From the NCBI RefSeq assembly GCF_002973595.1, contig NZ_PVEO01000008.1, positions 1 through 64,000 on the forward strand: DNA of 64,000 bases. Direction: 5' to 3'. The first letter of the stretch is position 1, and each line of letters begins with the position of its first letter. Under the pieces are notes generated by a model. That model was given only the letters and a program-made list of their open reading frames with translations. It made no database searches and was not told the origin of the DNA. The position numbers and the translations under genes are program-made. This DNA is from Jejuia pallidilutea. GTDB lineage: Bacteria > Bacteroidota > Bacteroidia > Flavobacteriales > Flavobacteriaceae. Shown one piece after another: positions 1 to 64,000 of the stretch.

Positions 1-93
1 AGGATGATTAGTAGGGACTAAATCATCATAACTTGGTGGCAATAGACTTAGCTGGTCTTGATGGTAGGTCTTAAAAACTACTTTTTTGCTCAT
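1..93 (-). CDS. IS1182-family transposase, N-terminal fragment (cut by window edge)
   Basis: Thirty-one codons read from an ATG at 93 towards the window edge. The protein begins MSKKVVFKTY and continues with QDQLSLLPPSYDDLVP then TNHP. The run QLxLLPPS followed by an L(I/V)PxxHP motif is the characteristic N-terminus of IS1182-family DDE transposases; this family call is from recognition, not a search. The catalytic DDE core would lie outside the window. A probable terminal inverted repeat of the same element sits just upstream of the start, at about 135-155. Whether the rest of the transposase is intact cannot be seen. Confidence 0.75.
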   Translation of the reverse strand, partial: MSKKVVFKTYHQDQLSLLPPSYDDLVPTNHP

Positions 94-134
94 CCCTAAA
101 GTTAAAAACTAACTCTATCAATCGCAAAAAAAAA

Positions 135-155
135 GCTGCCTTTTCAGACAGCCTC
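135..155. repeat. Probable terminal inverted repeat of the IS1182-like element
   Basis: Read inward on the minus strand this is GAGGCTGTCTGAAAAGGCAGC followed by a run of ten T. It can fold as GCTGTC-TGAAAA-GGCAGC, so it could also act as a terminator. Its position about 45-60 bp upstream of the transposase start fits an IS end, and ends of the type GAGGCTGTCT are known from IS1182-like elements. The second IS end and the target duplication are not in the window. Confidence 0.5.
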
Positions 156-205
156 TTTTATTTTTTCTAAATGGCTTTGTTTGATGGCGTTACGTTTTGC
201 AGTTT

Positions 206-345
206 CGTTAACGTTTATGTGTAAGAATAGTTGCGGGATTGTATGCGAGGATTTTCCGAAGGAAAATCAGAAGCTAGCAAAGGAGCAACTAACTTTGGTT
301 TAGCTAAAACTAGCAATTTTTTTATACGGTGTTGCCATTTCGTTG
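206..345. repeat. Left repeat (L1) of accessory cassette 1
   Basis: A complex repeat downstream of the small gene at 386-742. It starts with the palindrome CGTTAACG (206-213) followed by AGAATAGTTG. It includes a perfect hairpin GATTTTCC-gaa-GGAAAATC (250-268), the block AGCAACTA (284-291), two TAGC-rich blocks, and TTATACGGTGTTGCC (322-336). GAGGATTTTC, AGCAACTA and TTATA...TGTTG recur in the same order in the repeat at 21741-21793. I recognise this type of sequence as dispersed in flavobacterial genomes, but I cannot quantify that here. Confidence 0.6.
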
Positions 346-385
346 TTTTTTATTATTTAGAAATTAAGTCCGAATTCTGAGCTTT

Positions 386-742
386 TTATTCTTCTAAATA
401 TTCCTTCAGTTCTTCTTTTAACTTATGATATGTTTTCAGTTTACGGGTTATAATGTCTTTTTCAGATAAAGCACTTCTCATTGAAATAGGACTGTCAAAA
501 TTATCAGATATTATTTCTATTGAGATTTTATCCTTTTCGTTTAATTTACTTTGAAACCAATTAGCCCTTTCTTTAGTATCAGAATTTAAACCTGCAATCG
601 AGATATTCAATTCTTCTGATTCGTCATTTTCTCGTCTAATTGAATCTAAAATACAAGTCAATACTGAATTTTTATTTTCAAATCCCGCTCGACAGATTTT
701 TTTGTCATTAATAGTAATTTGAAATCCAAATATTTTTTTCAT
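386..742 (-). CDS. Hypothetical protein carried on an accessory cassette
   Basis: A 118-residue protein when started at the ATG at 742 (MKKIFGFQIT). An upstream ATG at 784 would add 14 residues, but that start lies next to the cassette repeat and the added residues look non-native. No signal peptide or membrane segment is visible. The protein is charged, with a Lys/Glu-rich C-terminus (LKTYHKLKEELKEYLEE) predicted to be helical. I do not recognise the family. The gene stands alone between two imperfect repeats (206-345 and 792-848) beside an IS end, so it is probably horizontally exchanged cargo. Its function is unknown; accessory single-gene cassettes often carry toxins, antitoxins or immunity proteins, but nothing here shows that. 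Confidence 0.65.
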   Translation of the reverse strand: MKKIFGFQITINDKKICRAGFENKNSVLTCILDSIRRENDESEELNISIAGLNSDTKERANWFQSKLNEKDKISIEIISDNFDSPISMRSALSEKDIITRKLKTYHKLKEELKEYLEE

Positions 743-791
743 TTTTTTTTTAGGTTGTGAGTGCGTTCCACCAATGAATGGCAACTTTCGC

Positions 792-848
792 GGATATCTG
801 TCGTTTTAATGACTTATATCCGACGTTAACGAAGATAGTTGAAAATTT
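792..848. repeat. Right repeat (R1) of accessory cassette 1
   Basis: About 57 bp containing GTCGTTTTAATGACTTAT, then CGTTAACG (824-831) and AAGATAGTTGAAAATTT. It aligns along its whole length, with few mismatches, to 23532-23590, which sits in the equivalent position 5' of the serine-hydrolase gene. CGTTAACG followed by A(G)A-TAGTTG also recurs at the left edge of this cassette (206-213), so the unit is bounded by short direct repeats. Confidence 0.65.
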
Positions 849-856
849 CTACAAAG

Positions 857-2104
857 TCAAGTTGTTTTTTCTTTAAGAGCAGTCAATTCCGCAATTTTAC
901 AAATCACTTCAGTAGCTTTTATCATACTTTCTACAGGAACATATTCATAACGCCCATGAAAGTTATGGCCGCCAGCAAAAATATTAGGACATGGCAACCC
1001 CATATAACTTAATTGCGAGCCGTCTGTACCACCTCTAATAGCCTTAATTAGTGGCTCAATGTTTAGTTGTTTCATAGCTTCTTCTGCAATATCAACTATA
1101 TGCATAACAGGCTCTATTTTTTCGCGCATGTTATAGTACTGATCTTTAATTTCAGTAGTAATTACTTCGCGTTCATATTGTGAATTCAGCTCGTTAGTTA
1201 GTTTTTGCATTACCTCTTTTCGGGCTTCAAAATGGCCTTTATCATGGTCTCTAATTATGTATTGTAGTTTGGTTTGTTCTACATCACCATTAATAGTATG
1301 TAAATGAAAAAAACCTTGATACTCTTCAGTATGCTCTGGAGTTTCAATTCTTGGTAAGGAATTAATAAATTCTGTAGCGATATACATAGAGTTTATCATT
1401 TTTCCTTTGGCATACCCAGGATGTACAATTTTGCCTTTTATTGTTACAACAGCACTAGCGGCATTAAAATTTTCATATTCTAATTCGCCTATTTGGCTTC
1501 CGTCCATAGTATAAGCCCAATCTGCTGCAAATTTCTCAACATCAAATTTATGAGCGCCCCTACCAATTTCTTCATCGGGCGTAAAGCCCACCCTTATTTT
1601 TCCGTGTTTAATTTCTGGGTGATTTATTAAATATTCCATAGCAGAAATAATCTCGCAAATACCAGCTTTATCATCGGCTCCAAGTAGCGTTGTACCATCT
1701 GTGGTAATTAAGGTTTGGCCTATATACTGTTTTAAATCCTCAAAATAGTCAGGTGATAAAATAATATTTTCTTCTTTATTTAAAACGATATCACCTCCAT
1801 GATAATTTTCAATAATTTGAGGCTTTACGTTAGCTCCTGTAAAATCTGGTGAGGTATCAAAATGCGAAATAAAACCAATAGTTGGAACATTATACGATAC
1901 ATTGCTAGGTAGGGTTGCCATAATATAAGCATTATCATCTATTGTAACATCCTGCATGCCAATTGCCTTTAACTCTTCTGCTAGTTTATTGGCTAAATCC
2001 CATTGCTTTTTAGTACTTGGGGTGGTATCTGAATTTGGATCAGATTGAGTATCAATAGTAACGTAGCTAGTAAATCGTTTTATGATGTGTTCTTTTGAAA
2101 TCAT
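857..2104 (-). CDS. pepT: Peptidase T (tripeptide aminopeptidase)
   Basis: This 415-residue M20-family metallopeptidase removes the N-terminal residue from tripeptides in the cytoplasm. Visible hallmarks are the metal motif SHFDTSPD (His81, Asp83), the Asp in LGADDKAG, the catalytic Glu pair in [14 protein letters not shown], and a C-terminal IRGGTDGS block with [10 protein letters not shown] supplying the last metal His. Length matches PepT (about 410). The ATG at 2104 has no competitor. The gene is monocistronic and divergent from pyrD. Its 3' end is 8 bp from the cassette repeat R1, so the accessory unit was inserted directly behind it. Confidence 0.95.
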
Positions 2105-2233
2105 TTGGGAAATTTTTGTAATTCAGTAAGATAAATTAGTGCTATTTAGTGCCTCTAATTTACAATTATTAATCGAGAATATAGATGATAAGATGTTCCT
2201 CGATCTCAATTTTTTATTTACAACTTTTCCACC

Positions 2234-2241
2234 TATTTTTG
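2234..2241 (+). promoter_or_regulatory. Promoter -7 box of pyrD
   Basis: TATTTTTG matches the Bacteroidota -7 consensus TAnnTTTG and ends 15 bp before the ATG at 2256. It argues that upstream in-frame ATGs are not used, because they would lie before the transcription start. Confidence 0.55.
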
Positions 2242-2255
2242 CAAAAATAAAACTG

Positions 2256-3287
2256 ATGTACAAAGCGCTCCTTCGCCCCCTTTTTTTTGCCTTCGACCCC
2301 GAAAAAATCCATCATTTTACTTTCGATTTAATAAAATTAACCTCTAAAATACCGGGTATCCCTGCACTTTACAGAAGTTTATATACAATTGAGGATAAAC
2401 GCTTAGAGCGTGAAATTTTAGGACTTAAGTTTAAAAATCCTGTAGGTTTAGCAGCTGGTTTCGATAAAAATGCAGTATTGTATAATGAATTAGCAAATTT
2501 TGGCTTTGGCTTTATTGAAATAGGTACTGTTACTCCCAAAGGGCAGGAGGGAAATCCTAAAAAACGTTTATTTCGTTTAAAAGACGATAAAGGTATTATT
2601 AACCGAATGGGTTTTAATAATAAGGGATTAGAAGCTGCTATAGTTAAGCTTAAAAAGAATAAAGGCAGATTAATTATTGGTGGAAATATTGGTAAGAATA
2701 CAACAACTAAGCCCGAAGATTACACTAAAGATTATTTAGAGTGTTTTAATGTATTACACCCGTTTGTAGATTATTTTGTATTGAACGTGAGTTGTCCAAA
2801 TGTTGGAAGTCATGCTAAGTTAAATGATAAAGATTATTTAGAAGAATTAATTGGCGAAGTACAAACAGCAAATAAAACGTTTGATAAACAAAAGCCAATA
2901 CTTTTAAAAATTGCACCAGATTTAAATAAAGGACAATTAGACGAAATTATAGCACTTGTAAAATCTACACATCTAGATGGCGTTATTGCTAGTAACACAT
3001 CTATAGACAGAGCAGGTTTAAAGGCAACTCCAGAGCAATTAAAGGCTATAGGTAATGGAGGTTTAAGTGGGCAACCTATAAAAAATAAAAGTACTGAGGT
3101 TATAAAATACCTTTCTAGAAAAAGTAATAAAGCATTTCCAATAATTGGTGTGGGAGGCATACATTCTGCCGAAGATGCACTAGAAAAACTAAATGCGGGA
3201 GCAGATTTAATACAAATTTACACTGGATTTATCTATGAAGGGCCTAGTTTAATAAAACGTATTAATAAAGCGATTTTAAAAGCATAA
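2256..3287 (+). CDS. pyrD: Dihydroorotate dehydrogenase (quinone), class 2
   Basis: Oxidises dihydroorotate to orotate, the fourth step of pyrimidine synthesis, passing electrons to membrane quinones. The start at 2256 ([20 protein letters not shown]) gives 343 residues, the usual class 2 length. The N-terminal amphipathic helical region with [11 protein letters not shown] is the quinone/membrane-binding segment of class 2 enzymes. FMN-barrel motifs follow: [43 protein letters not shown] (with the catalytic Ser region) and [11 protein letters not shown]. An open frame extends 39 codons upstream but contains the promoter box. The stop is only 2 bp from the convergent metalloprotease gene, leaving no room for a terminator. 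Confidence 0.95.
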
Positions 3288-3289
3288 TC

Positions 3290-5296
3290 TTACTTTATAA
3301 ACTGTTTTACTTTCACATTTTTACCATTTACTATGGTAACTAAATAAGAGCCGTGTGGTAATTTAGAAACATCAATTTGCTGGTTTTCTATCAAACTACC
3401 AGTTAAGAAAACTTGCCCTACAAGATTTGAGACCGTGAAATAATCGGTAGAATTTTTCTTTTTTGATGTTGCAACAATGTTTAAAATACCATTGGTAACC
3501 GGATTAGGGTATAATTTTAGTGTAGTAGCGTCTTCACTTTTTTGAGTAGCGGTATTTTCTTTTATACTAATGCCATCTATGGCAATATCGCCAGCCCAAC
3601 CATCGCCACGAATGGCTCTAAAATGTATATTTATGGTTTGCCCATAAAACCGTGATAAGTTTACTAATTGCGGTATAAAATCATCAGTTTGTTCAGTTTG
3701 TTGTTCGCCAACTAATGCAGGAATAACATCGTAATAATAATTGTTGTCTGTCTCAATATCTACATGTAACTCTCCAATATTGTCACCAAACATATGGTAG
3801 TAAAATTCCAATTCGGCGTTTGTTGCATTGATATTGATACAAGGCGATACAAACTCAGCAATATCACCTGCTTTAGAACCAGAAGCTTCTGTATATATAT
3901 ATTTTCCAGAGCTTTTGTTACTAGTTTTGTCTAACATGGGACCGGTACTGTTAGAAACAGTTTCGCCAGAATTAACCAACCAATTAAACCCGTTGCCCGA
4001 AACATCTATAGCAGACCAACCGTTAGAACTAGCAAAATCAAATGTATCGAAATCTACGTTAAGGGATGCGTCTTCTTGTGTGCCTACTTTTATAATTTGC
4101 GAAAACGTTTTGCTTATGGTAGTAGCCAAACTTTCTTGGTGTTCTTCATTGTTTTTGTAACCGATACTTACCGTGGAAATAGTTAATGTTACATCGTAAA
4201 TTCCTTCCGTGTAGGTATGTGTGGGATTTTGTTCGGTATAATCTATAATATTATCACCATCAACATCCCATTGCCATGATGTGGCGCCAACACTTAAATC
4301 CTTAAAGTTAACGGTTAATGTATTACCACACTCTTGAAAACTATCTGCAGTAAAATTAACATGTGCAGAAGGGCAGGATAAGTACTGTCTTGCAGATTTG
4401 TAAAACGCATAAATTCTTGCCAATTGCTGTTCGGAAAAATGAGATTTACAGCTAGAGCGAGAATAAGACATAATGTTTTTTGTGTCTGGCGCATAAAAAT
4501 CGCCATTGGCATCTTTTAATTTGCCTGTATACTCACAGTCGTTATTTACGCAATTTGTGCTTAGGCCTGGGTCTGCAGGTGTATCACAAATCATATCGCC
4601 GTCTGTATCACAGTTAGAGCCATCAACCAATTCAGTAGTTAATTGGTGGTTGTCAGGACCATGGGTATGCATCAATGAGAAAAAATGACCAACTTCATGA
4701 GCCAGCGAACTCCCATTGGTGCCGCAGCTGTTATTCATAACAATAACATCAGAGCCTCCAAAAGTATTGGAGTAACCACATAAACTAACACCAGGTTTAA
4801 CTTCAACATATTCAGTAAAATAAATATTTATAACACCAGGTATGTAGTTATGCTCTGTTAAATTGGGTTCATCAGATCTATTAAAACCATGATAATAATC
4901 GTCGTTGTTAATATAATTTACACCATCACAAAGAAAAAACTCTAGGAAAGCATCGGCATAAATTTCATTTAAATCATTAATGGCTTTATAAAGTTCGTTT
5001 AAGCTTAACCCTCCTTGTCCTGAGGAAGAACGAATAATATGTGCTTTTACAGGTATAGAATTTAAAGGCGTAGGTATAGTGTTTTTGTGAGTTCCCGTTT
5101 TTTTTGATTTTTCAGAAAGCGACATAAACTCGTTTTCATATAATTTGATGTCGTCTTGAAAACTTTGAAAATAAGATATTGATTCGTTAGTGATTTCAGT
5201 GCCGCAAAAATTGGAAGTATTTTGAGCATAAAAAGTAGTAGCCAACACAGTAAACAGCGCTGATACAAGCATTCTCAAATTTTGGCAAAACTTCAT
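3290..5296 (-). CDS. Secreted M43-type (pappalysin-like) zinc metalloprotease with PKD, MAM-like and T9SS sorting domains
   Basis: A 668-residue exported protease. Order of parts: signal peptide (about 1-25, ending TTFYAQ); a prodomain-like stretch; a metzincin catalytic domain with HEVGHFFSLMH (His200, Glu201, His204, His210) and the Met-turn NIMSYS; a PKD domain (about 310-375, with ATSWQWDVDGD); a MAM-like beta-sandwich (about 415-580); and a C-terminal T9SS type A sorting domain starting LKLYPNPVTNG and ending VKVKQFIK. The CDTDGDMICDTPADP insert is typical of M43 cytophagalysins. Family knowledge predicts export by Sec, then secretion and attachment or release by T9SS, with cleavage of extracellular protein. 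The gene is followed on the same strand by another T9SS cargo gene, whose start lies 91 bp upstream of it. Confidence 0.9.
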   Translation of the reverse strand: MKFCQNLRMLVSALFTVLATTFYAQNTSNFCGTEITNESISYFQSFQDDIKLYENEFMSLSEKSKKTGTHKNTIPTPLNSIPVKAHIIRSSSGQGGLSLNELYKAINDLNEIYADAFLEFFLCDGVNYINNDDYYHGFNRSDEPNLTEHNYIPGVINIYFTEYVEVKPGVSLCGYSNTFGGSDVIVMNNSCGTNGSSLAHEVGHFFSLMHTHGPDNHQLTTELVDGSNCDTDGDMICDTPADPGLSTNCVNNDCEYTGKLKDANGDFYAPDTKNIMSYSRSSCKSHFSEQQLARIYAFYKSARQYLSCPSAHVNFTADSFQECGNTLTVNFKDLSVGATSWQWDVDGDNIIDYTEQNPTHTYTEGIYDVTLTISTVSIGYKNNEEHQESLATTISKTFSQIIKVGTQEDASLNVDFDTFDFASSNGWSAIDVSGNGFNWLVNSGETVSNSTGPMLDKTSNKSSGKYIYTEASGSKAGDIAEFVSPCININATNAELEFYYHMFGDNIGELHVDIETDNNYYYDVIPALVGEQQTEQTDDFIPQLVNLSRFYGQTINIHFRAIRGDGWAGDIAIDGISIKENTATQKSEDATTLKLYPNPVTNGILNIVATSKKKNSTDYFTVSNLVGQVFLTGSLIENQQIDVSKLPHGSYLVTIVNGKNVKVKQFIK

Positions 5297-5386
5297 GGGG
5301 CATTTAGTTTAAATCAAATGTACCCCATGGTATTCGTTTTAGGTAATAAAAACGTTGTGTGTAAATTTTTTATCGATAATGTGTGG

Positions 5387-6316
5387 TTATCGCACTATTA
5401 GCTTTTGGGTTTTACTACTATCTTCTTCATTTTTAAGTTTTAAGAGGTAAATACCTGAAGTTAAATTTGATACATCAACCTCTAGATTGTTCGTAGTGTT
5501 GTTAACTATTATAGTTTTACTTAATTTGCCTAAAAGCGAGTAGATTTCTACACGTTTTAAATTGGTGTTTCTAATATTAGATATGGTAAATTTATCTGTT
5601 GTTGGATTTGGGAAAACTTCAATATTTTCAAATACATTCCTAACATCATTACTTAAAGTAGAAGAATTGTAAGTAAAGGTTACAGTGGCCATTCTGTTGC
5701 CATTTATTGGAGAACCGGTAACCATTGTAATTGGGGTTCTGGGGTTGGTTATCAAATTTCCAGATGTATAATCTGCACCAGAATCTGTACCAGCATCATA
5801 TACAAAAACATCCATGGTAAATGTGTCTCTCCAACCATTATTTACAGCTGGATTTCCAGACCTTAAGTTTTCGCTATTAACAGCTATAAACCAATCGGGG
5901 CTAGGAGCTACCATAGATACTAAGGTAATTAGCGGGAAGTCTTCGTTAACAGAAACGCCGCTAATTGTTGCGGTACTGTTGTTGCCCGCAAACGGCGAAA
6001 AGCTTTGTTGTAAATATTTATCTGCATTTCCAGAAGTAATCATTGTGTTTACTTCGCTCATAAAATTAGAGGTGTTTCCAGTTTCAGCAATATTTTTTAT
6101 ACCGTTAGTTAAAGGAGCAGTAACGCCAAACTCCAAAATATCGTTTGGGTTTTTATGTGTAGCACCAGCTAAAGGAGACCAATGTGCATTTCCGGGAACT
6201 GAGGTGTGCTCGGTAGCATTCCAAATGGTTGTAATAGAAATATCGTAGTTAGCTTCACTTTGTGCAAAACCATAAGCACTAAAAAGCATAAGGGTAAGCA
6301 TTGTAATTTTTTTCAT
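5387..6316 (-). CDS. Spondin-domain secreted protein with T9SS sorting domain
   Basis: A 309-residue secreted protein. It has a signal peptide (MKKITMLTLMLFSAYGFAQ), then a Spondin_N-type domain (about 22-215) recognised from ISITTIWNATEHTSVPG, the FGVTAPLTNGI stretch, and SMVAPSPDWFIAVNS with FVYDAGTDSGADYTSG. The C-terminus is a T9SS type A sorting domain (VFPNPTTDKFTI to KTQKLIVR). Spondin_N domains mediate adhesion or matrix contact in animals; the bacterial role is unknown. It probably shares a transcript with the downstream M43 protease, 90 bp away on the same strand, although no terminator was sought exhaustively. Confidence 0.85.
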   Translation of the reverse strand: MKKITMLTLMLFSAYGFAQSEANYDISITTIWNATEHTSVPGNAHWSPLAGATHKNPNDILEFGVTAPLTNGIKNIAETGNTSNFMSEVNTMITSGNADKYLQQSFSPFAGNNSTATISGVSVNEDFPLITLVSMVAPSPDWFIAVNSENLRSGNPAVNNGWRDTFTMDVFVYDAGTDSGADYTSGNLITNPRTPITMVTGSPINGNRMATVTFTYNSSTLSNDVRNVFENIEVFPNPTTDKFTISNIRNTNLKRVEIYSLLGKLSKTIIVNNTTNNLEVDVSNLTSGIYLLKLKNEEDSSKTQKLIVR

Positions 6317-6430
6317 GGTAGTGTTTTTTTTGATGGATTAATAGTTAATGTGTATGTCGATATTAAACAAGTGAACTTACAATCAGAAAAATAATAGTAT
6401 TTTTAGCACTCTAAATTTTTTTAAAGTTAT

Positions 6431-7294
6431 ATGCTAAAACCTGTTAAAATAATTGAATGTCCGCGTGATGCAATGCAAGGCATAAAAACATTTATTCCTA
6501 CTGAAAAAAAGGTGCAGTATATACAGTCGTTGTTAAGAGTAGGTTTCGATACTATAGATTTTGGAAGTTTTGTGTCGCCCAAGGCTATTCCTCAAATGGT
6601 AGATACATCAGCCGTTTTAGAGCAACTAGACTTAAGTAAGACAACGAGTAAGCTTTTGGCAATTATAGCAAACACAAGAGGCGCAAACGATGCAGCACAA
6701 CATAAAACTATAAATTATTTGGGCTATCCGTTTTCAATTTCAGAAAATTTTCAGATGCGTAATACGCACAAAACCATAGCGCAATCTGTCGATATTCTTA
6801 AGGAAATATTAGAAATAGCAAATGGTGTAAACAAAGAAGTTGTGGTTTATATTTCCATGGGATTTGGTAATCCTTATGGAGATCCATGGAATGTAGATAT
6901 AGTAGGCGAGTGGACCGAAAAATTGGCTAATATGGGCGTGAACATTTTATCGCTTAGCGATACCGTTGGAACCTCAGATCCAGAGAGTATAGATTATTTG
7001 TTTTCTAATTTAATCCCTAAGTATCCTAATATTGAATTTGGAGCCCATTTGCACACTACACCAACTACTTGGTTTGAAAAGGTTGATGCTGCATACAATG
7101 CAGGCTGCCATAGGTTTGATGGTGCCATACAAGGTTTTGGTGGTTGCCCAATGGCTAAAGATGAGTTAACAGGAAATATGCCAACCGAAAAATTACTATC
7201 CTATTTTACTTCAAAAGGAAATAATACCCTAAATGCATTAAGTTTTGAAAGTGCACATAACGAAGCCTCTAAGATTTTTAAATACTATCACTAA
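6431..7294 (+). CDS. Hydroxymethylglutaryl-CoA lyase-family protein
   Basis: A 287-residue TIM-barrel lyase that would cleave HMG-CoA to acetyl-CoA and acetoacetate, the last step of leucine breakdown. The family motifs are all present: the N-terminal IIECPRDAMQ (catalytic Arg and metal-binding Asp), GSFVSPKAIPQM, SLSDTVGTSDP, GAHLHTT (metal His206 and His208), and the catalytic-Cys loop GGCPMA. The start MLKPVKIIECPRD is slightly shorter than in canonical enzymes (about 300). It is transcribed away from the spondin gene and ends at a strong shared terminator facing the TonB receptor. No leucine-catabolism neighbours are visible, so another acyl-CoA substrate is possible. Confidence 0.88.
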   Translation: MLKPVKIIECPRDAMQGIKTFIPTEKKVQYIQSLLRVGFDTIDFGSFVSPKAIPQMVDTSAVLEQLDLSKTTSKLLAIIANTRGANDAAQHKTINYLGYPFSISENFQMRNTHKTIAQSVDILKEILEIANGVNKEVVVYISMGFGNPYGDPWNVDIVGEWTEKLANMGVNILSLSDTVGTSDPESIDYLFSNLIPKYPNIEFGAHLHTTPTTWFEKVDAAYNAGCHRFDGAIQGFGGCPMAKDELTGNMPTEKLLSYFTSKGNNTLNALSFESAHNEASKIFKYYH

Positions 7295-7300
7295 CAAAAA

Positions 7301-7322
7301 AAGTACTGAGATTTCAGTACTT
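7301..7322. terminator. Bidirectional terminator between HMG-CoA lyase and TonB receptor genes
   Basis: Perfect 9-bp stem AAGTACTGA / TCAGTACTT with loop GATT, flanked by A-run and T-run on both sides, placed between two converging genes. Confidence 0.85.
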
Positions 7323-7352
7323 TTTCGTTAGGAAATTAAATTTGGAGGTTTT

Positions 7353-9575
7353 TTAAAATCTAAATTCTAAACCAGCATAAGCTCCAAATGGATGGCCAGG
7401 GCGTAAACCGGCTGGAACTCTAGAAACTGCGTAAGTTTCATCTAATAAGTTTATAACATTTCCAGTAAGGCTTACGTGTTTATTAAAGTGGTATTTTCCT
7501 GAAAAATCTAAGATAAAGTTTGAAACAACGCCGTTTTCATTAGTAATGTCTTCGGTACCTGCTAGAGTTCTAAATGCACCATTAAAACGTCCGTTTACAA
7601 ATAATTCAAAAGATTTATGCTCTAACCCAATTGAGGTGTTAAATTGGTGTTTTGCAATGTATGGCAACTCATCGCCTTCGGTAACTTCTCCCCACAAGCC
7701 ATCATCACTACCAAAACTATTTAAAAACTCTGTATCGGTGTAAGTGTACCCAAATGTAAGCGGTAAATTAAACCTGATATTTTTTTCTAATAAATTGTAA
7801 TTTAAAAGTAACTCTATACCTTTTACAGCAACTTCACCAGCATTAAATTGGTCTAGCGAACCAGTACCGCCAGTAGCAGCTAAATCGCTTCCTAATAGGT
7901 TGCTGTAATCGTTGTAAAATGCAACTACATCACCTCTTATGCCCTTAAAGTTGAAACGAGAACCTAATTCGTAGTTAATACTTTCTTCAGATTCTTGGTC
8001 GGGTGAATTACCTGGGGGCGAGAAGCCTTTATGTACGCCACCATATAGAGAGGTGTAAGCGTTAAATTTATAGTTAAAACCTATTCCTGGAATAAAAATG
8101 TCTACTTTGTTCTCTCGCTCTGATATGTTTCTTCCTGTTCTATTTGGGTCGTCATTTCCGAAATCCTCTCTGTTTAAAACAATATTTTCATATCGAATAC
8201 CAGGTGTTAGTGTTAATTTATTATATTTTAATTTATAAAGTATAGAACCAGCAAAAGCATTAGCGCTACTAATTCTATTGGCATCGCTTCCTGGGGCTCC
8301 ATTTGAGGTAAGGTTCATTTCACCATTTACAATGTTATAACCATCTTTCCATTGATAGCGGTCTTCTTCATCATAATGGTAGCGCAAGCCAATTTCTAAA
8401 TCATGAAATACATTAGTGCCAGACCAATGAAAATCTAGCTTTGTTTGAATGCCTTGCGCCTTGTACCTTCTATTATTAGCTTTTAAGATAAGTGCATCTG
8501 CATTAGAGTTTACACTGCCATTAACTACAGAAAAATGATTTGGATAAGTTTCAGGACTATCAACAACTGATGAAATACCAACTTTGTCACCATTAAAAAC
8601 AACATCATTTAATTTATACCAATTTCTCGAAAATCCATTATAATACGCATCAGTGGTAATTCTAAAACGTTTTGAAAATTCAAGCTCATGGCTTACTGTA
8701 AATTGAATATGATCGTTGGTCATTTTATCATCTTGTGAAGAAGCATAACGACTAAATGGATTTGATGCAAAATCATCTTGTGACAATCCTAAATAGGTTT
8801 CGTTTGATACTTCATCGGAATATTGAAATTTAAAATTTACAGCTTGTTTTATTGTTGCATCTGGATTAGAATTCAATCTAAATTTAGCAACCACATCATT
8901 TTTATCAAAGCCAGTATTGCTGCCATCGGGTAAGTTTTTAAATCCGTCTGAATTGAAATTTAAAAACTCTATAGAATACCCTAAGTTTGTTCTGCTATCA
9001 CCTATTTTAGCGTGTATCTGGCCAGTATTAAAACTTCCATAACTAGCTTTTAAAGCACCTTGAAATGTGTTTGGTATTTGGGTACTTACCAAATTTATTG
9101 CACCACCAGTAGTAAAAGGACCGTATTGTATTTGGCTACTACCTTTTAAAATTTCAACAGCTTGCATTCTCGCTACCGAAGGAAAGTAATAGGCCGCTGG
9201 AGCACTGTATGGTGCAGGTGCAATTAAGATACCATCTTCCATAATTGATATTTTTGCACTACGCTCTGGAGAGGTGCCTCTTAAACTTATATTTGGTCTT
9301 AAACCAAAACCATCTTCCTCGTATATATTTACCCCTGGCACTGATCTTAGTACACGATTAATATCTGTGTAATTAAATTTAGCTAGTTCTTCTGGAGAAA
9401 TGTAGTAAGATGAACCTGTTCTGTTTTTTGCTTCGTATTTATTTCCAAAAATAACTTTGGTGCTAATAAGTACTTGGTCTAACTTTTGAATTGAATCTTT
9501 AGGTTTGTTTGCTTTTTCCTGAGCAAAGGTAATGCTGGCAAATAATAAAGCTAATAGTGTAGTTTTGATATTCAT
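7353..9575 (-). CDS. TonB-dependent outer-membrane receptor (FecA-like)
   Basis: A 740-residue receptor when started at 9575 (MNIKTTLLALLFASITFAQ, a clean signal peptide); an upstream ATG at 9644 would put 23 extra residues before it. A short TonB-box-like region is followed by the plug domain (about 45-170, with NRVLRSVPGVNIYEEDGFG and ILKGSSQIQYGPFTTGGAINLVST), then a 22-strand barrel ending in the aromatic signature YAGLEFRF. It lacks the N-terminal carboxypeptidase-like CNA-B domain of SusC proteins and has no SusD partner, so an iron-chelate or small-cofactor substrate is more likely than a glycan. It stands alone and is divergent from guaB. No Fur-type operator was identified by eye. 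Confidence 0.9.
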   Translation of the reverse strand: MNIKTTLLALLFASITFAQEKANKPKDSIQKLDQVLISTKVIFGNKYEAKNRTGSSYYISPEELAKFNYTDINRVLRSVPGVNIYEEDGFGLRPNISLRGTSPERSAKISIMEDGILIAPAPYSAPAAYYFPSVARMQAVEILKGSSQIQYGPFTTGGAINLVSTQIPNTFQGALKASYGSFNTGQIHAKIGDSRTNLGYSIEFLNFNSDGFKNLPDGSNTGFDKNDVVAKFRLNSNPDATIKQAVNFKFQYSDEVSNETYLGLSQDDFASNPFSRYASSQDDKMTNDHIQFTVSHELEFSKRFRITTDAYYNGFSRNWYKLNDVVFNGDKVGISSVVDSPETYPNHFSVVNGSVNSNADALILKANNRRYKAQGIQTKLDFHWSGTNVFHDLEIGLRYHYDEEDRYQWKDGYNIVNGEMNLTSNGAPGSDANRISSANAFAGSILYKLKYNKLTLTPGIRYENIVLNREDFGNDDPNRTGRNISERENKVDIFIPGIGFNYKFNAYTSLYGGVHKGFSPPGNSPDQESEESINYELGSRFNFKGIRGDVVAFYNDYSNLLGSDLAATGGTGSLDQFNAGEVAVKGIELLLNYNLLEKNIRFNLPLTFGYTYTDTEFLNSFGSDDGLWGEVTEGDELPYIAKHQFNTSIGLEHKSFELFVNGRFNGAFRTLAGTEDITNENGVVSNFILDFSGKYHFNKHVSLTGNVINLLDETYAVSRVPAGLRPGHPFGAYAGLEFRF

Positions 9576-9771
9576 TTTATTTAGACTGATTAAAAATAAT
9601 ATTTCAATTTCGACTGCAAAAATAGAAATGAATTTTACTTTCACAAAGCTTATTTAGAATAAATAAAAATAAATTTCTTAATATGTTGAATCATAGTTTT
9701 TTACTAAAGTTAAATTTTACTGGTCTGGACATAATAATAGTGTATTTAGCGCCTCGTATATAAAAAAAGCG

Positions 9772-9779
9772 TAAATTTG
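9772..9779 (+). promoter_or_regulatory. Promoter -7 box of guaB
   Basis: TAAATTTG fits TAnnTTTG, 26 bp before the guaB ATG. No TTG -33 box is present at 19 bp spacing. Confidence 0.5.
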
Positions 9780-9805
9780 CACGCAATTATAATCGTAATT
9801 GCAAC

Positions 9806-11278
9806 ATGACTGCACATCAAGACAAGATTTTAGGAGAAGGTTTAACATACGACGACGTTTTACTGGTTCCAGCCTTTTCAGAAGTTCTTCCAAGAGAAGT
9901 TAGTATACAATCTAAATTTACTCGTAATATAACCATTAATGTGCCTATTATTTCGGCAGCTATGGATACGGTTACTGAAAGTAAAATGGCCATAGCCATG
10001 GCGCAAGAAGGCGGTATTGGTGTACTACACAAAAACATGACGATTGAAGCACAGGCAATGAAAGTACGCCGTGTAAAACGTGCAGAAAGCGGAATGATTA
10101 TAGATCCTGTAACCCTTCCGTTAACCGCTACTGTAGCCGATGCTAAACTCAATATGGCAGAGCATAGTATTGGCGGCATACCTATCGTTACAGAAGACGG
10201 CACTTTAAAAGGTATTGTAACTAATCGCGATTTACGTTTTGAACACGAAAACAAAAAGTCTATTGCAGAAGTAATGACTGGCGAAAAGCTAGTAACAGCA
10301 CCAGTTGGTACTTCCTTAAAAGACGCCGAACTTATTCTTCAAGAACACAAAATTGAAAAATTATTAATTGTTGATGATAATTATAAGTTATCTGGATTAA
10401 TAACATTTAGGGATATTACAAAGCTAAGTCAAAAACCAAATGCAAATAAAGATGAATACGGACGTTTACGTGTAGCTGCCGCCATAGGAGTAACTGGAGA
10501 CGCTGTAGATAGAGCAGAGGCCTTAGTGAATGCTGGGGTAGATGCAGTGGTAATTGATACCGCACATGGGCATACCAAAGGCGTGGTTAGTGTTTTAAAA
10601 GATATAAAAAATAAATTTCCACAACTAGATGTTATTGTTGGTAATATAGCAACAGGTGCAGCAGCAAAATATTTGGTAGAAGCAGGTGCAGATGCTGTTA
10701 AGGTTGGTATTGGTCCTGGTTCAATTTGTACAACACGAGTTGTTGCAGGTGTAGGTTTTCCTCAATTTTCGGCAGTATTAGAAGTAGCAGCAGCTATTAA
10801 AGGTAGTGGTGTTCCTGTTATTGCAGATGGTGGTATTCGTTATACAGGCGACATACCTAAGGCCATAGCTGCAGGAGCAGATACGGTAATGTTGGGTTCG
10901 CTTTTGGCAGGAACCAAAGAATCTCCAGGTGAAACTATTATTTACGAAGGGCGTAAGTTTAAGTCTTACCGTGGTATGGGCTCGGTAGAAGCAATGAAAC
11001 AAGGTAGTAAAGATCGTTACTTTCAAGATGTGGAAGACGATATTAAAAAACTAGTACCGGAAGGTATCGTTGGGCGTGTGCCTTACAAAGGGGAGTTGAA
11101 CGAAAGCATTCACCAATTTATTGGAGGTTTACGAGCAGGAATGGGCTATTGTGGCGCTAAAGATATTGCTGCACTTCAACAAAGAGGTCAGTTTGTAAAA
11201 ATAACATCAAGCGGTATTAACGAAAGTCATCCGCACGATGTTACCATTACAAAGGAATCTCCAAATTATTCAAGGTAA
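9806..11278 (+). CDS. guaB: Inosine-5'-monophosphate dehydrogenase
   Basis: Oxidises IMP to XMP with NAD+, the committed step of guanine nucleotide synthesis. At 490 residues it has the normal bacterial length. Architecture: barrel start ([17 protein letters not shown]), two tandem CBS domains (about 95-210) that bind adenine nucleotides, and the second barrel half with the catalytic-loop motif [11 protein letters not shown] (Cys308), [22 protein letters not shown], the flap with YRGMGS, and the Arg-containing [13 protein letters not shown]. Monocistronic, with a 36-bp gap to the convergent response-regulator gene. Confidence 0.97.
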
Positions 11279-11314
11279 TATGTTGTATTGGTAATTACAG
11301 TTCTAATGTTGTAA

Positions 11315-12001
11315 TTATAGCGTATTATTTTTTAAGGTATATGCTATAAAATCTTCCTTAAACGCACGACCAATAGGCAATTTATGTTTGTTGGATAAGC
11401 TTACGGTGTTTCTCGTAAATTTTTCTATTTTTCTGGTATTTACAATATAAGATTTATGAATTCTTATAAATTGATTTTTAGGTAAAACTTCTAACCAGTG
11501 CCTTAAGGGTTCGCTAGATAGGTATTTCTTTTTTTCGGTTATTATCTCAGTATAATCTGCATCAGATTTTATAAATGAAATACTATTGATAATTATTTTA
11601 ATATGTTCAAAGCCAGATTTTATAAACAACTCCTTGGGTGGTTTATTTAAAGTCTTGTTCGGTAAAACTTTATGTACTGCTTTTAAAAAGCGCTCATAAG
11701 AAAAGGGTTTTAATAAATAATCTGTAACATTTAATTCATAACTTTCAATGGCATATTCCGAAAATGCTGTTGTTAAAATAATATGAGGTGCATTGGGCAA
11801 TGCTTTTAAAAAGTCTATACCAGATATTTTGGGTAAGTTTATATCTAGAAATATAAGATTTACAGGTTCAGATTTTAAAAAAATCATAGCTTCTAAAGCA
11901 TCAGGAAAAATAGCTACCAAGCTTAAGGTATCTGTATTTTCTATATATTTTTTTAAAATACGCTGCGCAGGTGGTTGGTCCTCAATTACAATACAAACCA
12001 T
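11315..12001 (-). CDS. LytTR-family response regulator
   Basis: A 228-residue cytoplasmic DNA-binding regulator. The N-terminal receiver domain (1-115) has the acidic pair Glu7/Asp8, phosphoacceptor Asp53 in LIFLDINLP, Thr77/Thr78 and Lys98 in LLKPF. The C-terminal LytTR DNA-binding domain (about 125-225) shows the family pattern FIKSDADYTEI...RIHKSYIVNTRKIE...LPIGRAFKE. The gene is 2 bp downstream of the sensor kinase, so the two form one operon. Candidate binding sites lie upstream of that operon at 13077-13106. The target is inferred to be the divergent beta-barrel gene and/or its own operon. Confidence 0.93.
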   Translation of the reverse strand: MVCIVIEDQPPAQRILKKYIENTDTLSLVAIFPDALEAMIFLKSEPVNLIFLDINLPKISGIDFLKALPNAPHIILTTAFSEYAIESYELNVTDYLLKPFSYERFLKAVHKVLPNKTLNKPPKELFIKSGFEHIKIIINSISFIKSDADYTEIITEKKKYLSSEPLRHWLEVLPKNQFIRIHKSYIVNTRKIEKFTRNTVSLSNKHKLPIGRAFKEDFIAYTLKNNTL

Positions 12002-12003
12002 AA

Positions 12004-13032
12004 TTAGGGGGTTTTGTGTAGGGTTAGCGTTAAACTCACTTCGTAATCTACGTCAGATTGTTTTATATCCAATCTGTAATTGTTTTTGTATAATAAATCC
12101 AGCCGTTTCTTTACGTTTTTCAATCCAATGCCATGTGTTAAATCGTCTTGTGTACTACCTGTAGGTTTGTAATTATTCTTGCAATTAAAAATTAAAATAT
12201 TGTCCCGCATATTAATATTAACATCAATTTTAATGTTTTTAGATTGTGATGTTTGGCTATGTTTAAAAGCATTTTCTATAAAAACTACCAAAATAAGTGG
12301 GGCAATTTTATACTCTGGATTTATATGTTTTGATGAAAACTCAATAACCCCACGATTTTCAATCTGTAACTTGTTCAACTCAGTAAAGTTCTTTAGGTGT
12401 TCAATTTCTTTTGTAAGGGGAACATACTTTGCTTTACATTCATAAAGCATATATCGTAATACAGAACTCAACTCTAATATTATAGAGGGCGTTTTTGGAG
12501 ATTGCTCTATGGCATAAGAGTATAGGTTATTTAAATTATTGAATAAAAAATGAGGGTTTATTTGAGATTTTAAAAACTGAAGCTCGCTTTCTTTAACAAG
12601 GGTAGACAGCTTTTCAACTTGTTTCTTGTTTTTTATAGCGTCCCACGTAAATTTAAAACCAGATAAAACAGCTACTGTAGGTAGAATTTCTACTAACGTA
12701 AAAAACACACCAGGAAAGGATTTAGAGCGCCTGCTATCTGCAAAAAATATTTGTTCCAGTACAAATTCTTCATTTATAATGGCTAAGGCCAAAACTAAAA
12801 ATAGCATTAAGAAGAATATGGAATATTTCTCTTTGTAAAAAAACTTTGGAAACAAAAAATAATTAATAATACCAGCGGTTACGGCACTATTTAAAAAGAA
12901 AACAAAACGATTTAATTCTAGTGCATTATCGTTTCTATTATATGCATAAAATAAAAACACCAGAATATGTAGGACAATTTGAAACGCAATTTCCTGCCAT
13001 GTAGTTAACAATGTTTTGTTACGTAGTGTCAT
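12004..13032 (-). CDS. LytS/YehU-type sensor histidine kinase
   Basis: A 342-residue membrane kinase partner of the LytTR regulator. Four hydrophobic segments lie in the first ~135 residues and carry no recognisable extracellular sensor domain. A short coiled coil leads to the His_kinase domain with the phosphorylated His161 in QINPHFLFNNLNNLYSYA, and then a degenerate HATPase with VFIENAFKHS (N-box) and GIGLKNVKKRLDLLY (G-box). This architecture is typical of the Bacteroidota YehU-like kinases. The signal sensed is unknown; it is probably perceived within the membrane domain. Confidence 0.92.
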   Translation of the reverse strand: MTLRNKTLLTTWQEIAFQIVLHILVFLFYAYNRNDNALELNRFVFFLNSAVTAGIINYFLFPKFFYKEKYSIFFLMLFLVLALAIINEEFVLEQIFFADSRRSKSFPGVFFTLVEILPTVAVLSGFKFTWDAIKNKKQVEKLSTLVKESELQFLKSQINPHFLFNNLNNLYSYAIEQSPKTPSIILELSSVLRYMLYECKAKYVPLTKEIEHLKNFTELNKLQIENRGVIEFSSKHINPEYKIAPLILVVFIENAFKHSQTSQSKNIKIDVNINMRDNILIFNCKNNYKPTGSTQDDLTHGIGLKNVKKRLDLLYKNNYRLDIKQSDVDYEVSLTLTLHKTP

Positions 13033-13076
13033 TTTTTATAAATGTACAATATAAAGCATAATCACTAAAAAAGATT

Positions 13077-13106
13077 ACCGTAAACAACATAAACAGCACT
13101 GTAAAC
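13077..13106. promoter_or_regulatory. Candidate LytTR operator: paired 9-bp direct repeats
   Basis: ACCGTAAAC (13077-13085) and ACTGTAAAC (13098-13106) are direct repeats separated by 12 bp, so their starts are 21 bp apart, two helical turns on one DNA face. LytTR regulators bind pairs of 9-bp imperfect direct repeats spaced 10-13 bp, with C-x-GT in the core. A third copy, inverted (GTTTACAG, 13152-13159), lies nearer the beta-barrel gene. The spacing and location fit, but binding is inferred. Confidence 0.5.
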
Positions 13107-13217
13107 GTACATTTTTAATTATAATTTGTCGATTAGTGGGCACCTTTTGTTGTTTACAGAATTTTGTTTAAGGTTAAACAAATAAACACTTACTTAGCAA
13201 AAAAAATATGTGCTAAA

Positions 13218-15593
13218 ATGAAAGTGTTCAGAACTATTAATTTCAGTCTTTTATGTTTTTTGTGTTTCGTTAGTTTAAAGGGATTATCGCAGGAAGTTAC
13301 AATAAGTGGTACAGTTGTAGAAGAGGTTTCTGGTCAGCCATTGGCCTACGCAACCGTGGTAATTGCAGATAAAGCAACAAAACAATCTATTACTGGAGCA
13401 ATGACTTTAGAAGACGGTACTTTTAAGGTAACTACCGAAGCTTCAAATTTTTTCATAGAAGTTAGCTTTATTGGCTTTCAAACCAAGACAATTACAACGT
13501 ATAGTATTAATAACGAAAATGTAGATTTAGGTATAATTACACTTACTGAAGATGCAGAACAGTTAGGAGAGGTTTTGGTAGAGGCCGAAGTGTCATCATC
13601 TCAATTTAAGCTAGATAAACGTGTATTTAATATAGGTAAAGACTTGAGTAGTACGGGTGCTAGTGCTTTAGAGGTTTTAAATAATGTGCCGTCTGTAAAT
13701 GTAGATATTGAAGGTGCTATAAGTTTACGGGGAAGTACGGGGGTACAGGTTTTAATTAATGGCAAACCGTCTATTTTAACTGAAGACGGTGGTGCTTTGG
13801 GCAGTATTACTGCCGATATGATAGATAGAATTGAAGTAATTACAAACCCTTCTGCTAAATATGATGCTGAAGGTACATCTGGAATTATAAACATAGTGAT
13901 AAAAAAAGACGAACGTAAAGGCATTAACGGTGCATTTAGCTTAAATACCGGTATACCAGACAATAATAGTTTTGGTTTAAGTTTAAATAAACGCTCTGAA
14001 AAGTTTAATTTATTTACCCAACTTGGTTTTGGAAGAAGGGTGTATCCCCGAGATTCTGAAAATATAAATGAAGACTTAGATACAGGTACATCTATTGTGA
14101 GCGTAGGTGAGGATTTAAGAGTTGAAAAATTCTATAATATTACCTTAGGTACAGACTATTATATAAATCCTACAAGCGTAATAACATTATCTGGAAATTT
14201 TGCTTACGAAATAGAAGATCAACCATCAGATATTAATTTTAAAGCTATTGATGCGAGTAATAATGTAACGTCTGAGTGGAACCGTTCTGAAACTACAGAA
14301 GCAACAAACCCAAAATGGCAATACGAATTAGTTTATAAGAAGGATTTTGCGGATCATGAAGACCATGATTTATTGTTAAGTGCTACAGGAAACTCTTTTG
14401 GGAAAGACTTAGAATCGTTATTTCAAGATACTACAATCTCTGGAACAGATAGAGATAATACCCAAAACACTAGAACAGATTACTCTGATAATACCTATAC
14501 CTTTAAGCTAGATTATACTAAACCGTTTTCTGAGATTTGGACTATGGAAACAGGCGCGCAATACGTAATTAACGATATTGGTAATGATTTTGAAGTTCAA
14601 AATTTAGTAGATGGCGTTTTTGAAACAGATTTGGGATTAACCAATAATTTTGAGTTCGACCAAAAAGTATTGGGCGCTTATTTAATTGGAGGATACGAAT
14701 ATGAAAAATGGGGCGTAAAAGGTGGATTACGATTAGAACAAACCGATTTAACTACCACACTTGTAACCACAAACGAATCTAACAACCAAAACTATACTAA
14801 TTTGTTTCCTAGTATTCATACGTCCTACAAGTTATCTAACGCTATATCGTTACAAGCAGGCTATTCAGCACGAATAAACAGGCCAGGGATGCGCGAGTTG
14901 AATCCGTTTTTTAATATTCGTAACAATTTTAATATTCGCCAAGGTAACCCAAACCTTAAGCCAGAGTTTACAGATTCTTATGAGCTTACCAGCATCTTTG
15001 ATATTGGAAAAACCGATTTAAATTTTGGTATTTTTCACCGCTTTACTACAGATGTTATAGAACGTATTTCGGTATTTGAGGATAACGTTAATATTAGTAT
15101 GCCAGAAAATATAGGAACTAATAGCACTATAGGTGTTGAGTTTAATACAAAGTATAGTCCTGCCAAATGGTTAACATTTAATGTTGATTTTAATTATAAT
15201 CAATTTAATAGAAAGGGAACGTTTGAGGCTACTATTTTTGACTTTAATGGTGATGAATGGAGTTCTAAACTTATGGCAAAATTTAAGCTGCCAGCAGATA
15301 TAGATTTAGAAGCGGTAGGAAATCACAGATCAAGAGTTAAAACCGTACAAGGTATAAGAAGTGCTAATACCTTTTTAGATATTGGTGTTCGTAAAAAAAT
15401 CCTTAAAGATAAAGGCGTTATTAATTTGAGCATACGAGATGTATTTAAATCTAGGTTTTTTGAGAATTTTATTGCACAAGGCAACTCAGAAGCTTACAGT
15501 TGGAGCAGGCGTGGACGTTTTGTAGCTATTGGATTTAGTTATGGCTTTGGTAAGGGAGAAGCCATGGAGTATTCTGGAGGAAAACGCCGATAA
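13218..15593 (+). CDS. TonB-dependent receptor-like outer-membrane beta-barrel protein (CarboxypepD_reg plus OMP_b-brl_3 type)
   Basis: A 791-residue outer-membrane protein started at 13218 (MKVFRTINFSLLCFLCF, a signal peptide ending KGLSQ); 18 upstream in-frame codons are rejected because they precede the signal peptide. Residues about 25-115 form a carboxypeptidase-regulatory-like (CNA-B) domain. Next comes a plug-like region (ALEVLNNVPSVNVDIEG, VQVLINGKPS, IDRIEVITNPSAKYDAEG), then a long barrel. This is the outer-membrane beta-barrel family common in Bacteroidota as a target of nearby LytTR systems. It is transcribed divergently from the kinase operon and is presumably controlled by it. 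Substrate unknown. Its stop is 4 bp from the convergent DUF192 gene. Confidence 0.88.
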   Translation: MKVFRTINFSLLCFLCFVSLKGLSQEVTISGTVVEEVSGQPLAYATVVIADKATKQSITGAMTLEDGTFKVTTEASNFFIEVSFIGFQTKTITTYSINNENVDLGIITLTEDAEQLGEVLVEAEVSSSQFKLDKRVFNIGKDLSSTGASALEVLNNVPSVNVDIEGAISLRGSTGVQVLINGKPSILTEDGGALGSITADMIDRIEVITNPSAKYDAEGTSGIINIVIKKDERKGINGAFSLNTGIPDNNSFGLSLNKRSEKFNLFTQLGFGRRVYPRDSENINEDLDTGTSIVSVGEDLRVEKFYNITLGTDYYINPTSVITLSGNFAYEIEDQPSDINFKAIDASNNVTSEWNRSETTEATNPKWQYELVYKKDFADHEDHDLLLSATGNSFGKDLESLFQDTTISGTDRDNTQNTRTDYSDNTYTFKLDYTKPFSEIWTMETGAQYVINDIGNDFEVQNLVDGVFETDLGLTNNFEFDQKVLGAYLIGGYEYEKWGVKGGLRLEQTDLTTTLVTTNESNNQNYTNLFPSIHTSYKLSNAISLQAGYSARINRPGMRELNPFFNIRNNFNIRQGNPNLKPEFTDSYELTSIFDIGKTDLNFGIFHRFTTDVIERISVFEDNVNISMPENIGTNSTIGVEFNTKYSPAKWLTFNVDFNYNQFNRKGTFEATIFDFNGDEWSSKLMAKFKLPADIDLEAVGNHRSRVKTVQGIRSANTFLDIGVRKKILKDKGVINLSIRDVFKSRFFENFIAQGNSEAYSWSRRGRFVAIGFSYGFGKGEAMEYSGGKRR

Positions 15594-15597
15594 TGCT

Positions 15598-16089
15598 TTA
15601 CATTTTATGAAAAGAAATAGAATCGTTTACCAAAAGGTGCCATGTATCTACCATTCCCGCATTAACTTCAAGTACGTATTTGGCAGGCCCACCAGAAGGT
15701 AGTGATGTTTCATCAAAAGGTTTTGCGTTTTTTTGAAAACTAATAACGGTTTTATTTGCATTTATATAAACAAGATCTAAAGGAATTCTTGTATTCTTCA
15801 TAAAGAAAAAGCGTTCGCGTTCATCTTCAAAAATAAAGAGCATGCCTTGGGAGTTTTTCATGCCATTGCGATACATTAGTCCTGTTTCTATATCATAATC
15901 GGTATCTGCAATTTCAATATCTAATTTTACTTTAAGCGAATCGGTTTCAGCATTAAAAATTAATAATTCCCCTTCTTTTGTAAAGTTAACCTCGGTTTGT
16001 TTTACTTGCTGCTTTTCTTCTTTACAAGATATTAAAACGGTTTGCAATACAACAACTACTAAAAAAAGAAAATTTCTAAACCCTCTCAT
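15598..16089 (-). CDS. DUF192-family lipoprotein
   Basis: A 163-residue protein with a lipoprotein signal (LQTVLISC, Cys22) and a DUF192 domain (about 50-160). The domain is recognised from ETGLMYRNGMKNSQGMLFIF, FFMKNTRIPLDLVYIN and VLEVNAGMVDTW. The fold is a small beta-barrel of unknown function. The gene follows lgt by only 2 bp, so its own lipidation enzyme is probably encoded on the same transcript. Confidence 0.88.
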   Translation of the reverse strand: MRGFRNFLFLVVVVLQTVLISCKEEKQQVKQTEVNFTKEGELLIFNAETDSLKVKLDIEIADTDYDIETGLMYRNGMKNSQGMLFIFEDERERFFFMKNTRIPLDLVYINANKTVISFQKNAKPFDETSLPSGGPAKYVLEVNAGMVDTWHLLVNDSISFHKM

Positions 16090-16091
16090 TT

Positions 16092-17012
16092 TTAACGCAC
16101 AGGAGTTTTGGGTTTGTATTTAAACATAAAATACAGCCCTAATATTACAAAAGGAATGCTTAACCATTGGCCAGTGTTTAAGGCCCAGGTTGCTCTATCG
16201 TCTACTTGAGCTTCTTTAACAAATTCTACAAAGAACCTAACCGTCCATAGCAATGCTAAAAACAACCCAAAAATAAATCCTGTTTGGTCTCTTTTTGGGG
16301 TTTTAGAGTAGAAATACCACAATATTAAGAATACAAAAATATAGCAGAACGACTCGTATAACTGTGCTGGATGCCTGTATGGTACTGCTTCCAATAATCC
16401 TGTATTATTGGCAATGGCAGCATAGGCAGCTTGTACATCTTTAATTCCTGTTATTCTTACGGCTTCATATTTATTGTAATAGTCTTGAATAAAACGTACG
16501 CCTAAAGGAAAATCACCAGAGGCTTTTCCAATAATTTCAGAATTTATAAAATTACCTATACGTACAAAAACAGCACCAGAAGCTACTGGAATAACCAATC
16601 GGTCTAAAATCCAAAGTAAGGATTTATAGTTATATTTTTTTCGGTACAAATACATGCCGATAATAATACCTATGGCAGCGCCATGACTTGCCAATCCTTG
16701 AAATCCGGTAAATTCTATACCATCTTTAAAGCTAAAGGGAAGAAATATGCTGAAAAAATCTTGTTTTATTAGTTCTGATTGATAAAAAAGTACGTGTCCT
16801 AATCGCGCACCTAACATAGTTGATAATACTACGTAAATAAACATGGGGTCTAGATATTCTAGCTTAACTTTTTCTTTGGTATAAATACGTTTCATGATAT
16901 ACCAACCCAAAATAAAAGCAATAACCCACATAAGACTGTAAAAGTGGAGTTTAAAATTACCAACGATATCTATTCCTGTAATGGGGTTCCAATCAAATTT
17001 TAATGCGTACAT
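16092..17012 (-). CDS. lgt: Prolipoprotein diacylglyceryl transferase
   Basis: An inner-membrane enzyme that moves diacylglycerol from phosphatidylglycerol to the lipobox Cys of prolipoproteins, the first step of lipoprotein maturation. The 306 residues include seven hydrophobic segments. The Lgt motifs are present: GARLGHVLFYQ near residue 75, the GNFINSEIIGK signature with GVRF, and HPAQLYESFCYI. It lies in a run with several lipoproteins (DUF192, cyclophilin-FKBP fusion, GldI), which are its likely substrates. The gap to the upstream PPIase gene is 64 bp. Confidence 0.96.
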   Translation of the reverse strand: MYALKFDWNPITGIDIVGNFKLHFYSLMWVIAFILGWYIMKRIYTKEKVKLEYLDPMFIYVVLSTMLGARLGHVLFYQSELIKQDFFSIFLPFSFKDGIEFTGFQGLASHGAAIGIIIGMYLYRKKYNYKSLLWILDRLVIPVASGAVFVRIGNFINSEIIGKASGDFPLGVRFIQDYYNKYEAVRITGIKDVQAAYAAIANNTGLLEAVPYRHPAQLYESFCYIFVFLILWYFYSKTPKRDQTGFIFGLFLALLWTVRFFVEFVKEAQVDDRATWALNTGQWLSIPFVILGLYFMFKYKPKTPVR

Positions 17013-17076
17013 AACTATTATTTTACAGCGTAAATATAAAGGTTTAACTACACTTATGTGTTAAAGTTTTGTTTAG

Positions 17077-18204
17077 CTATTTAGCCAAACTCAAGATTTC
17101 AACCTCAAAAATGAGATTGGTTTTAGGTGGTATGCCACGGTTACCTGCTTCTCCATACCCTAAGTGATAAGGAATAAATAGAGTAGCCTTATCGCCAACG
17201 TTTAGTTGTTGCAACCCTTCTTTAAATCCCGCAATCATAGCGGCATCAGGACTTAAGTCGGCTTTTATAGGTTTATAAGCATTAGCTGCTTTTTTTCTAT
17301 CGTTAACAGCACCTAAAGTTTCGGCTAGTTTTAAGTTGCTAGTGTCTAGTAAGGTGCCATCTTCTAAAAATAAAGCATAATGCGTCATTGCTTTAGAGAA
17401 TACTTTAAGTGGCTCGCCATTCCCTTTTTTTGATATAAAATATTTTAAACCAGATTCTAATTCTATAGCTTTTTCTTTTTGCTTAACGTGTTTGTTCTTG
17501 GTTTCTGTTTTAATTTTTTCTTTTTTCGCCTTTACGGCTTTTTCTCGCTTTTCTCTTTCAGCAAAATGATTTTCAAACACCTTGGGTGCATCAAATTTTT
17601 TAGCCTCACTACCTTTTCTAATAATATGTAATTGTTGAAGTACAATGCTATCTAATGGTTTGTCTTCTGCATTGGTTTTAACGTTCGAAATAGAATCTTG
17701 TACATCTAGACCTATTACCAATTCGCCAAAAACAGTATATCTGTTATCCAAGTCTGGTCGCGGTACTTCGGTAATGTAAAACTGACTTCCATTAGAGTTT
17801 GCTCCTGGATTTGCCATTGCTAAAATGCCAGGTTTATTGTGCTTTAAATCGGGATGAAATTCATCCATAAACCTATACCCAGGGTTGCCATTACCTGTTC
17901 CTAATGGATCTCCACCTTGAATCATAAACCCATTAATTACCCTATGGAAAATAGTGCCATCATAGAGTTTTTTGCCTTTGTAATTTTCGTCTACAAGCGT
18001 ATTGGTGCCTTCTGCCAACGAAATAAAATTTGCTGAGGTTACTGGAGCTTTTTTGTAGTGTAATTTTGCAACCATTTTACCTTTTGTGGTATTAAATTCT
18101 GCATAAATACCATCCTCCAGTTCTGGGTACTGCGATTTACAACCAAACAGCAATAGCACGACAATCATAGGCAAGCTAAAAGATACAATTCTCAATCGCC
18201 ACAT
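17077..18204 (-). CDS. Lipoprotein peptidyl-prolyl isomerase with fused cyclophilin and FKBP domains
   Basis: A 375-residue envelope lipoprotein (lipobox LLLFGC, Cys22) carrying two different proline isomerases. Residues about 30-195 are a cyclophilin domain (IFHRVINGFMIQGGDP, GSQFYITEVPRPDLDNRYTVFG). A Lys/Glu-rich charged linker (about 205-245) follows, then an FKBP domain (about 250-375, with MIAGFKEGLQQLNVGDKATLFIPYHLGYG and PKTNLIFEVEIL). It probably assists folding of exported or outer-membrane proteins in the periplasm. The next FKBP, GldI, ends 1 bp upstream, so the two are co-transcribed. Confidence 0.93.
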   Translation of the reverse strand: MWRLRIVSFSLPMIVVLLLFGCKSQYPELEDGIYAEFNTTKGKMVAKLHYKKAPVTSANFISLAEGTNTLVDENYKGKKLYDGTIFHRVINGFMIQGGDPLGTGNGNPGYRFMDEFHPDLKHNKPGILAMANPGANSNGSQFYITEVPRPDLDNRYTVFGELVIGLDVQDSISNVKTNAEDKPLDSIVLQQLHIIRKGSEAKKFDAPKVFENHFAEREKREKAVKAKKEKIKTETKNKHVKQKEKAIELESGLKYFISKKGNGEPLKVFSKAMTHYALFLEDGTLLDTSNLKLAETLGAVNDRKKAANAYKPIKADLSPDAAMIAGFKEGLQQLNVGDKATLFIPYHLGYGEAGNRGIPPKTNLIFEVEILSLAK

Positions 18205-18205
18205 G

Positions 18206-18754
18206 TTAGTTATCTTGTGTTTTGGTAATTGAGTTTACTGTAACTTCGGCAATTAAAGGTACATTGGTGCCAATTTTATTCTCATCGCCATAGTAGCCAT
18301 AAGCTATTTGCGACGGAAACAAAAATGTTACGGTTTCACCGGGTCTCATTAATTTTAAACCTTCGCGTAACCCTGTAAAAAGTTCCTGTTTGTCCATGGC
18401 ATAATCCAAATCTTTAAAGGCGTCTTCGGGGTAAATTAAATTGCCCTTTAAGTCTTTTAAATTATAAGAATAGTTTACAATGTCTCCATAATTTGGTGTA
18501 GTAGCAGTATCTTCTGTTGTTTTGGTATTGTAAAAGTACCAAAATCCATTTTCAGAGGCTATATATGCATTATTTTTATTTGCATCCATAATCTCTTGTA
18601 TTAATGCTTGTTCTTTGGCATTAAGTTTTTTGTTACGAGCTACAGATTCATCTATAAAAGAACCTGTTTTTACCGAAATTGGTTTGCGAGCTTCTGGTGT
18701 TTTACAAGAAAAACAGAGCAGCAGCATAATAATTAAAAACAAAGGCTTATTCAT
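18206..18754 (-). CDS. gldI: Gliding motility-associated FKBP-type isomerase lipoprotein GldI
   Basis: A 182-residue lipoprotein (LLLCFSC, Cys17) with a C-terminal FKBP domain (about 85-180, with LFTGLREGLKLMRPGETVTFLFPSQIAYGYYG). Length, lipobox, N-terminal helical region and the presence of a second FKBP lipoprotein next to it match GldI, needed for gliding in Flavobacterium, where it is thought to fold gliding/T9SS components. The 3' end of the upstream DHH gene overlaps its start by 8 bp. The T9SS cargo at 3290-6316 shows that the organism uses the associated secretion system. Confidence 0.88.
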   Translation of the reverse strand: MNKPLFLIIMLLLCFSCKTPEARKPISVKTGSFIDESVARNKKLNAKEQALIQEIMDANKNNAYIASENGFWYFYNTKTTEDTATTPNYGDIVNYSYNLKDLKGNLIYPEDAFKDLDYAMDKQELFTGLREGLKLMRPGETVTFLFPSQIAYGYYGDENKIGTNVPLIAEVTVNSITKTQDN

Positions 18755-19766
18755 AATTTAGGGCATCTTTATATTGAGGCAATATACTAAGAAATTTTTC
18801 AACAGTGGTGTTAAGCGAGGTTTCACTGCGCCCACCTGCCGCATTATTGTGACCACCACCGTTAAAATGCGCCCTAGAAAATTCGTTTACGGAAAACGCC
18901 CCTTTGGAACGTAATGAAATTTTTATAATACCTTCTTGTTTGTCTTCAATAAAAATAGCTGCAAAAATAATATTGTCTAAAGAAAGTGCGTAGTTTACAA
19001 TCCCTTCGGTATCTCCTTTTTTATAATCGAATTTTCTAAGCTCGTTTTGAGATAGTGTTATGTAAGCTGTTCTTAACTCTGGTAATACTTTTAAATTTGT
19101 TAACGCGCAACCCAATAATTGTAAACGGTTATAGCTATTGGTGTCGTATACATTATTGTGCACATCGTCATTTTTAGCGCCTTTGTCAATTAAATTTGCA
19201 ACAATACGGTGGGTGGTGCTGGTTGTAGACGAAAATCTAAACGAACCAGTATCTGTCATAATCCCCAAATACAAGCAGGTTGCAATATGGGCATCAATCT
19301 TATCGGTATCTTCTAGCATATCTATGAAATGATATATCATTTCGCAGGTAGAACTCATGCTAACATCGCTGTAACAATAGGTGGCATAATCATCGGGTTC
19401 TTGGTGGTGGTCTATTAAAATTTTTATGGCTTTAGAGTTTTCAAGAACAGATTCCATTTGCCCAGTACGATGAAAGGCATTAAAATCTAATGTAAAGATA
19501 ATGTCGGCATTATCAATAGCTTTATTGCTGTCTTCGGTATTAGCATCGTATTTAATAATAGTATCTTCCCCAGGCACCCATTTTAAAAAATCTGGATAAT
19601 CATTTGGGGTAATTACTTGTGCGTTATGGCTGTACTTTTTAAGATAATGGTACAGCCCTAAGGTAGAACCAATTGCATCGCCATCTGGATTTTTATGAGG
19701 AACGATAACTATGTTTTTGGGTGTGCTTAATAATTGCTTAATTGCAGAAATGTTGTCTTTATTCAT
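18747..19766 (-). CDS. DHH-family phosphoesterase (NrnA-type oligoribonuclease/pAp phosphatase)
   Basis: A 339-residue cytoplasmic enzyme with N-terminal DHH motifs: HKNPDGDAIGS, TLDFNAFHRTG, and the signature DHHQEPDDY. The C-terminal DHHA1 domain ends in FNGGGHNNAAGGRSE. Proteins of this type degrade nano-RNA from the 5' end and remove the 3' phosphate of pAp. Length and motif spacing fit NrnA. It is the first gene of the cluster running through gldI, the cyclophilin-FKBP fusion, lgt and DUF192, and is divergent from ndk. Confidence 0.9.
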   Translation of the reverse strand: MNKDNISAIKQLLSTPKNIVIVPHKNPDGDAIGSTLGLYHYLKKYSHNAQVITPNDYPDFLKWVPGEDTIIKYDANTEDSNKAIDNADIIFTLDFNAFHRTGQMESVLENSKAIKILIDHHQEPDDYATYCYSDVSMSSTCEMIYHFIDMLEDTDKIDAHIATCLYLGIMTDTGSFRFSSTTSTTHRIVANLIDKGAKNDDVHNNVYDTNSYNRLQLLGCALTNLKVLPELRTAYITLSQNELRKFDYKKGDTEGIVNYALSLDNIIFAAIFIEDKQEGIIKISLRSKGAFSVNEFSRAHFNGGGHNNAAGGRSETSLNTTVEKFLSILPQYKDALNYE

Positions 19767-19803
19767 AGGGCACGAAGATACAATTTTTTAAAATTGATTA
19801 AAC

Positions 19804-19833
19804 TTGCTTTTTATTGAAAATGCGTTACTTTTG
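19804..19833 (+). promoter_or_regulatory. Promoter of ndk
   Basis: TTG (19804-19806), exactly 19 bp, then TACTTTTG (19826-19833): a full match to the Bacteroidota TTG-N19-TAnnTTTG promoter. It lies 18 bp before the ATG at 19852, and rules out the in-frame upstream start at 19804. Confidence 0.8.
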
Positions 19834-19851
19834 CGGCAAATAAAAAATGAA

Positions 19852-20271
19852 ATGGCAACAAACAGAACATTTACAATGCTTAAACCAGATGCAGTTGAAA
19901 AAGGGCATATTGGTGCAATATTAGAAAAAATTACAGCTTCAGGGTTTAGAATTGTAGCTATGAAGTTAACGCAGATGACAAAGGCAGATGCCGAAACGTT
20001 TTATGCAATACACAACGAGCGTCCGTTTTTTCCAGAATTAGTAGCGTATATGACTCGCGGCCCAATAGTGGCAGCAATTTTGGAAAAAGACAATGCAGTT
20101 GAAGATTTTAGAACATTAATAGGCGCTACAAATCCTGCTGATGCAGCCGAAGGCACCATTAGAAAAATGTACGCTGCTTCTATAAGCGAAAACGCAGTAC
20201 ATGGAAGTGATAGTAATGATAATGCAGCTATTGAAGGTGCATTTCATTTCTCAGGAAGAGAGCAATTTTAA
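19852..20271 (+). CDS. ndk: Nucleoside-diphosphate kinase
   Basis: Transfers the gamma phosphate between nucleoside triphosphates and diphosphates through a phosphohistidine. The start [15 protein letters not shown] gives 139 residues, the standard length. Motifs: [48 protein letters not shown], and the active-site His in NAVHGSDS. Expressed from the promoter at 19804-19833, and terminated by the strong hairpin at 20334-20362. Confidence 0.97.
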
Positions 20272-20333
20272 TTAGTAAGTATAGTTCTTCTGAAAGTATA
20301 TGTGTAGCCTTGTGGTTATGCTGTTAATAAACA

Positions 20334-20362
20334 AAAAACCCGAGACATCGTCTCGGGTTTTT
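20334..20362. terminator. Bidirectional terminator between ndk and cold-shock gene
   Basis: Thirteen-bp perfect stem AAAAACCCGAGAC / GTCTCGGGTTTTT with an ATC loop. It serves both converging genes. Confidence 0.9.
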
Positions 20363-20389
20363 ACGTTTAAAAAAGTGAAATAATATATA

Positions 20390-20581
20390 TTAAATTACTT
20401 TTACGTTTACTGCGTTTAAACCTTTTCTACCTTCCTGAAGATCAAACTCAACGTTATCGCCTTCGCGAATCTCATCAATTAATCCAGAAATGTGAACAAA
20501 ATGTTCTTTGTTTGAACCTTCTTCGATAATGAATCCAAATCCTTTTGAATCGTTGAAGAACTTTACTGTTCCTGTACTCAT
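20390..20581 (-). CDS. Cold-shock protein (CspA family), copy 1
   Basis: A 63-residue single-domain OB-fold RNA chaperone. RNP1 (KGFGFI) and RNP2 (HFVHIS) are intact. It differs from its neighbour at 20747-20938 by only a few residues, clustered around positions 3 and 19-24 and one at 42-43, so the two arose by tandem duplication. A TAAGTTTG -7 box lies on the minus strand at 20617-20624, giving this gene its own promoter downstream of the terminator of the other copy. Confidence 0.95.
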   Translation of the reverse strand: MSTGTVKFFNDSKGFGFIIEEGSNKEHFVHISGLIDEIREGDNVEFDLQEGRKGLNAVNVKVI

Positions 20582-20616
20582 GTTAAAAATATTAAAATTA
20601 ATTATTATGTGTTGTG

Positions 20617-20624
20617 CAAACTTA
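20617..20624 (-). promoter_or_regulatory. Promoter -7 box of cold-shock copy 1
   Basis: TAAGTTTG on the minus strand, about 35 bp before the ATG. The resulting leader is short, unlike the long thermosensor leader of E. coli cspA. Confidence 0.45.
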
Positions 20625-20687
20625 GTGCCAAATAATTTTTAAAAATCGAGCATTAAGAAATTTGCACCCAAAAGATAAGAAATAAAA

Positions 20688-20716
20688 AAAGTCTGCCAAA
20701 TAAATTAGCAGACTTT
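20688..20716 (-). terminator. Terminator of cold-shock copy 2
   Basis: Stem AAAGTCTGC / GCAGACTTT followed by a T-run on the minus strand, 30 bp after the stop of the 20747-20938 gene. Confidence 0.8.
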
Positions 20717-20746
20717 CCATTTTGTAATTGTTAAAGTATATATCTT

Positions 20747-20938
20747 TTAGATTACTTTTACGTTTACGGCGTTTAATCCTTTTCTACCTTCTTGTAGATC
20801 GAATTCAACTGCATCACCTTCACGAATTTCATCGATAAGTCCTGAAATGTGTACGAAATGTTCTTTGTTGTTGTCATCTTCAACGATAAATCCAAAACCT
20901 TTAGAGTCGTTGAAAAATTTTACGGTACCTTTACTCAT
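20747..20938 (-). CDS. Cold-shock protein (CspA family), copy 2
   Basis: A 63-residue cold-shock domain protein, nearly identical to copy 1 (MSKGTVKFFNDSKGFGFIVE against MSTGTVKFFNDSKGFGFIIE). Both RNA-binding motifs are present. It has its own terminator (20688-20716) and its own -7 box TACCTTTG (20968-20975, minus). Separate promoters suggest the duplicates can be expressed under different conditions. Confidence 0.95.
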   Translation of the reverse strand: MSKGTVKFFNDSKGFGFIVEDDNNKEHFVHISGLIDEIREGDAVEFDLQEGRKGLNAVNVKVI

Positions 20939-20967
20939 TGTAATATGTATTAAATATAATTAAGCAG

Positions 20968-20975
20968 CAAAGGTA
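20968..20975 (-). promoter_or_regulatory. Promoter -7 box of cold-shock copy 2
   Basis: TACCTTTG on the minus strand, 29 bp before the ATG. Confidence 0.45.
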
Positions 20976-21037
20976 GGTTAAATAACAATAGGTTGTTGGT
21001 TTTAAACGATTTATTTATAATAAATTAATATTTGTAA

Positions 21038-21334
21038 CTATCTCAAAACCAATTTTTTAATAATTTCTTTCCCTAATTCCTCATTTAGCATGTCTATTAT
21101 TTTTTGTTTGCCGTAGCTTAATTCCTCCCTTAAAACGCTAGAATTAAGTTGTATATACAATGTCTCGCGTTCTAACTTAACAGAAGTAGTATAATTGTTA
21201 ACACCATTACCCATAAGTTTTGCCCATGCTTCGGCTGCATTAACTTTGTTAAGGCCTTTTTCTAGTCTGTTGGTTTCCACAAACTCCTTTAGTGCGTCCT
21301 TAATACTTAAATGTTCGTTATTGCGTTTGGGCAT
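21038..21334 (-). CDS. DUF721-family protein (DciA-like)
   Basis: A 98-residue basic protein with the DUF721 pattern: LKEFVETNRLEKGLNKVNAAEAWAKLMG, then LYIQLNSSVLREELSYGKQKIIDMLNEELGKEIIKKLVLR. The family includes DciA, which helps load the replicative helicase; in Bacteroidota it usually sits beside recF. Here about 2.3 kb containing a serine-hydrolase cassette separates it from recF, so the ancestral neighbourhood has probably been interrupted. Confidence 0.85.
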   Translation of the reverse strand: MPKRNNEHLSIKDALKEFVETNRLEKGLNKVNAAEAWAKLMGNGVNNYTTSVKLERETLYIQLNSSVLREELSYGKQKIIDMLNEELGKEIIKKLVLR

Positions 21335-21483
21335 GGTAGTAAAATTATTAAAGATGTAAAAGTATTAAAATATTTGGGCGTTACCACAAGGGTTGGGTTT
21401 TATTCATGCATTTCTATTTTAAATTATTGAATTCATGAACATAAATGTTTCGCTATATTTTTTTAATAAGTTATTGCGCTATT

Positions 21484-21554
21484 GTTATTGCGAACGCAGT
21501 GAAGCAATCTCCTTATTAGAAGTAGATTACTTCGTGGTACCTCCTTGTAATGAC
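21484..21554. repeat. REP-like imperfect palindrome
   Basis: Arms GTTATTGCGAACGCAGTGAA..GCAATCT and AGATTACTTCGTGG..CTCCTTGTAATGAC are imperfect inverted copies. Similar extragenic palindromes are scattered in flavobacterial genomes. A half copy (GATTCTACGTTGCCTTGTAA and following TGAC) lies at 59468-59493. It is in the gene-free stretch 21335-21801, which also holds the repeat fragment at 21577-21604 and the cassette repeat L2. Confidence 0.6.
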
Positions 21555-21576
21555 GCCGAATTTGTAAGAAACTATT

Positions 21577-21604
21577 AAAAAGAATGCCGCTACAATCCCT
21601 AACC
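21577..21604. repeat. Half copy of the hairpin repeat found at 48815-48944
   Basis: AAAAAGAATGCCGCTACAAT followed by CCCTAACC resembles the 3' arm at 48920-48944 (AAAAGGATGCCGTTGCAATC). No matching 5' arm is seen nearby, so this is probably a decayed remnant. Confidence 0.45.
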
Positions 21605-21687
21605 TTTAGTTTGCATTTAATATAAAAGTTATCTTTCTTCAAAAGAAAACAGAGGTGAACTATATCCCTAGCTAAGTATAGGCTTAG

Positions 21688-21793
21688 TTACGTTTTTTAA
21701 ACACTAATTATAGCAAATAAATCACAGATAGAAAGTCTGTGAGGATTTTCAGTAGTAGACGGGAACAAGCAACTACTTATATTCATTGTTGGC
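21688..21793. repeat. Left repeat (L2) of accessory cassette 2
   Basis: Begins with a TTACGTTTTTTAAACACTAA-like block (21688-21719) resembling the CAACGTTAAACGAAATTAGC edge at the far side of the cassette. It then has a small hairpin ACAGA-N7-TCTGT, GAGGATTTTC (21741-21750), AGCAACTA (21768-21775) and TTATATTCATTGTTGGC. GAGGATTTTC, AGCAACTA and the TTATA...GTTG block occur in the same order in L1 at 247-336. Confidence 0.5.
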
Positions 21794-21801
21794 GGTAGTA
21801 A

Positions 21802-23451
21802 TTATAATTTTTCAAATTCTAATCTCATAATTTTCATTGAAATAATCTTTCCGTTCTTATTTCGTATGAATTGAATTGGGTAGTTGGGAATACTAAATAA
21901 ATTTTTAGATAATGCTTCCAATTCAACGTTATATGCTCCTTTTCCGTAATGAAAGTGCAATTTACCATCTTCAAATTTAATTTCTTTAGTTACTTGTAAG
22001 CTCTTATTTAAATAAATGCCTGCAAGTTCTTTTAATTCTAATTCTGTATGCTTGTAAGGTTCAAGTTCTTTGAACAACCAAGGTTTTTCATTTTCGTTTG
22101 CATAAAACTTGTATTGTTTGTTATTGGTTTTAACATCAAATTCCATAATTATTCCGTCCATCAAAAACTTTTGATTACCAATTGGCTCTAATTTCCCTAT
22201 TTCTTCTCCATTTGCCGTTGTTAGTACTAATATTTTTTTCTTTAGTTTTATTATTCCAGTTTTTATATCTTCATATTCATTACCAAGAAAGATGTAATTC
22301 CCCTCATATTTTTTAAGGGCATCATTAGTCAGTTTAATAATTACATTTTCTTTCTTTTGATTATTGTTAACTTGCTTGTTATTTGGAATATATAAATCTA
22401 CTAGTTGAAAAAAGCGTTCTTCGAAATCTTCTTCAAAAGTGTTTTGTGTAGTAAAAAAGGCCATATCTAAATCTGGAAAATATAAGTATTTTGAAACGAA
22501 CCCGCCCATAATCATACCATCAAATCCCATGGCGTTATAACCGTTATGTGTTTCAAATTCAACGCCTAACCCAAAGTCGATTACAGTTCCATCATTTAGT
22601 TTTGCTTTGGTTTGCATTTTTTTCCACAATTTGGGTGTACCAATAGTGGCATTTCGAATGCCTTGATGCCATTTAAACATATCTCTCGCAGTAGTCATAA
22701 TTTGACCATCACCATTGTAAATGGCAGAGTGCAAATGCATTTTGTAATAAGCCCCATCATCTTCAATATATCCTATAGCTCTATTTTTTATTATGTCATA
22801 CGTTCTGTTTTTCTTAATCGTATTTTCCATTTTTAATGGCGAAAAAATATGGTCTTGCAGAAACGCTGTAAAAGATTTTTCTGATACTTTTTCAATAATA
22901 TTAGCAAGCAAGATGTAGTTTGCGTTTGTATATTCAAAATATTCACCTGGTTTAAAGTTGAGTTCTTTTAAATTTACTATGATATTGCTAACTCTTGATT
23001 GCGTAAGTAAGTCATTAAAAGATAAATCTGCTAAATAAAAGTATGGGTCAACTTCAGGTATCCCGCTTGTTTGATTTAACAATTGTTCTATTGTTGGGTC
23101 ACCCTTTTTATACCGGGGAAGATTATCGATGTATTTGTAAGCAGGCTCTTCAATGGATAATTTTCCTTCATTTTCTAATAACAAAATGGCTGCTGCCGTA
23201 AATTGCTTAGCAATTGAACCAATATCGAATACGGTTTCATTTGTTATTGGAACATTATAATCAAGATTTGCAATACCATATTGTTTTTCAAGTATAATTT
23301 CATCTCCTTTAAATACAGCTATTGAAAATCCGGGTTGATTACTGTTTACTTGATATAGACTATCTATCTTTGAATCAATATTTTGAGAAGTTGCTAATTT
23401 TGGAATTAGAAGTAAAAAGATTATGAGTATTTTAAACTGTTTTTTATTCAT
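21802..23451 (-). CDS. Secreted serine hydrolase (beta-lactamase/PBP4*-like, S12 family)
   Basis: A 549-residue exported enzyme. After a signal peptide (about 1-22, ending KLATSQ) comes a class C beta-lactamase-like domain (about 25-350). Its catalytic SxxK motif is SIAK (Ser79, Lys82), its YxN motif is YTN (Tyr174, Asn176), and a TSGIPE block is also typical. About 180 C-terminal residues form a beta-rich region (VIIKLTNDALKKYEGNY, ELKELAGIYLNKS) like the lipocalin-type tails of esterase or peptidase relatives. Possible activities are D-amino peptidase, esterase or D,D-carboxypeptidase; resistance is not implied. It is alone between cassette repeats and interrupts the recF-DUF721 neighbourhood. 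Confidence 0.85.
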   Translation of the reverse strand: MNKKQFKILIIFLLLIPKLATSQNIDSKIDSLYQVNSNQPGFSIAVFKGDEIILEKQYGIANLDYNVPITNETVFDIGSIAKQFTAAAILLLENEGKLSIEEPAYKYIDNLPRYKKGDPTIEQLLNQTSGIPEVDPYFYLADLSFNDLLTQSRVSNIIVNLKELNFKPGEYFEYTNANYILLANIIEKVSEKSFTAFLQDHIFSPLKMENTIKKNRTYDIIKNRAIGYIEDDGAYYKMHLHSAIYNGDGQIMTTARDMFKWHQGIRNATIGTPKLWKKMQTKAKLNDGTVIDFGLGVEFETHNGYNAMGFDGMIMGGFVSKYLYFPDLDMAFFTTQNTFEEDFEERFFQLVDLYIPNNKQVNNNQKKENVIIKLTNDALKKYEGNYIFLGNEYEDIKTGIIKLKKKILVLTTANGEEIGKLEPIGNQKFLMDGIIMEFDVKTNNKQYKFYANENEKPWLFKELEPYKHTELELKELAGIYLNKSLQVTKEIKFEDGKLHFHYGKGAYNVELEALSKNLFSIPNYPIQFIRNKNGKIISMKIMRLEFEKL

Positions 23452-23531
23452 AAATTTTGTTTTTCTTTCTCTAAAGACTCATTTAAGTTCTCATTGTTAC
23501 AGTTGAGTGAGTTTATTATGGCTAATATAGC

Positions 23532-23590
23532 AGATATGCGTCGTTTGAATGACTTATGCCCAACGTTAAACGAAATTAGCTGAAATTTTA
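23532..23590. repeat. Right repeat (R2) of accessory cassette 2
   Basis: Contains GTCGTTTGAATGACTTATGC, then CCAACGTTAAACGAAATTAG and CTGAAATTTT. It matches 792-848 along its length, including GTCGTTT-N-AATGACTTAT and ACGTTAA. In both cases the repeat lies just 5' of the cassette gene. Confidence 0.65.
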
Positions 23591-23619
23591 TACATAATTA
23601 AACAATAATGCGTAAAAAA

Positions 23620-23647
23620 CACTACTTAAATCCCGATTTAAGTAGTG
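23620..23647 (-). terminator. Terminator of recF
   Basis: Thirteen-bp stem CACTACTTAAATC / GATTTAAGTAGTG with a two-base gap, followed on the minus strand by TTTTTT. It lies 2 bp past the recF stop, so the cassette was inserted beyond an intact recF terminator. Confidence 0.85.
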
Positions 23648-23649
23648 CG

Positions 23650-24729
23650 TCACAATTTAAAAATCTCATAAGATTGATGCACTTGTTTTACAGCTTGTTC
23701 GGTTCTGTCAGCATGTGTATCGCTTATAAATAATTGTCCAAAATTCTCATCATCTACAAGTTTAATAATTTGCGCTACACGTTGTTCGTCCAGCTTATCA
23801 AAAATATCATCCAATAATAAAATAGGGTTAACGCCACTTTGCGACTTTATAAAATCAAATTGCGCCAATTTCAAAGCAATTAAAAACGATTTTTGTTGGC
23901 CTTGGCTTCCAAATTTCTTTATTGGGTGCTCTTCAATATTAAACACTAAATCGTCTTTGTGTATGCCAACGTTGGTGTATTGTAGCGCCTTATCCTTGTT
24001 AATATTTGCTTTTAATAAGGTAAGTAAATTAGCTTCGTATAAGTGGCTTTCGTAAACCAAATCTACCTGTTCGTTACCATTGCTAATAGCTTCGTACCTG
24101 CTTTTAAAAATAGGAATAAAGGCCTTTAAAAATGCATCTCGTTTTTCGTAAATTACAGTGCCATAATCCGTAAGTTGTTCGTTGTAAACCTCTAAGGTAT
24201 CTGCATTAAAGGTGTGGTTAAGCGCAAAATATTTTAATAGGGCATTGCGTTGCGCCAATACTTTATTGTAGTTAATTAATAGCGATAAGTAACTTTTATC
24301 GCTTTGCGAAATTACACTATCTATAAACTTACGCCGGGTACTGCTGCCCTCAATTATTAAATCTCTATCGGCAGGGGAAATTATCACCAAGGGTAAAAAA
24401 CCTATGTGTTCACTAAACTTTTCGTAAGCTTTACCGTTACGTTTAATTACTTTTTTTTGGCCACGTTTTAAACTTATCACAATTTTTTCGGGCTTATCTT
24501 CCTTTTCATAGTCGCCATTCACTACAAAAAAATCTTCATTGTGCTTAATATTTTGAAGCGCTACGGGGTTAAAATAACTTTTGCCAAACGATAAATGGTA
24601 AATGGCATCTAAAATATTGGTTTTTCCCACACCATTATTACCAACAAAACAATTAATCTTTTCGTTGAAATTAAAGGACCTACTTTCAAAATTTTTATAA
24701 TTAACTAACGAGAGCGATTTTAAAATCAT
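23650..24729 (-). CDS. recF: DNA replication and repair protein RecF
   Basis: A 359-residue SMC-like ABC ATPase that helps RecOR load RecA at single-strand gaps. Walker A is GNNGVGKTN (about 30-38), the ABC signature is in [11 protein letters not shown], and Walker B is [12 protein letters not shown]. Length is normal. The start [19 protein letters not shown] is the usual RecF N-terminus. It is divergent from the TPR protein gene with about 145 bp between them. Confidence 0.96.
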
Positions 24730-24844
24730 GCAGTTTGTACTTAAAGCGTGTTAAAGATGAGTTTAATTCAAAAATATAGCAAAAAGAAGTGCAAATTATT
24801 GAAAAATAACAAATAAATAGCCTTTTAAATCAGAAGAAAAATTA

Positions 24845-24852
24845 TATTTTTG
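24845..24852 (+). promoter_or_regulatory. Promoter -7 box of the TPR gene and ribH
   Basis: TATTTTTG, 21 bp before the ATG at 24874. It overlaps the longer ORF start at 24850, which can therefore be excluded. Confidence 0.55.
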
Positions 24853-24873
24853 CGCGATATTAATTTTGAAGAT

Positions 24874-25644
24874 ATGGCAACTTACAATAAAAGAGGATAC
24901 AAACCAAAAACTAAAGCTGAGAAAGAGCAAAACATTGAGGAAGGCTCAACAACGGCAGAAGTTTTTAATACGCTAGATGAAACCGCTTCTAAAACCGAAG
25001 CGTTTGTAGCTAAAAACCAAAAATATATTTTTATAATAGTTGGTCTTGTAGCTGCCGCGGTATTAGGCTCTTTAGCGTATAAAGAATATGTAGCAAAACC
25101 TAAGCAACTTAATGCGATGAACGATATGTTTCAAGCGCAAAAGTACTTTAATGAGGCTGTAAACGGTGTTGCTAAAGATTCTTTGTTCAACTTGGCACTC
25201 AACGGAGGCGAAGGTAAGTTTGGAATGTTGGATATTATAGATGAATACAGCGGTACACCTGCAGCAAATTTGGCAAATTACTACGCTGGTACTGCCTATT
25301 TAAGATTAAAAGATTACAAGAATGCAATAGCCTATTTAAGTGAATTTGAAAGTGACGACGAAGTATTGGCGCCTTTGGCCAAAGGCAATATAGGTGACGC
25401 TTTTGTACAGTTAGACCAACCAAAAGATGCACTAGAATACTACGAAAAAGCTATTGCTTTACGCGATAACGGTTACACTACACCTATGTACCTATACAAA
25501 GCAGGTGCACTAGCCCTAGATTTAGGGCAGCCAGACAAGGCGTTAGGATATTTTAAAAGAATAAAAGAAGATTATCCTGATGCTACCGAAGCTGCAACTG
25601 TTGACGTATTTATAGGAAAAGCGCAGGTGTTGGCAAATAAATAA
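24874..25644 (+). CDS. TPR-repeat membrane-anchored protein (YfgM-like)
   Basis: A 256-residue protein from MATYNKRGYKPKTKAEK. The N-terminal ~45 residues are charged and cytoplasmic, followed by one membrane segment (YIFIIVGLVAAAVLGSLAY). The periplasmic part holds tetratricopeptide-like helices (about 110-250: YAGTAYLRLKDYKNAIAYLS, KGNIGDAFVQLDQPKDALEYY, LYKAGALALDLGQPDKALGYF). This is the YfgM layout, an ancillary SecYEG-associated chaperone partner in proteobacteria; the role here is inferred. ribH starts 11 bp after its stop. Confidence 0.85.
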   Translation: MATYNKRGYKPKTKAEKEQNIEEGSTTAEVFNTLDETASKTEAFVAKNQKYIFIIVGLVAAAVLGSLAYKEYVAKPKQLNAMNDMFQAQKYFNEAVNGVAKDSLFNLALNGGEGKFGMLDIIDEYSGTPAANLANYYAGTAYLRLKDYKNAIAYLSEFESDDEVLAPLAKGNIGDAFVQLDQPKDALEYYEKAIALRDNGYTTPMYLYKAGALALDLGQPDKALGYFKRIKEDYPDATEAATVDVFIGKAQVLANK

Positions 25645-25655
25645 ATTCTTATTTT

Positions 25656-26141
25656 ATGGCAACCGAAAATAAAAACTTATCAGAATACGATAAAGCTACA
25701 ATCCCAAACGCGAGTAAATTTCGGTTTGGGATTGTTGTTTCTGAGTGGAACGAGAAAATAACCGAAGGACTTTATAAAGGGGCTTACAATGCACTAATTG
25801 AAAATGGTGTTGCACCCTCAAATATTATTCGTTGGAATGTTCCTGGAAGTTTCGAGTTGGTTTATGGTTGCAAAAAAATGCAAGAACAAATGGTTAATGC
25901 TGTAATTGCCATTGGTAGTGTAGTACAAGGCGAAACCAAACATTTCGATTTTGTTTGCGAAGGGGTTACGCAAGGCATAAAAGATTTGAATGTAATGCGA
26001 GAAACGCCTGTAATTTTCTGCGTACTTACCGATAATACTATGCAACAGGCCATAGACCGTTCTGGTGGAAAACATGGTAATAAGGGCACTGAAGCTGGTA
26101 TAGCTGCCATAAAAATGGCAGAACTACGAAAAAATAGCTAA
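25656..26141 (+). CDS. ribH: 6,7-dimethyl-8-ribityllumazine synthase
   Basis: Condenses 3,4-dihydroxybutanone 4-phosphate with the pyrimidinedione to form lumazine, the penultimate step of riboflavin synthesis. At 161 residues it has the normal size. Motifs: FGIVVSEWNEKITEGLYKGA, NVPGSFELVYGCK, and the active-site His block GSVVQGETKHFDFV. It is probably co-transcribed with the TPR gene upstream. The other riboflavin genes are not in the window. Confidence 0.96.
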   Translation: MATENKNLSEYDKATIPNASKFRFGIVVSEWNEKITEGLYKGAYNALIENGVAPSNIIRWNVPGSFELVYGCKKMQEQMVNAVIAIGSVVQGETKHFDFVCEGVTQGIKDLNVMRETPVIFCVLTDNTMQQAIDRSGGKHGNKGTEAGIAAIKMAELRKNS

Positions 26142-26296
26142 TTTAAAATTACAAAAAGTAAAAATCAAAAATTCTAAAGCAACTCTTAATTAAATAGGTT
26201 GTATTTTTGGATTTACTTTTTTTAGTATTGTGATTTTCTAGACATTTTGTTAACAATTTTTAGCAGTTCGCTTCAGTAATTCTAGCCTTTTTTAAG

Positions 26297-26304
26297 TATT
26301 TTTG
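26297..26304 (+). promoter_or_regulatory. Promoter -7 box upstream of the small membrane protein gene
   Basis: TATTTTTG at 26297-26304 overlaps the longest possible start (TTG at 26302), so translation must begin later, probably at the TTG at 26323. Confidence 0.5.
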
Positions 26305-26322
26305 AGGTATAAGCATAACAAC

Positions 26323-26550
26323 TTGTTTAAGCAACGAAAACATAAAACTTTTAATTATAAACCTCGGTTTTCAGAAAACGATAGAGAACAAGAGTTAGAG
26401 GAAGATACCAAAGCATTTGCCTCCAAGTGGCGTAGGGAAAATGCGAAAAATGGCTCAAAAATTAAAGGCGGTATGTCTATGCGCTTTTTAATTTTGGCTT
26501 TGGTACTATTATTGATTTGCATGTACATATTAGAAAAAAAGTACATGTAA
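26323..26550 (+). CDS. Small single-pass membrane protein, first of a related pair
   Basis: About 75 residues from a proposed TTG start at 26323 (MFKQRKHKTFNYKPRFSEND). A longer TTG start at 26302 lies inside the -7 box. The N-terminus is basic, the centre is charged, and a C-terminal membrane segment (MRFLILALVLLLICMYILEKKYM) ends the protein, suggesting an N-in, tail-anchored form. The N-terminal motif K-Q-RKHKTFNYKPRF recurs in the next gene as KTRKNKKYSYTPRYY. No function is known to me; relatives beside ribH are sometimes labelled riboflavin synthase subunit beta, which nothing in this sequence supports. Confidence 0.75.
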   Translation: MFKQRKHKTFNYKPRFSENDREQELEEDTKAFASKWRRENAKNGSKIKGGMSMRFLILALVLLLICMYILEKKYM

Positions 26551-26569
26551 TCTTTAAAAGTTAGAACTC

Positions 26570-26848
26570 ATGGGAATATTAAAAACGAGAAAAAATAAAA
26601 AGTACAGTTATACACCACGTTACTACAAAGGTGATGCAAATCCTTATGAAATAAAGCATAAGTTTGATGAACACCGTGTTACCGTGGGCAATAATAATGG
26701 TATAAAATCTAAATTTGTTAATGCAATAAACGATTATAAAACCAACGAAAACAAAGAAGCTAATCGCCGTGTGTTAATTATTGTTGCAATTTTGGTTGCA
26801 GTATTTTTATTTATCATTGGTTTCGATTTATCTATTTTCTTTTCATAA
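26570..26848 (+). CDS. Small single-pass membrane protein, second of a related pair
   Basis: A 92-residue protein starting MGILKTRKNKKYSYTPRYYK. The N-terminal basic motif parallels the preceding gene; the middle contains NPYEIKHKFDEHRVTVG; a C-terminal membrane segment (VLIIVAILVAVFLFIIGFDLSIFF) ends it. It lies 19 bp after the first small gene and 6 bp before mutL, so all three are probably one transcript. Function unknown. The conserved tandem arrangement suggests that the two proteins act together, but this is inference. Confidence 0.85.
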   Translation: MGILKTRKNKKYSYTPRYYKGDANPYEIKHKFDEHRVTVGNNNGIKSKFVNAINDYKTNENKEANRRVLIIVAILVAVFLFIIGFDLSIFFS

Positions 26849-26854
26849 TATTTT

Positions 26855-28708
26855 ATGGCAGACATCATACAACTCTTACCAGACCACGTAGCAAATCAAA
26901 TAGCCGCTGGAGAAGTTGTACAACGTCCCGCATCGGTGGTAAAGGAATTACTTGAAAATGCCATAGATGCAGGTGCCGATGTTATAAAACTCATAGTTAA
27001 AGACGCTGGTAAAACTCTTATTCAGGTTATTGATGATGGTAAGGGTATGAGCGTTACCGATGCCCGTTTAAGTTTTGAGCGACATGCCACGTCTAAAATT
27101 AGAAATGCCGACGATTTATTTAAACTCAATACCAAAGGATTTCGCGGAGAGGCACTGGCTAGTATAGCTGCCATTGCCCATGTGGAATTAAAAACCAAAC
27201 AAGACACCGATGATGTTGGCACTTGTATAGTTATAGAGGGTAGCGAAGTAACCTCTCAAGATGTGGTAGTTACCCCAAAAGGTACGTCAATATCAGTTAA
27301 AAATTTATTTTTTAATATCCCTGCAAGACGTAATTTTTTAAAATCTAATACCGTAGAATTACGTCATATTATTGACGAATTTCATCGTGTGGCTTTAGCG
27401 CACCCCAGTATAAGTTTTTCACTTTACAATAATGGTAGCGAAACCTTTAATTTGCCAGTTAGCAATTACAGACAACGTATTGTAAATATCTTTGGAAACA
27501 AAACCAACGAAAAACTGGTGCCTGTTGAAGAAGATACCGAAGTACTAAAAATTTCGGGGTTTGTAGGCAAGCCCGAATTTGCAAAAAAAACTAGGGGAGA
27601 GCAATATTTTTTTGTAAACAATCGCTTTATAAAAAGTGCCTATTTGAATCATGCTATTTTATCAGCTTTTGAAGGATTGTTAAAAAATGGCACACACCCA
27701 AGTTACTTTTTAAATCTAGAAGTAAATCCGCAGACTATAGATATAAATATTCATCCTACAAAAACAGAAATTAAGTTTGATGATGAACATACGCTGTATG
27801 CTATTTTGCGTTCGGCAGTAAAACACAGTTTAGGCCAGTTTAATATTGCTCCAGTTTTAGATTTTGAACGCGATGCTACATTAGATACGCCATACAATTT
27901 AAAAGGCTCTAGAACCGAAGCGCCTAAAATAGAGGTAGATAGTAATTTTAATCCATTTCAGGAATCAAAACCACCACGAGAACAGCAAAATTCTAGTTTT
28001 AAAAAAGCACCAAGTGAGCATTGGGAAAGTTTATATGTAGGGTTAGAATCTAAAAGTAATGGTTCTGCATCTAATTTTAGCGAATTAACTTTTGAAAGTG
28101 AAGAGTCTACCAGTTCGTTATTCGAAACAAAAGTCACACCCGATAAGGCTAATGCAACTTACCAGTTTCACAATAAATACATAATAAGTGCTATAAAATC
28201 TGGGATGTTGGTAATAGACCAAAGTAGGGCGCACCAACGTATTTTGTATGAGGATTTTTTAAAAGACATAACAGTTAAAGAAGGTGTAAGTCAGCAATTA
28301 TTATTTCCATTACAGCTACATTTCTCTTCTCAAGAATTAGAAATTGTAAAACAATTACAAGGCGATTTAGAACATACAGGTTTTGTGTTTTCAAACGTTA
28401 CTGAAGAATCTATAGAAATTAAAGGTGTACCTGTAATGGTGCCAGAAAGTGAGATTTCTATTATTTTAGAACAGCTAATTAGCGATGTACAAAACGAAGT
28501 GCCAGATGCTAATTTTAGTGCCACAGATTTATTGGCAAAATCTATGGCAAAAAGTTTAGCAATTAAAACAGGTCAGTCTTTGCAAAAAGATGAACAAGAA
28601 CACATAGTAAACAAATTATTTGCCTGTAAAGAACCCAATGTGTCTCCTACTAATAGGGTAACGTTTATTACTGTTGGAGTAGACGAGTTGGATAAAAAGT
28701 TTATATAG
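26855..28708 (+). CDS. mutL: DNA mismatch repair protein MutL, with a degenerate nuclease metal site
   Basis: A 617-residue GHKL ATPase that couples MutS mismatch recognition to strand removal. ATPase motifs are intact: ELLENAIDAGA, DDGKGM, ATSKI and GFRGEALASIA, followed by the transducer domain (ending near 330) with NIHPTKTEIKFDDE. A Ser/Glu-rich linker precedes the C-terminal dimerisation domain (about 435-617). The endonuclease motif DQHAxxExxxxE of nuclease-type MutL reads DQSRAHQRILYE here (Asp455), so His and the first Glu are lost. The ACKxxIK-type and CPHGRP-type motifs are also changed (AKSLAIKTG; VSPTNR). It is therefore probably not a canonical metal-dependent nicking MutL. Confidence 0.95.
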   Translation: MADIIQLLPDHVANQIAAGEVVQRPASVVKELLENAIDAGADVIKLIVKDAGKTLIQVIDDGKGMSVTDARLSFERHATSKIRNADDLFKLNTKGFRGEALASIAAIAHVELKTKQDTDDVGTCIVIEGSEVTSQDVVVTPKGTSISVKNLFFNIPARRNFLKSNTVELRHIIDEFHRVALAHPSISFSLYNNGSETFNLPVSNYRQRIVNIFGNKTNEKLVPVEEDTEVLKISGFVGKPEFAKKTRGEQYFFVNNRFIKSAYLNHAILSAFEGLLKNGTHPSYFLNLEVNPQTIDINIHPTKTEIKFDDEHTLYAILRSAVKHSLGQFNIAPVLDFERDATLDTPYNLKGSRTEAPKIEVDSNFNPFQESKPPREQQNSSFKKAPSEHWESLYVGLESKSNGSASNFSELTFESEESTSSLFETKVTPDKANATYQFHNKYIISAIKSGMLVIDQSRAHQRILYEDFLKDITVKEGVSQQLLFPLQLHFSSQELEIVKQLQGDLEHTGFVFSNVTEESIEIKGVPVMVPESEISIILEQLISDVQNEVPDANFSATDLLAKSMAKSLAIKTGQSLQKDEQEHIVNKLFACKEPNVSPTNRVTFITVGVDELDKKFI

Positions 28709-28711
28709 ATT

Positions 28712-29551
28712 ATGATGAGGATTTCAAATACGGTAAAGCACCTAATAATTATAAACGTTATTATGTTTGTGGGTACACTAGCTATTGGCAACGGGGTGTT
28801 TTACGATTGGTTTGCTATGCATTTTCCAAGACACGAAGCGTTTAAGCCTTGGCAAATTTTTACGCACATGTTTATGCATGGTGGAGCAGATATGAATAAT
28901 TTAAGTATCACACATTTACTGTTCAACATGTTTGCTTTATGGATGTTTGGCTCGCCTGTAGAACATGTATTAGGTGCTAAACGTTTTATATTTATTTACT
29001 TTTCAGCTGGTTTAGGCGCAGTAGCTCTACAGGTCGCTTATCATTATTACGATTTTTATTCTATTTACCAAGGTATTGCAGATTTGAATATGGACGGGGA
29101 GTTGCTAAACAAAATCATTTCAATTGATGCAAGTGAAGGTCTATATATAAAAGGCGAAATACTTAGTGAACAAATGTTACCGCTTTTGGAGCAATATAAC
29201 TTTAATGCAGATTTAATTAACCAATCATCATTCAAATCGTTATTTGATTTAAATGTGCTTGCTAGAAGCTCTATGGTAGGAGCATCAGGATGTATTATGG
29301 GAGTTATGGCTGCTTTTGGTATGATGAACCCTAATGCAGAATTAATGTTGATTTTTTTACCAATTCCTATAAAAGCAAAATATTTTATACCTGGAATTAT
29401 ATTGATTGATTTAATTTCTGGTATTTCAGGGCATTCCATATTTAGTCCTAGTAACACTGCACATTTTGCCCACGTTGGTGGTGCTTTAACGGGCTTTTTT
29501 GTAATGTGGTATTGGAAAAAAAATCAGTTTAACAGAAATCGTTGGAATTAA
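28712..29551 (+). CDS. Rhomboid-family intramembrane serine protease, long form
   Basis: A 279-residue membrane protein starting 3 bp after mutL. The rhomboid core is present: HMFMHGG, HLLFNMFALWMFG, the catalytic Ser in GASGCIMG, and the catalytic His in HFAHVGGALTGFF. Between the third and fourth membrane segments lies an unusually long, mostly polar loop (about residues 115-185) that most rhomboids lack. Substrates are unknown. A second rhomboid gene starts 2 bp after its stop, so they are translationally linked. Confidence 0.93.
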   Translation: MMRISNTVKHLIIINVIMFVGTLAIGNGVFYDWFAMHFPRHEAFKPWQIFTHMFMHGGADMNNLSITHLLFNMFALWMFGSPVEHVLGAKRFIFIYFSAGLGAVALQVAYHYYDFYSIYQGIADLNMDGELLNKIISIDASEGLYIKGEILSEQMLPLLEQYNFNADLINQSSFKSLFDLNVLARSSMVGASGCIMGVMAAFGMMNPNAELMLIFLPIPIKAKYFIPGIILIDLISGISGHSIFSPSNTAHFAHVGGALTGFFVMWYWKKNQFNRNRWN

Positions 29552-29553
29552 AA

Positions 29554-30399
29554 ATGACGTCCTTAAACCAAGATATAAAATATAAATTATCGCGACTTAA
29601 CGTGCTAGAAAAACTCATTGTAGTTAATGTGGTAGTTTTTGTTGTGGGCCTTATATTCTCTCCACTTTTATCATGGTTGGAGTTACCTAGTGAGTTTAGC
29701 AAATTTATTTTTAAACCTTGGACACTTGTTACATACGCATTTACCCATTACGGGTTTTGGCATTTAGCCTTCAATATGTTATGGCTATATTTTGTGGCGC
29801 GTATGTTTCTTAATTTGTTTTCTCCTAAAATGGCGTTAAACCTTTACTTTTTAGGTGCCATTTCTGGTGGAATTTTGTATTTATTATTTTTTGAGTTTTT
29901 GCCAAAAGGCAGGTTAGGGGTTCCTTTGGTAGGTGCTTCGGCATCTGTAATGGCTATACTTATTTTTTTATGTGCCTATATGCCAAACCAAGAAGTACGT
30001 ATTTTTACATTCAATATTAAGTTGTGGTATATTGGTGCAGCTTTTGTTGGTTTAGATGTATTACGCCTTTTTGGAGAAAACGGTGGTGGTTATTTAGCAC
30101 ATTTGGGTGGTGCACTGTTGGGGTATATTTATGCTAAACAACTTATTAAAGGCAAAGATATTGGCAAAGGTTTTGAAAAATTTATGGATGGTTTTTTAAG
30201 CATTTTTAAATTTAAAAAGAAGAGTCCTTTAAAAACCGTACATAAAAATAAAAGTAAGGTAGGCGGCTATACAAAAGCCGATTTTAATGCCTTTAGCAAT
30301 CAAAAAAAGATTGATGTTATTTTAGATAAAATAAGTAAAAGTGGTTACGATAGTTTAACTGCCGAAGAAAAGGATTTTTTGTTTAGAGCAGGAAAGTAA
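29554..30399 (+). CDS. Rhomboid-family intramembrane serine protease, short-loop form with C-terminal DUF6576-like tail
   Basis: 281 residues from the ATG at 29554; a TTG at 29542 would overlap the upstream gene and is less likely. Six membrane segments include YAFTHYGFWHLAFNMLWLY, the catalytic Ser in GASASVMAIL and the catalytic His in LAHLGGALLGY. The cytoplasmic tail (about 215-281) ends in VILDKISKSGYDSLTAEEKDFLFRAG, a motif common at the C-terminus of Bacteroidota rhomboids. It lacks the long loop of the neighbouring paralogue, so the two have probably diverged in substrate choice. Confidence 0.92.
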   Translation: MTSLNQDIKYKLSRLNVLEKLIVVNVVVFVVGLIFSPLLSWLELPSEFSKFIFKPWTLVTYAFTHYGFWHLAFNMLWLYFVARMFLNLFSPKMALNLYFLGAISGGILYLLFFEFLPKGRLGVPLVGASASVMAILIFLCAYMPNQEVRIFTFNIKLWYIGAAFVGLDVLRLFGENGGGYLAHLGGALLGYIYAKQLIKGKDIGKGFEKFMDGFLSIFKFKKKSPLKTVHKNKSKVGGYTKADFNAFSNQKKIDVILDKISKSGYDSLTAEEKDFLFRAGK

Positions 30400-30474
30400 C
30401 ATGAATATAGCATTAGCTTTTAAAAATAACCCAAACAACCGTCCTCTGTCAACTCTCATTACTCAATTATCAGT

Positions 30475-31500
30475 ATGAAAAAGCTAAAATTCTTTGATAA
30501 AATCCTTTGGTTGATCAATAGAATATTAGCTGTTCTTTTATTGCTCTCTTTTATACTGCCTTTTTTACCCCCAAAAACATTTTCAGTATTATCTGTATTA
30601 AGCTTGGGTGTTGCATTGTTAATTTTGGCTAACGTTTTGTTTTTTTTGTATTGGTTAATAAAACTTAAAAAACAATTTATACTATCACTGGTGGTTTTGG
30701 CTATAGGTTATTTTTCGTTTGGCTCGTTATATAAGTTTTCTTCATCTAAAAATATAGCGGCTAGTGGAAATTTTAAAGTAATGAATTACAACGTACGTTT
30801 GTTTAATCTTTATAAATGGATACCAGAAGATAGTATAGAAACTAAAATTGAAGATTTAATAAAAACCGAAGCTCCTGATATTTTAAGTTTGCAAGAATAT
30901 CATCCCCATAAAAATGTAGATTTATCTTTTTTTAAATATAAATTTGAAAAGCTATCGGGAAAAAAAACAAAATACGGGCAAGCTATTTTTTCAAATTTCC
31001 CCATTATAAACTCAGGATCTGTTGAGTTTCCAAACACATCAAACAATGCTATTTTTGTGGATGTAGTAATGCCTACTGATACTGTGCGCGTATATAATGT
31101 ACATTTAGAGTCTATGCGCATCAATACAAAAGTAGAGAGTTTAAAAAAGGAAAACTCCGAACGGCTTTTTAAGCGCATTGGCACCACCTTTAAAATGCAA
31201 CAGTTTCAATCTGAATTGTTTTTGATGCACAAAAACCAATGCAAATACAAAATGATTGTTTGTGGCGATTTTAACAATACGGCCTTTTCTTATGTATATA
31301 GAAAAATTAAAGGTGATTTAAATGATACATTTAAAAAAGCGGGTAATGGTTTTGGGCGCACTTACGATTTTAAATTTTTTCCTGTTAGAATCGACTTTAT
31401 TTTTGCAGATGATGCTTTTGCCGTAAACGGTTTTAAAGCGTATAATGAGCATTATTCTGATCATTACCCGATTATGTCTACGCTTAATTTAACGCCGTAA
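30475..31500 (+). CDS. Membrane-anchored endonuclease/exonuclease/phosphatase family protein
   Basis: A 341-residue protein. Three hydrophobic segments lie in the first ~90 residues; the EEP fold (about 100-340) follows. Catalytic motifs: MNYNVRLFN, LSLQEYHPH (metal-binding Glu), YNVHLES, VCGDFNNTAFS (Asp/Asn), and the C-terminal SDHYPI with the catalytic Asp-His. The family includes nucleases and sphingomyelinase- or phosphoinositide-phosphatase-like enzymes, and the sequence does not settle the substrate. The catalytic domain probably faces outward. It closes the mutL-rhomboid group; its stop is 3 bp from the convergent DUF6122 gene. Confidence 0.88.
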   Translation: MKKLKFFDKILWLINRILAVLLLLSFILPFLPPKTFSVLSVLSLGVALLILANVLFFLYWLIKLKKQFILSLVVLAIGYFSFGSLYKFSSSKNIAASGNFKVMNYNVRLFNLYKWIPEDSIETKIEDLIKTEAPDILSLQEYHPHKNVDLSFFKYKFEKLSGKKTKYGQAIFSNFPIINSGSVEFPNTSNNAIFVDVVMPTDTVRVYNVHLESMRINTKVESLKKENSERLFKRIGTTFKMQQFQSELFLMHKNQCKYKMIVCGDFNNTAFSYVYRKIKGDLNDTFKKAGNGFGRTYDFKFFPVRIDFIFADDAFAVNGFKAYNEHYSDHYPIMSTLNLTP

Positions 31501-31503
31501 ATT

Positions 31504-31812
31504 TTACATTAAAGCACAATCTACCGCATCGGAAACAATATGTATGACCAGCCCTAAACCAACCAATCTTGATTTTTTTGGAATACATAAAAAGAAGTAA
31601 AACAAAATGGCAAATGAGGAGTGTAAGGGATGAAACCCAATGCTGCACCTGTTAGGATTAAAAATTGGTGTAGCTAATAAATGATCTACGTCAATTAAGA
31701 GTCCTGCAAGCATAATAAAGTACGCTATTTTCCAATTCGACTTAAAAAATAACAATGCTACAACTAGCGGCAATAAAAAATGACAACCATAGTGAGCAAA
31801 AGTTTGTAGCAT
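31504..31812 (-). CDS. DUF6122-family small integral membrane protein
   Basis: A 102-residue protein with four hydrophobic segments. Conserved polar residues HYGCHF, LLIDVDHLLATP, CSIGFHPLHS and HIVSDAVDC resemble the His/Asp pattern of YdjM-type membrane-bound metal-dependent hydrolases in shortened form. Function unknown. It overlaps the wbqC-like gene by 1 bp, so translation is probably coupled. Confidence 0.82.
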   Translation of the reverse strand: MLQTFAHYGCHFLLPLVVALLFFKSNWKIAYFIMLAGLLIDVDHLLATPIFNPNRCSIGFHPLHSSFAILFYFFLCIPKKSRLVGLGLVIHIVSDAVDCALM

Positions 31813-32435
31813 TATCTAGGAGTTATAGTTTGAGATTCTAAATAATTTAGTGCATTAGGGCCTTCGTTAAATAGTAAATCTAAAATACTTAAATTAGGGA
31901 TGAATCCATGTTTATCATCAAAAACCTGAGTGTAGCTATCAAAGTTTTTGGGTGTTTCATTCTTGGCGTTTACCAGATATCTTAAGTCTGTTTTATCTAC
32001 TACTGCTTTTTTAAAAGATGTAGTTTTCGATGTTTCAATATCTAGCTGCAAACATTCACAAATTACATCAAAACATTTCAAATTAAAATCTAAAAGTAAC
32101 TCTGTATCTTCAAAAAAAAGTGGTTTTAATTCATCTTCATAGAACTCAAAAAAGGGAGATGTTCTATAAGCAGATTCCAAAGATTTCCAATGTTGCAATT
32201 GCCATTTTTCAGTATTAAAAATTTTTACATCTTTATATTTTTTTCGGTTTTTTTGAGAGAACACCACGGGTATATTTAGCAGCAACTTTCCGTTTGCACC
32301 ATAAATATAGGTGCGGTTTCTATATGTTTGTTTTACGTAGTTATCACCTAACTCCAAGGTTACGTTCTTCGCCTGTGCCAATGCCACAAAATGAGCTATA
32401 TTTGGGAAGTATGTTGGGTGTATAAGAATATTCAT
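31812..32435 (-). CDS. WbqC-family protein
   Basis: A 207-residue protein recognised from its WbqC-like N-terminus (HPTYFPNIAHFVALAQAKNV), YVKQTYRNRTYIYGANGKLLLNIPV, and the LESAYRTSPFFEFYEDEL block. Some members sit in O-antigen clusters. In Bacteroidota the gene usually lies beside signal peptidase, as here (126 bp downstream of lepB). The biochemical role is not established. Confidence 0.88.
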   Translation of the reverse strand: MNILIHPTYFPNIAHFVALAQAKNVTLELGDNYVKQTYRNRTYIYGANGKLLLNIPVVFSQKNRKKYKDVKIFNTEKWQLQHWKSLESAYRTSPFFEFYEDELKPLFFEDTELLLDFNLKCFDVICECLQLDIETSKTTSFKKAVVDKTDLRYLVNAKNETPKNFDSYTQVFDDKHGFIPNLSILDLLFNEGPNALNYLESQTITPR

Positions 32436-32561
32436 TGTTAATTATTGTTATTCCTATTGTAACCGGAATGCTCTATAAAATGTAATGGCTTTAAATTGCG
32501 GCCTTTATACAGTACGGGTCATTTAGCTTTACAACTACTACATAACATAGAAATAATAAAA

Positions 32562-34148
32562 CTAGGCTTTTTGCTTTTTTCTTTTTCGCCATTGGTTAAA
32601 TCCAATCCATCCAAATAATACCACTAAAAACGGAATAAAGAAAGATGTAGCTTTACCGGTACCATGTACCGTTGTGAAAAAGCGTTCCCATCTTGGGTTT
32701 TTAATGCCATCCCAACTCATCCAAATAAATACTGCTTTTCCAAAAACGTGATTAAAAGGCACAAAACCCCAACGTCTGGCATCAATAGAGTTATGGCGGT
32801 TATCGCCCATCATCCAATAATAATCTTGCTTAAAGGTATAGGTATCGGTAACTTCTCCATTAATTAAAATTTGATTCCCTTGAACTTTTAAGGTGTTGCC
32901 TTCGTACTCGGTAATAACACGTTTGTAGAGCGGTAAAACATCTAAATTAATAGCTATAGTCGCATCTTTTTTAGGGATGTAAAGCGGACCAAAAAAGTCG
33001 ATATTCCAAGGATAATCAGGGTGATGTGGAAACACATCAGGGTCTGGTTGTCCTTTTTCTTGTATATTAATTTTAATATCGGCAACATTTGGATGGTTTT
33101 TAAACTTAGCTAAAGCTTCATCAGAAATTGCAGGGATATAGTAATTAGTATATTGCCTATTTGTTGGATAAACACCATCGGTTATATCGTATCTAGAGGC
33201 TAGATAATTAGGATTAAATTGATGGGTTTTGGGTGTTACGTTATAGCTAAATTGCAGTTGAGCTCTATCGGGCAGCTCATTTTTTTCGCCATTTATGTAT
33301 ACATAGCCGTTCCTAACCTCTAAAGAATCGCCCGGTAAACCTACGCAGCGTTTTACTAAATTGGTTTTCTTGTCTATAGGTTTATAGTAATTTCTGTCGG
33401 GCTTAAAAATATTCATATCTCTCAGTGTGTCGGCTGGTTGATTGAATACAACAATATCATTTCTTTTTATATTTTGAAATCCTGGTAAACGCATGTAGGG
33501 CAATTGCAATTTATTTACCCAAGAGCTTTTGCGTTTCTCGAAATTATCATTAAACGCATACGATTTAACATTTAATAAAGGAATGGTATCGTGAACCATA
33601 GGTGCAGCTACGGTCGTCATAGGTACTCTTGCACCATAATGGAATTTGCTTACAAATAGAAAATCGCCGACTAATAGGGATTTTTCTAGAGACGACGAAG
33701 GAATGGTAAATGGTTGCATAAAATAGGTATGCACAATAGTTGCTGCAACTATTGCAAATAGTATAGAGCTTGTCCACTCACCAGAGCCAGATTTTGGCAT
33801 TAAACTTCTGTTTTCAACGTAGGTTACATTTGCAACATAATTTAAATAATAATTATAAAAGCCTAGGGTAATTACAGCTAAAAATGTATCTAGATAAGTA
33901 TTTTTACCAAAACTTCTAGCAGTTTCTACCCAAACTACCATTAACATTATAAGGTTTACTATGGGTAAGAACAATAAAATAATCCACCACCAAGGGCGAT
34001 TAATAATTTTCATTAAAATAACCCCATTATAAACAGGTACAAAGGCTTCCCAAGGTTGTCTGCCAGCTTTTTGGTAGAGTTTCCATGTGCCCAATCCATG
34101 AATAACTTGTATAATTAGTAAAAAAATAAGCCACTGTGTAATAGTCAT
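32562..34148 (-). CDS. lepB: Signal peptidase I, extended Bacteroidota form
   Basis: Cleaves signal peptides from exported proteins at the inner membrane. At 528 residues it is about twice the E. coli domain core. The first ~115 residues are a multi-pass domain (KAGRQPWEAFVPVYNGVILMK, DUF5684-like). After a further membrane anchor, the catalytic part begins with IPSSSLEKSL, where Ser153 is the likely nucleophile. The catalytic Lys lies in LVKRCVGLPGD and the late motif is MMGDNRHNSIDARRWGFVP. A large insertion separates these blocks. It belongs to the cluster of dapB, DUF5683, parB and parA. Confidence 0.94.
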   Translation of the reverse strand: MTITQWLIFLLIIQVIHGLGTWKLYQKAGRQPWEAFVPVYNGVILMKIINRPWWWIILLFLPIVNLIMLMVVWVETARSFGKNTYLDTFLAVITLGFYNYYLNYVANVTYVENRSLMPKSGSGEWTSSILFAIVAATIVHTYFMQPFTIPSSSLEKSLLVGDFLFVSKFHYGARVPMTTVAAPMVHDTIPLLNVKSYAFNDNFEKRKSSWVNKLQLPYMRLPGFQNIKRNDIVVFNQPADTLRDMNIFKPDRNYYKPIDKKTNLVKRCVGLPGDSLEVRNGYVYINGEKNELPDRAQLQFSYNVTPKTHQFNPNYLASRYDITDGVYPTNRQYTNYYIPAISDEALAKFKNHPNVADIKINIQEKGQPDPDVFPHHPDYPWNIDFFGPLYIPKKDATIAINLDVLPLYKRVITEYEGNTLKVQGNQILINGEVTDTYTFKQDYYWMMGDNRHNSIDARRWGFVPFNHVFGKAVFIWMSWDGIKNPRWERFFTTVHGTGKATSFFIPFLVVLFGWIGFNQWRKRKKQKA

Positions 34149-34216
34149 CTTTCTATGTTTTATTTAAAGCTCGTTAGAGCCTAAAATTTAGGTTTTGTTA
34201 CAAATAATACGAGATG

Positions 34217-34921
34217 TTAACCAATATTTAACACATCGTTCATAGAGAAAATACCATGTTTTCCAACAAGCCATTCTGCTGCTACAACTGCGCCTAGTGC
34301 AAAACCTTGTCGGTTATGCGCTATATGTTCTATGGTAATTGTGTCTACGTCGCTTTTGTAGTTAACCGTATGTGTTCCAGGAACATCTTCTATACGTTTG
34401 GCCACTACAGGAATTGTTTTTTCTGCACCTTCATCTAGTTTCCAGGCATTGTAGTTTTTATTATTTTCAATAATGCCTTCGGCCAGTGTAATAGCAGTAC
34501 CACTTGGCGCATCTAGTTTTTTAGTATGATGAATTTCTTCCATAGAAACATTATACTGCTCTAAGTTGCCCATCATTTTTGCCAGCACTTTATTTAATTC
34601 AAAAAAAATATTTACACCTAGGCTAAAGTTTGAGGCATAAATAAAAGCACCATTTTTTTCTTTACAAAGCGCTATGGCTTTATCGTAATCTGCCAACCAT
34701 CCTGTTGTTCCGGATACTACTGGTACATTATTGTTTAAGCAGTTAGAAATATTTTTAAAAGCAACGGAAGGAATGCTAAAATCTATGGCAACATCGGCTT
34801 TTGTAATGTCGTAACCTTCATCGTCCTTATCTATTCTTAAAACAATATTATGACCTCTATTTAAGGCAATTTTTTCGATAGTTTGCCCCATTCTACCATA
34901 TCCAAGTAAAGCTATATTCAT
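34217..34921 (-). CDS. dapB: 4-hydroxy-tetrahydrodipicolinate reductase
   Basis: NAD(P)H-dependent reduction in the lysine/diaminopimelate pathway. The 234 residues are shorter than E. coli DapB (273) but usual for Bacteroidota. N-terminal Rossmann motif ALLGYGRMGQTIE; VVSGTTGW; the active-site block EEIHHTKKLDAPSGTA with the catalytic His and Lys; and the C-terminal FALGAVVAAEWL. It is separated from DUF5683 by 1 bp. Confidence 0.95.
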   Translation of the reverse strand: MNIALLGYGRMGQTIEKIALNRGHNIVLRIDKDDEGYDITKADVAIDFSIPSVAFKNISNCLNNNVPVVSGTTGWLADYDKAIALCKEKNGAFIYASNFSLGVNIFFELNKVLAKMMGNLEQYNVSMEEIHHTKKLDAPSGTAITLAEGIIENNKNYNAWKLDEGAEKTIPVVAKRIEDVPGTHTVNYKSDVDTITIEHIAHNRQGFALGAVVAAEWLVGKHGIFSMNDVLNIG

Positions 34922-34922
34922 A

Positions 34923-35543
34923 CTAAAATTTAAAATTTAAAGTTAAGCCAACGGTACTGTTATTGTCTATATCATTGAGCTCGTAATGCGGTGCTAAGGT
35001 AAGATTTTCATCTACATTATACTGCAATAAATGTGCATCTACATTAGCATCAATAATATTTAGTGCATATAAGCCAATAGTTACCAAAAGCGAAATCTCC
35101 TTATTTCTTCTAAATAGTTCTTGAGCACGCCTTAAACCATCATCGGTTACACGGGGTGAATCTAATAATTCTCCGGTTGATGGGTTAATATAAAATTCAT
35201 CATCTTTAAAACCAGCCAGCCTTCTTCTGTAGGCATCCCTGTATCTTATATACTCTTTGTCGTTTGTTAAATAAAAATACATACCAGTGCCCAATGCCCC
35301 ATAAACTATAGGTATTTTCCAGTATTTTTTGTTGTAAGCTTGCCCTAACCCGGGTAATACAGCCGATAAAAATGCTGCTTTAGCAGGCCTTAGCGGATCT
35401 ATGGGTTTAGATTTTATAATAGTGTCTTGTACAACCAATGTAGCAGGTATACTGTCTTTAGGTGTTTTATCCTTTTTTTGTGCAAAGGTTGTGAAGCAAC
35501 AAAATGTAGTTAAAACAAGTGCTATTAGAAGTTTATTTGGCAC
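34923..35543 (-). CDS. DUF5683-family membrane/periplasmic protein
   Basis: A 206-residue protein with signal peptide (MPNKLLIALVLTTFCCFTTFAQ) and the DUF5683 pattern RPAKAAFLSAVLPGLGQAYNKKYWKIPIVYG, which contains a conserved GLGQ-Y-N-K block. Further motifs are YIRYRDAYRRR and a C-terminal beta-strand ending TLNFKF. Function unknown; its place between parB and dapB is conserved in Bacteroidota as I recall it. It overlaps the end of parB by 11 bp. Confidence 0.83.
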   Translation of the reverse strand: MPNKLLIALVLTTFCCFTTFAQKKDKTPKDSIPATLVVQDTIIKSKPIDPLRPAKAAFLSAVLPGLGQAYNKKYWKIPIVYGALGTGMYFYLTNDKEYIRYRDAYRRRLAGFKDDEFYINPSTGELLDSPRVTDDGLRRAQELFRRNKEISLLVTIGLYALNIIDANVDAHLLQYNVDENLTLAPHYELNDIDNNSTVGLTLNFKF

Positions 35544-36450
35544 GTTGCACTAATTTTTTTATTCGGTTAAAATCTTCTTCAGAATGAAAAGGGATAATAA
35601 TTTTTCCTTTTCCATTTTTAGAGACTTTAACGTCAATTTTATGTCCAAAGTATTCTGAAAACTCTTTTATGCCTTTTTTAACATGCTTAGGCATTTCTTC
35701 TAAATCGTTATTTTTTGATTTAGAATTTGAAGTTTCGGCATTAGGATTATTGTATAGCCTTACTAGTTCTTCGGTTTCCCTAACCGATAATTTTTTAGAT
35801 AAAATACTTTCGTAGATATCTAATTGCGCATTTTGGTCTTCAATAGTAATTAGAGCACGCCCGTGTCCCATAGAAATAAAACCATCCCGCATCCCTGTTT
35901 GTATGATAGGGTCTAGTTTTAACAAGCGTAAATAATTGGCAATGGTAGACCGTTTTTTGCCTACACGCTCGCTCATTTGCTCTTGGGTAAGGTTTATTTC
36001 GTCTATTAAACGCTGATAGGATAAGGCTATCTCTATAGGGTCTAAATCTTGACGTTGAATATTCTCAACCAGTGCCATTTCTAACGATTCTTGGTCGTTG
36101 GCAATTCTTATATATGCTGGTATAGTTTGTAAATCTATTAGTTTAGAAGCGCGATAACGACGCTCTCCCGAAACTAATTGGTATTTGTTAAACTCTAATT
36201 TTCTAACAGTAATAGGCTGAATAATACCTAACTCTTTAATAGAAGATGCTAGTTCTTGTAAAGATTCTTCGCTAAAATTTGTACGGGGCTGAAATGGATT
36301 AACTTCTATAGCGTCTATATCTAACTCTACTATGTTGCCAATTACTTTATCGGCACCTTTGTCTTTAACAGATGTAATATCGTTGGTGGGATCTTTTAAA
36401 AGCGCAGATAAGCCTCTACCTAAAGCCTGTTTCTTGGTTGCCTTCGCCAT
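35533..36450 (-). CDS. parB: Chromosome-partitioning protein ParB
   Basis: A 305-residue DNA-binding CTPase that loads at parS sites and spreads. N-terminal KKQALGRGLSALL; the ParB/Srx domain with NPFQPRTNFSEESLQELASS; the CTP-binding LVSGERRYRASK; a central HTH (LTQEQMSERVGKKRSTIANYLRLL); and a basic C-terminal dimerisation domain. parA ends 4 bp upstream. I looked for a TGTTTCACGTGAAACA-type parS in the window and did not see one. Confidence 0.95.
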   Translation of the reverse strand: MAKATKKQALGRGLSALLKDPTNDITSVKDKGADKVIGNIVELDIDAIEVNPFQPRTNFSEESLQELASSIKELGIIQPITVRKLEFNKYQLVSGERRYRASKLIDLQTIPAYIRIANDQESLEMALVENIQRQDLDPIEIALSYQRLIDEINLTQEQMSERVGKKRSTIANYLRLLKLDPIIQTGMRDGFISMGHGRALITIEDQNAQLDIYESILSKKLSVRETEELVRLYNNPNAETSNSKSKNNDLEEMPKHVKKGIKEFSEYFGHKIDVKVSKNGKGKIIIPFHSEEDFNRIKKLVQRAK

Positions 36451-36454
36451 AATT

Positions 36455-37219
36455 TTAGGAGTTTTTTGTAATTATTTCTTCTGCTAAACTTAAGTAATTA
36501 CTAGCACCTTTACTGCCTGCATCGTAATTAATTATGCTTTCGCCATAGCTAGGTGCTTCGCTTAAACGTACATTTCTTTGAATTATGGTATTAAATACCA
36601 TATCGTTAAAATGTTTTTGTACTTCTTCTACAACTTGGTTTGATAATCGTAAACGCGAATCGTACATGGTAAGCAAAAGCCCTTCGTAAGCTAAAGTAGG
36701 ATTATGTATTTTTTGTACGCTTTTAATTGTGTTTAACAATTTGCCCAAACCTTCTAAAGCAAAATATTCGCATTGTATAGGTATTAACACAGAGTCTGCT
36801 GCTGTTAAGGCATTTAATGTTAATAAGCCTAGGGACGGGGCGCAATCAATCAAAATAAAATCGTAAGTGTCTTTAATGTCTGTTAACGCATTTTTAAGCA
36901 TATACTCACGCTGGTCTTTATCAACCAATTCAATTTCTATAGCTACCAAGTCTATATGGGCAGGTATAATATCTAGATTTGGTGTTTCGGTTGAAATTAT
37001 AGCTTCTTTGGCAGAGTTTGTGTGCTCTAAAAGTTGGTATGTACCAATTTCTACATGCTCTACATCAATACCTAACCCAGAAGTAGCATTTGCTTGAGGA
37101 TCAGCATCTATTAACAATACTTTTTTCTCTAGAACACCTAGGGAAGCAGCTAAATTTACTGAAGTTGTTGTTTTACCAACACCTCCTTTTTGGTTAGCAA
37201 TTGCAATGATTTTGCCCAT
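36455..37219 (-). CDS. parA: Chromosome-partitioning ATPase ParA (Soj)
   Basis: A 254-residue deviant Walker ATPase that drives origin segregation with ParB. The Walker A variant KGGVGKTTT follows MGKIIAIANQ at the N-terminus; the switch region is LLIDADPQANATSGLG; the later motif is IDCAPSLGLLTLNAL. It is the first gene of the minus-strand cluster running into parB, DUF5683, dapB and lepB, and is divergent from the M16 peptidase gene. Confidence 0.96.
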   Translation of the reverse strand: MGKIIAIANQKGGVGKTTTSVNLAASLGVLEKKVLLIDADPQANATSGLGIDVEHVEIGTYQLLEHTNSAKEAIISTETPNLDIIPAHIDLVAIEIELVDKDQREYMLKNALTDIKDTYDFILIDCAPSLGLLTLNALTAADSVLIPIQCEYFALEGLGKLLNTIKSVQKIHNPTLAYEGLLLTMYDSRLRLSNQVVEEVQKHFNDMVFNTIIQRNVRLSEAPSYGESIINYDAGSKGASNYLSLAEEIITKNS

Positions 37220-37406
37220 TGATCGATTTGGTTTTTTAATGCGTAAAAATACAATTATTTGTGAGTAATAAAAACCTAACTTGTTAACATAGCCCGAATA
37301 ACTTAAAGAGATTATAAAATTAGCAGTAATGTTAAAAATTTAACACTTTATTGTGAGAAATTATACTAATGAAATCAGAAATTTGAGAAAATATAAAAAC
37401 TTAATC

Positions 37407-40175
37407 ATGAAAAGCTATTATTCTTCTATTAGAAAAGTAATGATAATTCTATTCATTACCACAATTACATTTCAGCTTAATGCCCAATTAAAAAAAACGG
37501 CACAAGTTGAAGGCATTACAGAATATGTTATGGACAACGGGCTAAAAGTGCTACTGTTTCCAGATAATTCTGCACAAACCATAACCGTAAATATTACCTA
37601 TTTGGTAGGTTCTAGGCACGAAGGTTATGGCGAAAAGGGAATGGCGCACCTGTTAGAGCACATGGTCTTTAAAGGTACACCAAACCACCCCGATATTCCT
37701 AAAGAGCTAACCGAACGCGGTGCAAGACCAAATGGAACAACTTGGTACGATAGGACCAATTATTTTGAAACGTTTAATGCTACAGATGACAATTTAGATT
37801 GGGCACTAGATTTAGAGGCCGATAGAATGGTAAATTCATATATCGCCAAGGAAGATTTAGAGTCTGAATTTTCTGTGGTGCGCAACGAGTTTGAAAGTGG
37901 TGAGAATTCTCCAACTAGAATTTTAATGCAAAAAGTAATTAGTGCTTCATTTTTATGGCACAATTATGGAAATTCTACAATTGGTAACCGATCGGACATA
38001 GAACGTGTACCTATAGAGAACTTGCAGGCATTTTATAAAAAATATTACCGTCCTGATAATGCGGTGTTAATGGTTACGGGTAAATTTGATACCGATAAAA
38101 CACTAACATTAATTAAAGAAAAATTTGGAGATATTAAAAACCCAGATACTCCAATACGCGATATACCTACAATAGAACCTGCCCAAGACGGTGAGAAACG
38201 CGTTACATTAAGTCGTGTTGGAGACTTACAATTGGTATCTGCGCTATACCATACGCCAGCAGGTTCGCATGAAGATTTTGCAGCATTGGCTATTGCTGAG
38301 GAAGTACTTACAGACCAACCTTCTGGTAGGCTTTACAAGGCCTTGGTAGATGGTAAAAAAGCTGCTTCACTTTGGTCGTTTTCGCCATTTACAAAAGAGC
38401 CATCTTTTTTATACATAAACGTAGACGTGCCTTCAGATAAATCTTTAGAAGAAGCAGAAAGCACTATGCTAACACTTCTAGATGGTTTAAAAGACAACCC
38501 AATAACAGAAGAAGAAGTAAAAAGAGCTAAAGCAAATATTTTAAAACAATACGACCAAATAAGCAGAAATTCTGCATACTTAGGCACATTTATGAGTGAA
38601 TTTATAGGTGCTGGAGATTGGCGATTATCATTTATACAAAGAGATAGAGTAGAGGCTATGAGTGCCGAAAAAGTAAATGCTGCCATTCAGCGTTATTTAA
38701 TTCCTACTAATAGAACCATAGGAAATTTTGTGCCTACAGAAAAACCAATGCGTGTAGAAATTGAGCATACCGAAGGCTTAGAAGCATTAGTTGCAAACTA
38801 CAAAGGAAAAGAGGGACTTGATGCAGGAGAGGCTTTTGATGTGTCTTATGAAAATATACAAGATAGACTAGATGCTGGTGAGCTTGAAAAATTACCGATT
38901 GAATATGGTTTTATAAAGAAAAATAATCGTGGTAAAACCGTTAATTTATCATTTATAATTAGAAATGGTAGTGTTGATGATTTTATGAACAAAGGAAGAA
39001 CCGCTAGTTATACCGCAAGTATGTTGAACAAAGGAACAACTAATAATTCCAGACAGGATATTGAGGATAAATTAAGCGCTTTAAAATCTTCCATTCGTTT
39101 TTCTGGTTCAAACGGAAGAATTAGTGTAAATATTAGCACCACAGAAGAGTACTTAATGGAAACATTAGCTTTGATGACAGATATGTTAAAAAACCCCAAG
39201 TTTGACGAAGCCGAATTAGAAAAGTTAAAAACACAGGATTTAGCCAATTTAGAGCGCAACAAAACCGAACCGCAATTTTTGGCAAGTAAAAACTTAAGTT
39301 TGTTAAATCAGCGTTATGAAAAAGGCCATCCACTTTATAGCAATACTATTGAAGAAGATATAGAAGAAATTAAGGCAGCCAACATCGCTGATATAAAAGC
39401 CTATTACGATGAGTTTTACGGTATATCAGACAGTGCAACTTTAGTGGCCATAGGTAATATAGACGAAGCAGAATTAAAGAATTATTTTGAAAATGAATTT
39501 GCCGATTTTAAAGTTAATAAGCCTTACAAGCCAATTTTAGATCCGCATAAATTAAACAACCCTGCAAACAAGCAAATAAAAACTCCAGACAAGAAAAATG
39601 CAATGACACTTGGTTTAATGTCTTTTGAAGCCAGTCAAGACGATGAGGATTATGCAGCACTACAAGTTGCCAGTTCAATTTTTGGAGGTGGGTTTTTAAA
39701 TTCTAGAATCGCAGGCAGATTGCGTCAAAAAGATGGAGTAAGCTATGGCGCTGGAGGGCAAGTGAGTGTTGACAGTAATCCTAAAGAAAAAAATTCAGTA
39801 ATATATGTTTACGCCATTTATGCGCCACAAAATGCCGATAAAGTTCAAAAAGGATTCAAAGAAGAAATAGAGCGTTATATTGACGAGGGTATTACTGAAG
39901 ATGAGCTTAAAGTAGCAGTAACCAGTTGGGTGCAAGGACAGAGTGTTTCTAGAGCAAAAGATAACGAGTTATCTAGAACCATAAGCAACAACTTGTACTT
40001 TGATAGGGATATGATGTTTTATAAAGATATTGAAGACAAAGTAACTTCTCTAACTGTTGAAGACGTAAATAAAGCCATTAAAAAATACTTTAAGAAGTTT
40101 GATGAGTGGACGGTAGTAAATGCAGGAGATTTTGAGGCATTACCAGAAATTAAAAATGAAAAGAAGGTAGATTAA
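37407..40175 (+). CDS. Secreted M16-family zinc metallopeptidase, two-domain fused form
   Basis: A 922-residue peptidase. The ATG at 37407 precedes a signal peptide (MKSYYSSIRKVMIILFITTITFQLNAQ); the in-frame start at 37353 would add 18 non-signal residues. The N-terminal half has the inverted zinc motif HLLEH (in GMAHLLEHMVFKG) and the downstream Glu of the ELTERGARPNG-EF region. The C-terminal half is the related inactive domain (LGLMSFEASQDDEDYAALQVAS, GRLRQKDGVSYGAGG). Single-chain two-unit peptidases of this kind degrade peptides in the periplasm. Its terminator is at 40201-40238. Confidence 0.93.
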   Translation: MKSYYSSIRKVMIILFITTITFQLNAQLKKTAQVEGITEYVMDNGLKVLLFPDNSAQTITVNITYLVGSRHEGYGEKGMAHLLEHMVFKGTPNHPDIPKELTERGARPNGTTWYDRTNYFETFNATDDNLDWALDLEADRMVNSYIAKEDLESEFSVVRNEFESGENSPTRILMQKVISASFLWHNYGNSTIGNRSDIERVPIENLQAFYKKYYRPDNAVLMVTGKFDTDKTLTLIKEKFGDIKNPDTPIRDIPTIEPAQDGEKRVTLSRVGDLQLVSALYHTPAGSHEDFAALAIAEEVLTDQPSGRLYKALVDGKKAASLWSFSPFTKEPSFLYINVDVPSDKSLEEAESTMLTLLDGLKDNPITEEEVKRAKANILKQYDQISRNSAYLGTFMSEFIGAGDWRLSFIQRDRVEAMSAEKVNAAIQRYLIPTNRTIGNFVPTEKPMRVEIEHTEGLEALVANYKGKEGLDAGEAFDVSYENIQDRLDAGELEKLPIEYGFIKKNNRGKTVNLSFIIRNGSVDDFMNKGRTASYTASMLNKGTTNNSRQDIEDKLSALKSSIRFSGSNGRISVNISTTEEYLMETLALMTDMLKNPKFDEAELEKLKTQDLANLERNKTEPQFLASKNLSLLNQRYEKGHPLYSNTIEEDIEEIKAANIADIKAYYDEFYGISDSATLVAIGNIDEAELKNYFENEFADFKVNKPYKPILDPHKLNNPANKQIKTPDKKNAMTLGLMSFEASQDDEDYAALQVASSIFGGGFLNSRIAGRLRQKDGVSYGAGGQVSVDSNPKEKNSVIYVYAIYAPQNADKVQKGFKEEIERYIDEGITEDELKVAVTSWVQGQSVSRAKDNELSRTISNNLYFDRDMMFYKDIEDKVTSLTVEDVNKAIKKYFKKFDEWTVVNAGDFEALPEIKNEKKVD

Positions 40176-40200
40176 CATAACTGTTTTTAAACCTGCTATA

Positions 40201-40238
40201 AAAAAAGCCAAATCATATGTTTGTGATTTGGCTTTTTT
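40201..40238. terminator. Bidirectional terminator between M16 and M48 peptidase genes
   Basis: Fifteen-bp perfect stem AAAAAAGCCAAATCA / TGATTTGGCTTTTTT with an 8-base loop. Confidence 0.9.
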
Positions 40239-40252
40239 GTTTAAATAGCTTG

Positions 40253-41485
40253 TTATTTTTTTAAATTTCTAATTCGCTCTAAAAGCGTAGGATGCGAATA
40301 ATGTACAAATACGTATGCTGGATGTGGTGTTAAATTGCTTAAGCTATTTTTAGAAAGTTTTTTAAGTGATGTAATTAAAGGTTCTGCCTTGTAAGTGTTT
40401 TTGGCATAATCGTCTGCTTGGTATTCAAACTTTCTGGAAAATAAATTCATAATTAAACCCGTAATTTCTGAAATAGGCGAGTACAATAACCCAAAAGCTA
40501 CAAGCCCAATATGAAAACTAGGAATTTCTACACCTAACGCTTTAGATAATAAAGGGTTAGCGATAAACAGAGATAAAATAAAAAGTGTTACCCCTGTTAG
40601 TACAATAGAAGCAAACAGATTAAAAATAATGTGTTTTTTCTTGTAATGCCCAACTTCGTGCGCTAAAACCGCAACAATTTCTTCGTCTTCTAAATCATTA
40701 ATTAACGTATCGTAAAGTGTTACACGTTTCTCGCTACCAAAACCAGAAAAATAGGCATTAGCTTTAGTGCTGCGTTTAGAGCCATCAATTACAAAAATTT
40801 TATCTAATTTAAAACCTACTGTTTTGGCATAAGCCGAAATTTTATTTCTTAAAGTGCCTTCTTTTAAAGGTGTTTGATTATTAAAAAGCGGCACTATAAG
40901 TTTAGAGTAAAACATATTCATAAACAAGGTAAATAAAGCAACCAGCCCCCAAGCATATAGCCAAAAATGTTGTTCTGTTACTTGGTAAAACCAAATAATT
41001 AATGCTAAAATACCACCGCCAACAATCGCCATCATTAACCAACCTTTTATTTTGTCTAGAAAAAAGGTTTTAACCGTGGTTTTATTAAAACCAAATTTTT
41101 CTTCGATAACAAATGTGTTATAATAAGAAAAAGGCGTTGTTAAAATATCGCTACCAATTAGTATAATCCCAAAGAAAATTAAGGCAATACCAATTGGGTT
41201 GTTGCTAAAGCTTCGGGCTATATTATCAACATATTCAAATCCATCGAGAAATAAAAATCCTAAGGTTAAGAGTAAAGAAAATAAAGATGTAATAATTCCA
41301 AATTTGTATTTGGCGGCTTTGTATTGCTGCGACTTTTTATATTCAGCATCATCGTACACATCATTAAGTACTTTGGGTAATGCATCGTTAAAATGTTTTG
41401 CATTTAAAGCATCTAAAACTTTATCAACTATAAAGTTGATAATTATTATGGCGATAATGATATAGAATAGTGAAGTTGTTGTCAT
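40253..41485 (-). CDS. M48-family integral membrane metallopeptidase (Ste24/CAAX protease 1-like)
   Basis: A 410-residue multi-pass protease with the zinc motif HEVGHYKKKH (about 270) and the downstream Glu in ISEITGLIMNLFSRKFEYQADDYA. A preceding FVIDGSKRSTKANAYFSGFGSEKRVTLYDTL block is typical of Ste24-like enzymes. The N-terminal membrane region matches the peptidase M48 N-domain. Bacterial members do not process prenylated proteins; membrane protein quality control is the likely role. It stands alone, sharing a terminator with the convergent M16 gene. Confidence 0.92.
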   Translation of the reverse strand: MTTTSLFYIIIAIIIINFIVDKVLDALNAKHFNDALPKVLNDVYDDAEYKKSQQYKAAKYKFGIITSLFSLLLTLGFLFLDGFEYVDNIARSFSNNPIGIALIFFGIILIGSDILTTPFSYYNTFVIEEKFGFNKTTVKTFFLDKIKGWLMMAIVGGGILALIIWFYQVTEQHFWLYAWGLVALFTLFMNMFYSKLIVPLFNNQTPLKEGTLRNKISAYAKTVGFKLDKIFVIDGSKRSTKANAYFSGFGSEKRVTLYDTLINDLEDEEIVAVLAHEVGHYKKKHIIFNLFASIVLTGVTLFILSLFIANPLLSKALGVEIPSFHIGLVAFGLLYSPISEITGLIMNLFSRKFEYQADDYAKNTYKAEPLITSLKKLSKNSLSNLTPHPAYVFVHYSHPTLLERIRNLKK

Positions 41486-41575
41486 AAAAAAGTTGTTTTT
41501 ATTTTAGAATACTTAGACTAACCAAAGCAATATGGTTTTAATACATTAAATGTTTAGAATTTAAAATTTATGACT

Positions 41576-42379
41576 TTATTTTAAAAAATTCCGCTGTCTT
41601 TTGGCTTCAAAAATAAGGATTCCTGCTGCAACAGATACATTCATAGAGTCTATTTCACCCTGCATAGGTATAATTATATTTTTAGTAGCATTTTCTAACC
41701 ATTGTTCGCTTAAGCCAGTGGCCTCGGTACCAACAACAATAGCCGTTGGTTTTTTAAAATCTTGCGTATAATAATCTACAGAGGCTTGCAGTGCAGCACA
41801 ATAAATAGTAATATGTTTTTGTTTTAAAAATGTAATAATTTCTGTAGTTGAACCAGTAGCAATGGCATTGGTAAATACACAGCCTACGCTAGATCGTATA
41901 ATGTTGGGGTTGTACAAATCGGTTTTTGGATTGGCAATAATTACGGCATCTACACTAGCTGCATCGGCAGTTCTTAAAATTGCACCAATATTTCCAGGTT
42001 TTTCGGGAGCTTCGATTACTAAAATTAATGGTGTGTCTGTTTCCAGTTTTAAATCATCTAAACTGTTAGATTTAGATTTTGCAACAGCCAAAAGTCCTTC
42101 AGTAGTATCTCTGTAGGCTAATTTTTGGTACACATCTTTAGAGATTTCAATACTATTAGTGCTATCGGTTTTAAAATCCTTCAACTTTTCTTCTGGAAAT
42201 AAATCAGGATAAAACAAAATCGTTTCCAGTTTATATCCACCTTTTAGCGCAAGAGAAATTTCGCGTTGTCCTTCAATTAAAAAAGTATTAGTTTTTTTTC
42301 TTTCACGCGATTTATCTTTAAGCTGAACAAGGTGCTTTACAAATGCGTTTTGCGTGCTATTTATTGACTTTGTGAGCAT
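41576..42379 (-). CDS. SpoU (TrmH/RlmB-like) RNA 2'-O-methyltransferase
   Basis: A 267-residue SPOUT enzyme. N-terminal substrate-binding domain (RERKKTNTFLIEGQREISLAL); then the knotted methyltransferase with motif 1 APEKPGNIGAILRTADAA, motif 2 IVVGTEATGLSEQWL and motif 3 IPMQGEIDSMNVSVAAGIL. It methylates ribose in rRNA or tRNA using S-adenosylmethionine; the exact target is not readable from sequence. Confidence 0.92.
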   Translation of the reverse strand: MLTKSINSTQNAFVKHLVQLKDKSRERKKTNTFLIEGQREISLALKGGYKLETILFYPDLFPEEKLKDFKTDSTNSIEISKDVYQKLAYRDTTEGLLAVAKSKSNSLDDLKLETDTPLILVIEAPEKPGNIGAILRTADAASVDAVIIANPKTDLYNPNIIRSSVGCVFTNAIATGSTTEIITFLKQKHITIYCAALQASVDYYTQDFKKPTAIVVGTEATGLSEQWLENATKNIIIPMQGEIDSMNVSVAAGILIFEAKRQRNFLK

Positions 42380-42459
42380 AAAAACAAAAGTAAAAGATTT
42401 TATGTTATTATCGTTGTTTATATTCGTCTAACCTATAACAAAATCAAATACAATTTACT

Positions 42460-43248
42460 ATGAAGCATCTACTAATTTTAGTTACTATAATTTCACTTTT
42501 TAATTGTAAAAATAAGTCTACACCAACTGTGGACTATACAGATGAACAGCTAGATGTTACAACATCAGTATACCCAGAAAGCATTACCAAAGTATTTGAT
42601 GCCCATGGAGGCGTCGATACGTGGAATGCAATGCAGTCTTTGGTATTCACCATGAAAAAGCCTAGTGGAGATGAAGTTACAACTACAGATTTAAAAAACA
42701 GAACATCTTTAATTGAAATGCCAAAACATACCATTGGATTTAATGGAAAGGATGTTTGGTTAACATCTAAAGATACTACGGCTTACAAAGGTAATCCTAA
42801 ATTCTATTATAATTTGATGTTCTATTTTTATGCAATGCCATTTGTGCTAGCCGATGATGGTATTATGTATGAAGAAACAACACCATTAGTGTTTGAAGGA
42901 CAAACCTATCCAGGTATAAAAATAGGGTATGAAGCTGGAATAGGTGAATCACCAGAAGATGAATACATTTTATATTATAATCCCGAAACTTATAAAATGG
43001 AATGGTTAGGCTACACTGTTACATTCTTTTCAAAAGAAAAGAGTAAAGAATTCCACTTTATAAAGTATAGTAATTGGCAAACTGTAAATGGATTACTGTT
43101 ACCCGAAACTTTAACGTGGTACAAGTATGAAAATAATTTACCTACCGAAAAGCGTAATGATTTAAAGTTTACGGATGTTAAACTATCAAAAGAAAAATTA
43201 GACGCTTTTATTTTTGAAATTAAAGAAGGTGCAACAGTTGTAGAATAA
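42460..43248 (+). CDS. DUF6503-family lipoprotein
   Basis: A 262-residue protein with a lipoprotein signal (MKHLLILVTIISLFNC, Cys16). Recognisable family blocks are VFDAHGGVDTWNAMQSLVFTM, FYYNLMFYFYAMPFVLADDG and EYILYYNPETYKMEWLGYTVTFF. Similar domains belong to a LolA-like fold class. Function unknown. It is monocistronic, with a strong hairpin (43255-43302) separating it from the converging amidohydrolase gene. Confidence 0.82.
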   Translation: MKHLLILVTIISLFNCKNKSTPTVDYTDEQLDVTTSVYPESITKVFDAHGGVDTWNAMQSLVFTMKKPSGDEVTTTDLKNRTSLIEMPKHTIGFNGKDVWLTSKDTTAYKGNPKFYYNLMFYFYAMPFVLADDGIMYEETTPLVFEGQTYPGIKIGYEAGIGESPEDEYILYYNPETYKMEWLGYTVTFFSKEKSKEFHFIKYSNWQTVNGLLLPETLTWYKYENNLPTEKRNDLKFTDVKLSKEKLDAFIFEIKEGATVVE

Positions 43249-43254
43249 GAAAAG

Positions 43255-43302
43255 GGCTGTTTTAAAAGCATCATTCTGAATGCTAACGCTTTTAAAACAG
43301 CC
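43255..43302. terminator. Long bidirectional terminator hairpin
   Basis: Fifteen-bp perfect stem GGCTGTTTTAAAAGC / GCTTTTAAAACAGCC with an 18-base loop that contains a smaller AGCAT / ATGCT stem. It lies between converging genes. Confidence 0.8.
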
Positions 43303-43309
43303 TACTTTA

Positions 43310-44611
43310 TTACTCGTTTGTATATTTTCCTGAATAACGCTTCCACAGTTCTGTTTGATGGGTTTCTAAACTTATCATCCTACCATCTATAAACGCATGT
43401 GTTAGTTTGTTTGTTCTCATGTCTAGCGCATCACCTTCACTAATAAATAAAGTGGCACTTTTGCCGTTTTCTAACGAACCATATGCATCATCAATTCCTA
43501 AAATTTCTGCTGCATTTAGGGTAATTAATTGTAAGGCCACTTCTTTATCTAATCCGTGTGCTGCAACTGTACCTGCATAAAATGGTAGATTTCTAGTATT
43601 CATACGTTCCATTTGTCCGTTGGCTTGTAGCGCTACCTTTATACCTTTTTCTACTAATAATTTTGCTGATTTATACGGTAAATCGTAGTCGTCATCGTCT
43701 TTATTAGGCGTACTATGTACACGATTTAGTACAACGGGAATATTGTTAGTTTTTAAGACATCTGCTACCATATGGGCGTCTCTAGCACTAACTAGAACAA
43801 CGTTTTTTAAATTATGAGAATGTATAAATGTAATGGCATCTAAAATACCTTTTTCATCATCTACATTTATATATAATGTTTTAGAACCATTAAATATACC
43901 GGCTAAAGCCTCAAAAGGTAAGTGCTTAGGTTGTTTGTTGCTGTTTAAATAAGCTTTGGCCTCATCAAAATAATCAGCTAATGTTTTTGTGTGTTTACTA
44001 TAATCTTTGTTAGGTTTTAAACCAGGGTCTTCACCCATCCACCATCTGCCTTGGGTAAAGTTATTTGGCCAACTCATATGTATGCCATCATCTACCTTAA
44101 CTGCAGCATCTTCCCAATTCCAAGCATCGAACTGCACTATGGATGAGGTGCCAGAAATACGGCTTCCTCTTGGTGTAATTTGTCCTAGTAATACACCATT
44201 TGGTCTCATAGATTCTACAACTTTAGATTCTGCGTTGTATGCAATTAAACTTCTAATATGCGGATTCCAAGTACCGATTTCAGCATCATCATCTGTGGCC
44301 CTAACAGCATCGATTTCAACCAAACCTAAAGTAGAATTAGGAATAATAAAACCAGGATAAACATGTTTGCCCTTAGCATCAATAATTTTTCCTTTGCGAG
44401 CTATTTTAGTGTTTGCACTTCCTATAAAGGTAATTTTGCCTGCTTCAAACATAATTAAGGCGTTATTGATAACTTTTCCATTTCCTAAATGGGCAGTGGC
44501 GCCTTCTATGGTTATGGGTTCGCTTTGGGGTTTCGCTGGTGTTTGTTGTGCGTTTAAGCCATTTAATAATAAAAGACATGTAAGCACTATATATAGATTA
44601 AATAGTTTCAT
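43310..44611 (-). CDS. Secreted amidohydrolase-fold protein lacking the canonical metal site
   Basis: A 433-residue exported protein (signal peptide ending LLNGLNAQ) with the amidohydrolase composite-domain sandwich (ITIEGATAHLGNGKVINNALIMFEAGKI, IIDAKGKHVYPGFI and the C-terminal ILGIDDAYGSLENGKSATLFIS). In active relatives PGFID is followed by HxH; here it is PGFIIPNSTLG, with no HxH. The late metal Asp motif is replaced by QANGQMERM. It is therefore probably catalytically inactive. It lies 11 bp after the larger amidohydrolase gene and may act as its partner subunit. Confidence 0.85.
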   Translation of the reverse strand: MKLFNLYIVLTCLLLLNGLNAQQTPAKPQSEPITIEGATAHLGNGKVINNALIMFEAGKITFIGSANTKIARKGKIIDAKGKHVYPGFIIPNSTLGLVEIDAVRATDDDAEIGTWNPHIRSLIAYNAESKVVESMRPNGVLLGQITPRGSRISGTSSIVQFDAWNWEDAAVKVDDGIHMSWPNNFTQGRWWMGEDPGLKPNKDYSKHTKTLADYFDEAKAYLNSNKQPKHLPFEALAGIFNGSKTLYINVDDEKGILDAITFIHSHNLKNVVLVSARDAHMVADVLKTNNIPVVLNRVHSTPNKDDDDYDLPYKSAKLLVEKGIKVALQANGQMERMNTRNLPFYAGTVAAHGLDKEVALQLITLNAAEILGIDDAYGSLENGKSATLFISEGDALDMRTNKLTHAFIDGRMISLETHQTELWKRYSGKYTNE

Positions 44612-44622
44612 AATTTTTTGTT

Positions 44623-47613
44623 TTAATTAATTTGATATTCAACATAATCACAGTGCATATGTACTTTCTTTTTCTGCTTAATGGCTTGTGTTTTTTCACC
44701 TTTGTTCTTAGCCTTTAGCATTTCGTTTATAAGTATACGTTTTTCCTTGGCTATAGCTTTACGCATAGCTTTATCGCGTTCAATATCAAAATAAGTAACA
44801 CCTTCAATAATAGTTTTTTCTGCTTTTGTGTAGACCGACATGGGGTGGTCGCTCCATAATACTAAATCGGCATCTTTACCAATTTTTATACTGCCAACGC
44901 GGTCGTCTATATGTAATAGTTTTGCAGGGTTTAGCGTAATAAATTTCCAAGCGTCTTCTTCACTCATACCGCCATATTTTACGGTTTTTGCAGTTTCTTG
45001 GTTTAGGCGTCTAGACATTTCGGCATCATCGCTATTTATAGCTACAGTTACCCCTTGGTTGTGCATAATAGCTGCATTGTAAGGTATTGCATCGTTTACT
45101 TCGTATTTATAAGCCCACCAATCACTAAAAGTAGAGCCGCCAGCACCGTGTTCTGCCATTTTATCGGCAACTTTGTAACCTTCTAGAATATGGGTAAACG
45201 TGTTAACAGTAAAGTTGAATTGTTCAGCAACCTTCATTAGCATATTAATTTCGCTTTGCACGTAGGAATGACATGAGATAAAACGCTCTTTGTTTAAAAT
45301 TTCTGCAAGAGTTTCTAGTTCTATATCTTTTCTATAAGGTTTACCGCTTTGTTTCAATGCATCATAAGCTTTGGCGCGCGTAAAATAATCTATATAAACT
45401 TGTTCTACACCCATTCTGGTTTGAGGGAACCTACTTTTGCTATTGTCTCCCCAATTGGATTGTTTTACGTTTTCACCTAGGGCAAATTTTATGAATTTTG
45501 GGGCATTGTTATAAATATAATTATCGGCAGAAGCTCCCCATTTTAATTTAATAATCGCCGAACGTCCACCAATAGGATTTGCGGAACCATGCAATACTTG
45601 AATGGAAGTTACACCACCCGCCAAATTTCTATATATATTTATATCTTCATCATCAATAACGTCTTCTATACTTACTTCGGCTGTTGAATTGTGTCCAGAC
45701 TCATTAACAGAGCTTGTTGCAATATGCGAGTGTTCGTCTATAATGCCAGAGGTTAAATGTTTGCCGGTAGCGTCAATAACTTTGGCACTGGAGTTTGAAA
45801 GGTTTTTTCCGATTTTAGCAATTTTTCCGTTTTTAATTAATACATCGGTATTTTGTAAAATTCCCTCAGCTTCGTTAGTCCATACTGTAGCATTTTTAAA
45901 TAATAATGTTTCTTGCACTGGAAGTGTTTCAAAACCATAAGCCATATTTGGATAGGTGATTTTAGAAATATAATTGACTTTAACGTCTTTATTTTTATCT
46001 GTTTTAGAATTGCTTTTATCTATTTCTGCTGTTTCCTTTTTAGCAAGGAAAGTGGTTTCTGTGCCATTTGGTAAAATAGCTTTACCTTGTAAAGTTATAT
46101 TTTCTTTAACTAAGGCTGCTACTCTAATAAAATCTTGTGTTGTAGTGTCTTTTGTTGTCATTGAAAGATGAACCCAATCATCAGCATATTTTATTTGAGA
46201 CCCCAAGGTTACATTGCCGGTTGCAACTTTAGATTTTAGCTTAGGCGCATCACCCAAGATCGTCATTTTATAAGTGTCGCCATTTAAACTAAATTCATAA
46301 TCTCCAGAAATATCTTTTTGGTTCATATCTAAAATAACGTGCTGTTCTCCTTGCACCCAATTTTCATAGAGTTTGGTTTTTTTATCAAAAATGTCACCCG
46401 ATGTTATTAAAAAATTAGCATAGGTACCAGCGTTTAAAGAACCTATCTTAGAGGCTTGTCCCAATAATTTTGCAGGCATACTTGTTAACGCTTCCAAAGC
46501 TTTTTCTTTAGAAAGCCCGTATTCAATAGCCTTTAATAGCATTGATTTGAATTTTTCTGGCGATTTTAATTTGTGTGTTGTAAGTGCAAAATTAATACCG
46601 TTTTCCTCTAAAATTTTAGGGTTATTGGGCTCTTGGCTCCAAGCTTTCATATCGCTTAGTTGTAAGGCATCGGTTAAAAACGGATTTTCAACATCATAGG
46701 CTTCCCTAAAATTTACAGGAATAATAAAAGCAGCATTGGTAGCCTTAATTTCAGGAATACGTTCATACTCATCGCCACCACCTAAAATAATATATTGAAT
46801 ATTAAACAAATCGCCAATTTTATCTGCTCTTAATGCATTGGTTTTACTGCCAGCTTCAAAAATGCTTACCAAATTTTTATTGGCGTTGTAGGCTTCAATA
46901 GATAAGTCTTTGGTTTTACTCATGCCTTTAGCATACCAATCGGCATCATAATAAAACTGTCTCAATAACGCTATACTCCCCATAATAGAAGTAGGATAAG
47001 CCTGTTTAGATAGGGCACTTTTGGTGAACGATAAATGTTGAGCAGATTTAGCGTTAATAATGCGTTGATCGTTACCATCATTAATGTTTAATGCAACAAG
47101 AACTCCTGTACCTCTATGAATACCATCGTGTATATGTGTGTTAACCACGCCAAAACCAGCTTTTAAAAGTTCGTTTGCAGATTTTGCATCAAACTTAAAC
47201 TGTTCCATAGCGTGTTGTTCTGGCATTATATGGTCGTTCCAATAGTAGCCTGTTCTACTAGCGTCGTATTGAGGTTTATCGCCGCGGTTTCTTGGTTGTC
47301 GCTTTGGCTTATCTATACCAAAACTAGAGTATAGGTCTATAAATGAAGGGTAAATATGTTTACCTTTTACATCAATTATTTTTGCATCTTTTGGCACTGT
47401 TACATTGGTGCCAGAAGCTACAACTTTACCATCTTTAATGAGCAGCGTGCCACTTTTAATGGATTGATTGTGTGATACATGAATAGTTGCATTTATAAAT
47501 GCTGTAGGAGCGGAGCTAGTCGTTTTTACGCCGTCGTTTTTTGGAAAATACTCTTGTGCATTAATAAGCAGTGCACTAAAGAGCATCAAAACGGCTAAAG
47601 TAGTTTTAGTCAT
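44623..47613 (-). CDS. Large secreted amidohydrolase with two hydrolase domains, one degenerate
   Basis: A 996-residue exported protein (signal peptide MTKTTLAVLMLFSALLINAQ). The N-terminal amidohydrolase-like domain (about 30-440) has IYPSFIDLYSSFG where HxH is expected. A linker domain (about 440-600) follows. The C-terminal domain is intact: SGIIDEHSHIA (HxH), FISCHSYVQSE, NTFTHILEGYK and the metal Asp in AINSDDAEMSRR, then a closing sandwich (VGSIKIGKDADLVLWS). A peptidase or imidazolonepropionase-like role is possible; the substrate is unknown. The smaller paralogue follows 11 bp later on the same strand. Confidence 0.88.
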   Translation of the reverse strand: MTKTTLAVLMLFSALLINAQEYFPKNDGVKTTSSAPTAFINATIHVSHNQSIKSGTLLIKDGKVVASGTNVTVPKDAKIIDVKGKHIYPSFIDLYSSFGIDKPKRQPRNRGDKPQYDASRTGYYWNDHIMPEQHAMEQFKFDAKSANELLKAGFGVVNTHIHDGIHRGTGVLVALNINDGNDQRIINAKSAQHLSFTKSALSKQAYPTSIMGSIALLRQFYYDADWYAKGMSKTKDLSIEAYNANKNLVSIFEAGSKTNALRADKIGDLFNIQYIILGGGDEYERIPEIKATNAAFIIPVNFREAYDVENPFLTDALQLSDMKAWSQEPNNPKILEENGINFALTTHKLKSPEKFKSMLLKAIEYGLSKEKALEALTSMPAKLLGQASKIGSLNAGTYANFLITSGDIFDKKTKLYENWVQGEQHVILDMNQKDISGDYEFSLNGDTYKMTILGDAPKLKSKVATGNVTLGSQIKYADDWVHLSMTTKDTTTQDFIRVAALVKENITLQGKAILPNGTETTFLAKKETAEIDKSNSKTDKNKDVKVNYISKITYPNMAYGFETLPVQETLLFKNATVWTNEAEGILQNTDVLIKNGKIAKIGKNLSNSSAKVIDATGKHLTSGIIDEHSHIATSSVNESGHNSTAEVSIEDVIDDEDINIYRNLAGGVTSIQVLHGSANPIGGRSAIIKLKWGASADNYIYNNAPKFIKFALGENVKQSNWGDNSKSRFPQTRMGVEQVYIDYFTRAKAYDALKQSGKPYRKDIELETLAEILNKERFISCHSYVQSEINMLMKVAEQFNFTVNTFTHILEGYKVADKMAEHGAGGSTFSDWWAYKYEVNDAIPYNAAIMHNQGVTVAINSDDAEMSRRLNQETAKTVKYGGMSEEDAWKFITLNPAKLLHIDDRVGSIKIGKDADLVLWSDHPMSVYTKAEKTIIEGVTYFDIERDKAMRKAIAKEKRILINEMLKAKNKGEKTQAIKQKKKVHMHCDYVEYQIN

Positions 47614-47688
47614 TCTGTGTTTTTAAATTTTTCCCCTAAATATAAGCGATAATAAAAAACAAGGCGCAACCATGTTAAAATTTAACAT

Positions 47689-48756
47689 TTACAAATCATG
47701 GTTTTCTAAATAATTCACCAAAAGTGCTACCACATAACTGTAGCTTTCCATACCTTTAGATTGGTTGTTGGCTTTTAAAAAATTGCTATAAAATAATTTA
47801 AAAAATGGCTCTAACGGATTTTGGTGTGCTTCCCAAAACAGTCGGGATTCTTCGTAATTTTTTCTAATTCCAATATTAACATCGGCTATTACATCATCAA
47901 ACAAGCACACGTCGCGTCTATATATTTCACCTAAGCAAAACCGTAACCCAAAAGTTAATCCGCAGTATTTAATGTATGCGTCGTTGTTGTTTGTAGCTGC
48001 CATAAACCCAATAAAATTGGCTTCATTTTCTGCAGCATACCCTAACTGGTGCGCAATTTCATGAGAAGTTGTTGTAGGGAATTTGTACATAGGAATCCTA
48101 CCATTTATATGCGCTTCATTCGTTAACGGGTTTAAATAACCACTAAACCCCATATATGTTAACGGATAACTAAAAAGCGATTGTTTAGCGCTTTCTGGGT
48201 GGTATTCTAAATTTGGGAAAATACGTTTTAAATTATCATATCCATTTGGTATCATTTTAAAAACAGTAGCTTTATTGTAAGGCACATCTACCTTAACGGT
48301 ATCATTTTGGGTAATGTTTAGGTGTAGTGCATTAGAGGCTACAATTAGTTTTTCGGTTACCCGTAGCAATTGTTCTGTAGTATAATCGGCTTCTAAATCT
48401 AAATTTTTATGCAATGGTAGGCGGTAGTAATTTATCCCCCAAAATAAATGAAACGCAAAATAAATTAGCGAAATAGCTGCAACTACATCAATCAGCCAAT
48501 TTTTAAAATCGGTTTTTAAGCGTTTTATGTTTTTAAAACACCACCATATTATATAGCCGCCACCAAGGCCATATACCAAATCGCCAAACGAGAAGGGCAA
48601 CCACCCTAAAACAAACCTAAATATTTTAGAAAGCGTTTGGTAAAGTCCTTCGCTGTAATATTGCTCTACAAATTCTGGATAGTACGACAGTAATTTTACC
48701 AATAACACCTGCGGAATAAAACACAGCGCAAGCACTAATTTTTTGTGTTTTAGCAT
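47689..48756 (-). CDS. DUF3810-family membrane protein with a HExxH motif
   Basis: A 355-residue protein. Three membrane segments (about 8-28, 50-75, 88-108) are followed by a soluble domain with TTSHEIAHQLGYAAENEANFIGF: a HExxH motif with a following ExxAN Glu, suggesting a gluzincin-type zinc peptidase. Activity has not been shown for the family to my knowledge. The 3' end lies 75 bp upstream of the amidohydrolase gene, so joint transcription is possible. Confidence 0.87.
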   Translation of the reverse strand: MLKHKKLVLALCFIPQVLLVKLLSYYPEFVEQYYSEGLYQTLSKIFRFVLGWLPFSFGDLVYGLGGGYIIWWCFKNIKRLKTDFKNWLIDVVAAISLIYFAFHLFWGINYYRLPLHKNLDLEADYTTEQLLRVTEKLIVASNALHLNITQNDTVKVDVPYNKATVFKMIPNGYDNLKRIFPNLEYHPESAKQSLFSYPLTYMGFSGYLNPLTNEAHINGRIPMYKFPTTTSHEIAHQLGYAAENEANFIGFMAATNNNDAYIKYCGLTFGLRFCLGEIYRRDVCLFDDVIADVNIGIRKNYEESRLFWEAHQNPLEPFFKLFYSNFLKANNQSKGMESYSYVVALLVNYLENHDL

Positions 48757-48814
48757 GTATCAAAAATACTAAAAATTTGTACCCAATTGCAGTTGTATGT
48801 GTGCTAAAGTTTCT

Positions 48815-48944
48815 TCCTGCTTTCCACTATATCTTTTGTTTTTGGCATTACTGCTTAGGTAGGCGTTTATACCAATATATCATCCAACCTCATTATTTGG
48901 TCTCATTAATGCAAATAAACAAAAGGATGCCGTTGCAATCAGGA
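48815..48944. repeat. Large imperfect inverted-repeat (hairpin) element
   Basis: The 5' arm (48815-48838, starting TCCTG and ending TATCTTTTG) and 3' arm (48920-48944, starting CAAAAGGATGCCG and ending CAGGA) are imperfect inverted copies around an ~80-base centre. The outer TCCTG/CAGGA and the inner ATC(C)TTTTG/CAAAAGG(A)T match best. A half copy lies at 21577-21604. I recognise it as a repeat dispersed in flavobacterial genomes. An open frame across it is not a gene. Together with the hairpin at 48987-49017 this accounts for the 48757-49048 gap. Confidence 0.6.
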
Positions 48945-48986
48945 GTAGCTGCCAAATTCTGTGTCTTCTTACAATTATTATATTTA

Positions 48987-49017
48987 GACCTGTCAGGTTT
49001 TTAAAACCTATCAGGTC
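48987..49017. repeat. Imperfect hairpin just upstream of the pepD promoter
   Basis: GACCTGTCAGGTTTTT and AACCTATCAGGTC pair with two mismatches and are followed by TTT. It ends 5 bp before the pepD -7 box and could act as an upstream terminator or a repeat remnant. Confidence 0.45.
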
Positions 49018-49021
49018 TTTC

Positions 49022-49029
49022 TATCTTTG
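49022..49029 (+). promoter_or_regulatory. Promoter -7 box of pepD
   Basis: TATCTTTG, 19 bp before the ATG. Confidence 0.5.
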
Positions 49030-49048
49030 TGAAAACAATTCCTAAATT

Positions 49049-50509
49049 ATGAGCCAAGAAATAAGACAACTAGAACCCAAAGCACTTTGGAATAAATTCG
49101 CCGATTTAAATGCCGTACCACGACCTTCAAAAAAAGAGGAACGCGTAATTGCATTCATGAAAGATTTTGGAAAAACCCTTGGTTTAGAAACCATTGAAGA
49201 TGAGGTAGGAAATGTTATTATTAAAAAGCCAGCAACTGCAGGAATGGAAAACAGAACCACCTTGGTGATGCAGTCGCATTTAGACATGGTGCACCAAAAA
49301 AATAACGATACAGTTTTCGATTTCGATACCCAAGGCATAGAAATGTATGTAGAAGGCGATTGGGTAAAGGCCAAAGGGACTACGCTTGGTGCAGATAACG
49401 GATTAGGCGTGGCAACAATTATGGTAATTTTAGAAAGTACCGATATACCACACCCAGCAATTGAAGCCTTATTTACAATTGATGAAGAAACTGGCATGAC
49501 CGGAGCTCAGGGTTTAAAAGAAGGCCTGCTTTCAGGCGGTATTTTATTAAACTTAGATACCGAAGAAGATGACGAGATTGGTGTAGGATGCGCAGGAGGT
49601 ATAGACGTAACAGCCACTAGAACTTACAATGAAGAAAACACCCCAGAGCATAAAATAGGTTTTGAAATAACTATAAAAGGTTTGCAAGGTGGCCATTCAG
49701 GAATGCAAATTCATGAAGGCTTGGGTAACGCCAATAAAATTTTAAACCGTTTGCTATTTGATGGTTTTGAGAATTTTGGACTCAGAATTTCAGAAATTGA
49801 TGGTGGTAGTTTGCGCAATGCCATTCCTCGCGAGAGTAAAGCCATTGTTGCTATTGATGCTATGCACGAAAACGCCTTTTTATTAGAGACCAATTTAATG
49901 TGTAATGCCATAAAAAAGGAATTAAGAACCATGGAGCCAGATTTAATCATCGAGGTCTCTAAATGCGATACACCAGAAAAAATTATGGATTTGGGCGTAC
50001 AAGAAGGGTTTACCAGAGCCATGTATGCAGCCTTCAATGGCGTTTATAGAATGAGTGCCGATATTCCCAATTTGGTAGAAACCTCAAACAATATTGCTAG
50101 GGTGGTAGTTAAAAACGGCAATATTAAAGTGGGCTGTTTAACTCGCTCTTCTGTAGAAAGTTCTAAAATAGATTTAGCCAATACGCTAAGGGCTACCTTT
50201 GAATTAACAGGATGCGAAGTGGAATTCTCGGGAGATTATCCAGGGTGGACACCCAATATGGATTCTGCCATTTTAAAAGTTATGACAAAAATTTATGAAG
50301 ACTTAAATGGAGAAAAACCACATGTAGCAGCATGTCATGCAGGGTTGGAATGTGGTATTCTAGGGCAAAATTATCCAGATATGGATATGATTAGCTTTGG
50401 GCCAAATATTAAAGGAGCACATTCCCCAGATGAACGTGCTCAAATTTCATCGGTACAAAAATATTGGAAATTTGTTTTGGAGATTCTAAAGGCGATACCT
50501 AAGAAGTAA
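49049..50509 (+). CDS. pepD: Aminoacyl-histidine dipeptidase (M20 family)
   Basis: A 486-residue cytosolic zinc dipeptidase that hydrolyses Xaa-His dipeptides. Metal and catalytic motifs: MQSHLDMVHQ (His, Asp), TLGADNGLGVA (bridging Asp), TIDEETGMTGA (catalytic Glu), LNLDTEEDDE, and the late His in GAHSPDERAQI. The lid domain contains GGHSGMQIHEGLGNANKIL. Length matches PepD (about 485). Preceded by its own promoter box. Confidence 0.94.
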   Translation: MSQEIRQLEPKALWNKFADLNAVPRPSKKEERVIAFMKDFGKTLGLETIEDEVGNVIIKKPATAGMENRTTLVMQSHLDMVHQKNNDTVFDFDTQGIEMYVEGDWVKAKGTTLGADNGLGVATIMVILESTDIPHPAIEALFTIDEETGMTGAQGLKEGLLSGGILLNLDTEEDDEIGVGCAGGIDVTATRTYNEENTPEHKIGFEITIKGLQGGHSGMQIHEGLGNANKILNRLLFDGFENFGLRISEIDGGSLRNAIPRESKAIVAIDAMHENAFLLETNLMCNAIKKELRTMEPDLIIEVSKCDTPEKIMDLGVQEGFTRAMYAAFNGVYRMSADIPNLVETSNNIARVVVKNGNIKVGCLTRSSVESSKIDLANTLRATFELTGCEVEFSGDYPGWTPNMDSAILKVMTKIYEDLNGEKPHVAACHAGLECGILGQNYPDMDMISFGPNIKGAHSPDERAQISSVQKYWKFVLEILKAIPKK

Positions 50510-50643
50510 AGTAGAAAAAAAGCGATTTGTTTAGTGCTTACGGATATTACTCACTTTAATGTTTAATATTAAATATTAATCATGGCATACTGATTTTTTT
50601 AAAAACTGATAATTTTAAAGTTACATCAGTCTGTTTTTTAGGG

Positions 50644-50868
50644 TTAAGGCACAGGATCGTACCCAGAACCACCCCAAGGGTGGCAACTAAAAATACGTTT
50701 TAAAGCTAACCAGCCTCCTTTAACTAAGCCGTGTTTCTGTAAAGCTTCTTTACTGTAGTTAGAACAGGTAGGTTGGTATCTACAAGTTGCAGGGGTTAAT
50801 GGCGATATAAGTGTTTGGTACACTTTTATCAAAAATAAAAAAGGTGCAATTAGTAGTTTTTTTAACAT
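50644..50868 (-). CDS. yidD: Membrane protein insertion efficiency factor YidD
   Basis: A 74-residue protein with an N-terminal amphipathic helix ([20 protein letters not shown]) and the family signature [19 protein letters not shown], followed by [17 protein letters not shown]. The conserved cysteines are all present. YidD assists YidC-mediated insertion at the inner membrane. It is not next to yidC or rnpA here. Confidence 0.95.
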
Positions 50869-50985
50869 GTTATTTGTAATTCCTTCGAAAGAGGGAATCT
50901 TATGCTTTATAGTTGGAATTTATAATAATAGATTCCTGTATTTACTTCGACTGTGCGCTTAGTGTAGCAATTGCAGGAGAGACAG

Positions 50986-52467
50986 TTAGTTTACAGAGAA
51001 CGTCGTCCCGTCTTTACCATCTTTCAATTGAATGCCAACTTCTGCTAACTCATCTCTAATTTTATCAGACATGGCAAAGTCTTTATTTGCTCTGGCTTCT
51101 TGTCTTAGTTTTATTAATACATCTACGGCTCCAGTTAGTTTATCTGTGCCAGAGCTTGTTTCAGCTTCATTACGTAATCCTAAAACATCAAATACAAAAG
51201 CGTTCATTGTATCTTTTAAAAGCCCTAAATCTTCAGCAGTTAGCGTTTCCTTGCCCTCCTTAATCTGATTGATGTATTTAGTGGCTTCAAATAATTGAGC
51301 GATTAAAATAGGGGAATTAAAATCGTCGTTCATGGCATCGTAGCACTTCTGTTTCCAGTCTTTTATTTTAATGCTTGATGTTTTTGAAGTATTGAGTTTT
51401 GGTAATAGGTTTATTGCTTCCATTAGGCGGTTATAGCCTTTTTCGCTTGCTTTTAAACCATCATCGGTTAAATCTAAAACACTTCGGTAAGACGATTGCG
51501 CCATAAAGAAACGAATAACGCTAGGTGAGTAGGCTTTACTCATTTTGTCGTTATTCCCAGATAGTAATTCGTTGGGATTTATGGTGTTTCCTGTAGTTTT
51601 AGACATGCGTTGTCCGTTTAGCTCCAGCATATTGGCGTGCATCCAATAATTAACTGGCGATTTCCCTATGGCTGCTTCATTCTGTGCAATTTCACATTCA
51701 TGATGCGGAAATTTTAAATCCATACCGCCACCATGAATATCAAATGTTTCGCCTAAGTATTTCGTGCTCATTGCGGTACATTCTAAATGCCAACCAGGAA
51801 AGCCATCGCCCCAAGGCGAAGGCCAACGCATAATATGTTGTGGTTCTGCTTTTTTCCAAAGCGCAAAGTCTTGCGGATTTTTTTTGTCGCTTTGTCCGTC
51901 TAAAGCACGGGTATTATGTATTAAATCTTCAAGCTTGCGCTTGCTTAGTTTGCCATAATCGTTAGTTTCATTAAACTTATGTACATCAAAATATACCGAA
52001 CCATTAATTTCATAAGCAAAACCGTTATCTATAATTTTGTTAATCAACTCTATTTGTTCAATAATATGGCCGGTTGCGGTTGGCTCTATACTGGGAGGTA
52101 AAAAGTTTAAGGTGTTTAGAATGTTATGAAAATCTACAGTGTAGCGTTGCACCACTTCCATAGGTTCTATTTGTTCTAAACGTGCTTTTTTAGTGATTTT
52201 ATCTTCGCCAACATCTGCATCATTTTCCAAATGGCCAGCATCGGTAATATTCCTTACGTAACGTACTTTATAGCCTAGGTGCTTTAAATAGCGAAATATC
52301 ATATCGAAAGACATAAATGTTCTTACATTGCCCAAATGTACATTGCTGTAAACCGTGGGGCCACAAACATACATGCCAACATGCCCTTCGTTTATAGGTT
52401 TAAAAACTTCCTTTTTTCCTGTAAGGGAATTGTGTATTTTAATTTGGTTTGATTGATATAATTGCAT
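50986..52467 (-). CDS. cysS: Cysteinyl-tRNA synthetase
   Basis: A 493-residue class I aminoacyl-tRNA synthetase that charges tRNA-Cys. [19 protein letters not shown] holds the first zinc Cys and the HIGH-like [16 protein letters not shown] and [15 protein letters not shown] supply further zinc ligands; the KMSKS loop is RMSKTTGN. Normal length. folE lies 43 bp upstream on the same strand. Confidence 0.97.
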
Positions 52468-52510
52468 ATTGATTGATTTTGGCTAATGCCTAAAGACTAA
52501 ACAACGAACA

Positions 52511-53185
52511 TTAAAACTGAGTATCTAATTGAATGTAATCTAAAAATTCACGACGCGTAGCCATATCTTTAAACTTACCACCAAACTCTGAAGTTACAGT
52601 ACTGCTTTCAATATCTCTAATGCCTCTAGAGTTAACACACAAGTGTTTTGCATCAATAACACAAGCTACATCTTTAGTGTTTAAAACGTTTTGAAGTTCT
52701 TTTACTATTTGAATGGTAAGGCGTTCTTGTACCTGAGGGCGTTTAGCAAAATAATCTACAATACGGTTCATTTTAGATAATCCCACAACCGTTCCGTTAG
52801 AAATGTAAGCAACATGGGCTCTACCAACAATAGGTAATAAATGGTGCTCGCAGGTTGAATATACTGTAATGTTTTTTTCAACGAGCATCTCACCATATTT
52901 ATATTTATTTTCGAAAGTTGATGCGCTAGGTTTTCTTTTAGGGTCTAAACCGCCAAAAATTTCTTTTACAAACATTTTTGCTACTCGGTTTGGTGTGCCA
53001 TTTAAGCTATCATCAGTTAAATCTAGACCGAGTGTTTCCATAATATGGCGCACATCGTCTTTAATGATGTCTATTTTTTCTTCATTTGTAAGCTTAAAGG
53101 CATCACTGCGCATTGGTGTGTTCTCTGAGGAACCAATATGTTCATCGCCTAAGGCATCAAAATCTTCTAAATTGTCAAACTTCAT
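52511..53185 (-). CDS. folE: GTP cyclohydrolase I
   Basis: Converts GTP to 7,8-dihydroneopterin triphosphate, the first step of folate synthesis. The ATG at 53185 (MKFDNLEDFDALG) gives 224 residues; an ATG at 53245 lies upstream of the promoter box at 53211-53218 and is excluded. Zinc and catalytic motifs: YSTCEHHLLPIVGRAHVAYI (Cys, His), GLSKMNRIVDYFAKRPQVQERLT, and CVIDAKHLCVNSRGI. Probably followed on the same transcript by cysS. Confidence 0.96.
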   Translation of the reverse strand: MKFDNLEDFDALGDEHIGSSENTPMRSDAFKLTNEEKIDIIKDDVRHIMETLGLDLTDDSLNGTPNRVAKMFVKEIFGGLDPKRKPSASTFENKYKYGEMLVEKNITVYSTCEHHLLPIVGRAHVAYISNGTVVGLSKMNRIVDYFAKRPQVQERLTIQIVKELQNVLNTKDVACVIDAKHLCVNSRGIRDIESSTVTSEFGGKFKDMATRREFLDYIQLDTQF

Positions 53186-53210
53186 GATTAATAAGTGAAA
53201 ATTGAGTTTG

Positions 53211-53218
53211 CAAAGATA
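53211..53218 (-). promoter_or_regulatory. Promoter -7 box of folE
   Basis: TATCTTTG on the minus strand, 25 bp before the ATG at 53185. It decides between the two candidate starts. Confidence 0.55.
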
Positions 53219-53440
53219 AGCATTTCTTGATTTTAGCTTACACACGCAGTGTTAATAAAAAGCGAAAGAAAAAGATCCAATGGATTTTAGATTCGTTACG
53301 TTCTATTTTTAATGTTGTGTTGGCTTTCACTATGTTCTTAATTATCACCAAAATTTAGTTATAAATACTTGATAATTATAATTTTATAGGTTATTAACCC
53401 TGTTTTTAATTCTAGTTTAATTACATTTTTAATAATTAAA

Positions 53441-53469
53441 AAAGCTTGAACTTTTGGGGTTCAAGCTTT
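53441..53469 (-). terminator. Terminator after the FadL-type porin gene
   Basis: Stem AAAGCTTGAAC / GTTCAAGCTTT with a 7-base loop, then TTTTTAATT on the minus strand, 25 bp past the stop. The rest of the gap down to folE (53246-53440) shows nothing I can name. Confidence 0.85.
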
Positions 53470-53493
53470 AATTATATGTTGTTAATAATAGGT

Positions 53494-55017
53494 TTAAATA
53501 TTAAACCCTAGTGTTAATGTAATATTAGAATTTTGTCTATCTATTGTTGCAGCATCAATTAAACCAATATTGTATAATGGTGTTTGGTCTGTGCGTTTCC
53601 ATTGGTCGTAAGTAATATCCAATCTTGTATTTCCAAAGTTGTACCCAAAACCTAGTGAAAAGCCGTTCAAATCTCCAACAGTTGCGCCATCTACATAGGG
53701 ACTTTCTTCAAATCTATAACCACCTCTAAAACTAAATTGTTTGTGTTTGTATTCACCACCCAATCTATAAGTGGCAGCAGTAGTTAAGATATCACTAATA
53801 TCTGCATTTAAGCCTGTAAAATCTCTGTCTGGCCTAAATTTAGTGGCACCGTAATTTTTTGTAGAATAGTCGAAACTAATTAAGCCCTTTGTTCCAAATA
53901 CATAGGCTGCACTTCCAGTAAATCTAGAAGGTGTTTGAAGCCTATACGACGGATAGATATTTATAACTTGCGGATTGATGTTTACGTTAAAAGGTGCACC
54001 ATCGTCTCCTGCCGTACCTAAAAACTGAGACGTTTCTTCTTCAATGGTGTACCATGTTGGAGAATCGTAAGTTAAGCCAACGCGAAATTCGTTAGTTAAT
54101 TTTAAAATACCACCTAGTTGAAACGAAAATCCTGATCCTCTTGTTGATAAGTTGTTTTCAAATTCCACATCACTTACTATAGAGCCAACATTGTTATTAC
54201 TTTCAAATAAAAGCGTAGAACGATCATAATCTATAAAATGTGAATTAAGGTTAACACCTAAATATAAATTATCACCATATTGTGCAGCTAGGTTTACAGC
54301 TATTTTTCCGTTATATCCAGTAGAACGGTAGGTGTAATCGTGATTGAAATTACCTTCAGCTACATTTAATAAATAACTTGTATTGTCGTCTGCATCAACT
54401 TCAGGCTCTAGGATAAAAGATTCATAACCCAAAAATGCCTGTTGGTGAACAAAACCTAAATCGGTACCTATATTTTGGTACGCTTGGTCTAATGTTTCGT
54501 TTGGAAACGCAGAGATTTCATCTAATCGTAGTCCATTTGCATAATCAAAGAAATAACTACCAATTGTATTGTTAAAATTGTTGCTGTTTGTGTTAGTGCC
54601 TACAGCAAACCAACTATCATCAAAATTATTAGTTCTATCGTAAGCCACACCAACAGTAAACTTTCTCCAAGGGGAGTTGCTGGTATTTTTAAAAACGAAC
54701 GATGCGCCACCTTGTGTTAAATCGAAATTAGAATCGTTAGTGCTTCCTGTACCGTTAAAATATCGTGTATCGTTATTTAGCTCAGCATTTCCTACTGAGA
54801 AAGATGCGTGGCTTTGACTAAATACAGCAGAACCCGCAGGATTAATGCTAACGGCACTCATATCGCCCCCAAGGGCACCAAATGCACCACTTAATGCTCT
54901 AAAACGAGCAGTACCTTGAATGTTATCTTGAGAATACCGTAACGCGTCGCTAATATCTTGACCATAAATTGTAGACACAGATAGTAAGCCTATACATAAT
55001 AATTGGAGCTTTTTCAT
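53494..55017 (-). CDS. Outer-membrane transport protein of the OmpP1/FadL/TodX type
   Basis: A 507-residue beta-barrel from the ATG at 55017 (MKKLQLLCIGLLSVSTIYGQ, a signal peptide). The start at 55041 would lie at the transcription start predicted by TACCTTTG at 55046-55053. The N-terminus carries the FadL-like hatch motif (FRALSGAFGALGGDMSAVSINPAG). The rest is alternating strands ending LTLGFNI. Family members pass hydrophobic compounds across the outer membrane; the substrate is not readable. It is monocistronic. Confidence 0.88.
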   Translation of the reverse strand: MKKLQLLCIGLLSVSTIYGQDISDALRYSQDNIQGTARFRALSGAFGALGGDMSAVSINPAGSAVFSQSHASFSVGNAELNNDTRYFNGTGSTNDSNFDLTQGGASFVFKNTSNSPWRKFTVGVAYDRTNNFDDSWFAVGTNTNSNNFNNTIGSYFFDYANGLRLDEISAFPNETLDQAYQNIGTDLGFVHQQAFLGYESFILEPEVDADDNTSYLLNVAEGNFNHDYTYRSTGYNGKIAVNLAAQYGDNLYLGVNLNSHFIDYDRSTLLFESNNNVGSIVSDVEFENNLSTRGSGFSFQLGGILKLTNEFRVGLTYDSPTWYTIEEETSQFLGTAGDDGAPFNVNINPQVINIYPSYRLQTPSRFTGSAAYVFGTKGLISFDYSTKNYGATKFRPDRDFTGLNADISDILTTAATYRLGGEYKHKQFSFRGGYRFEESPYVDGATVGDLNGFSLGFGYNFGNTRLDITYDQWKRTDQTPLYNIGLIDAATIDRQNSNITLTLGFNI

Positions 55018-55045
55018 ATGTTTAATTTTTTCGTTGTTCAATTGG

Positions 55046-55053
55046 CAAAGGTA
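55046..55053 (-). promoter_or_regulatory. Promoter -7 box of the FadL-type porin gene
   Basis: TACCTTTG on the minus strand, 28 bp before the ATG at 55017. Confidence 0.5.
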
Positions 55054-55135
55054 ACCCGAGGAAGTTTAAAATAATCATAACCAAATAGCTTCATGATTAT
55101 TTTAAACAACATCTAAGGTTTTTAAAATTTATTTG

Positions 55136-56359
55136 TTAACGTCTTCTTCCTCCTGATGAAGAACTTCTAGAGCTTCCTGAACTTCTAGAGCTTCCTGATG
55201 ATCTTGATACAGATCCAGAACTTCTGGAAGATGAGGACGATCTTGAATAAGATCCGCTTCTGCTACTTGAAGAGCTACTTCTACTATAATTAGAATTACC
55301 GCTTCTAGAATATGTTGAAGGCGAACTTCTTCTAATAGGTGACGAATATCTGCTGCTAGACGACGATCTATTTGGTGAATAAGATGGCTGTCTTGAACTG
55401 CTTCTTCTCACCGTTGAGTTTCTGTTTATTGTAGTTGGCGAACTAGAGCGTCTTACATTAGAGGTGCCATTTGTTCTAGAAACATTACTGCGTCTTGTTG
55501 TGCTATATCTAGACGATGTATTGTTAGTTGCGGCAACACTACTTCTGCGCGACGTACTATTATATCTTCTTGTAGAATTAGAGGTTCTAGCTGTAGTAGA
55601 AGAACGTCTTGTATTGGCAATACTACTTCTTCTTAAAGCATTGTTACTAGAACTCCTACCATAAAAGGCAGCACTTCCTCTTCTGGTGTTGCTAAACGCT
55701 AACCTGCTACCAAATCTGTTCCCTACAAAAAAGTTATTTCCATAGAAACCAGGACCCCAGGCATTCCAGCCTCCCCAGCCCCAATTATTCCAACCCCAAC
55801 CGAAGCCACCGCCCCAGCCCCAGCCAGCGTTAAACCATGGGTCGTTCCAACCCCAGCCACCGCCCCAGCGGTTCCATCTATTCCAACCCCAGTTGTTCCA
55901 ACCCCAGCCAAAGCCACCGCCCCAGCCAAAACCAGCATTAAACCAAGGGTCCCAAGCCCAGTTGTTCCAACCGTTGTCATGGTAGTTTATTACAACATTG
56001 CTGTTGGTTTGTCCCCATCCAACATTACCTTGATAATCGTTGTATATAGTATCGTTTACAGCTAAGTTGTTTTCACTACTATAGCTATCTATATCGGTAA
56101 ATATGGCGCCGTTATCTGTAGCAATCTCATACTCTTGTGCTTTATTTTTAAAGTAATTTTCATAATAATCATTACCTTCAGCATTGGCGTTTGCGTCAAC
56201 AACTCTTACTTGATTTTGCGTATTATCGTTGGTTCCGCCATAAATACCATCATTGTCAACACCTACATATTGGTAGGAACCGCAAGATGCTAATCCGAAG
56301 AACAATCCAAGGATTGCTGCGAACTGCATTTTCGATTTTAAGTAGTTATTAATTTGCAT
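55136..56359 (-). CDS. Lipoprotein with Gly/Trp/Asn-rich repeats and Ser/Arg-rich tail
   Basis: About 407 residues from the ATG at 56359 (MQINNYLKSKMQFAAILGLF); an ATG at 56410 precedes the -7 box at 56388-56395. A lipobox (GLASC) is followed by a short globular-looking region, then residues about 135-215 of W/G/N repeats. The unit DPWFNAG(W/F)GWGGGFGWGWN, then NWGW, occurs twice. The final ~190 residues are dominated by Ser, Arg, Asn and Thr, ending RSSSSGGRRR. No known domain is visible. The aromatic-glycine repeats suggest a surface adhesive or self-assembling protein, and the basic tail could bind polyanions; both ideas are inference. Confidence 0.8.
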   Translation of the reverse strand: MQINNYLKSKMQFAAILGLFFGLASCGSYQYVGVDNDGIYGGTNDNTQNQVRVVDANANAEGNDYYENYFKNKAQEYEIATDNGAIFTDIDSYSSENNLAVNDTIYNDYQGNVGWGQTNSNVVINYHDNGWNNWAWDPWFNAGFGWGGGFGWGWNNWGWNRWNRWGGGWGWNDPWFNAGWGWGGGFGWGWNNWGWGGWNAWGPGFYGNNFFVGNRFGSRLAFSNTRRGSAAFYGRSSSNNALRRSSIANTRRSSTTARTSNSTRRYNSTSRRSSVAATNNTSSRYSTTRRSNVSRTNGTSNVRRSSSPTTINRNSTVRRSSSRQPSYSPNRSSSSSRYSSPIRRSSPSTYSRSGNSNYSRSSSSSSRSGSYSRSSSSSRSSGSVSRSSGSSRSSGSSRSSSSGGRRR

Positions 56360-56387
56360 ATCTCTATAATTTAATTGTTGAACATCA

Positions 56388-56395
56388 CAAAAATA
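56388..56395 (-). promoter_or_regulatory. Promoter -7 box of the Gly/Trp-rich lipoprotein gene
   Basis: TATTTTTG on the minus strand, 28 bp before the ATG at 56359. Confidence 0.5.
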
Positions 56396-56458
56396 GTTAG
56401 TTTTGCGCAACTATTTTTTTATTTAACATAAACACAATATTTGTGCCAAAGAACCGAT

Positions 56459-57937
56459 ATGAGCAAAAAACTTACCAGTAGGGCAGAAGATTATTCAAAA
56501 TGGTACAACGAATTAGTTGTTAAGGCTGATTTAGCGGAGAATTCCGCAGTAAGAGGTTGTATGGTTATTAAACCTTATGGTTATGCTATTTGGGAAAAAA
56601 TGCAAGCAGAACTAGACCGAATGTTTAAGGAAACAGGGCACCAAAATGCTTATTTTCCTTTATTTGTGCCTAAAAGTTTGTTTGAGGCCGAAGAGAAAAA
56701 TGCAGAAGGTTTTGCCAAAGAGTGTGCTGTAGTTACTCACTACAGGCTACAGTCTGATCCTGATAACGAAGGTAAATTAAGAGTAGACCCAGAGGCAAAA
56801 CTTGAAGAGGAATTGGTGGTACGCCCAACCAGTGAGGCTATTATTTGGAATACCTATAGAAATTGGATTCAGTCTTACAGAGATTTACCTTTGTTAATAA
56901 ACCAATGGGCCAATGTTGTACGTTGGGAAATGCGAACGCGTTTATTTTTGCGTACTGCAGAATTTTTATGGCAAGAAGGGCACACCGCACACGAAACAAA
57001 AGCCGAGGCTATCGAGGAAACCAAGTTAATGAACAGCGTTTATGCAAAATTTGCAGAGAACTTTATGGCTATTCCTGTAATACAAGGCGTAAAAACAGAA
57101 AGCGAGCGTTTTGCAGGAGCAGAAGACACGTATTGTATAGAGGCCTTAATGCAAGATGGAAAGGCTTTACAGGCAGGTACATCTCACTTTTTAGGACAGA
57201 ATTTCGCAAAAGCATTCGATGTGAAGTTTGCTAACAAGGAAGGAAAGCAAGATTACGTTTGGGCTACCTCTTGGGGAGTGTCTACTCGTTTAATGGGAGC
57301 GTTGATTATGACTCATAGTGATGACAATGGGTTGGTGCTACCTCCAAATTTAGCGCCTTATCAGGTAGTAATTGTGCCTATTTATAAAAATGAAGAACAG
57401 CTTGATGCTATTAGTAAAGTAGCCGAAGATATTATTGGCGATTTAAGGGATAGGAACATCTCTGTAAAATTCGATAAACGTGATACGTTAAGACCAGGAG
57501 CAAAATTTGCGCAACACGAATTACAAGGTGTGCCAGTGCGCATTGTAATTGGACCAAAAGATTTAGAAAATGAAACTGTTGAGGTTGCCAGAAGGGATAC
57601 GTTAACTAAGGAAACTGTAATTTTAGATAGGGTTAGTGTTGTTGTTGAAGATTTGCTAGAAGATATACAAAAAGCACTATTTAACAAAGCATTAATTTTT
57701 AGAAACGAGCATATTACTGTAGTAGATAATTTTGATGCATTCAAAGAAACCATAGAAACTAAAGGCGGCTTTGTTTCTGCACATTGGGACGGTACTACCG
57801 AAACGGAAGACAAAATAAAAGAAATTACTAAAGCTACCATACGTTGCATTCCTTTAGATGCCAAGGAAGAAGAAGGTGTTTGCGTGTATTCTGGTAAACC
57901 ATCACAAAAGCGTGTTTTATTTGCAAAGGCGTACTAA
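56459..57937 (+). CDS. proS: Prolyl-tRNA synthetase (short, archaeal/eukaryal-like type)
   Basis: A 492-residue class II synthetase from the ATG at 56459 ([20 protein letters not shown]); the in-frame TTG at 56441 is less likely. Class II motif 2 is [17 protein letters not shown] and the loop [14 protein letters not shown] is intact. There is no ~180-residue editing insertion, so this is the short type. The C-terminal zinc-binding-like domain ends in [22 protein letters not shown]. It is divergent from the repeat lipoprotein. Confidence 0.96.
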
Positions 57938-58114
57938 TACCAATGGAATAAAAAATGTGATTAGGTGATTTCTGTTTTTGTGTTTTTCCAAAAATTAGAG
58001 TCTCAGCTGAGCTTGTGTTTATATTTTAAGCCTTATTTAGAGCAGGATTAATTCCGTTTTTTTAGCGTTCAAATGGTGCAAATTAAATTTTTTTAAAAAA
58101 AAATTAATCAAGTG

Positions 58115-58144
58115 TTGCAACATTTAAAAATAGTTGTATTTTTG
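58115..58144 (+). promoter_or_regulatory. Promoter of tRNA-Glu and rpsT
   Basis: TTG (58115-58117), 19 bp, then TATTTTTG (58137-58144): a full consensus match, 50 bp before the tRNA. Confidence 0.8.
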
Positions 58145-58194
58145 CATCCGCAATGGAAACGTTGCAGGTTCATTTAAAAATGTAATAACCAAAT

Positions 58195-58266
58195 GGCCCG
58201 TTCGTCTATCGGCTAGGACGCCAGGTTTTCATCCTGGTAAGAGGGGTTCGATTCCCCTACGGGCTA
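58195..58266 (+). tRNA. tRNA-Glu (anticodon TTC)
   Basis: A 72-nt cloverleaf. Acceptor GGCCCGT pairs with ACGGGCT (first pair G-U), with discriminator A; the anticodon stem is CCAGG/CCTGG around a loop holding TTC; the T-arm is GAGGGGTTCGATTCCCCTA-like. CCA is not encoded. It shares the promoter at 58115-58144 with rpsT, which starts 25 bp downstream. Confidence 0.95.
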
Positions 58267-58291
58267 CAACATTTAACAAGAAAAAAATAAA

Positions 58292-58543
58292 ATGGCAAAT
58301 CATAAGTCAGCTTTAAAAAGAATTAGAAGTAACGAAGCAAAACGCGTAGTAAATAAATACCAGCATAAATCCACTCGTAGTGCTATAAAAAAGTTACGTG
58401 AATTAACTGATAAGAAAGAAGCAGAAGCTATGTTTCCTTCAGTAGTTTCCATGTTAGATAGACTAGCAAAGAAAAACATTATTCACGCTAACAAAGCTGC
58501 TAATTTAAAATCTGGTTTAGCAAAACACATTGCTGCACTTTAA
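58292..58543 (+). CDS. rpsT: 30S ribosomal protein S20
   Basis: An 83-residue basic helical protein that binds 16S rRNA early in small-subunit assembly. The start MANHKSALKRIRSNEAKRV is the classic S20 N-terminus, and the C-terminus KKNIIHANKAANLKSGLAKH is also typical. It follows tRNA-Glu on one transcript, and ends at the hairpin 58572-58601. Confidence 0.97.
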   Translation: MANHKSALKRIRSNEAKRVVNKYQHKSTRSAIKKLRELTDKKEAEAMFPSVVSMLDRLAKKNIIHANKAANLKSGLAKHIAAL

Positions 58544-58571
58544 TAGATAGTACATAGTTATATAATATTTG

Positions 58572-58601
58572 AAAAAACCACTCAATTTTGAGTGGTTTTT
58601 T
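58572..58601. terminator. Bidirectional terminator between rpsT and the RidA-like gene
   Basis: Stem AAAAAACCACTCAA / TTGAGTGGTTTTTT with a minimal loop. Confidence 0.9.
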
Positions 58602-58612
58602 TGTGCGCTTTA

Positions 58613-59131
58613 CTATTCAGATTTATGGACTTCCAGTTCAATTTCAATCATAAACTCTGGTATTGCTAGCTCCTTAACCCCAAGCCATGAACCTGTTGGG
58701 AAATGTTTTGTATATATTTTATTTCTGTAAGCTGCATTTTCAAGAAACAATGGCATATTAGTGGTAAAAATATTTTCTACAACAACATCATCAAAAGAGC
58801 AATTAAAATGCTTTAAAATTTTTTCTAAGTCAGCATAACAATTTTTCATTTGTTGTCCCAAATCACCAATGGCAGTAGGATTTCCTTGGTCGTCCATACT
58901 TACAGCTCCAGAAATTTTTATACTGCTACCTATTTTTACAGCATGTGAATACCCGTATGCTTTTTCTATATCTGGCCTAAGAAGAAAATACTCAGGACGC
59001 TCAATTTTAACAATGGTTTCTTTTTCGTGTTTCACTTTTTCCTTTTGTTGGCAATTTTGAAATGTAAAGGCTAGGGCAAGGAGAAAAAAAGGCAAGATGA
59101 ATTGCTTGATAGGAATAGTTGGTTTTTTCAT
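58613..59131 (-). CDS. RidA-like (YjgF/UK114 fold) lipoprotein lacking the catalytic Arg
   Basis: A 172-residue protein with an N-terminal hydrophobic stretch ending in a lipobox-like FQNC (Cys27) and a RidA domain (about 50-168). Family blocks: SHAVKIGSSIKISGAVSMDDQGN, LGQQMKNCYADLEKIL, VVVENIFTTNM and a C-terminal IPEFMIEIELEV. In deaminating RidA the PxRxxV motif provides the catalytic Arg; here the sequence is FPTGSWLGV, without it. Enamine/imine deaminase activity is therefore unlikely. Export to the envelope is unusual for the family. Role unknown. Confidence 0.85.
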   Translation of the reverse strand: MKKPTIPIKQFILPFFLLALAFTFQNCQQKEKVKHEKETIVKIERPEYFLLRPDIEKAYGYSHAVKIGSSIKISGAVSMDDQGNPTAIGDLGQQMKNCYADLEKILKHFNCSFDDVVVENIFTTNMPLFLENAAYRNKIYTKHFPTGSWLGVKELAIPEFMIEIELEVHKSE

Positions 59132-59544
59132 AATTGTATAATAATATTTTGCCTACTGTATTAGGTTTTCGGCTTTCCCTTGATACTTAAAATTATATTT
59201 TAAAGAACTTTAATCAAAAAGTTTTTGCTTAAATTAATAAAAGCTCTGTAATAAAAGGGTTTTCTTATCGCTAAATTTATTTCCATAATTGGTTATTTAA
59301 TTTAGTGTTAAGCACTTTATACCGCGATTAGACTTTTTTTTCATTAACACTAAAAAAGTTAGGACAGAGACTTTTTCAATCTATAAATAATAAAGACTGA
59401 TGTTAGTAATCGTGTATAATGGTATTTTTTTATTTAGAATGAAGTGAAAAATCTATTGATAATTGATGAGATTCTACGTTGCCTTGTAATGACGTAATCA
59501 ATATATTTTTTGTTTTGTTATATAATTAAGAACATTCATGAAAA
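59132..59544. other. Gene-free interval upstream of the RidA-like gene
   Basis: About 410 AT-rich bases between the RidA-like gene start and the rho terminator. Contains a half copy of the REP-like palindrome (59468-59493, GATTCTACGTTGCCTTGTAA then TGAC). No credible gene or tRNA was seen. Confidence 0.5.
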
Positions 59545-59572
59545 AAGCCTTGATAAAAATATATCAAGGCTT
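59545..59572 (-). terminator. Terminator of rho
   Basis: Stem AAGCCTTGATA / TATCAAGGCTT, then TTTTTT on the minus strand, 28 bp after the rho stop. Confidence 0.85.
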
Positions 59573-59599
59573 AGTTAATTTGAGTTAGTCACTTTTTAA

Positions 59600-61210
59600 T
59601 TATCCATTCATGGAAATTAAAAATTCTTCGTTATTTCTAGTTTGCTTAAAGCGGTCGTTAATAAATTCCATTGCTTCTACTGGGTTCATATCTGCTAAAT
59701 ATTTACGCATTACCCACATACGCTGTACAGTGTTTTCGTCTAGCAGTATATCGTCGCGACGTGTACTTGAAGAAGTAAGATCGATAGCTGGGAAAATTCT
59801 ACGGTTAGATATTTTTCTATCTAACTGAAGTTCCATGTTACCAGTTCCTTTAAATTCTTCAAAAATAACTTCATCCATTTTAGAGCCTGTTTCAGTAAGT
59901 GCAGTTGCTATAATGGTAAGTGAACCACCATTTTCTATGTTACGCGCAGCACCAAAGAAGCGTTTTGGTTTGTGTAGTGCATTAGCGTCTACACCACCAC
60001 TTAATATTTTACCAGACGCAGGTTGTACCGTATTGTAAGCACGTGCTAAACGTGTAATAGAATCTAGTAGAATAACCACATCGTGACCACATTCTACCAA
60101 ACGTTTTGCTTTTTCAAGAACAATATCGGCAATTTTTACATGTTCGTGAGCTTCTTTATCGAAGGTAGAAGCAATAACCTCTCCACGTACATTACGTTGC
60201 ATATCGGTAACTTCTTCTGGTCGTTCATCAATTAATAAAATCATTTGATAAACCTCAGGATGATTTGCAGCTATAGCATTTGCCACATCCTTAAGTAACA
60301 TAGTTTTACCTGTTTTGGGTTGCGAAACAATCATACCACGTTGCCCTTTACCAATAGGAGCAAACAAATCCATAATTCTAGTAGAAATGGTACTTTGGCG
60401 TTCGGCGATATTAAATTTTTCTTGAGGAAATAAAGGGGTTAAATGCTCAAAGGCTACACGGTCTCTAACCACATTGGGATCTTGACCGTTAATTTTGCTT
60501 ACCTTAATTAAAGGGAAGTATTTCTCACCTTCTTTAGGCGGTCTTACATGCCCTAAAACTGTATCGCCTTTTTTAAGGCCAAACAATCTTATTTGCGATT
60601 GCGATACATAAATATCATCTGGAGATGATAAATAGTTGTAATCTGAAGATCTTAAAAACCCATAGCCGTCTTGCATAATATCTAGAACACCTTCACTTTC
60701 AATAATGGCATCAAACTCATAATCTGGTTCGCGGTAACGGTTTCTGTTGTCTTTATTACCATTGTTGCCTTGGTTTTTATGGCTCTGATTTTTGTGCTGG
60801 TTGCTATTGTCGCGACGCGTGTTTTGGTTACGTTGCTTATTATCACGTTGCCCTCTGTTTTGGTTGTTGTTAGAGGGCTTTTGGTTTTTCTCGTTAGAAG
60901 ATTTGTTATCCTTACTATCAGTAGCTGGTTTTTCTTGAGTGCTTTTAGAAGGCGCATTGTCTTCTTTTTTAGCCTCTTTTTTAGGTGCTTTTTGCACACG
61001 CTGTCTTGTTTTTTTAGCAGGTTGTTCTGTATTTTGTTCTGCTGTAGGAGCTACTTCTTTAGCAGCTTTTGGGTTGGCAGCCTGATAATCTAGGATTTGA
61101 TATACCAAATCTAATTTCTTCATAGATCGGTACTTAGGTATACTTAATTGTTTTGCAATCTCTTGTAAATCAATAAGTTTCTTTTCTTTTAGTTGTGAAA
61201 TTTCAAACAT
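59600..61210 (-). CDS. rho: Transcription termination factor Rho with long charged insertion
   Basis: A 536-residue hexameric RNA helicase that ends transcription. The ATG at 61210 ([20 protein letters not shown]) starts the Rho N-domain; 29 upstream in-frame codons are not Rho-like. Between the N-domain and the RNA-binding cold-shock-like domain ([21 protein letters not shown]) lies a ~110-residue low-complexity insertion (about 60-165) rich in Lys, Asn, Gln and Glu, then Asn/Arg. Walker A is [10 protein letters not shown], Walker [17 protein letters not shown]-loop/R-loop [14 protein letters not shown]. Such insertions are typical of Bacteroidota Rho and may help RNA binding in AT-rich transcripts. 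Confidence 0.96.
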
Positions 61211-61381
61211 AAATGTTTCGTTGAATGCTATTATATTGGATATAAAATTTTGAGTTTTCCGAAAAAAAATAGATTTTTTATTCTGAAGAGTTAACAATCT
61301 GTATTAGCGATTGTTGAGAATTATTATTGCAATAATACAACTTTATTTTAATTTATACTGTCAATTTTATAAAGAAACTAC

Positions 61382-61389
61382 TATTTTTG
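61382..61389 (+). promoter_or_regulatory. Promoter -7 box of the DUF4293 gene
   Basis: TATTTTTG, 22 bp before the ATG at 61412. Confidence 0.5.
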
Positions 61390-61411
61390 CAATCCAGATT
61401 ACAAAATTTAT

Positions 61412-61822
61412 ATGTTACAGCGCATACAAAGTGTTTATTTACTATTAGCGGCAGCCAATGCTTTGGTGCTAATATTTGTATTTCATTTATGGGTTACAGA
61501 CAATGGTACTGCGGTTTTTGCGAAAGACGAGTTGCCATACTTTGCAGCATTTTTAGTATCTGGCGCATTATCGTTAGTTACTATTTTTTTATACAAAAAC
61601 AGGAAGCTTCAATTTGTATTGGGGCGTCTTAACATCATATTAAACTTTTTTTTACTAGGATTTTTCGTGTATTTATCTCTAAATTTATCTGGAGAAACTA
61701 TTGTTTCTGAGAAAGGTATTGGGATGCTTCTTCCTATTATTTCTATCGTGTTTTTGGCCTTGGCCAATAAAGCCATTAAAAAGGATGAAGATCTTGTAAA
61801 ATCTGTAGATAGATTACGTTAA
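61412..61822 (+). CDS. DUF4293-family integral membrane protein
   Basis: A 136-residue protein with four membrane segments (about 5-27, 43-63, 70-95, 103-122). It starts MLQRIQSVYLLLAA, the typical DUF4293 opening, and ends with a short cytoplasmic KAIKKDEDLVKSVDRLR tail. The family is confined to Bacteroidota and usually lies beside rho, as here. Function unknown. Confidence 0.88.
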   Translation: MLQRIQSVYLLLAAANALVLIFVFHLWVTDNGTAVFAKDELPYFAAFLVSGALSLVTIFLYKNRKLQFVLGRLNIILNFFLLGFFVYLSLNLSGETIVSEKGIGMLLPIISIVFLALANKAIKKDEDLVKSVDRLR

Positions 61823-61850
61823 ACCTAACATCTTAGTAGTATTAGTGCGT

Positions 61851-61880
61851 AAGCCCAAGGTGAAGATCTTGGGCTTTTTT
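61851..61880 (+). terminator. Terminator of the DUF4293 gene
   Basis: Stem AAGCCCAAG / CTTGGGCTT followed by TTTT, 28 bp after the stop. Confidence 0.85.
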
Positions 61881-61978
61881 AATGAAATGTTGTTTTGGAA
61901 AGCGAACAGTATTCAAAACAGAAAATAGAACAAACCCTTACAAAAGCTAGATAAAAACTTTAATTGAGGCCAAAAAAA

Positions 61979-62002
61979 AGCCTGAACATAAGTTTCAGGC
62001 TT
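61979..62002 (-). terminator. Terminator of the SlyD-like FKBP gene
   Basis: Stem AAGCCTGAA / TTCAGGCTT; the minus strand continues with eight T, 20 bp past the stop. Confidence 0.85.
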
Positions 62003-62022
62003 GTATAAATTGTTAATGTCTC

Positions 62023-62451
62023 TTATTTTATTTCAACCAGTTCTAAGTCAAAAATTAATTCTTGTCCAGCCAAAGGGTGGTTTGCGTCAACAACAATATG
62101 GTCTTCTTTTACCTCTGCAACTCTAAATTGTATCTCTCTTCCGTTTTCATCCTTAGAAGCAAGCCCCATGCCAACCTCGGGTGTCATGTCTGGTGGTAGT
62201 TGTTCCTTTTTTACGTCATAGAACAATTCTTTATTAACCTCACCATAAGCTTCTTCAACAGGTATATTAATAGTTTTTTTCTCGTTTACCTCCATAGCAA
62301 TGATACCTTTTTCAAAACCAGGAATAAGCATGCCTTTGCCAAGTGTAATTTCTAGAGGTTCTCTTTCTAAAGAACTATCAAAAACTTGCCCATTGCTTAA
62401 TTTTCCTGTGTAATGTACTTTTACCGTATCATTTTCTTTTACTTTACTCAT
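62023..62451 (-). CDS. FKBP-type peptidyl-prolyl isomerase (SlyD/FkpB-like)
   Basis: A 142-residue cytoplasmic isomerase. The FKBP part (VHYTGKLSNGQVFDSSLEREPLEITLGKGMLIPGFE, ends near 68) is interrupted by an IF (insert-in-flap) chaperone domain (about 70-122, VEEAYGEVNKELFYDVKKEQLP) and resumes at HPLAGQELIFDLELVEI. This is the SlyD layout, but there is no His-rich metal tail. It probably assists folding of nascent proteins. Confidence 0.93.
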   Translation of the reverse strand: MSKVKENDTVKVHYTGKLSNGQVFDSSLEREPLEITLGKGMLIPGFEKGIIAMEVNEKKTINIPVEEAYGEVNKELFYDVKKEQLPPDMTPEVGMGLASKDENGREIQFRVAEVKEDHIVVDANHPLAGQELIFDLELVEIK

Positions 62452-62714
62452 AAATAATAATGTTTACTTTTTATATTTAGGCAAAAGTACGATTTGTAAA
62501 ATAGAATGTAGCCTTTTTTGGTGTCTTTCCAGTATTGCCATTACTATAATTTAAACATGTCTTTTCAATTTAGCCCTTTTTTAGTGCGTGTTTTCTATAT
62601 ACTTAAAGGTTTTTTTTAGCATATAAAAAACTATCGCAATTGCGAATTTGATGCCTTATGGAAGAAATTTATTTAACTGGCACTCGATGTAATGTTTTGC
62701 AGCGCTACAAACGG

Positions 62715-63209
62715 TTATCTTTTTGAAAACTCAATAACCTCTAGGTTGTCAATTTTTTTGTTATTAATGGTAAAGCGCAACATGGTCCTAGTTTTATGAA
62801 ATCCATGTTTGCCTACCGCGCCAGGGTTCATGTGAAGAAGGTTTAATTGTTTATCTGGCATAACTTTAAGAATGTGAGAGTGCCCACATATGAATAGCCG
62901 TGGTGGATTTTGTTTTATGGCTTCACGAATTCGCATGTTATACGCCCCAGGATACCCCCCAATATGTGTAATCCAAACATCTACACCTTCGCACATAAAA
63001 CGATTGTGTTCTGGGAATTCGGTTCGTATTTCGGTACTATCAATATTACCATAAACACTACGAAGTGGTTTTAGGGCTTTAATGGCATCTGTAACTTTTA
63101 AATCGCCAATATCACCGGCATGCCATACTTCATCAGCTTGTTTTACGTATTTTAAAATAGTGTTGTCTATGTAGCTGTGGGTGTCTGATAGGAGTAATAT
63201 TTTTGTCAC
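62715..63209 (-). CDS. YfcE-like metallophosphoesterase
   Basis: A 164-residue calcineurin-like phosphodiesterase. Metal motifs are in order: LLSDTHS (Asp, His), HAGDIGDL (Asp), VYGNIDS (Asn), THIGGYPG (His), and the closing GHSHILKV. Length matches the small YfcE/MJ0936 group, whose members act on phosphodiesters in vitro. The physiological substrate is unknown. It is probably monocistronic, with 263 gene-free bases downstream of its stop. Confidence 0.92.
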   Translation of the reverse strand: MTKILLLSDTHSYIDNTILKYVKQADEVWHAGDIGDLKVTDAIKALKPLRSVYGNIDSTEIRTEFPEHNRFMCEGVDVWITHIGGYPGAYNMRIREAIKQNPPRLFICGHSHILKVMPDKQLNLLHMNPGAVGKHGFHKTRTMLRFTINNKKIDNLEVIEFSKR

Positions 63210-63261
63210 TTGTATTTAATTTACTTCAGTATTTCGAAAACATACTTATGTTGGTAAAGTT

Positions 63262-63342
63262 ATGGAATCTTTAGGTAAAAGGTTTTTAAACTTTTTATGG
63301 GTTTCTATTGGCTTTGTTAGACAAATACTGAAATTCGTTTAA
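63262..63342 (+). CDS. Possible 26-residue peptide ORF (speculative)
   Basis: ATG at 63262 to TAA at 63340-63342 encodes MESLGKRFLNFLWVSIGFVR followed by QILKFV. The sequence is hydrophobic with basic ends, as in small membrane peptides. Its 3' half overlaps the right arm of a 10-bp inverted repeat (63225-63234 and 63323-63332). No -7 box was found at a suitable distance. It may be chance. Confidence 0.15.
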   Translation: MESLGKRFLNFLWVSIGFVRQILKFV

Positions 63343-63660
63343 TACTGCGTATTAAGTCATTAAAAATAAATGTAATATTAGAGGGTGAGAGTATTTAACG
63401 CAACGTTTTGTAAAAAGAAGCATCTATTAAAAAAATAAAATTATGAAATTTCTAAACGAACCGCTAAACTAACCTTCATAAAAAAACAAAAGTTTAGTTT
63501 TAAAGCAAATCTTAGGAACACACTGTGTTAAGAATATAATCCTGATAATAATAGCTAAAGTAATTAAAGCCAGAACCTGACTTTAGAAGTGTTGCTTGTT
63601 CGCTCAGCACTGGCAGGTAGGTGCCCAAAATCTTTTAATATTTAATTAAGATATGGTGCT
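63343..63660. other. Gene-free interval before truA with a GC-richer, foldable block
   Basis: An AT-rich stretch with two notable parts. At 63443-63472 there is a nine-codon ORF (MKFLNEPLN) whose stop lies in a CTAAACT/AGTTTAG hairpin followed by TTTT. At 63569-63635 a GC-richer block can form GTGTTG/CAGCAC (63589-63594 with 63605-63610) and GGCA/TGCC (63612-63625), then ends in AAAATCTTTT. A small RNA is possible but not shown. Confidence 0.3.
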
Positions 63661-63682
63661 TTTTAAGAAGCACAAATCTGTC

Positions 63683-63690
63683 TATCTTTG
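63683..63690 (+). promoter_or_regulatory. Promoter -7 box of truA
   Basis: TATCTTTG, 25 bp before the proposed TTG start. No TTG -33 box at 19 bp. Confidence 0.5.
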
Positions 63691-63715
63691 CACCCTTACT
63701 AAAGCATTACATGAG

Positions 63716-64000
63716 TTGCGATATTTTATAGAACTTTCTTATAATGGTAGCGCCTACCACGGTTGGCAAAAACAACCTACAGCTGTAACGGTTCAAGAGG
63801 TTTTAGAAAATGCTTTGTCTACCTTGTTAAATGAAACCATAGCTGTAATGGGTGCAGGACGTACAGATACTGGTGTGCACGCTAAACAAATGTTTGCGCA
63901 TTTTGATACAGCTAGGGAATTTAAGGCGGAAGATTTGGTGTACAAACTCAACTCTTTTTTGCCTTACGATATAGCCATTATATCCATTTTTAAAGTGAAC
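63716..64000 (+). CDS. truA: tRNA pseudouridine(38-40) synthase TruA, 5' part (cut by window edge)
   Basis: The frame opens at a TTG at 63716 and gives (M)RYFIELSYNGSAYHGWQKQ and so on; the first 95 codons are in the window. RYFIELSYNG-AYHGWQ and MGAGRTDTGVHAKQMFAHFD, with the catalytic Asp51, identify TruA, which makes pseudouridine at positions 38-40 of tRNA anticodon arms. An ATG 5 bases upstream (63711) is in another frame and stops after six codons. So TTG is either the real start, or one base has been lost after ATGAG. Confidence 0.9.
   Translation, partial: MRYFIELSYNGSAYHGWQKQPTAVTVQEVLENALSTLLNETIAVMGAGRTDTGVHAKQMFAHFDTAREFKAEDLVYKLNSFLPYDIAIISIFKVN

Follow-up and report, generated by a model that had tools for sequence, protein, structure and literature searches.

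Two genes of Jejuia pallidilutea, both encoded on the minus strand, carry the same repeat on their 5' side, and the question is what this repeat does there and whether it moves with the genes. In the window (the whole stretch of DNA analysed, 64,000 nucleotides), the two copies lie about 22.7 kb apart in equal orientation relative to their gene, at the places where an earlier sequence-only reading had put them. The length of about 58 bp given in that reading was too short, as alignment with five more copies of the genome extends the repeat to about 79 bp (783-861 and 23524-23602). The pattern GTCGTTTNAATGACTTATNNCCNACGTTAA with up to three mismatches was found exactly twice in the window and not at all in 100 dinucleotide shuffles. 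Across the J. pallidilutea genome the same pattern and tolerance gave ten matches. Besides the two window copies there are five more good ones, one each on contigs C3, C6 and C9 and two on C5, and the remaining three cannot be aligned with these. Model R2 found 13 matches in this genome at E<=0.01. We hold it to be highly probable that a Bacteroidota integron system uses the repeat as a dedicated docking site, scattered over the chromosome, at which gene cassettes are taken in. The docking site with its filled and empty states, the junctions, the covariation of the hairpin, the turnover at orthologous places and the shared cassette pool were all read from sequence.

The seven aligned copies define a unit of about 79 bp that consists of CTTGACTTTGTAaAAATTTtcaacTAacTTCGTTTAACG, a hairpin and (G/A)TT, and within it a TTGA...TAnnTTcG stretch is conserved. 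Bacteroidetes promoters are of a type with TTG and TAnnTTtG about 20 nt apart. In a set of 107 sites that includes the copies of J. pallidilutea itself, TTG was found in 99, TAnnTTnR in 99 and a spacer of 20 in 89, so that the first part of the repeat fits a Bacteroidetes-type promoter and would be expected to act as one. Docking site 1 (783..861, minus strand) reads TTGAC...TAtcTTCG in its promoter-like part, followed by the hairpin CGGATAT..GTC..GAC..ATATCCG and the crossover AAAG|TT at its end. Its start overlaps the stop codon of an M20 peptidase gene (857-2104). Model R1 recognises its hairpin as a short attC (781-832, E 1.2e-4), and several other copies of the docking-site hairpin score likewise under the attC model. 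Docking site 2 (23524..23602, minus strand) follows a RecF/SMC-type gene (23650-24729) and is partly decayed; by eye the agreement between cassette start and attC is weaker there, and no clear right arm was seen after the attC. The two neighbouring genes are called pepT and recF below. These names and DUF721 are working labels, and Pfam gave M20 peptidase and SMC_N for pepT and recF respectively.

The letters that the sequence-only reading found shared on the opposite sides of the two genes (GAGGATTTTC, AGCAACTA and TTATA...GTTG) are all part of one attC-type hairpin, at 208-338 and 21672-21795. The first attC (208..338, minus strand) scores 89.4 bits with model R1 (E 3.4e-20) and has a 93% identical counterpart on contig C3; the second (21672..21795, minus strand) scores 45.1 bits (E 6.3e-9). 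Cassette 1 (212..784, minus strand, 573 bp) starts with TTGCCATTC, the reverse complement of the left end of its own attC (GAAATGGCAA), contains one small gene and ends with the attC at ...AAACG|TT. The gene (386..742, minus strand) encodes about 118 aa from the ATG at 742, being listed as an open reading frame at 386-784 from a TTG, and Pfam gave no match for it at E<=0.001. Beyond the attC lies the displaced right arm of docking site 1 (200..211, minus strand), TTAACGAAAC, which is complementary to the left arm TTCGTTAAC. The limits of cassette 2 (21675..23525, minus strand) are approximate since its ends are partly decayed; its gene (21802..23451, minus strand) encodes a 549-aa protein of the beta-lactamase-fold family PF00144 with DUF3471.

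In the J. pallidilutea genome the element at 208-338 has 20 matches, of which the small contigs C22, C24, C25 and C18 carry 12, and the attC profile found 57 sites in 18 stretches of the genome. Elsewhere in this genome the attC sites alternate with single genes, i.e. they form cassette arrays. A control of 176.7 kb of the same genome, made up of 30 Flavo-1 loci, the window and 20 kb beyond it, contained as its only attC the two after the docking sites, together with the match on docking site 1. The attC sites are conserved imperfect hairpins, for which RNAalifold on 33 sites gave 13 pairs, eight with compensatory changes, and paired cells made up 96.0% against 79.0% after shuffling (0/500 shuffles, 33 sites). 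A cassette start that is complementary to the cassette's own attC is a hallmark of integron cassettes. In the arrays, the start matched the left end of the cassette's own attC at 8.57 of 9 positions, compared with 5.08 of 9 for an attC that it merely abuts and 4.93 after shuffling (n=30). Because the starts match their own attC and not the abutted one, the arrays are built like those of integron cassettes. All 30 array cassette starts fit GTTR, and one of the 30 fits the R' consensus GTTRRRY.

The same junctions were found at docking sites. We examined 100 docking sites from 11 genomes rich in sites, chosen from the best-scoring matches listed, and found an attC within 3.5 kb downstream in 69, with all 74 attC matches on the strand of the site. 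Forty further sites from two genomes comprised 24 filled, six empty and ten other sites, again with every attC (26/26) on the site's strand. The start of the docked cassette matched the left end of the next attC at 7.64 of 9 positions, compared with 4.40 (sd 0.17) after shuffling, for the 64 of 69 sites that were measurable; the motifs were not located in the other five. When the four filled sites of J. pallidilutea are added to the 69, the palindrome's right arm (TTAAACGAA, at most two mismatches) follows the first attC in 66 of the 73, compared with 9% at random. Empty sites, in which the right arm comes directly after the hairpin, account for 13 of the 107 (L168 only weakly so; L181 has another docking site right behind it). 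Both an attC within 3.5 kb and an intact right arm were missing at 22 of the 107 sites, one of which, C5b, does in fact have an attC.

Most filled sites hold a single cassette, two cassettes being found in three of the 69 (L226, L251 and L252). The longest open frame of the cassette lies on the site's strand in 64 of the 69 and starts there at a median of 29 nt past the site. Pfam matched eight of ten docked proteins (Fic, a caspase domain, fucosidase, beta-lactamase-fold and others), and PADLOC, run on ten docked proteins, matched four (SoFic, AriA/GajA-like, a nuclease-like domain and a type II methyltransferase). A homologue at E<=1e-10 among the array and recombinase loci sampled was found for 21 of the 73 docked cassettes. 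A docked gene of genome G175 shares 93.5% identity with a J. pallidilutea gene that follows an attC on contig C4, and one docked in G171 shares 83% identity with a cassette of the C18 array, also of J. pallidilutea. Docked and array cassettes are evidently drawn from a shared pool.

The behaviour of the repeat over time was read from orthologous places. Comparison of the upstream flanks of the 107 sites gave 26 orthologous pairs between genomes, of which seven were filled in both, ten were filled in one and empty in the other, seven were filled in one and unclear in the other, and two were without an attC. None of the 26 shares a cassette gene. The earlier proposal of a common mobilisation mechanism is supported in so far as one mechanism acts on many different single genes in flavobacteria, and a recombinase co-occurs with it. 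Since J. pallidilutea's own genus mostly lacks sites at pepT and recF (a docking site is present at each of these places in two of 12 genomes), occupancy was also compared in the genus of genome G044. Among 32 pairs in that genus, 17 were filled with different cassettes, one with the same, 11 were empty against filled, one was empty in both and two were others; six of the 32 are ambiguous, as their flank matches at tandem sites span 23-49 aa. The rarity of docking sites at pepT and recF in J. pallidilutea's own genus indicates that the sites themselves come and go.

Individual places illustrate this turnover. The recF site is filled in the window; G044, in which the same two genes flank it (protein identities 92% and 84%), has an intact empty palindrome with a perfect 19-bp outer stem (z -7.5); in G489, of the window's genus, another attC follows. 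At the pepT site, the small gene without a Pfam match in the window is replaced by a Fic gene in G044 and by another cassette in G501, and the site is empty in G500. The empty site on contig C9 of J. pallidilutea also forms the outer stem, with weaker overall folding (z -2.35), whereas this stem is no longer formed in the filled copy of the window. Tandem docking sites were also observed. The two on contig C5 (L012 7190-9518) have identical upstream flanks of about 120 bp, and G044 has three sites in a row (L177, L181 and L182). Duplication may be one way for new docking sites to arise.

These comparisons bear on the idea that the repeat is a junction travelling with its cassette, which did not survive them, as the repeat stays in place and is found empty or with other cassettes at orthologous places. 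The moving unit is instead the gene with its far-side attC, and the repeat is a fixed target left behind. In a related explanation gene and repeat would move together, the repeat being one end of an element of the transposon or MITE type. Its location on one side of unrelated genes would suit such an element, but the far side holds an attC and no second copy of the repeat, and we regard this explanation as very improbable. As a transposon or MITE end the repeat was rejected, given orthologous sites that are empty or hold other genes while the repeat remains; this rejection would fail only if every one of the empty sites had arisen by secondary deletion.

In the mechanism that we propose, a docking site would be composed of a promoter and a palindrome (TTCGTTTAAC - hairpin - GTTAAACGAA). 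Both arms would pair in the empty site, which would then fold like a short attC. A circular cassette with a folded attC would be recombined at the (G/A)|TT of the right arm in an empty site with paired arms. The inserted gene, with its start about 29 nt downstream of the site, would be placed under the site's promoter, and the right arm would come to lie past the attC, at the distal end of the cassette. With the site filled, the outer stem could no longer form and no further cassette would be accepted; this loss of the stem would explain the near-universal single cassette per filled site. We infer that folding works in this way as an on/off switch and as the mechanism of single occupancy. Docked cassettes would be supplied from the pool of arrays growing at an attI beside a recombinase gene.

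The hairpin on which this mechanism depends shows covariation. In 101 distinct rows, aligned by fitting to the model, 151 cells were changed on both sides compared with 57 after shuffling (0/500). Covariation from the first seven repeat copies was uninformative, and RNAalifold on a plain alignment of the 107 docking sites gave no structure. Five sites (L188, L187, L195, L196 and L198) are about 103-106 nt long with some 23 extra bases in the hairpin loop, and the loop insert of L188 resembles a second small inverted repeat.

A conserved hairpin behind a promoter could also be an RNA element. The repeat might then provide a small RNA gene ending in Flavo-1 with its promoter and 5' leader, and cassettes would land there much as at an ordinary genomic attG. 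Flavo-1 does lie 46-76 nt downstream on the same strand in seven of ten empty sites scanned, four of them above the Rfam gathering score, and on the sense strand of the docking stem G-U cells (29) outnumber A-C cells (18). The corresponding counts for attC are 2 and 8, and these numbers are too few to decide between RNA and DNA. The position of the right arm just past the first attC in nearly all filled sites means that cassettes sit exactly in the palindrome, which speaks against this explanation, and the left outer arm extends into the -7 promoter box, so that the outer stem is not wholly RNA. In addition, the 30 Flavo-1 loci of J. pallidilutea have no docking site within 200 nt upstream and no attC. 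We consider the leader explanation rather unlikely. That the docking site is the 5' part of a small RNA gene may nevertheless hold, as this is compatible with the docking-site reading that we prefer.

Flavo-1 RNA (RF01705) has 32 matches in the J. pallidilutea genome at E<=0.01, for example at 48809-48950 of the window (minus strand). Flavo-1 as the carrier of the repeat was rejected on the 30 genomic loci without a docking site in the 200 nt upstream. A Flavo-1-like remnant after cassette 2 (21378..21606, minus strand) was identified by eye against the empty G044 site L183 and is not called by Rfam; in L183 itself Rfam calls Flavo-1 at 536-657 (E 6e-8). The presence of Flavo-1 downstream of empty docking sites may offer a lead to its role.

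The docking-site reading requires a recombinase, and a candidate was found at the end of contig C11, where a 375-aa tyrosine recombinase is followed about 110 nt on, on the same strand, by the cassette start GTTGGCA. Homologues at E<=1e-60 occur in 104 of 199 Flavobacteriaceae genomes, and attC occurs in 102 of these 104 (Fisher p 3e-6). Among 80 named recombinase loci, which include Flaviramulus, Algibacter, Winogradskyella, Polaribacter, Tenacibaculum, Maribacter, Muricauda, Cellulophaga and Flavobacterium, 109 attC were found in 41 loci, while the stretch covered at the remaining 39 contained none. A total of 101 attC are on the strand of the recombinase, all downstream of it (36 loci), and eight are on the other strand. 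A stretch of the form TATAAn(1-3)(A/C)GTTR was present within 330 nt past the recombinase stop in 26 of 30 loci, with 0.5 expected after shuffling; lying before the first cassette, it is a plausible attI. We infer that this array-associated recombinase is also the catalyst at docking sites. The association of the two across genomes is modest (Fisher p 0.016), and no recombinase at E<=1e-60 was found in 18 of 54 genomes with docking sites, including the congener G132. G132 and G171 have many filled docking sites without a recombinase at this threshold; it may have been lost, have diverged or have been replaced.

The recombinase resembles the archaeal XerC-like protein 4a8e, XerA 5hxy and IntI4 2a3v, and lacks the additional domain of IntI, with residues 181-247 of IntI4 facing 24 residues. 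Forty-five Bacteroidota proteins have an R233-H322 spacing of 88-90 aa, compared with 131 in the IntI control L343 and 100 in the control L345; as L345 is itself short in this region, the additional domain alone does not separate the families cleanly. Against the cut-off of 265 bits for TIGR02249, the J. pallidilutea recombinase scores 201.6 and six Bacteroidota recombinases 191-207, whereas two IntI proteins from other phyla, run with hmmscan as positive controls, score 378 and 415. For NF040815, whose title includes 'integron integrase', L304 passes the cut-off and the J. pallidilutea recombinase is below it. In the recombinase tree the nearest neighbour of the two IntI controls is L340 (a Bacteroidota MAG), joined next by two other J. 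pallidilutea tyrosine recombinases, and the other Bacteroidota rows lie apart. Deep branches of this tree are poorly supported, and long branches come together in it. A shorter recombinase match, from residue 105, was observed in L326, L327 and L332 (Sphingobacterium, Empedobacter), where attC lie upstream on the opposite strand in a divergent layout like that of classical integrons.

The N-terminal part of about 95 residues had no match in Pfam. Its structure (L054 1061-1351, minus strand, residues 1-97) was predicted with high confidence, and the best fold matches in the PDB are weak (YciH, XPB and the HARP domain of SMARCAL1, E 0.1-0.5), so that a HARP/XPB-like identity is suggestive only. 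XPB and HARP domains bind DNA junctions.

With these features at hand, an ordinary chromosomal integron can be weighed, in which a canonical IntI lies elsewhere or has since been lost and single cassettes have been stranded at secondary sites. The array anatomy, the attC hairpins, the G|TT crossover and the attI-like region all match such an integron, and IntI1 has recombined one attC of a Polaribacter phage according to excerpts of PMC9892861, a phage in which R1 finds four sites. TIGR02249 over its cut-off or at E<=1e-50 was, however, found in 0 of 199 family genomes, a search in which the control genomes also gave none, and the array-associated recombinase is under the cut-off and without the IntI additional domain. 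Moreover, cassettes land at a single conserved sequence that is repeated and bears a promoter. We find this explanation distinctly improbable.

The attC are widespread in the family, being found with covariance model R1 (E<=0.001) in 175 of 199 Flavobacteriaceae genomes drawn evenly from 198 genera. In the phylum Bacteroidota, attC were found in 69 of 296 genomes at E<=1e-6, including other families. Scoring covered the best 17 or 11 candidates of each genome, which makes the attC copy numbers minima. A profile scan of flavobacterial genomes, which had been suggested earlier as a check, found the docking site (model R2) in 54 of the 199 family genomes, mostly as scattered single sites with up to 34 in one genome; the enclosed genes are variable and mostly single, and a recombinase co-occurs in the modest link given above. 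All 54 genomes with docking sites have attC. The lytic Polaribacter phage P12002L (L346) has four attC-like sites by R1 (14501-14629, 31113-31315, 32219-32282 and 32793-32926), three of which, at 31-33 kb, are near methyltransferase genes. Cassettes with attC of this kind thus reach phages.

A broader picture, to which we give a little more credence than doubt, is that of a distributed integron. It would combine an array at attI with up to about 30 fixed, promoter-bearing slots that each take one cassette and are switched by a hairpin, and its recombinase would form a new class, with an N-terminal domain (perhaps HARP/XPB-like) that recognises folded DNA, the task of the additional domain in IntI. 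Such a system would be widespread in Flavobacteriaceae and would have been missed by IntI-based searches. If true, many cassettes would be expressed at once, beyond those near one array promoter. The abstract of PMC11023631 states that most cassettes of a large integron array are not expressed; if docking sites work as proposed, this limit would be met by spreading expression slots over the chromosome. They would also make the turnover of accessory genes, some of them defence-like, testable in a dominant marine bacterial group.

Bacteroidota are counted among the integron-bearing phyla in the portions consulted of three reviews (PMC8618304, PMC9668308 and PMC2426708). The relevant extract of the IntegronFinder 2.0 paper (PMC9024848) mentions earlier In0 elements and one complete Bacteroidetes integron, in Salinibacter, and a Tenacibaculum genome paper that used this program lists no integrons in its corresponding extract (PMC10013915). 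A Tenacibaculum contig (L277) is among our named loci with a recombinase and an array. As far as these extracts go, published counts of Bacteroidota integrons are tiny, in contrast to attC of one kind in most genomes of the family. Open-licence full-text literature on integrons and Flavo-1 held no description of a docking-site cassette system among the matches listed. The suggestion in the sequence-only reading of a possibly undescribed cassette system thus stands in so far as no description was found, and falls in so far as the system is a kind of integron and not unrelated to known systems. It is an integron by its cassette logic and not by its integrase domain, and dedicated docking sites were not found described.

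Among known systems, the chromosomal (sedentary) integron is like the present one in having arrays whose single-gene cassettes all point one way, attC hairpins, complementarity between cassette start and R'', G|TT crossover, and a recombinase gene with a conserved attI-like stretch ahead of the first cassette. The flavobacterial recombinase differs from that of chromosomal integrons in having an N-terminal domain of about 95 residues and no IntI additional domain, and its gene and the array are oriented alike. Further differences are cassette starts of GTTR that are rarely GTTRRRY, and the many promoter-bearing docking sites per genome. XerA and archaeal XerC-like recombinases (PDB 5hxy, 4a8e) are closest to the recombinase body in sequence and fold, and the N-terminal extension is outside the matched part. 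These recombinases are not known to us to move gene cassettes. Flavo-1 (RF01705) lies just downstream of most empty docking sites scanned, and 30 of its loci in J. pallidilutea have no docking site within 200 nt upstream.

The reverse-orientation integrons of Spirochaetota, as excerpted from PMC9668308, likewise have an integrase orientation off the common layout; they are IntI-type, whereas the flavobacterial recombinase is below the IntI family cut-off. A survey of tyrosine recombinases remarks, in the accessible part of PMC8138268, that conservation of the integron-specific insertion is incomplete within its integron-like subgroup, and this is the nearest hint found. The quoted results of PMC9892861 report that IntI1 inserted P12002L_attC2 of the Polaribacter phage into attI1, P12002L_attC1 being the one failure of six, and the assay on P12002L_attC2 supports the recombinability of attC in the flavobacterial host group. 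Gene-less promoter cassettes, which lie within integron arrays according to an excerpt of PMC12444791, resemble docking sites in bringing a promoter to cassettes; a docking site differs in staying in place and in having no cassette start of its own. The attG sites of Loot et al. 2024, as cited in passages of PMC12901181 and PMC12444791, are divergent from classical att sites and broadly distributed. Docking sites take cassettes at (G/A)|TT, and several copies score as a short attC. They are like attG in being genomic acceptors of cassettes outside the array and, unlike attG as described in those passages, they are one conserved repeat with a promoter and a palindrome that lies at orthologous places in different genomes.
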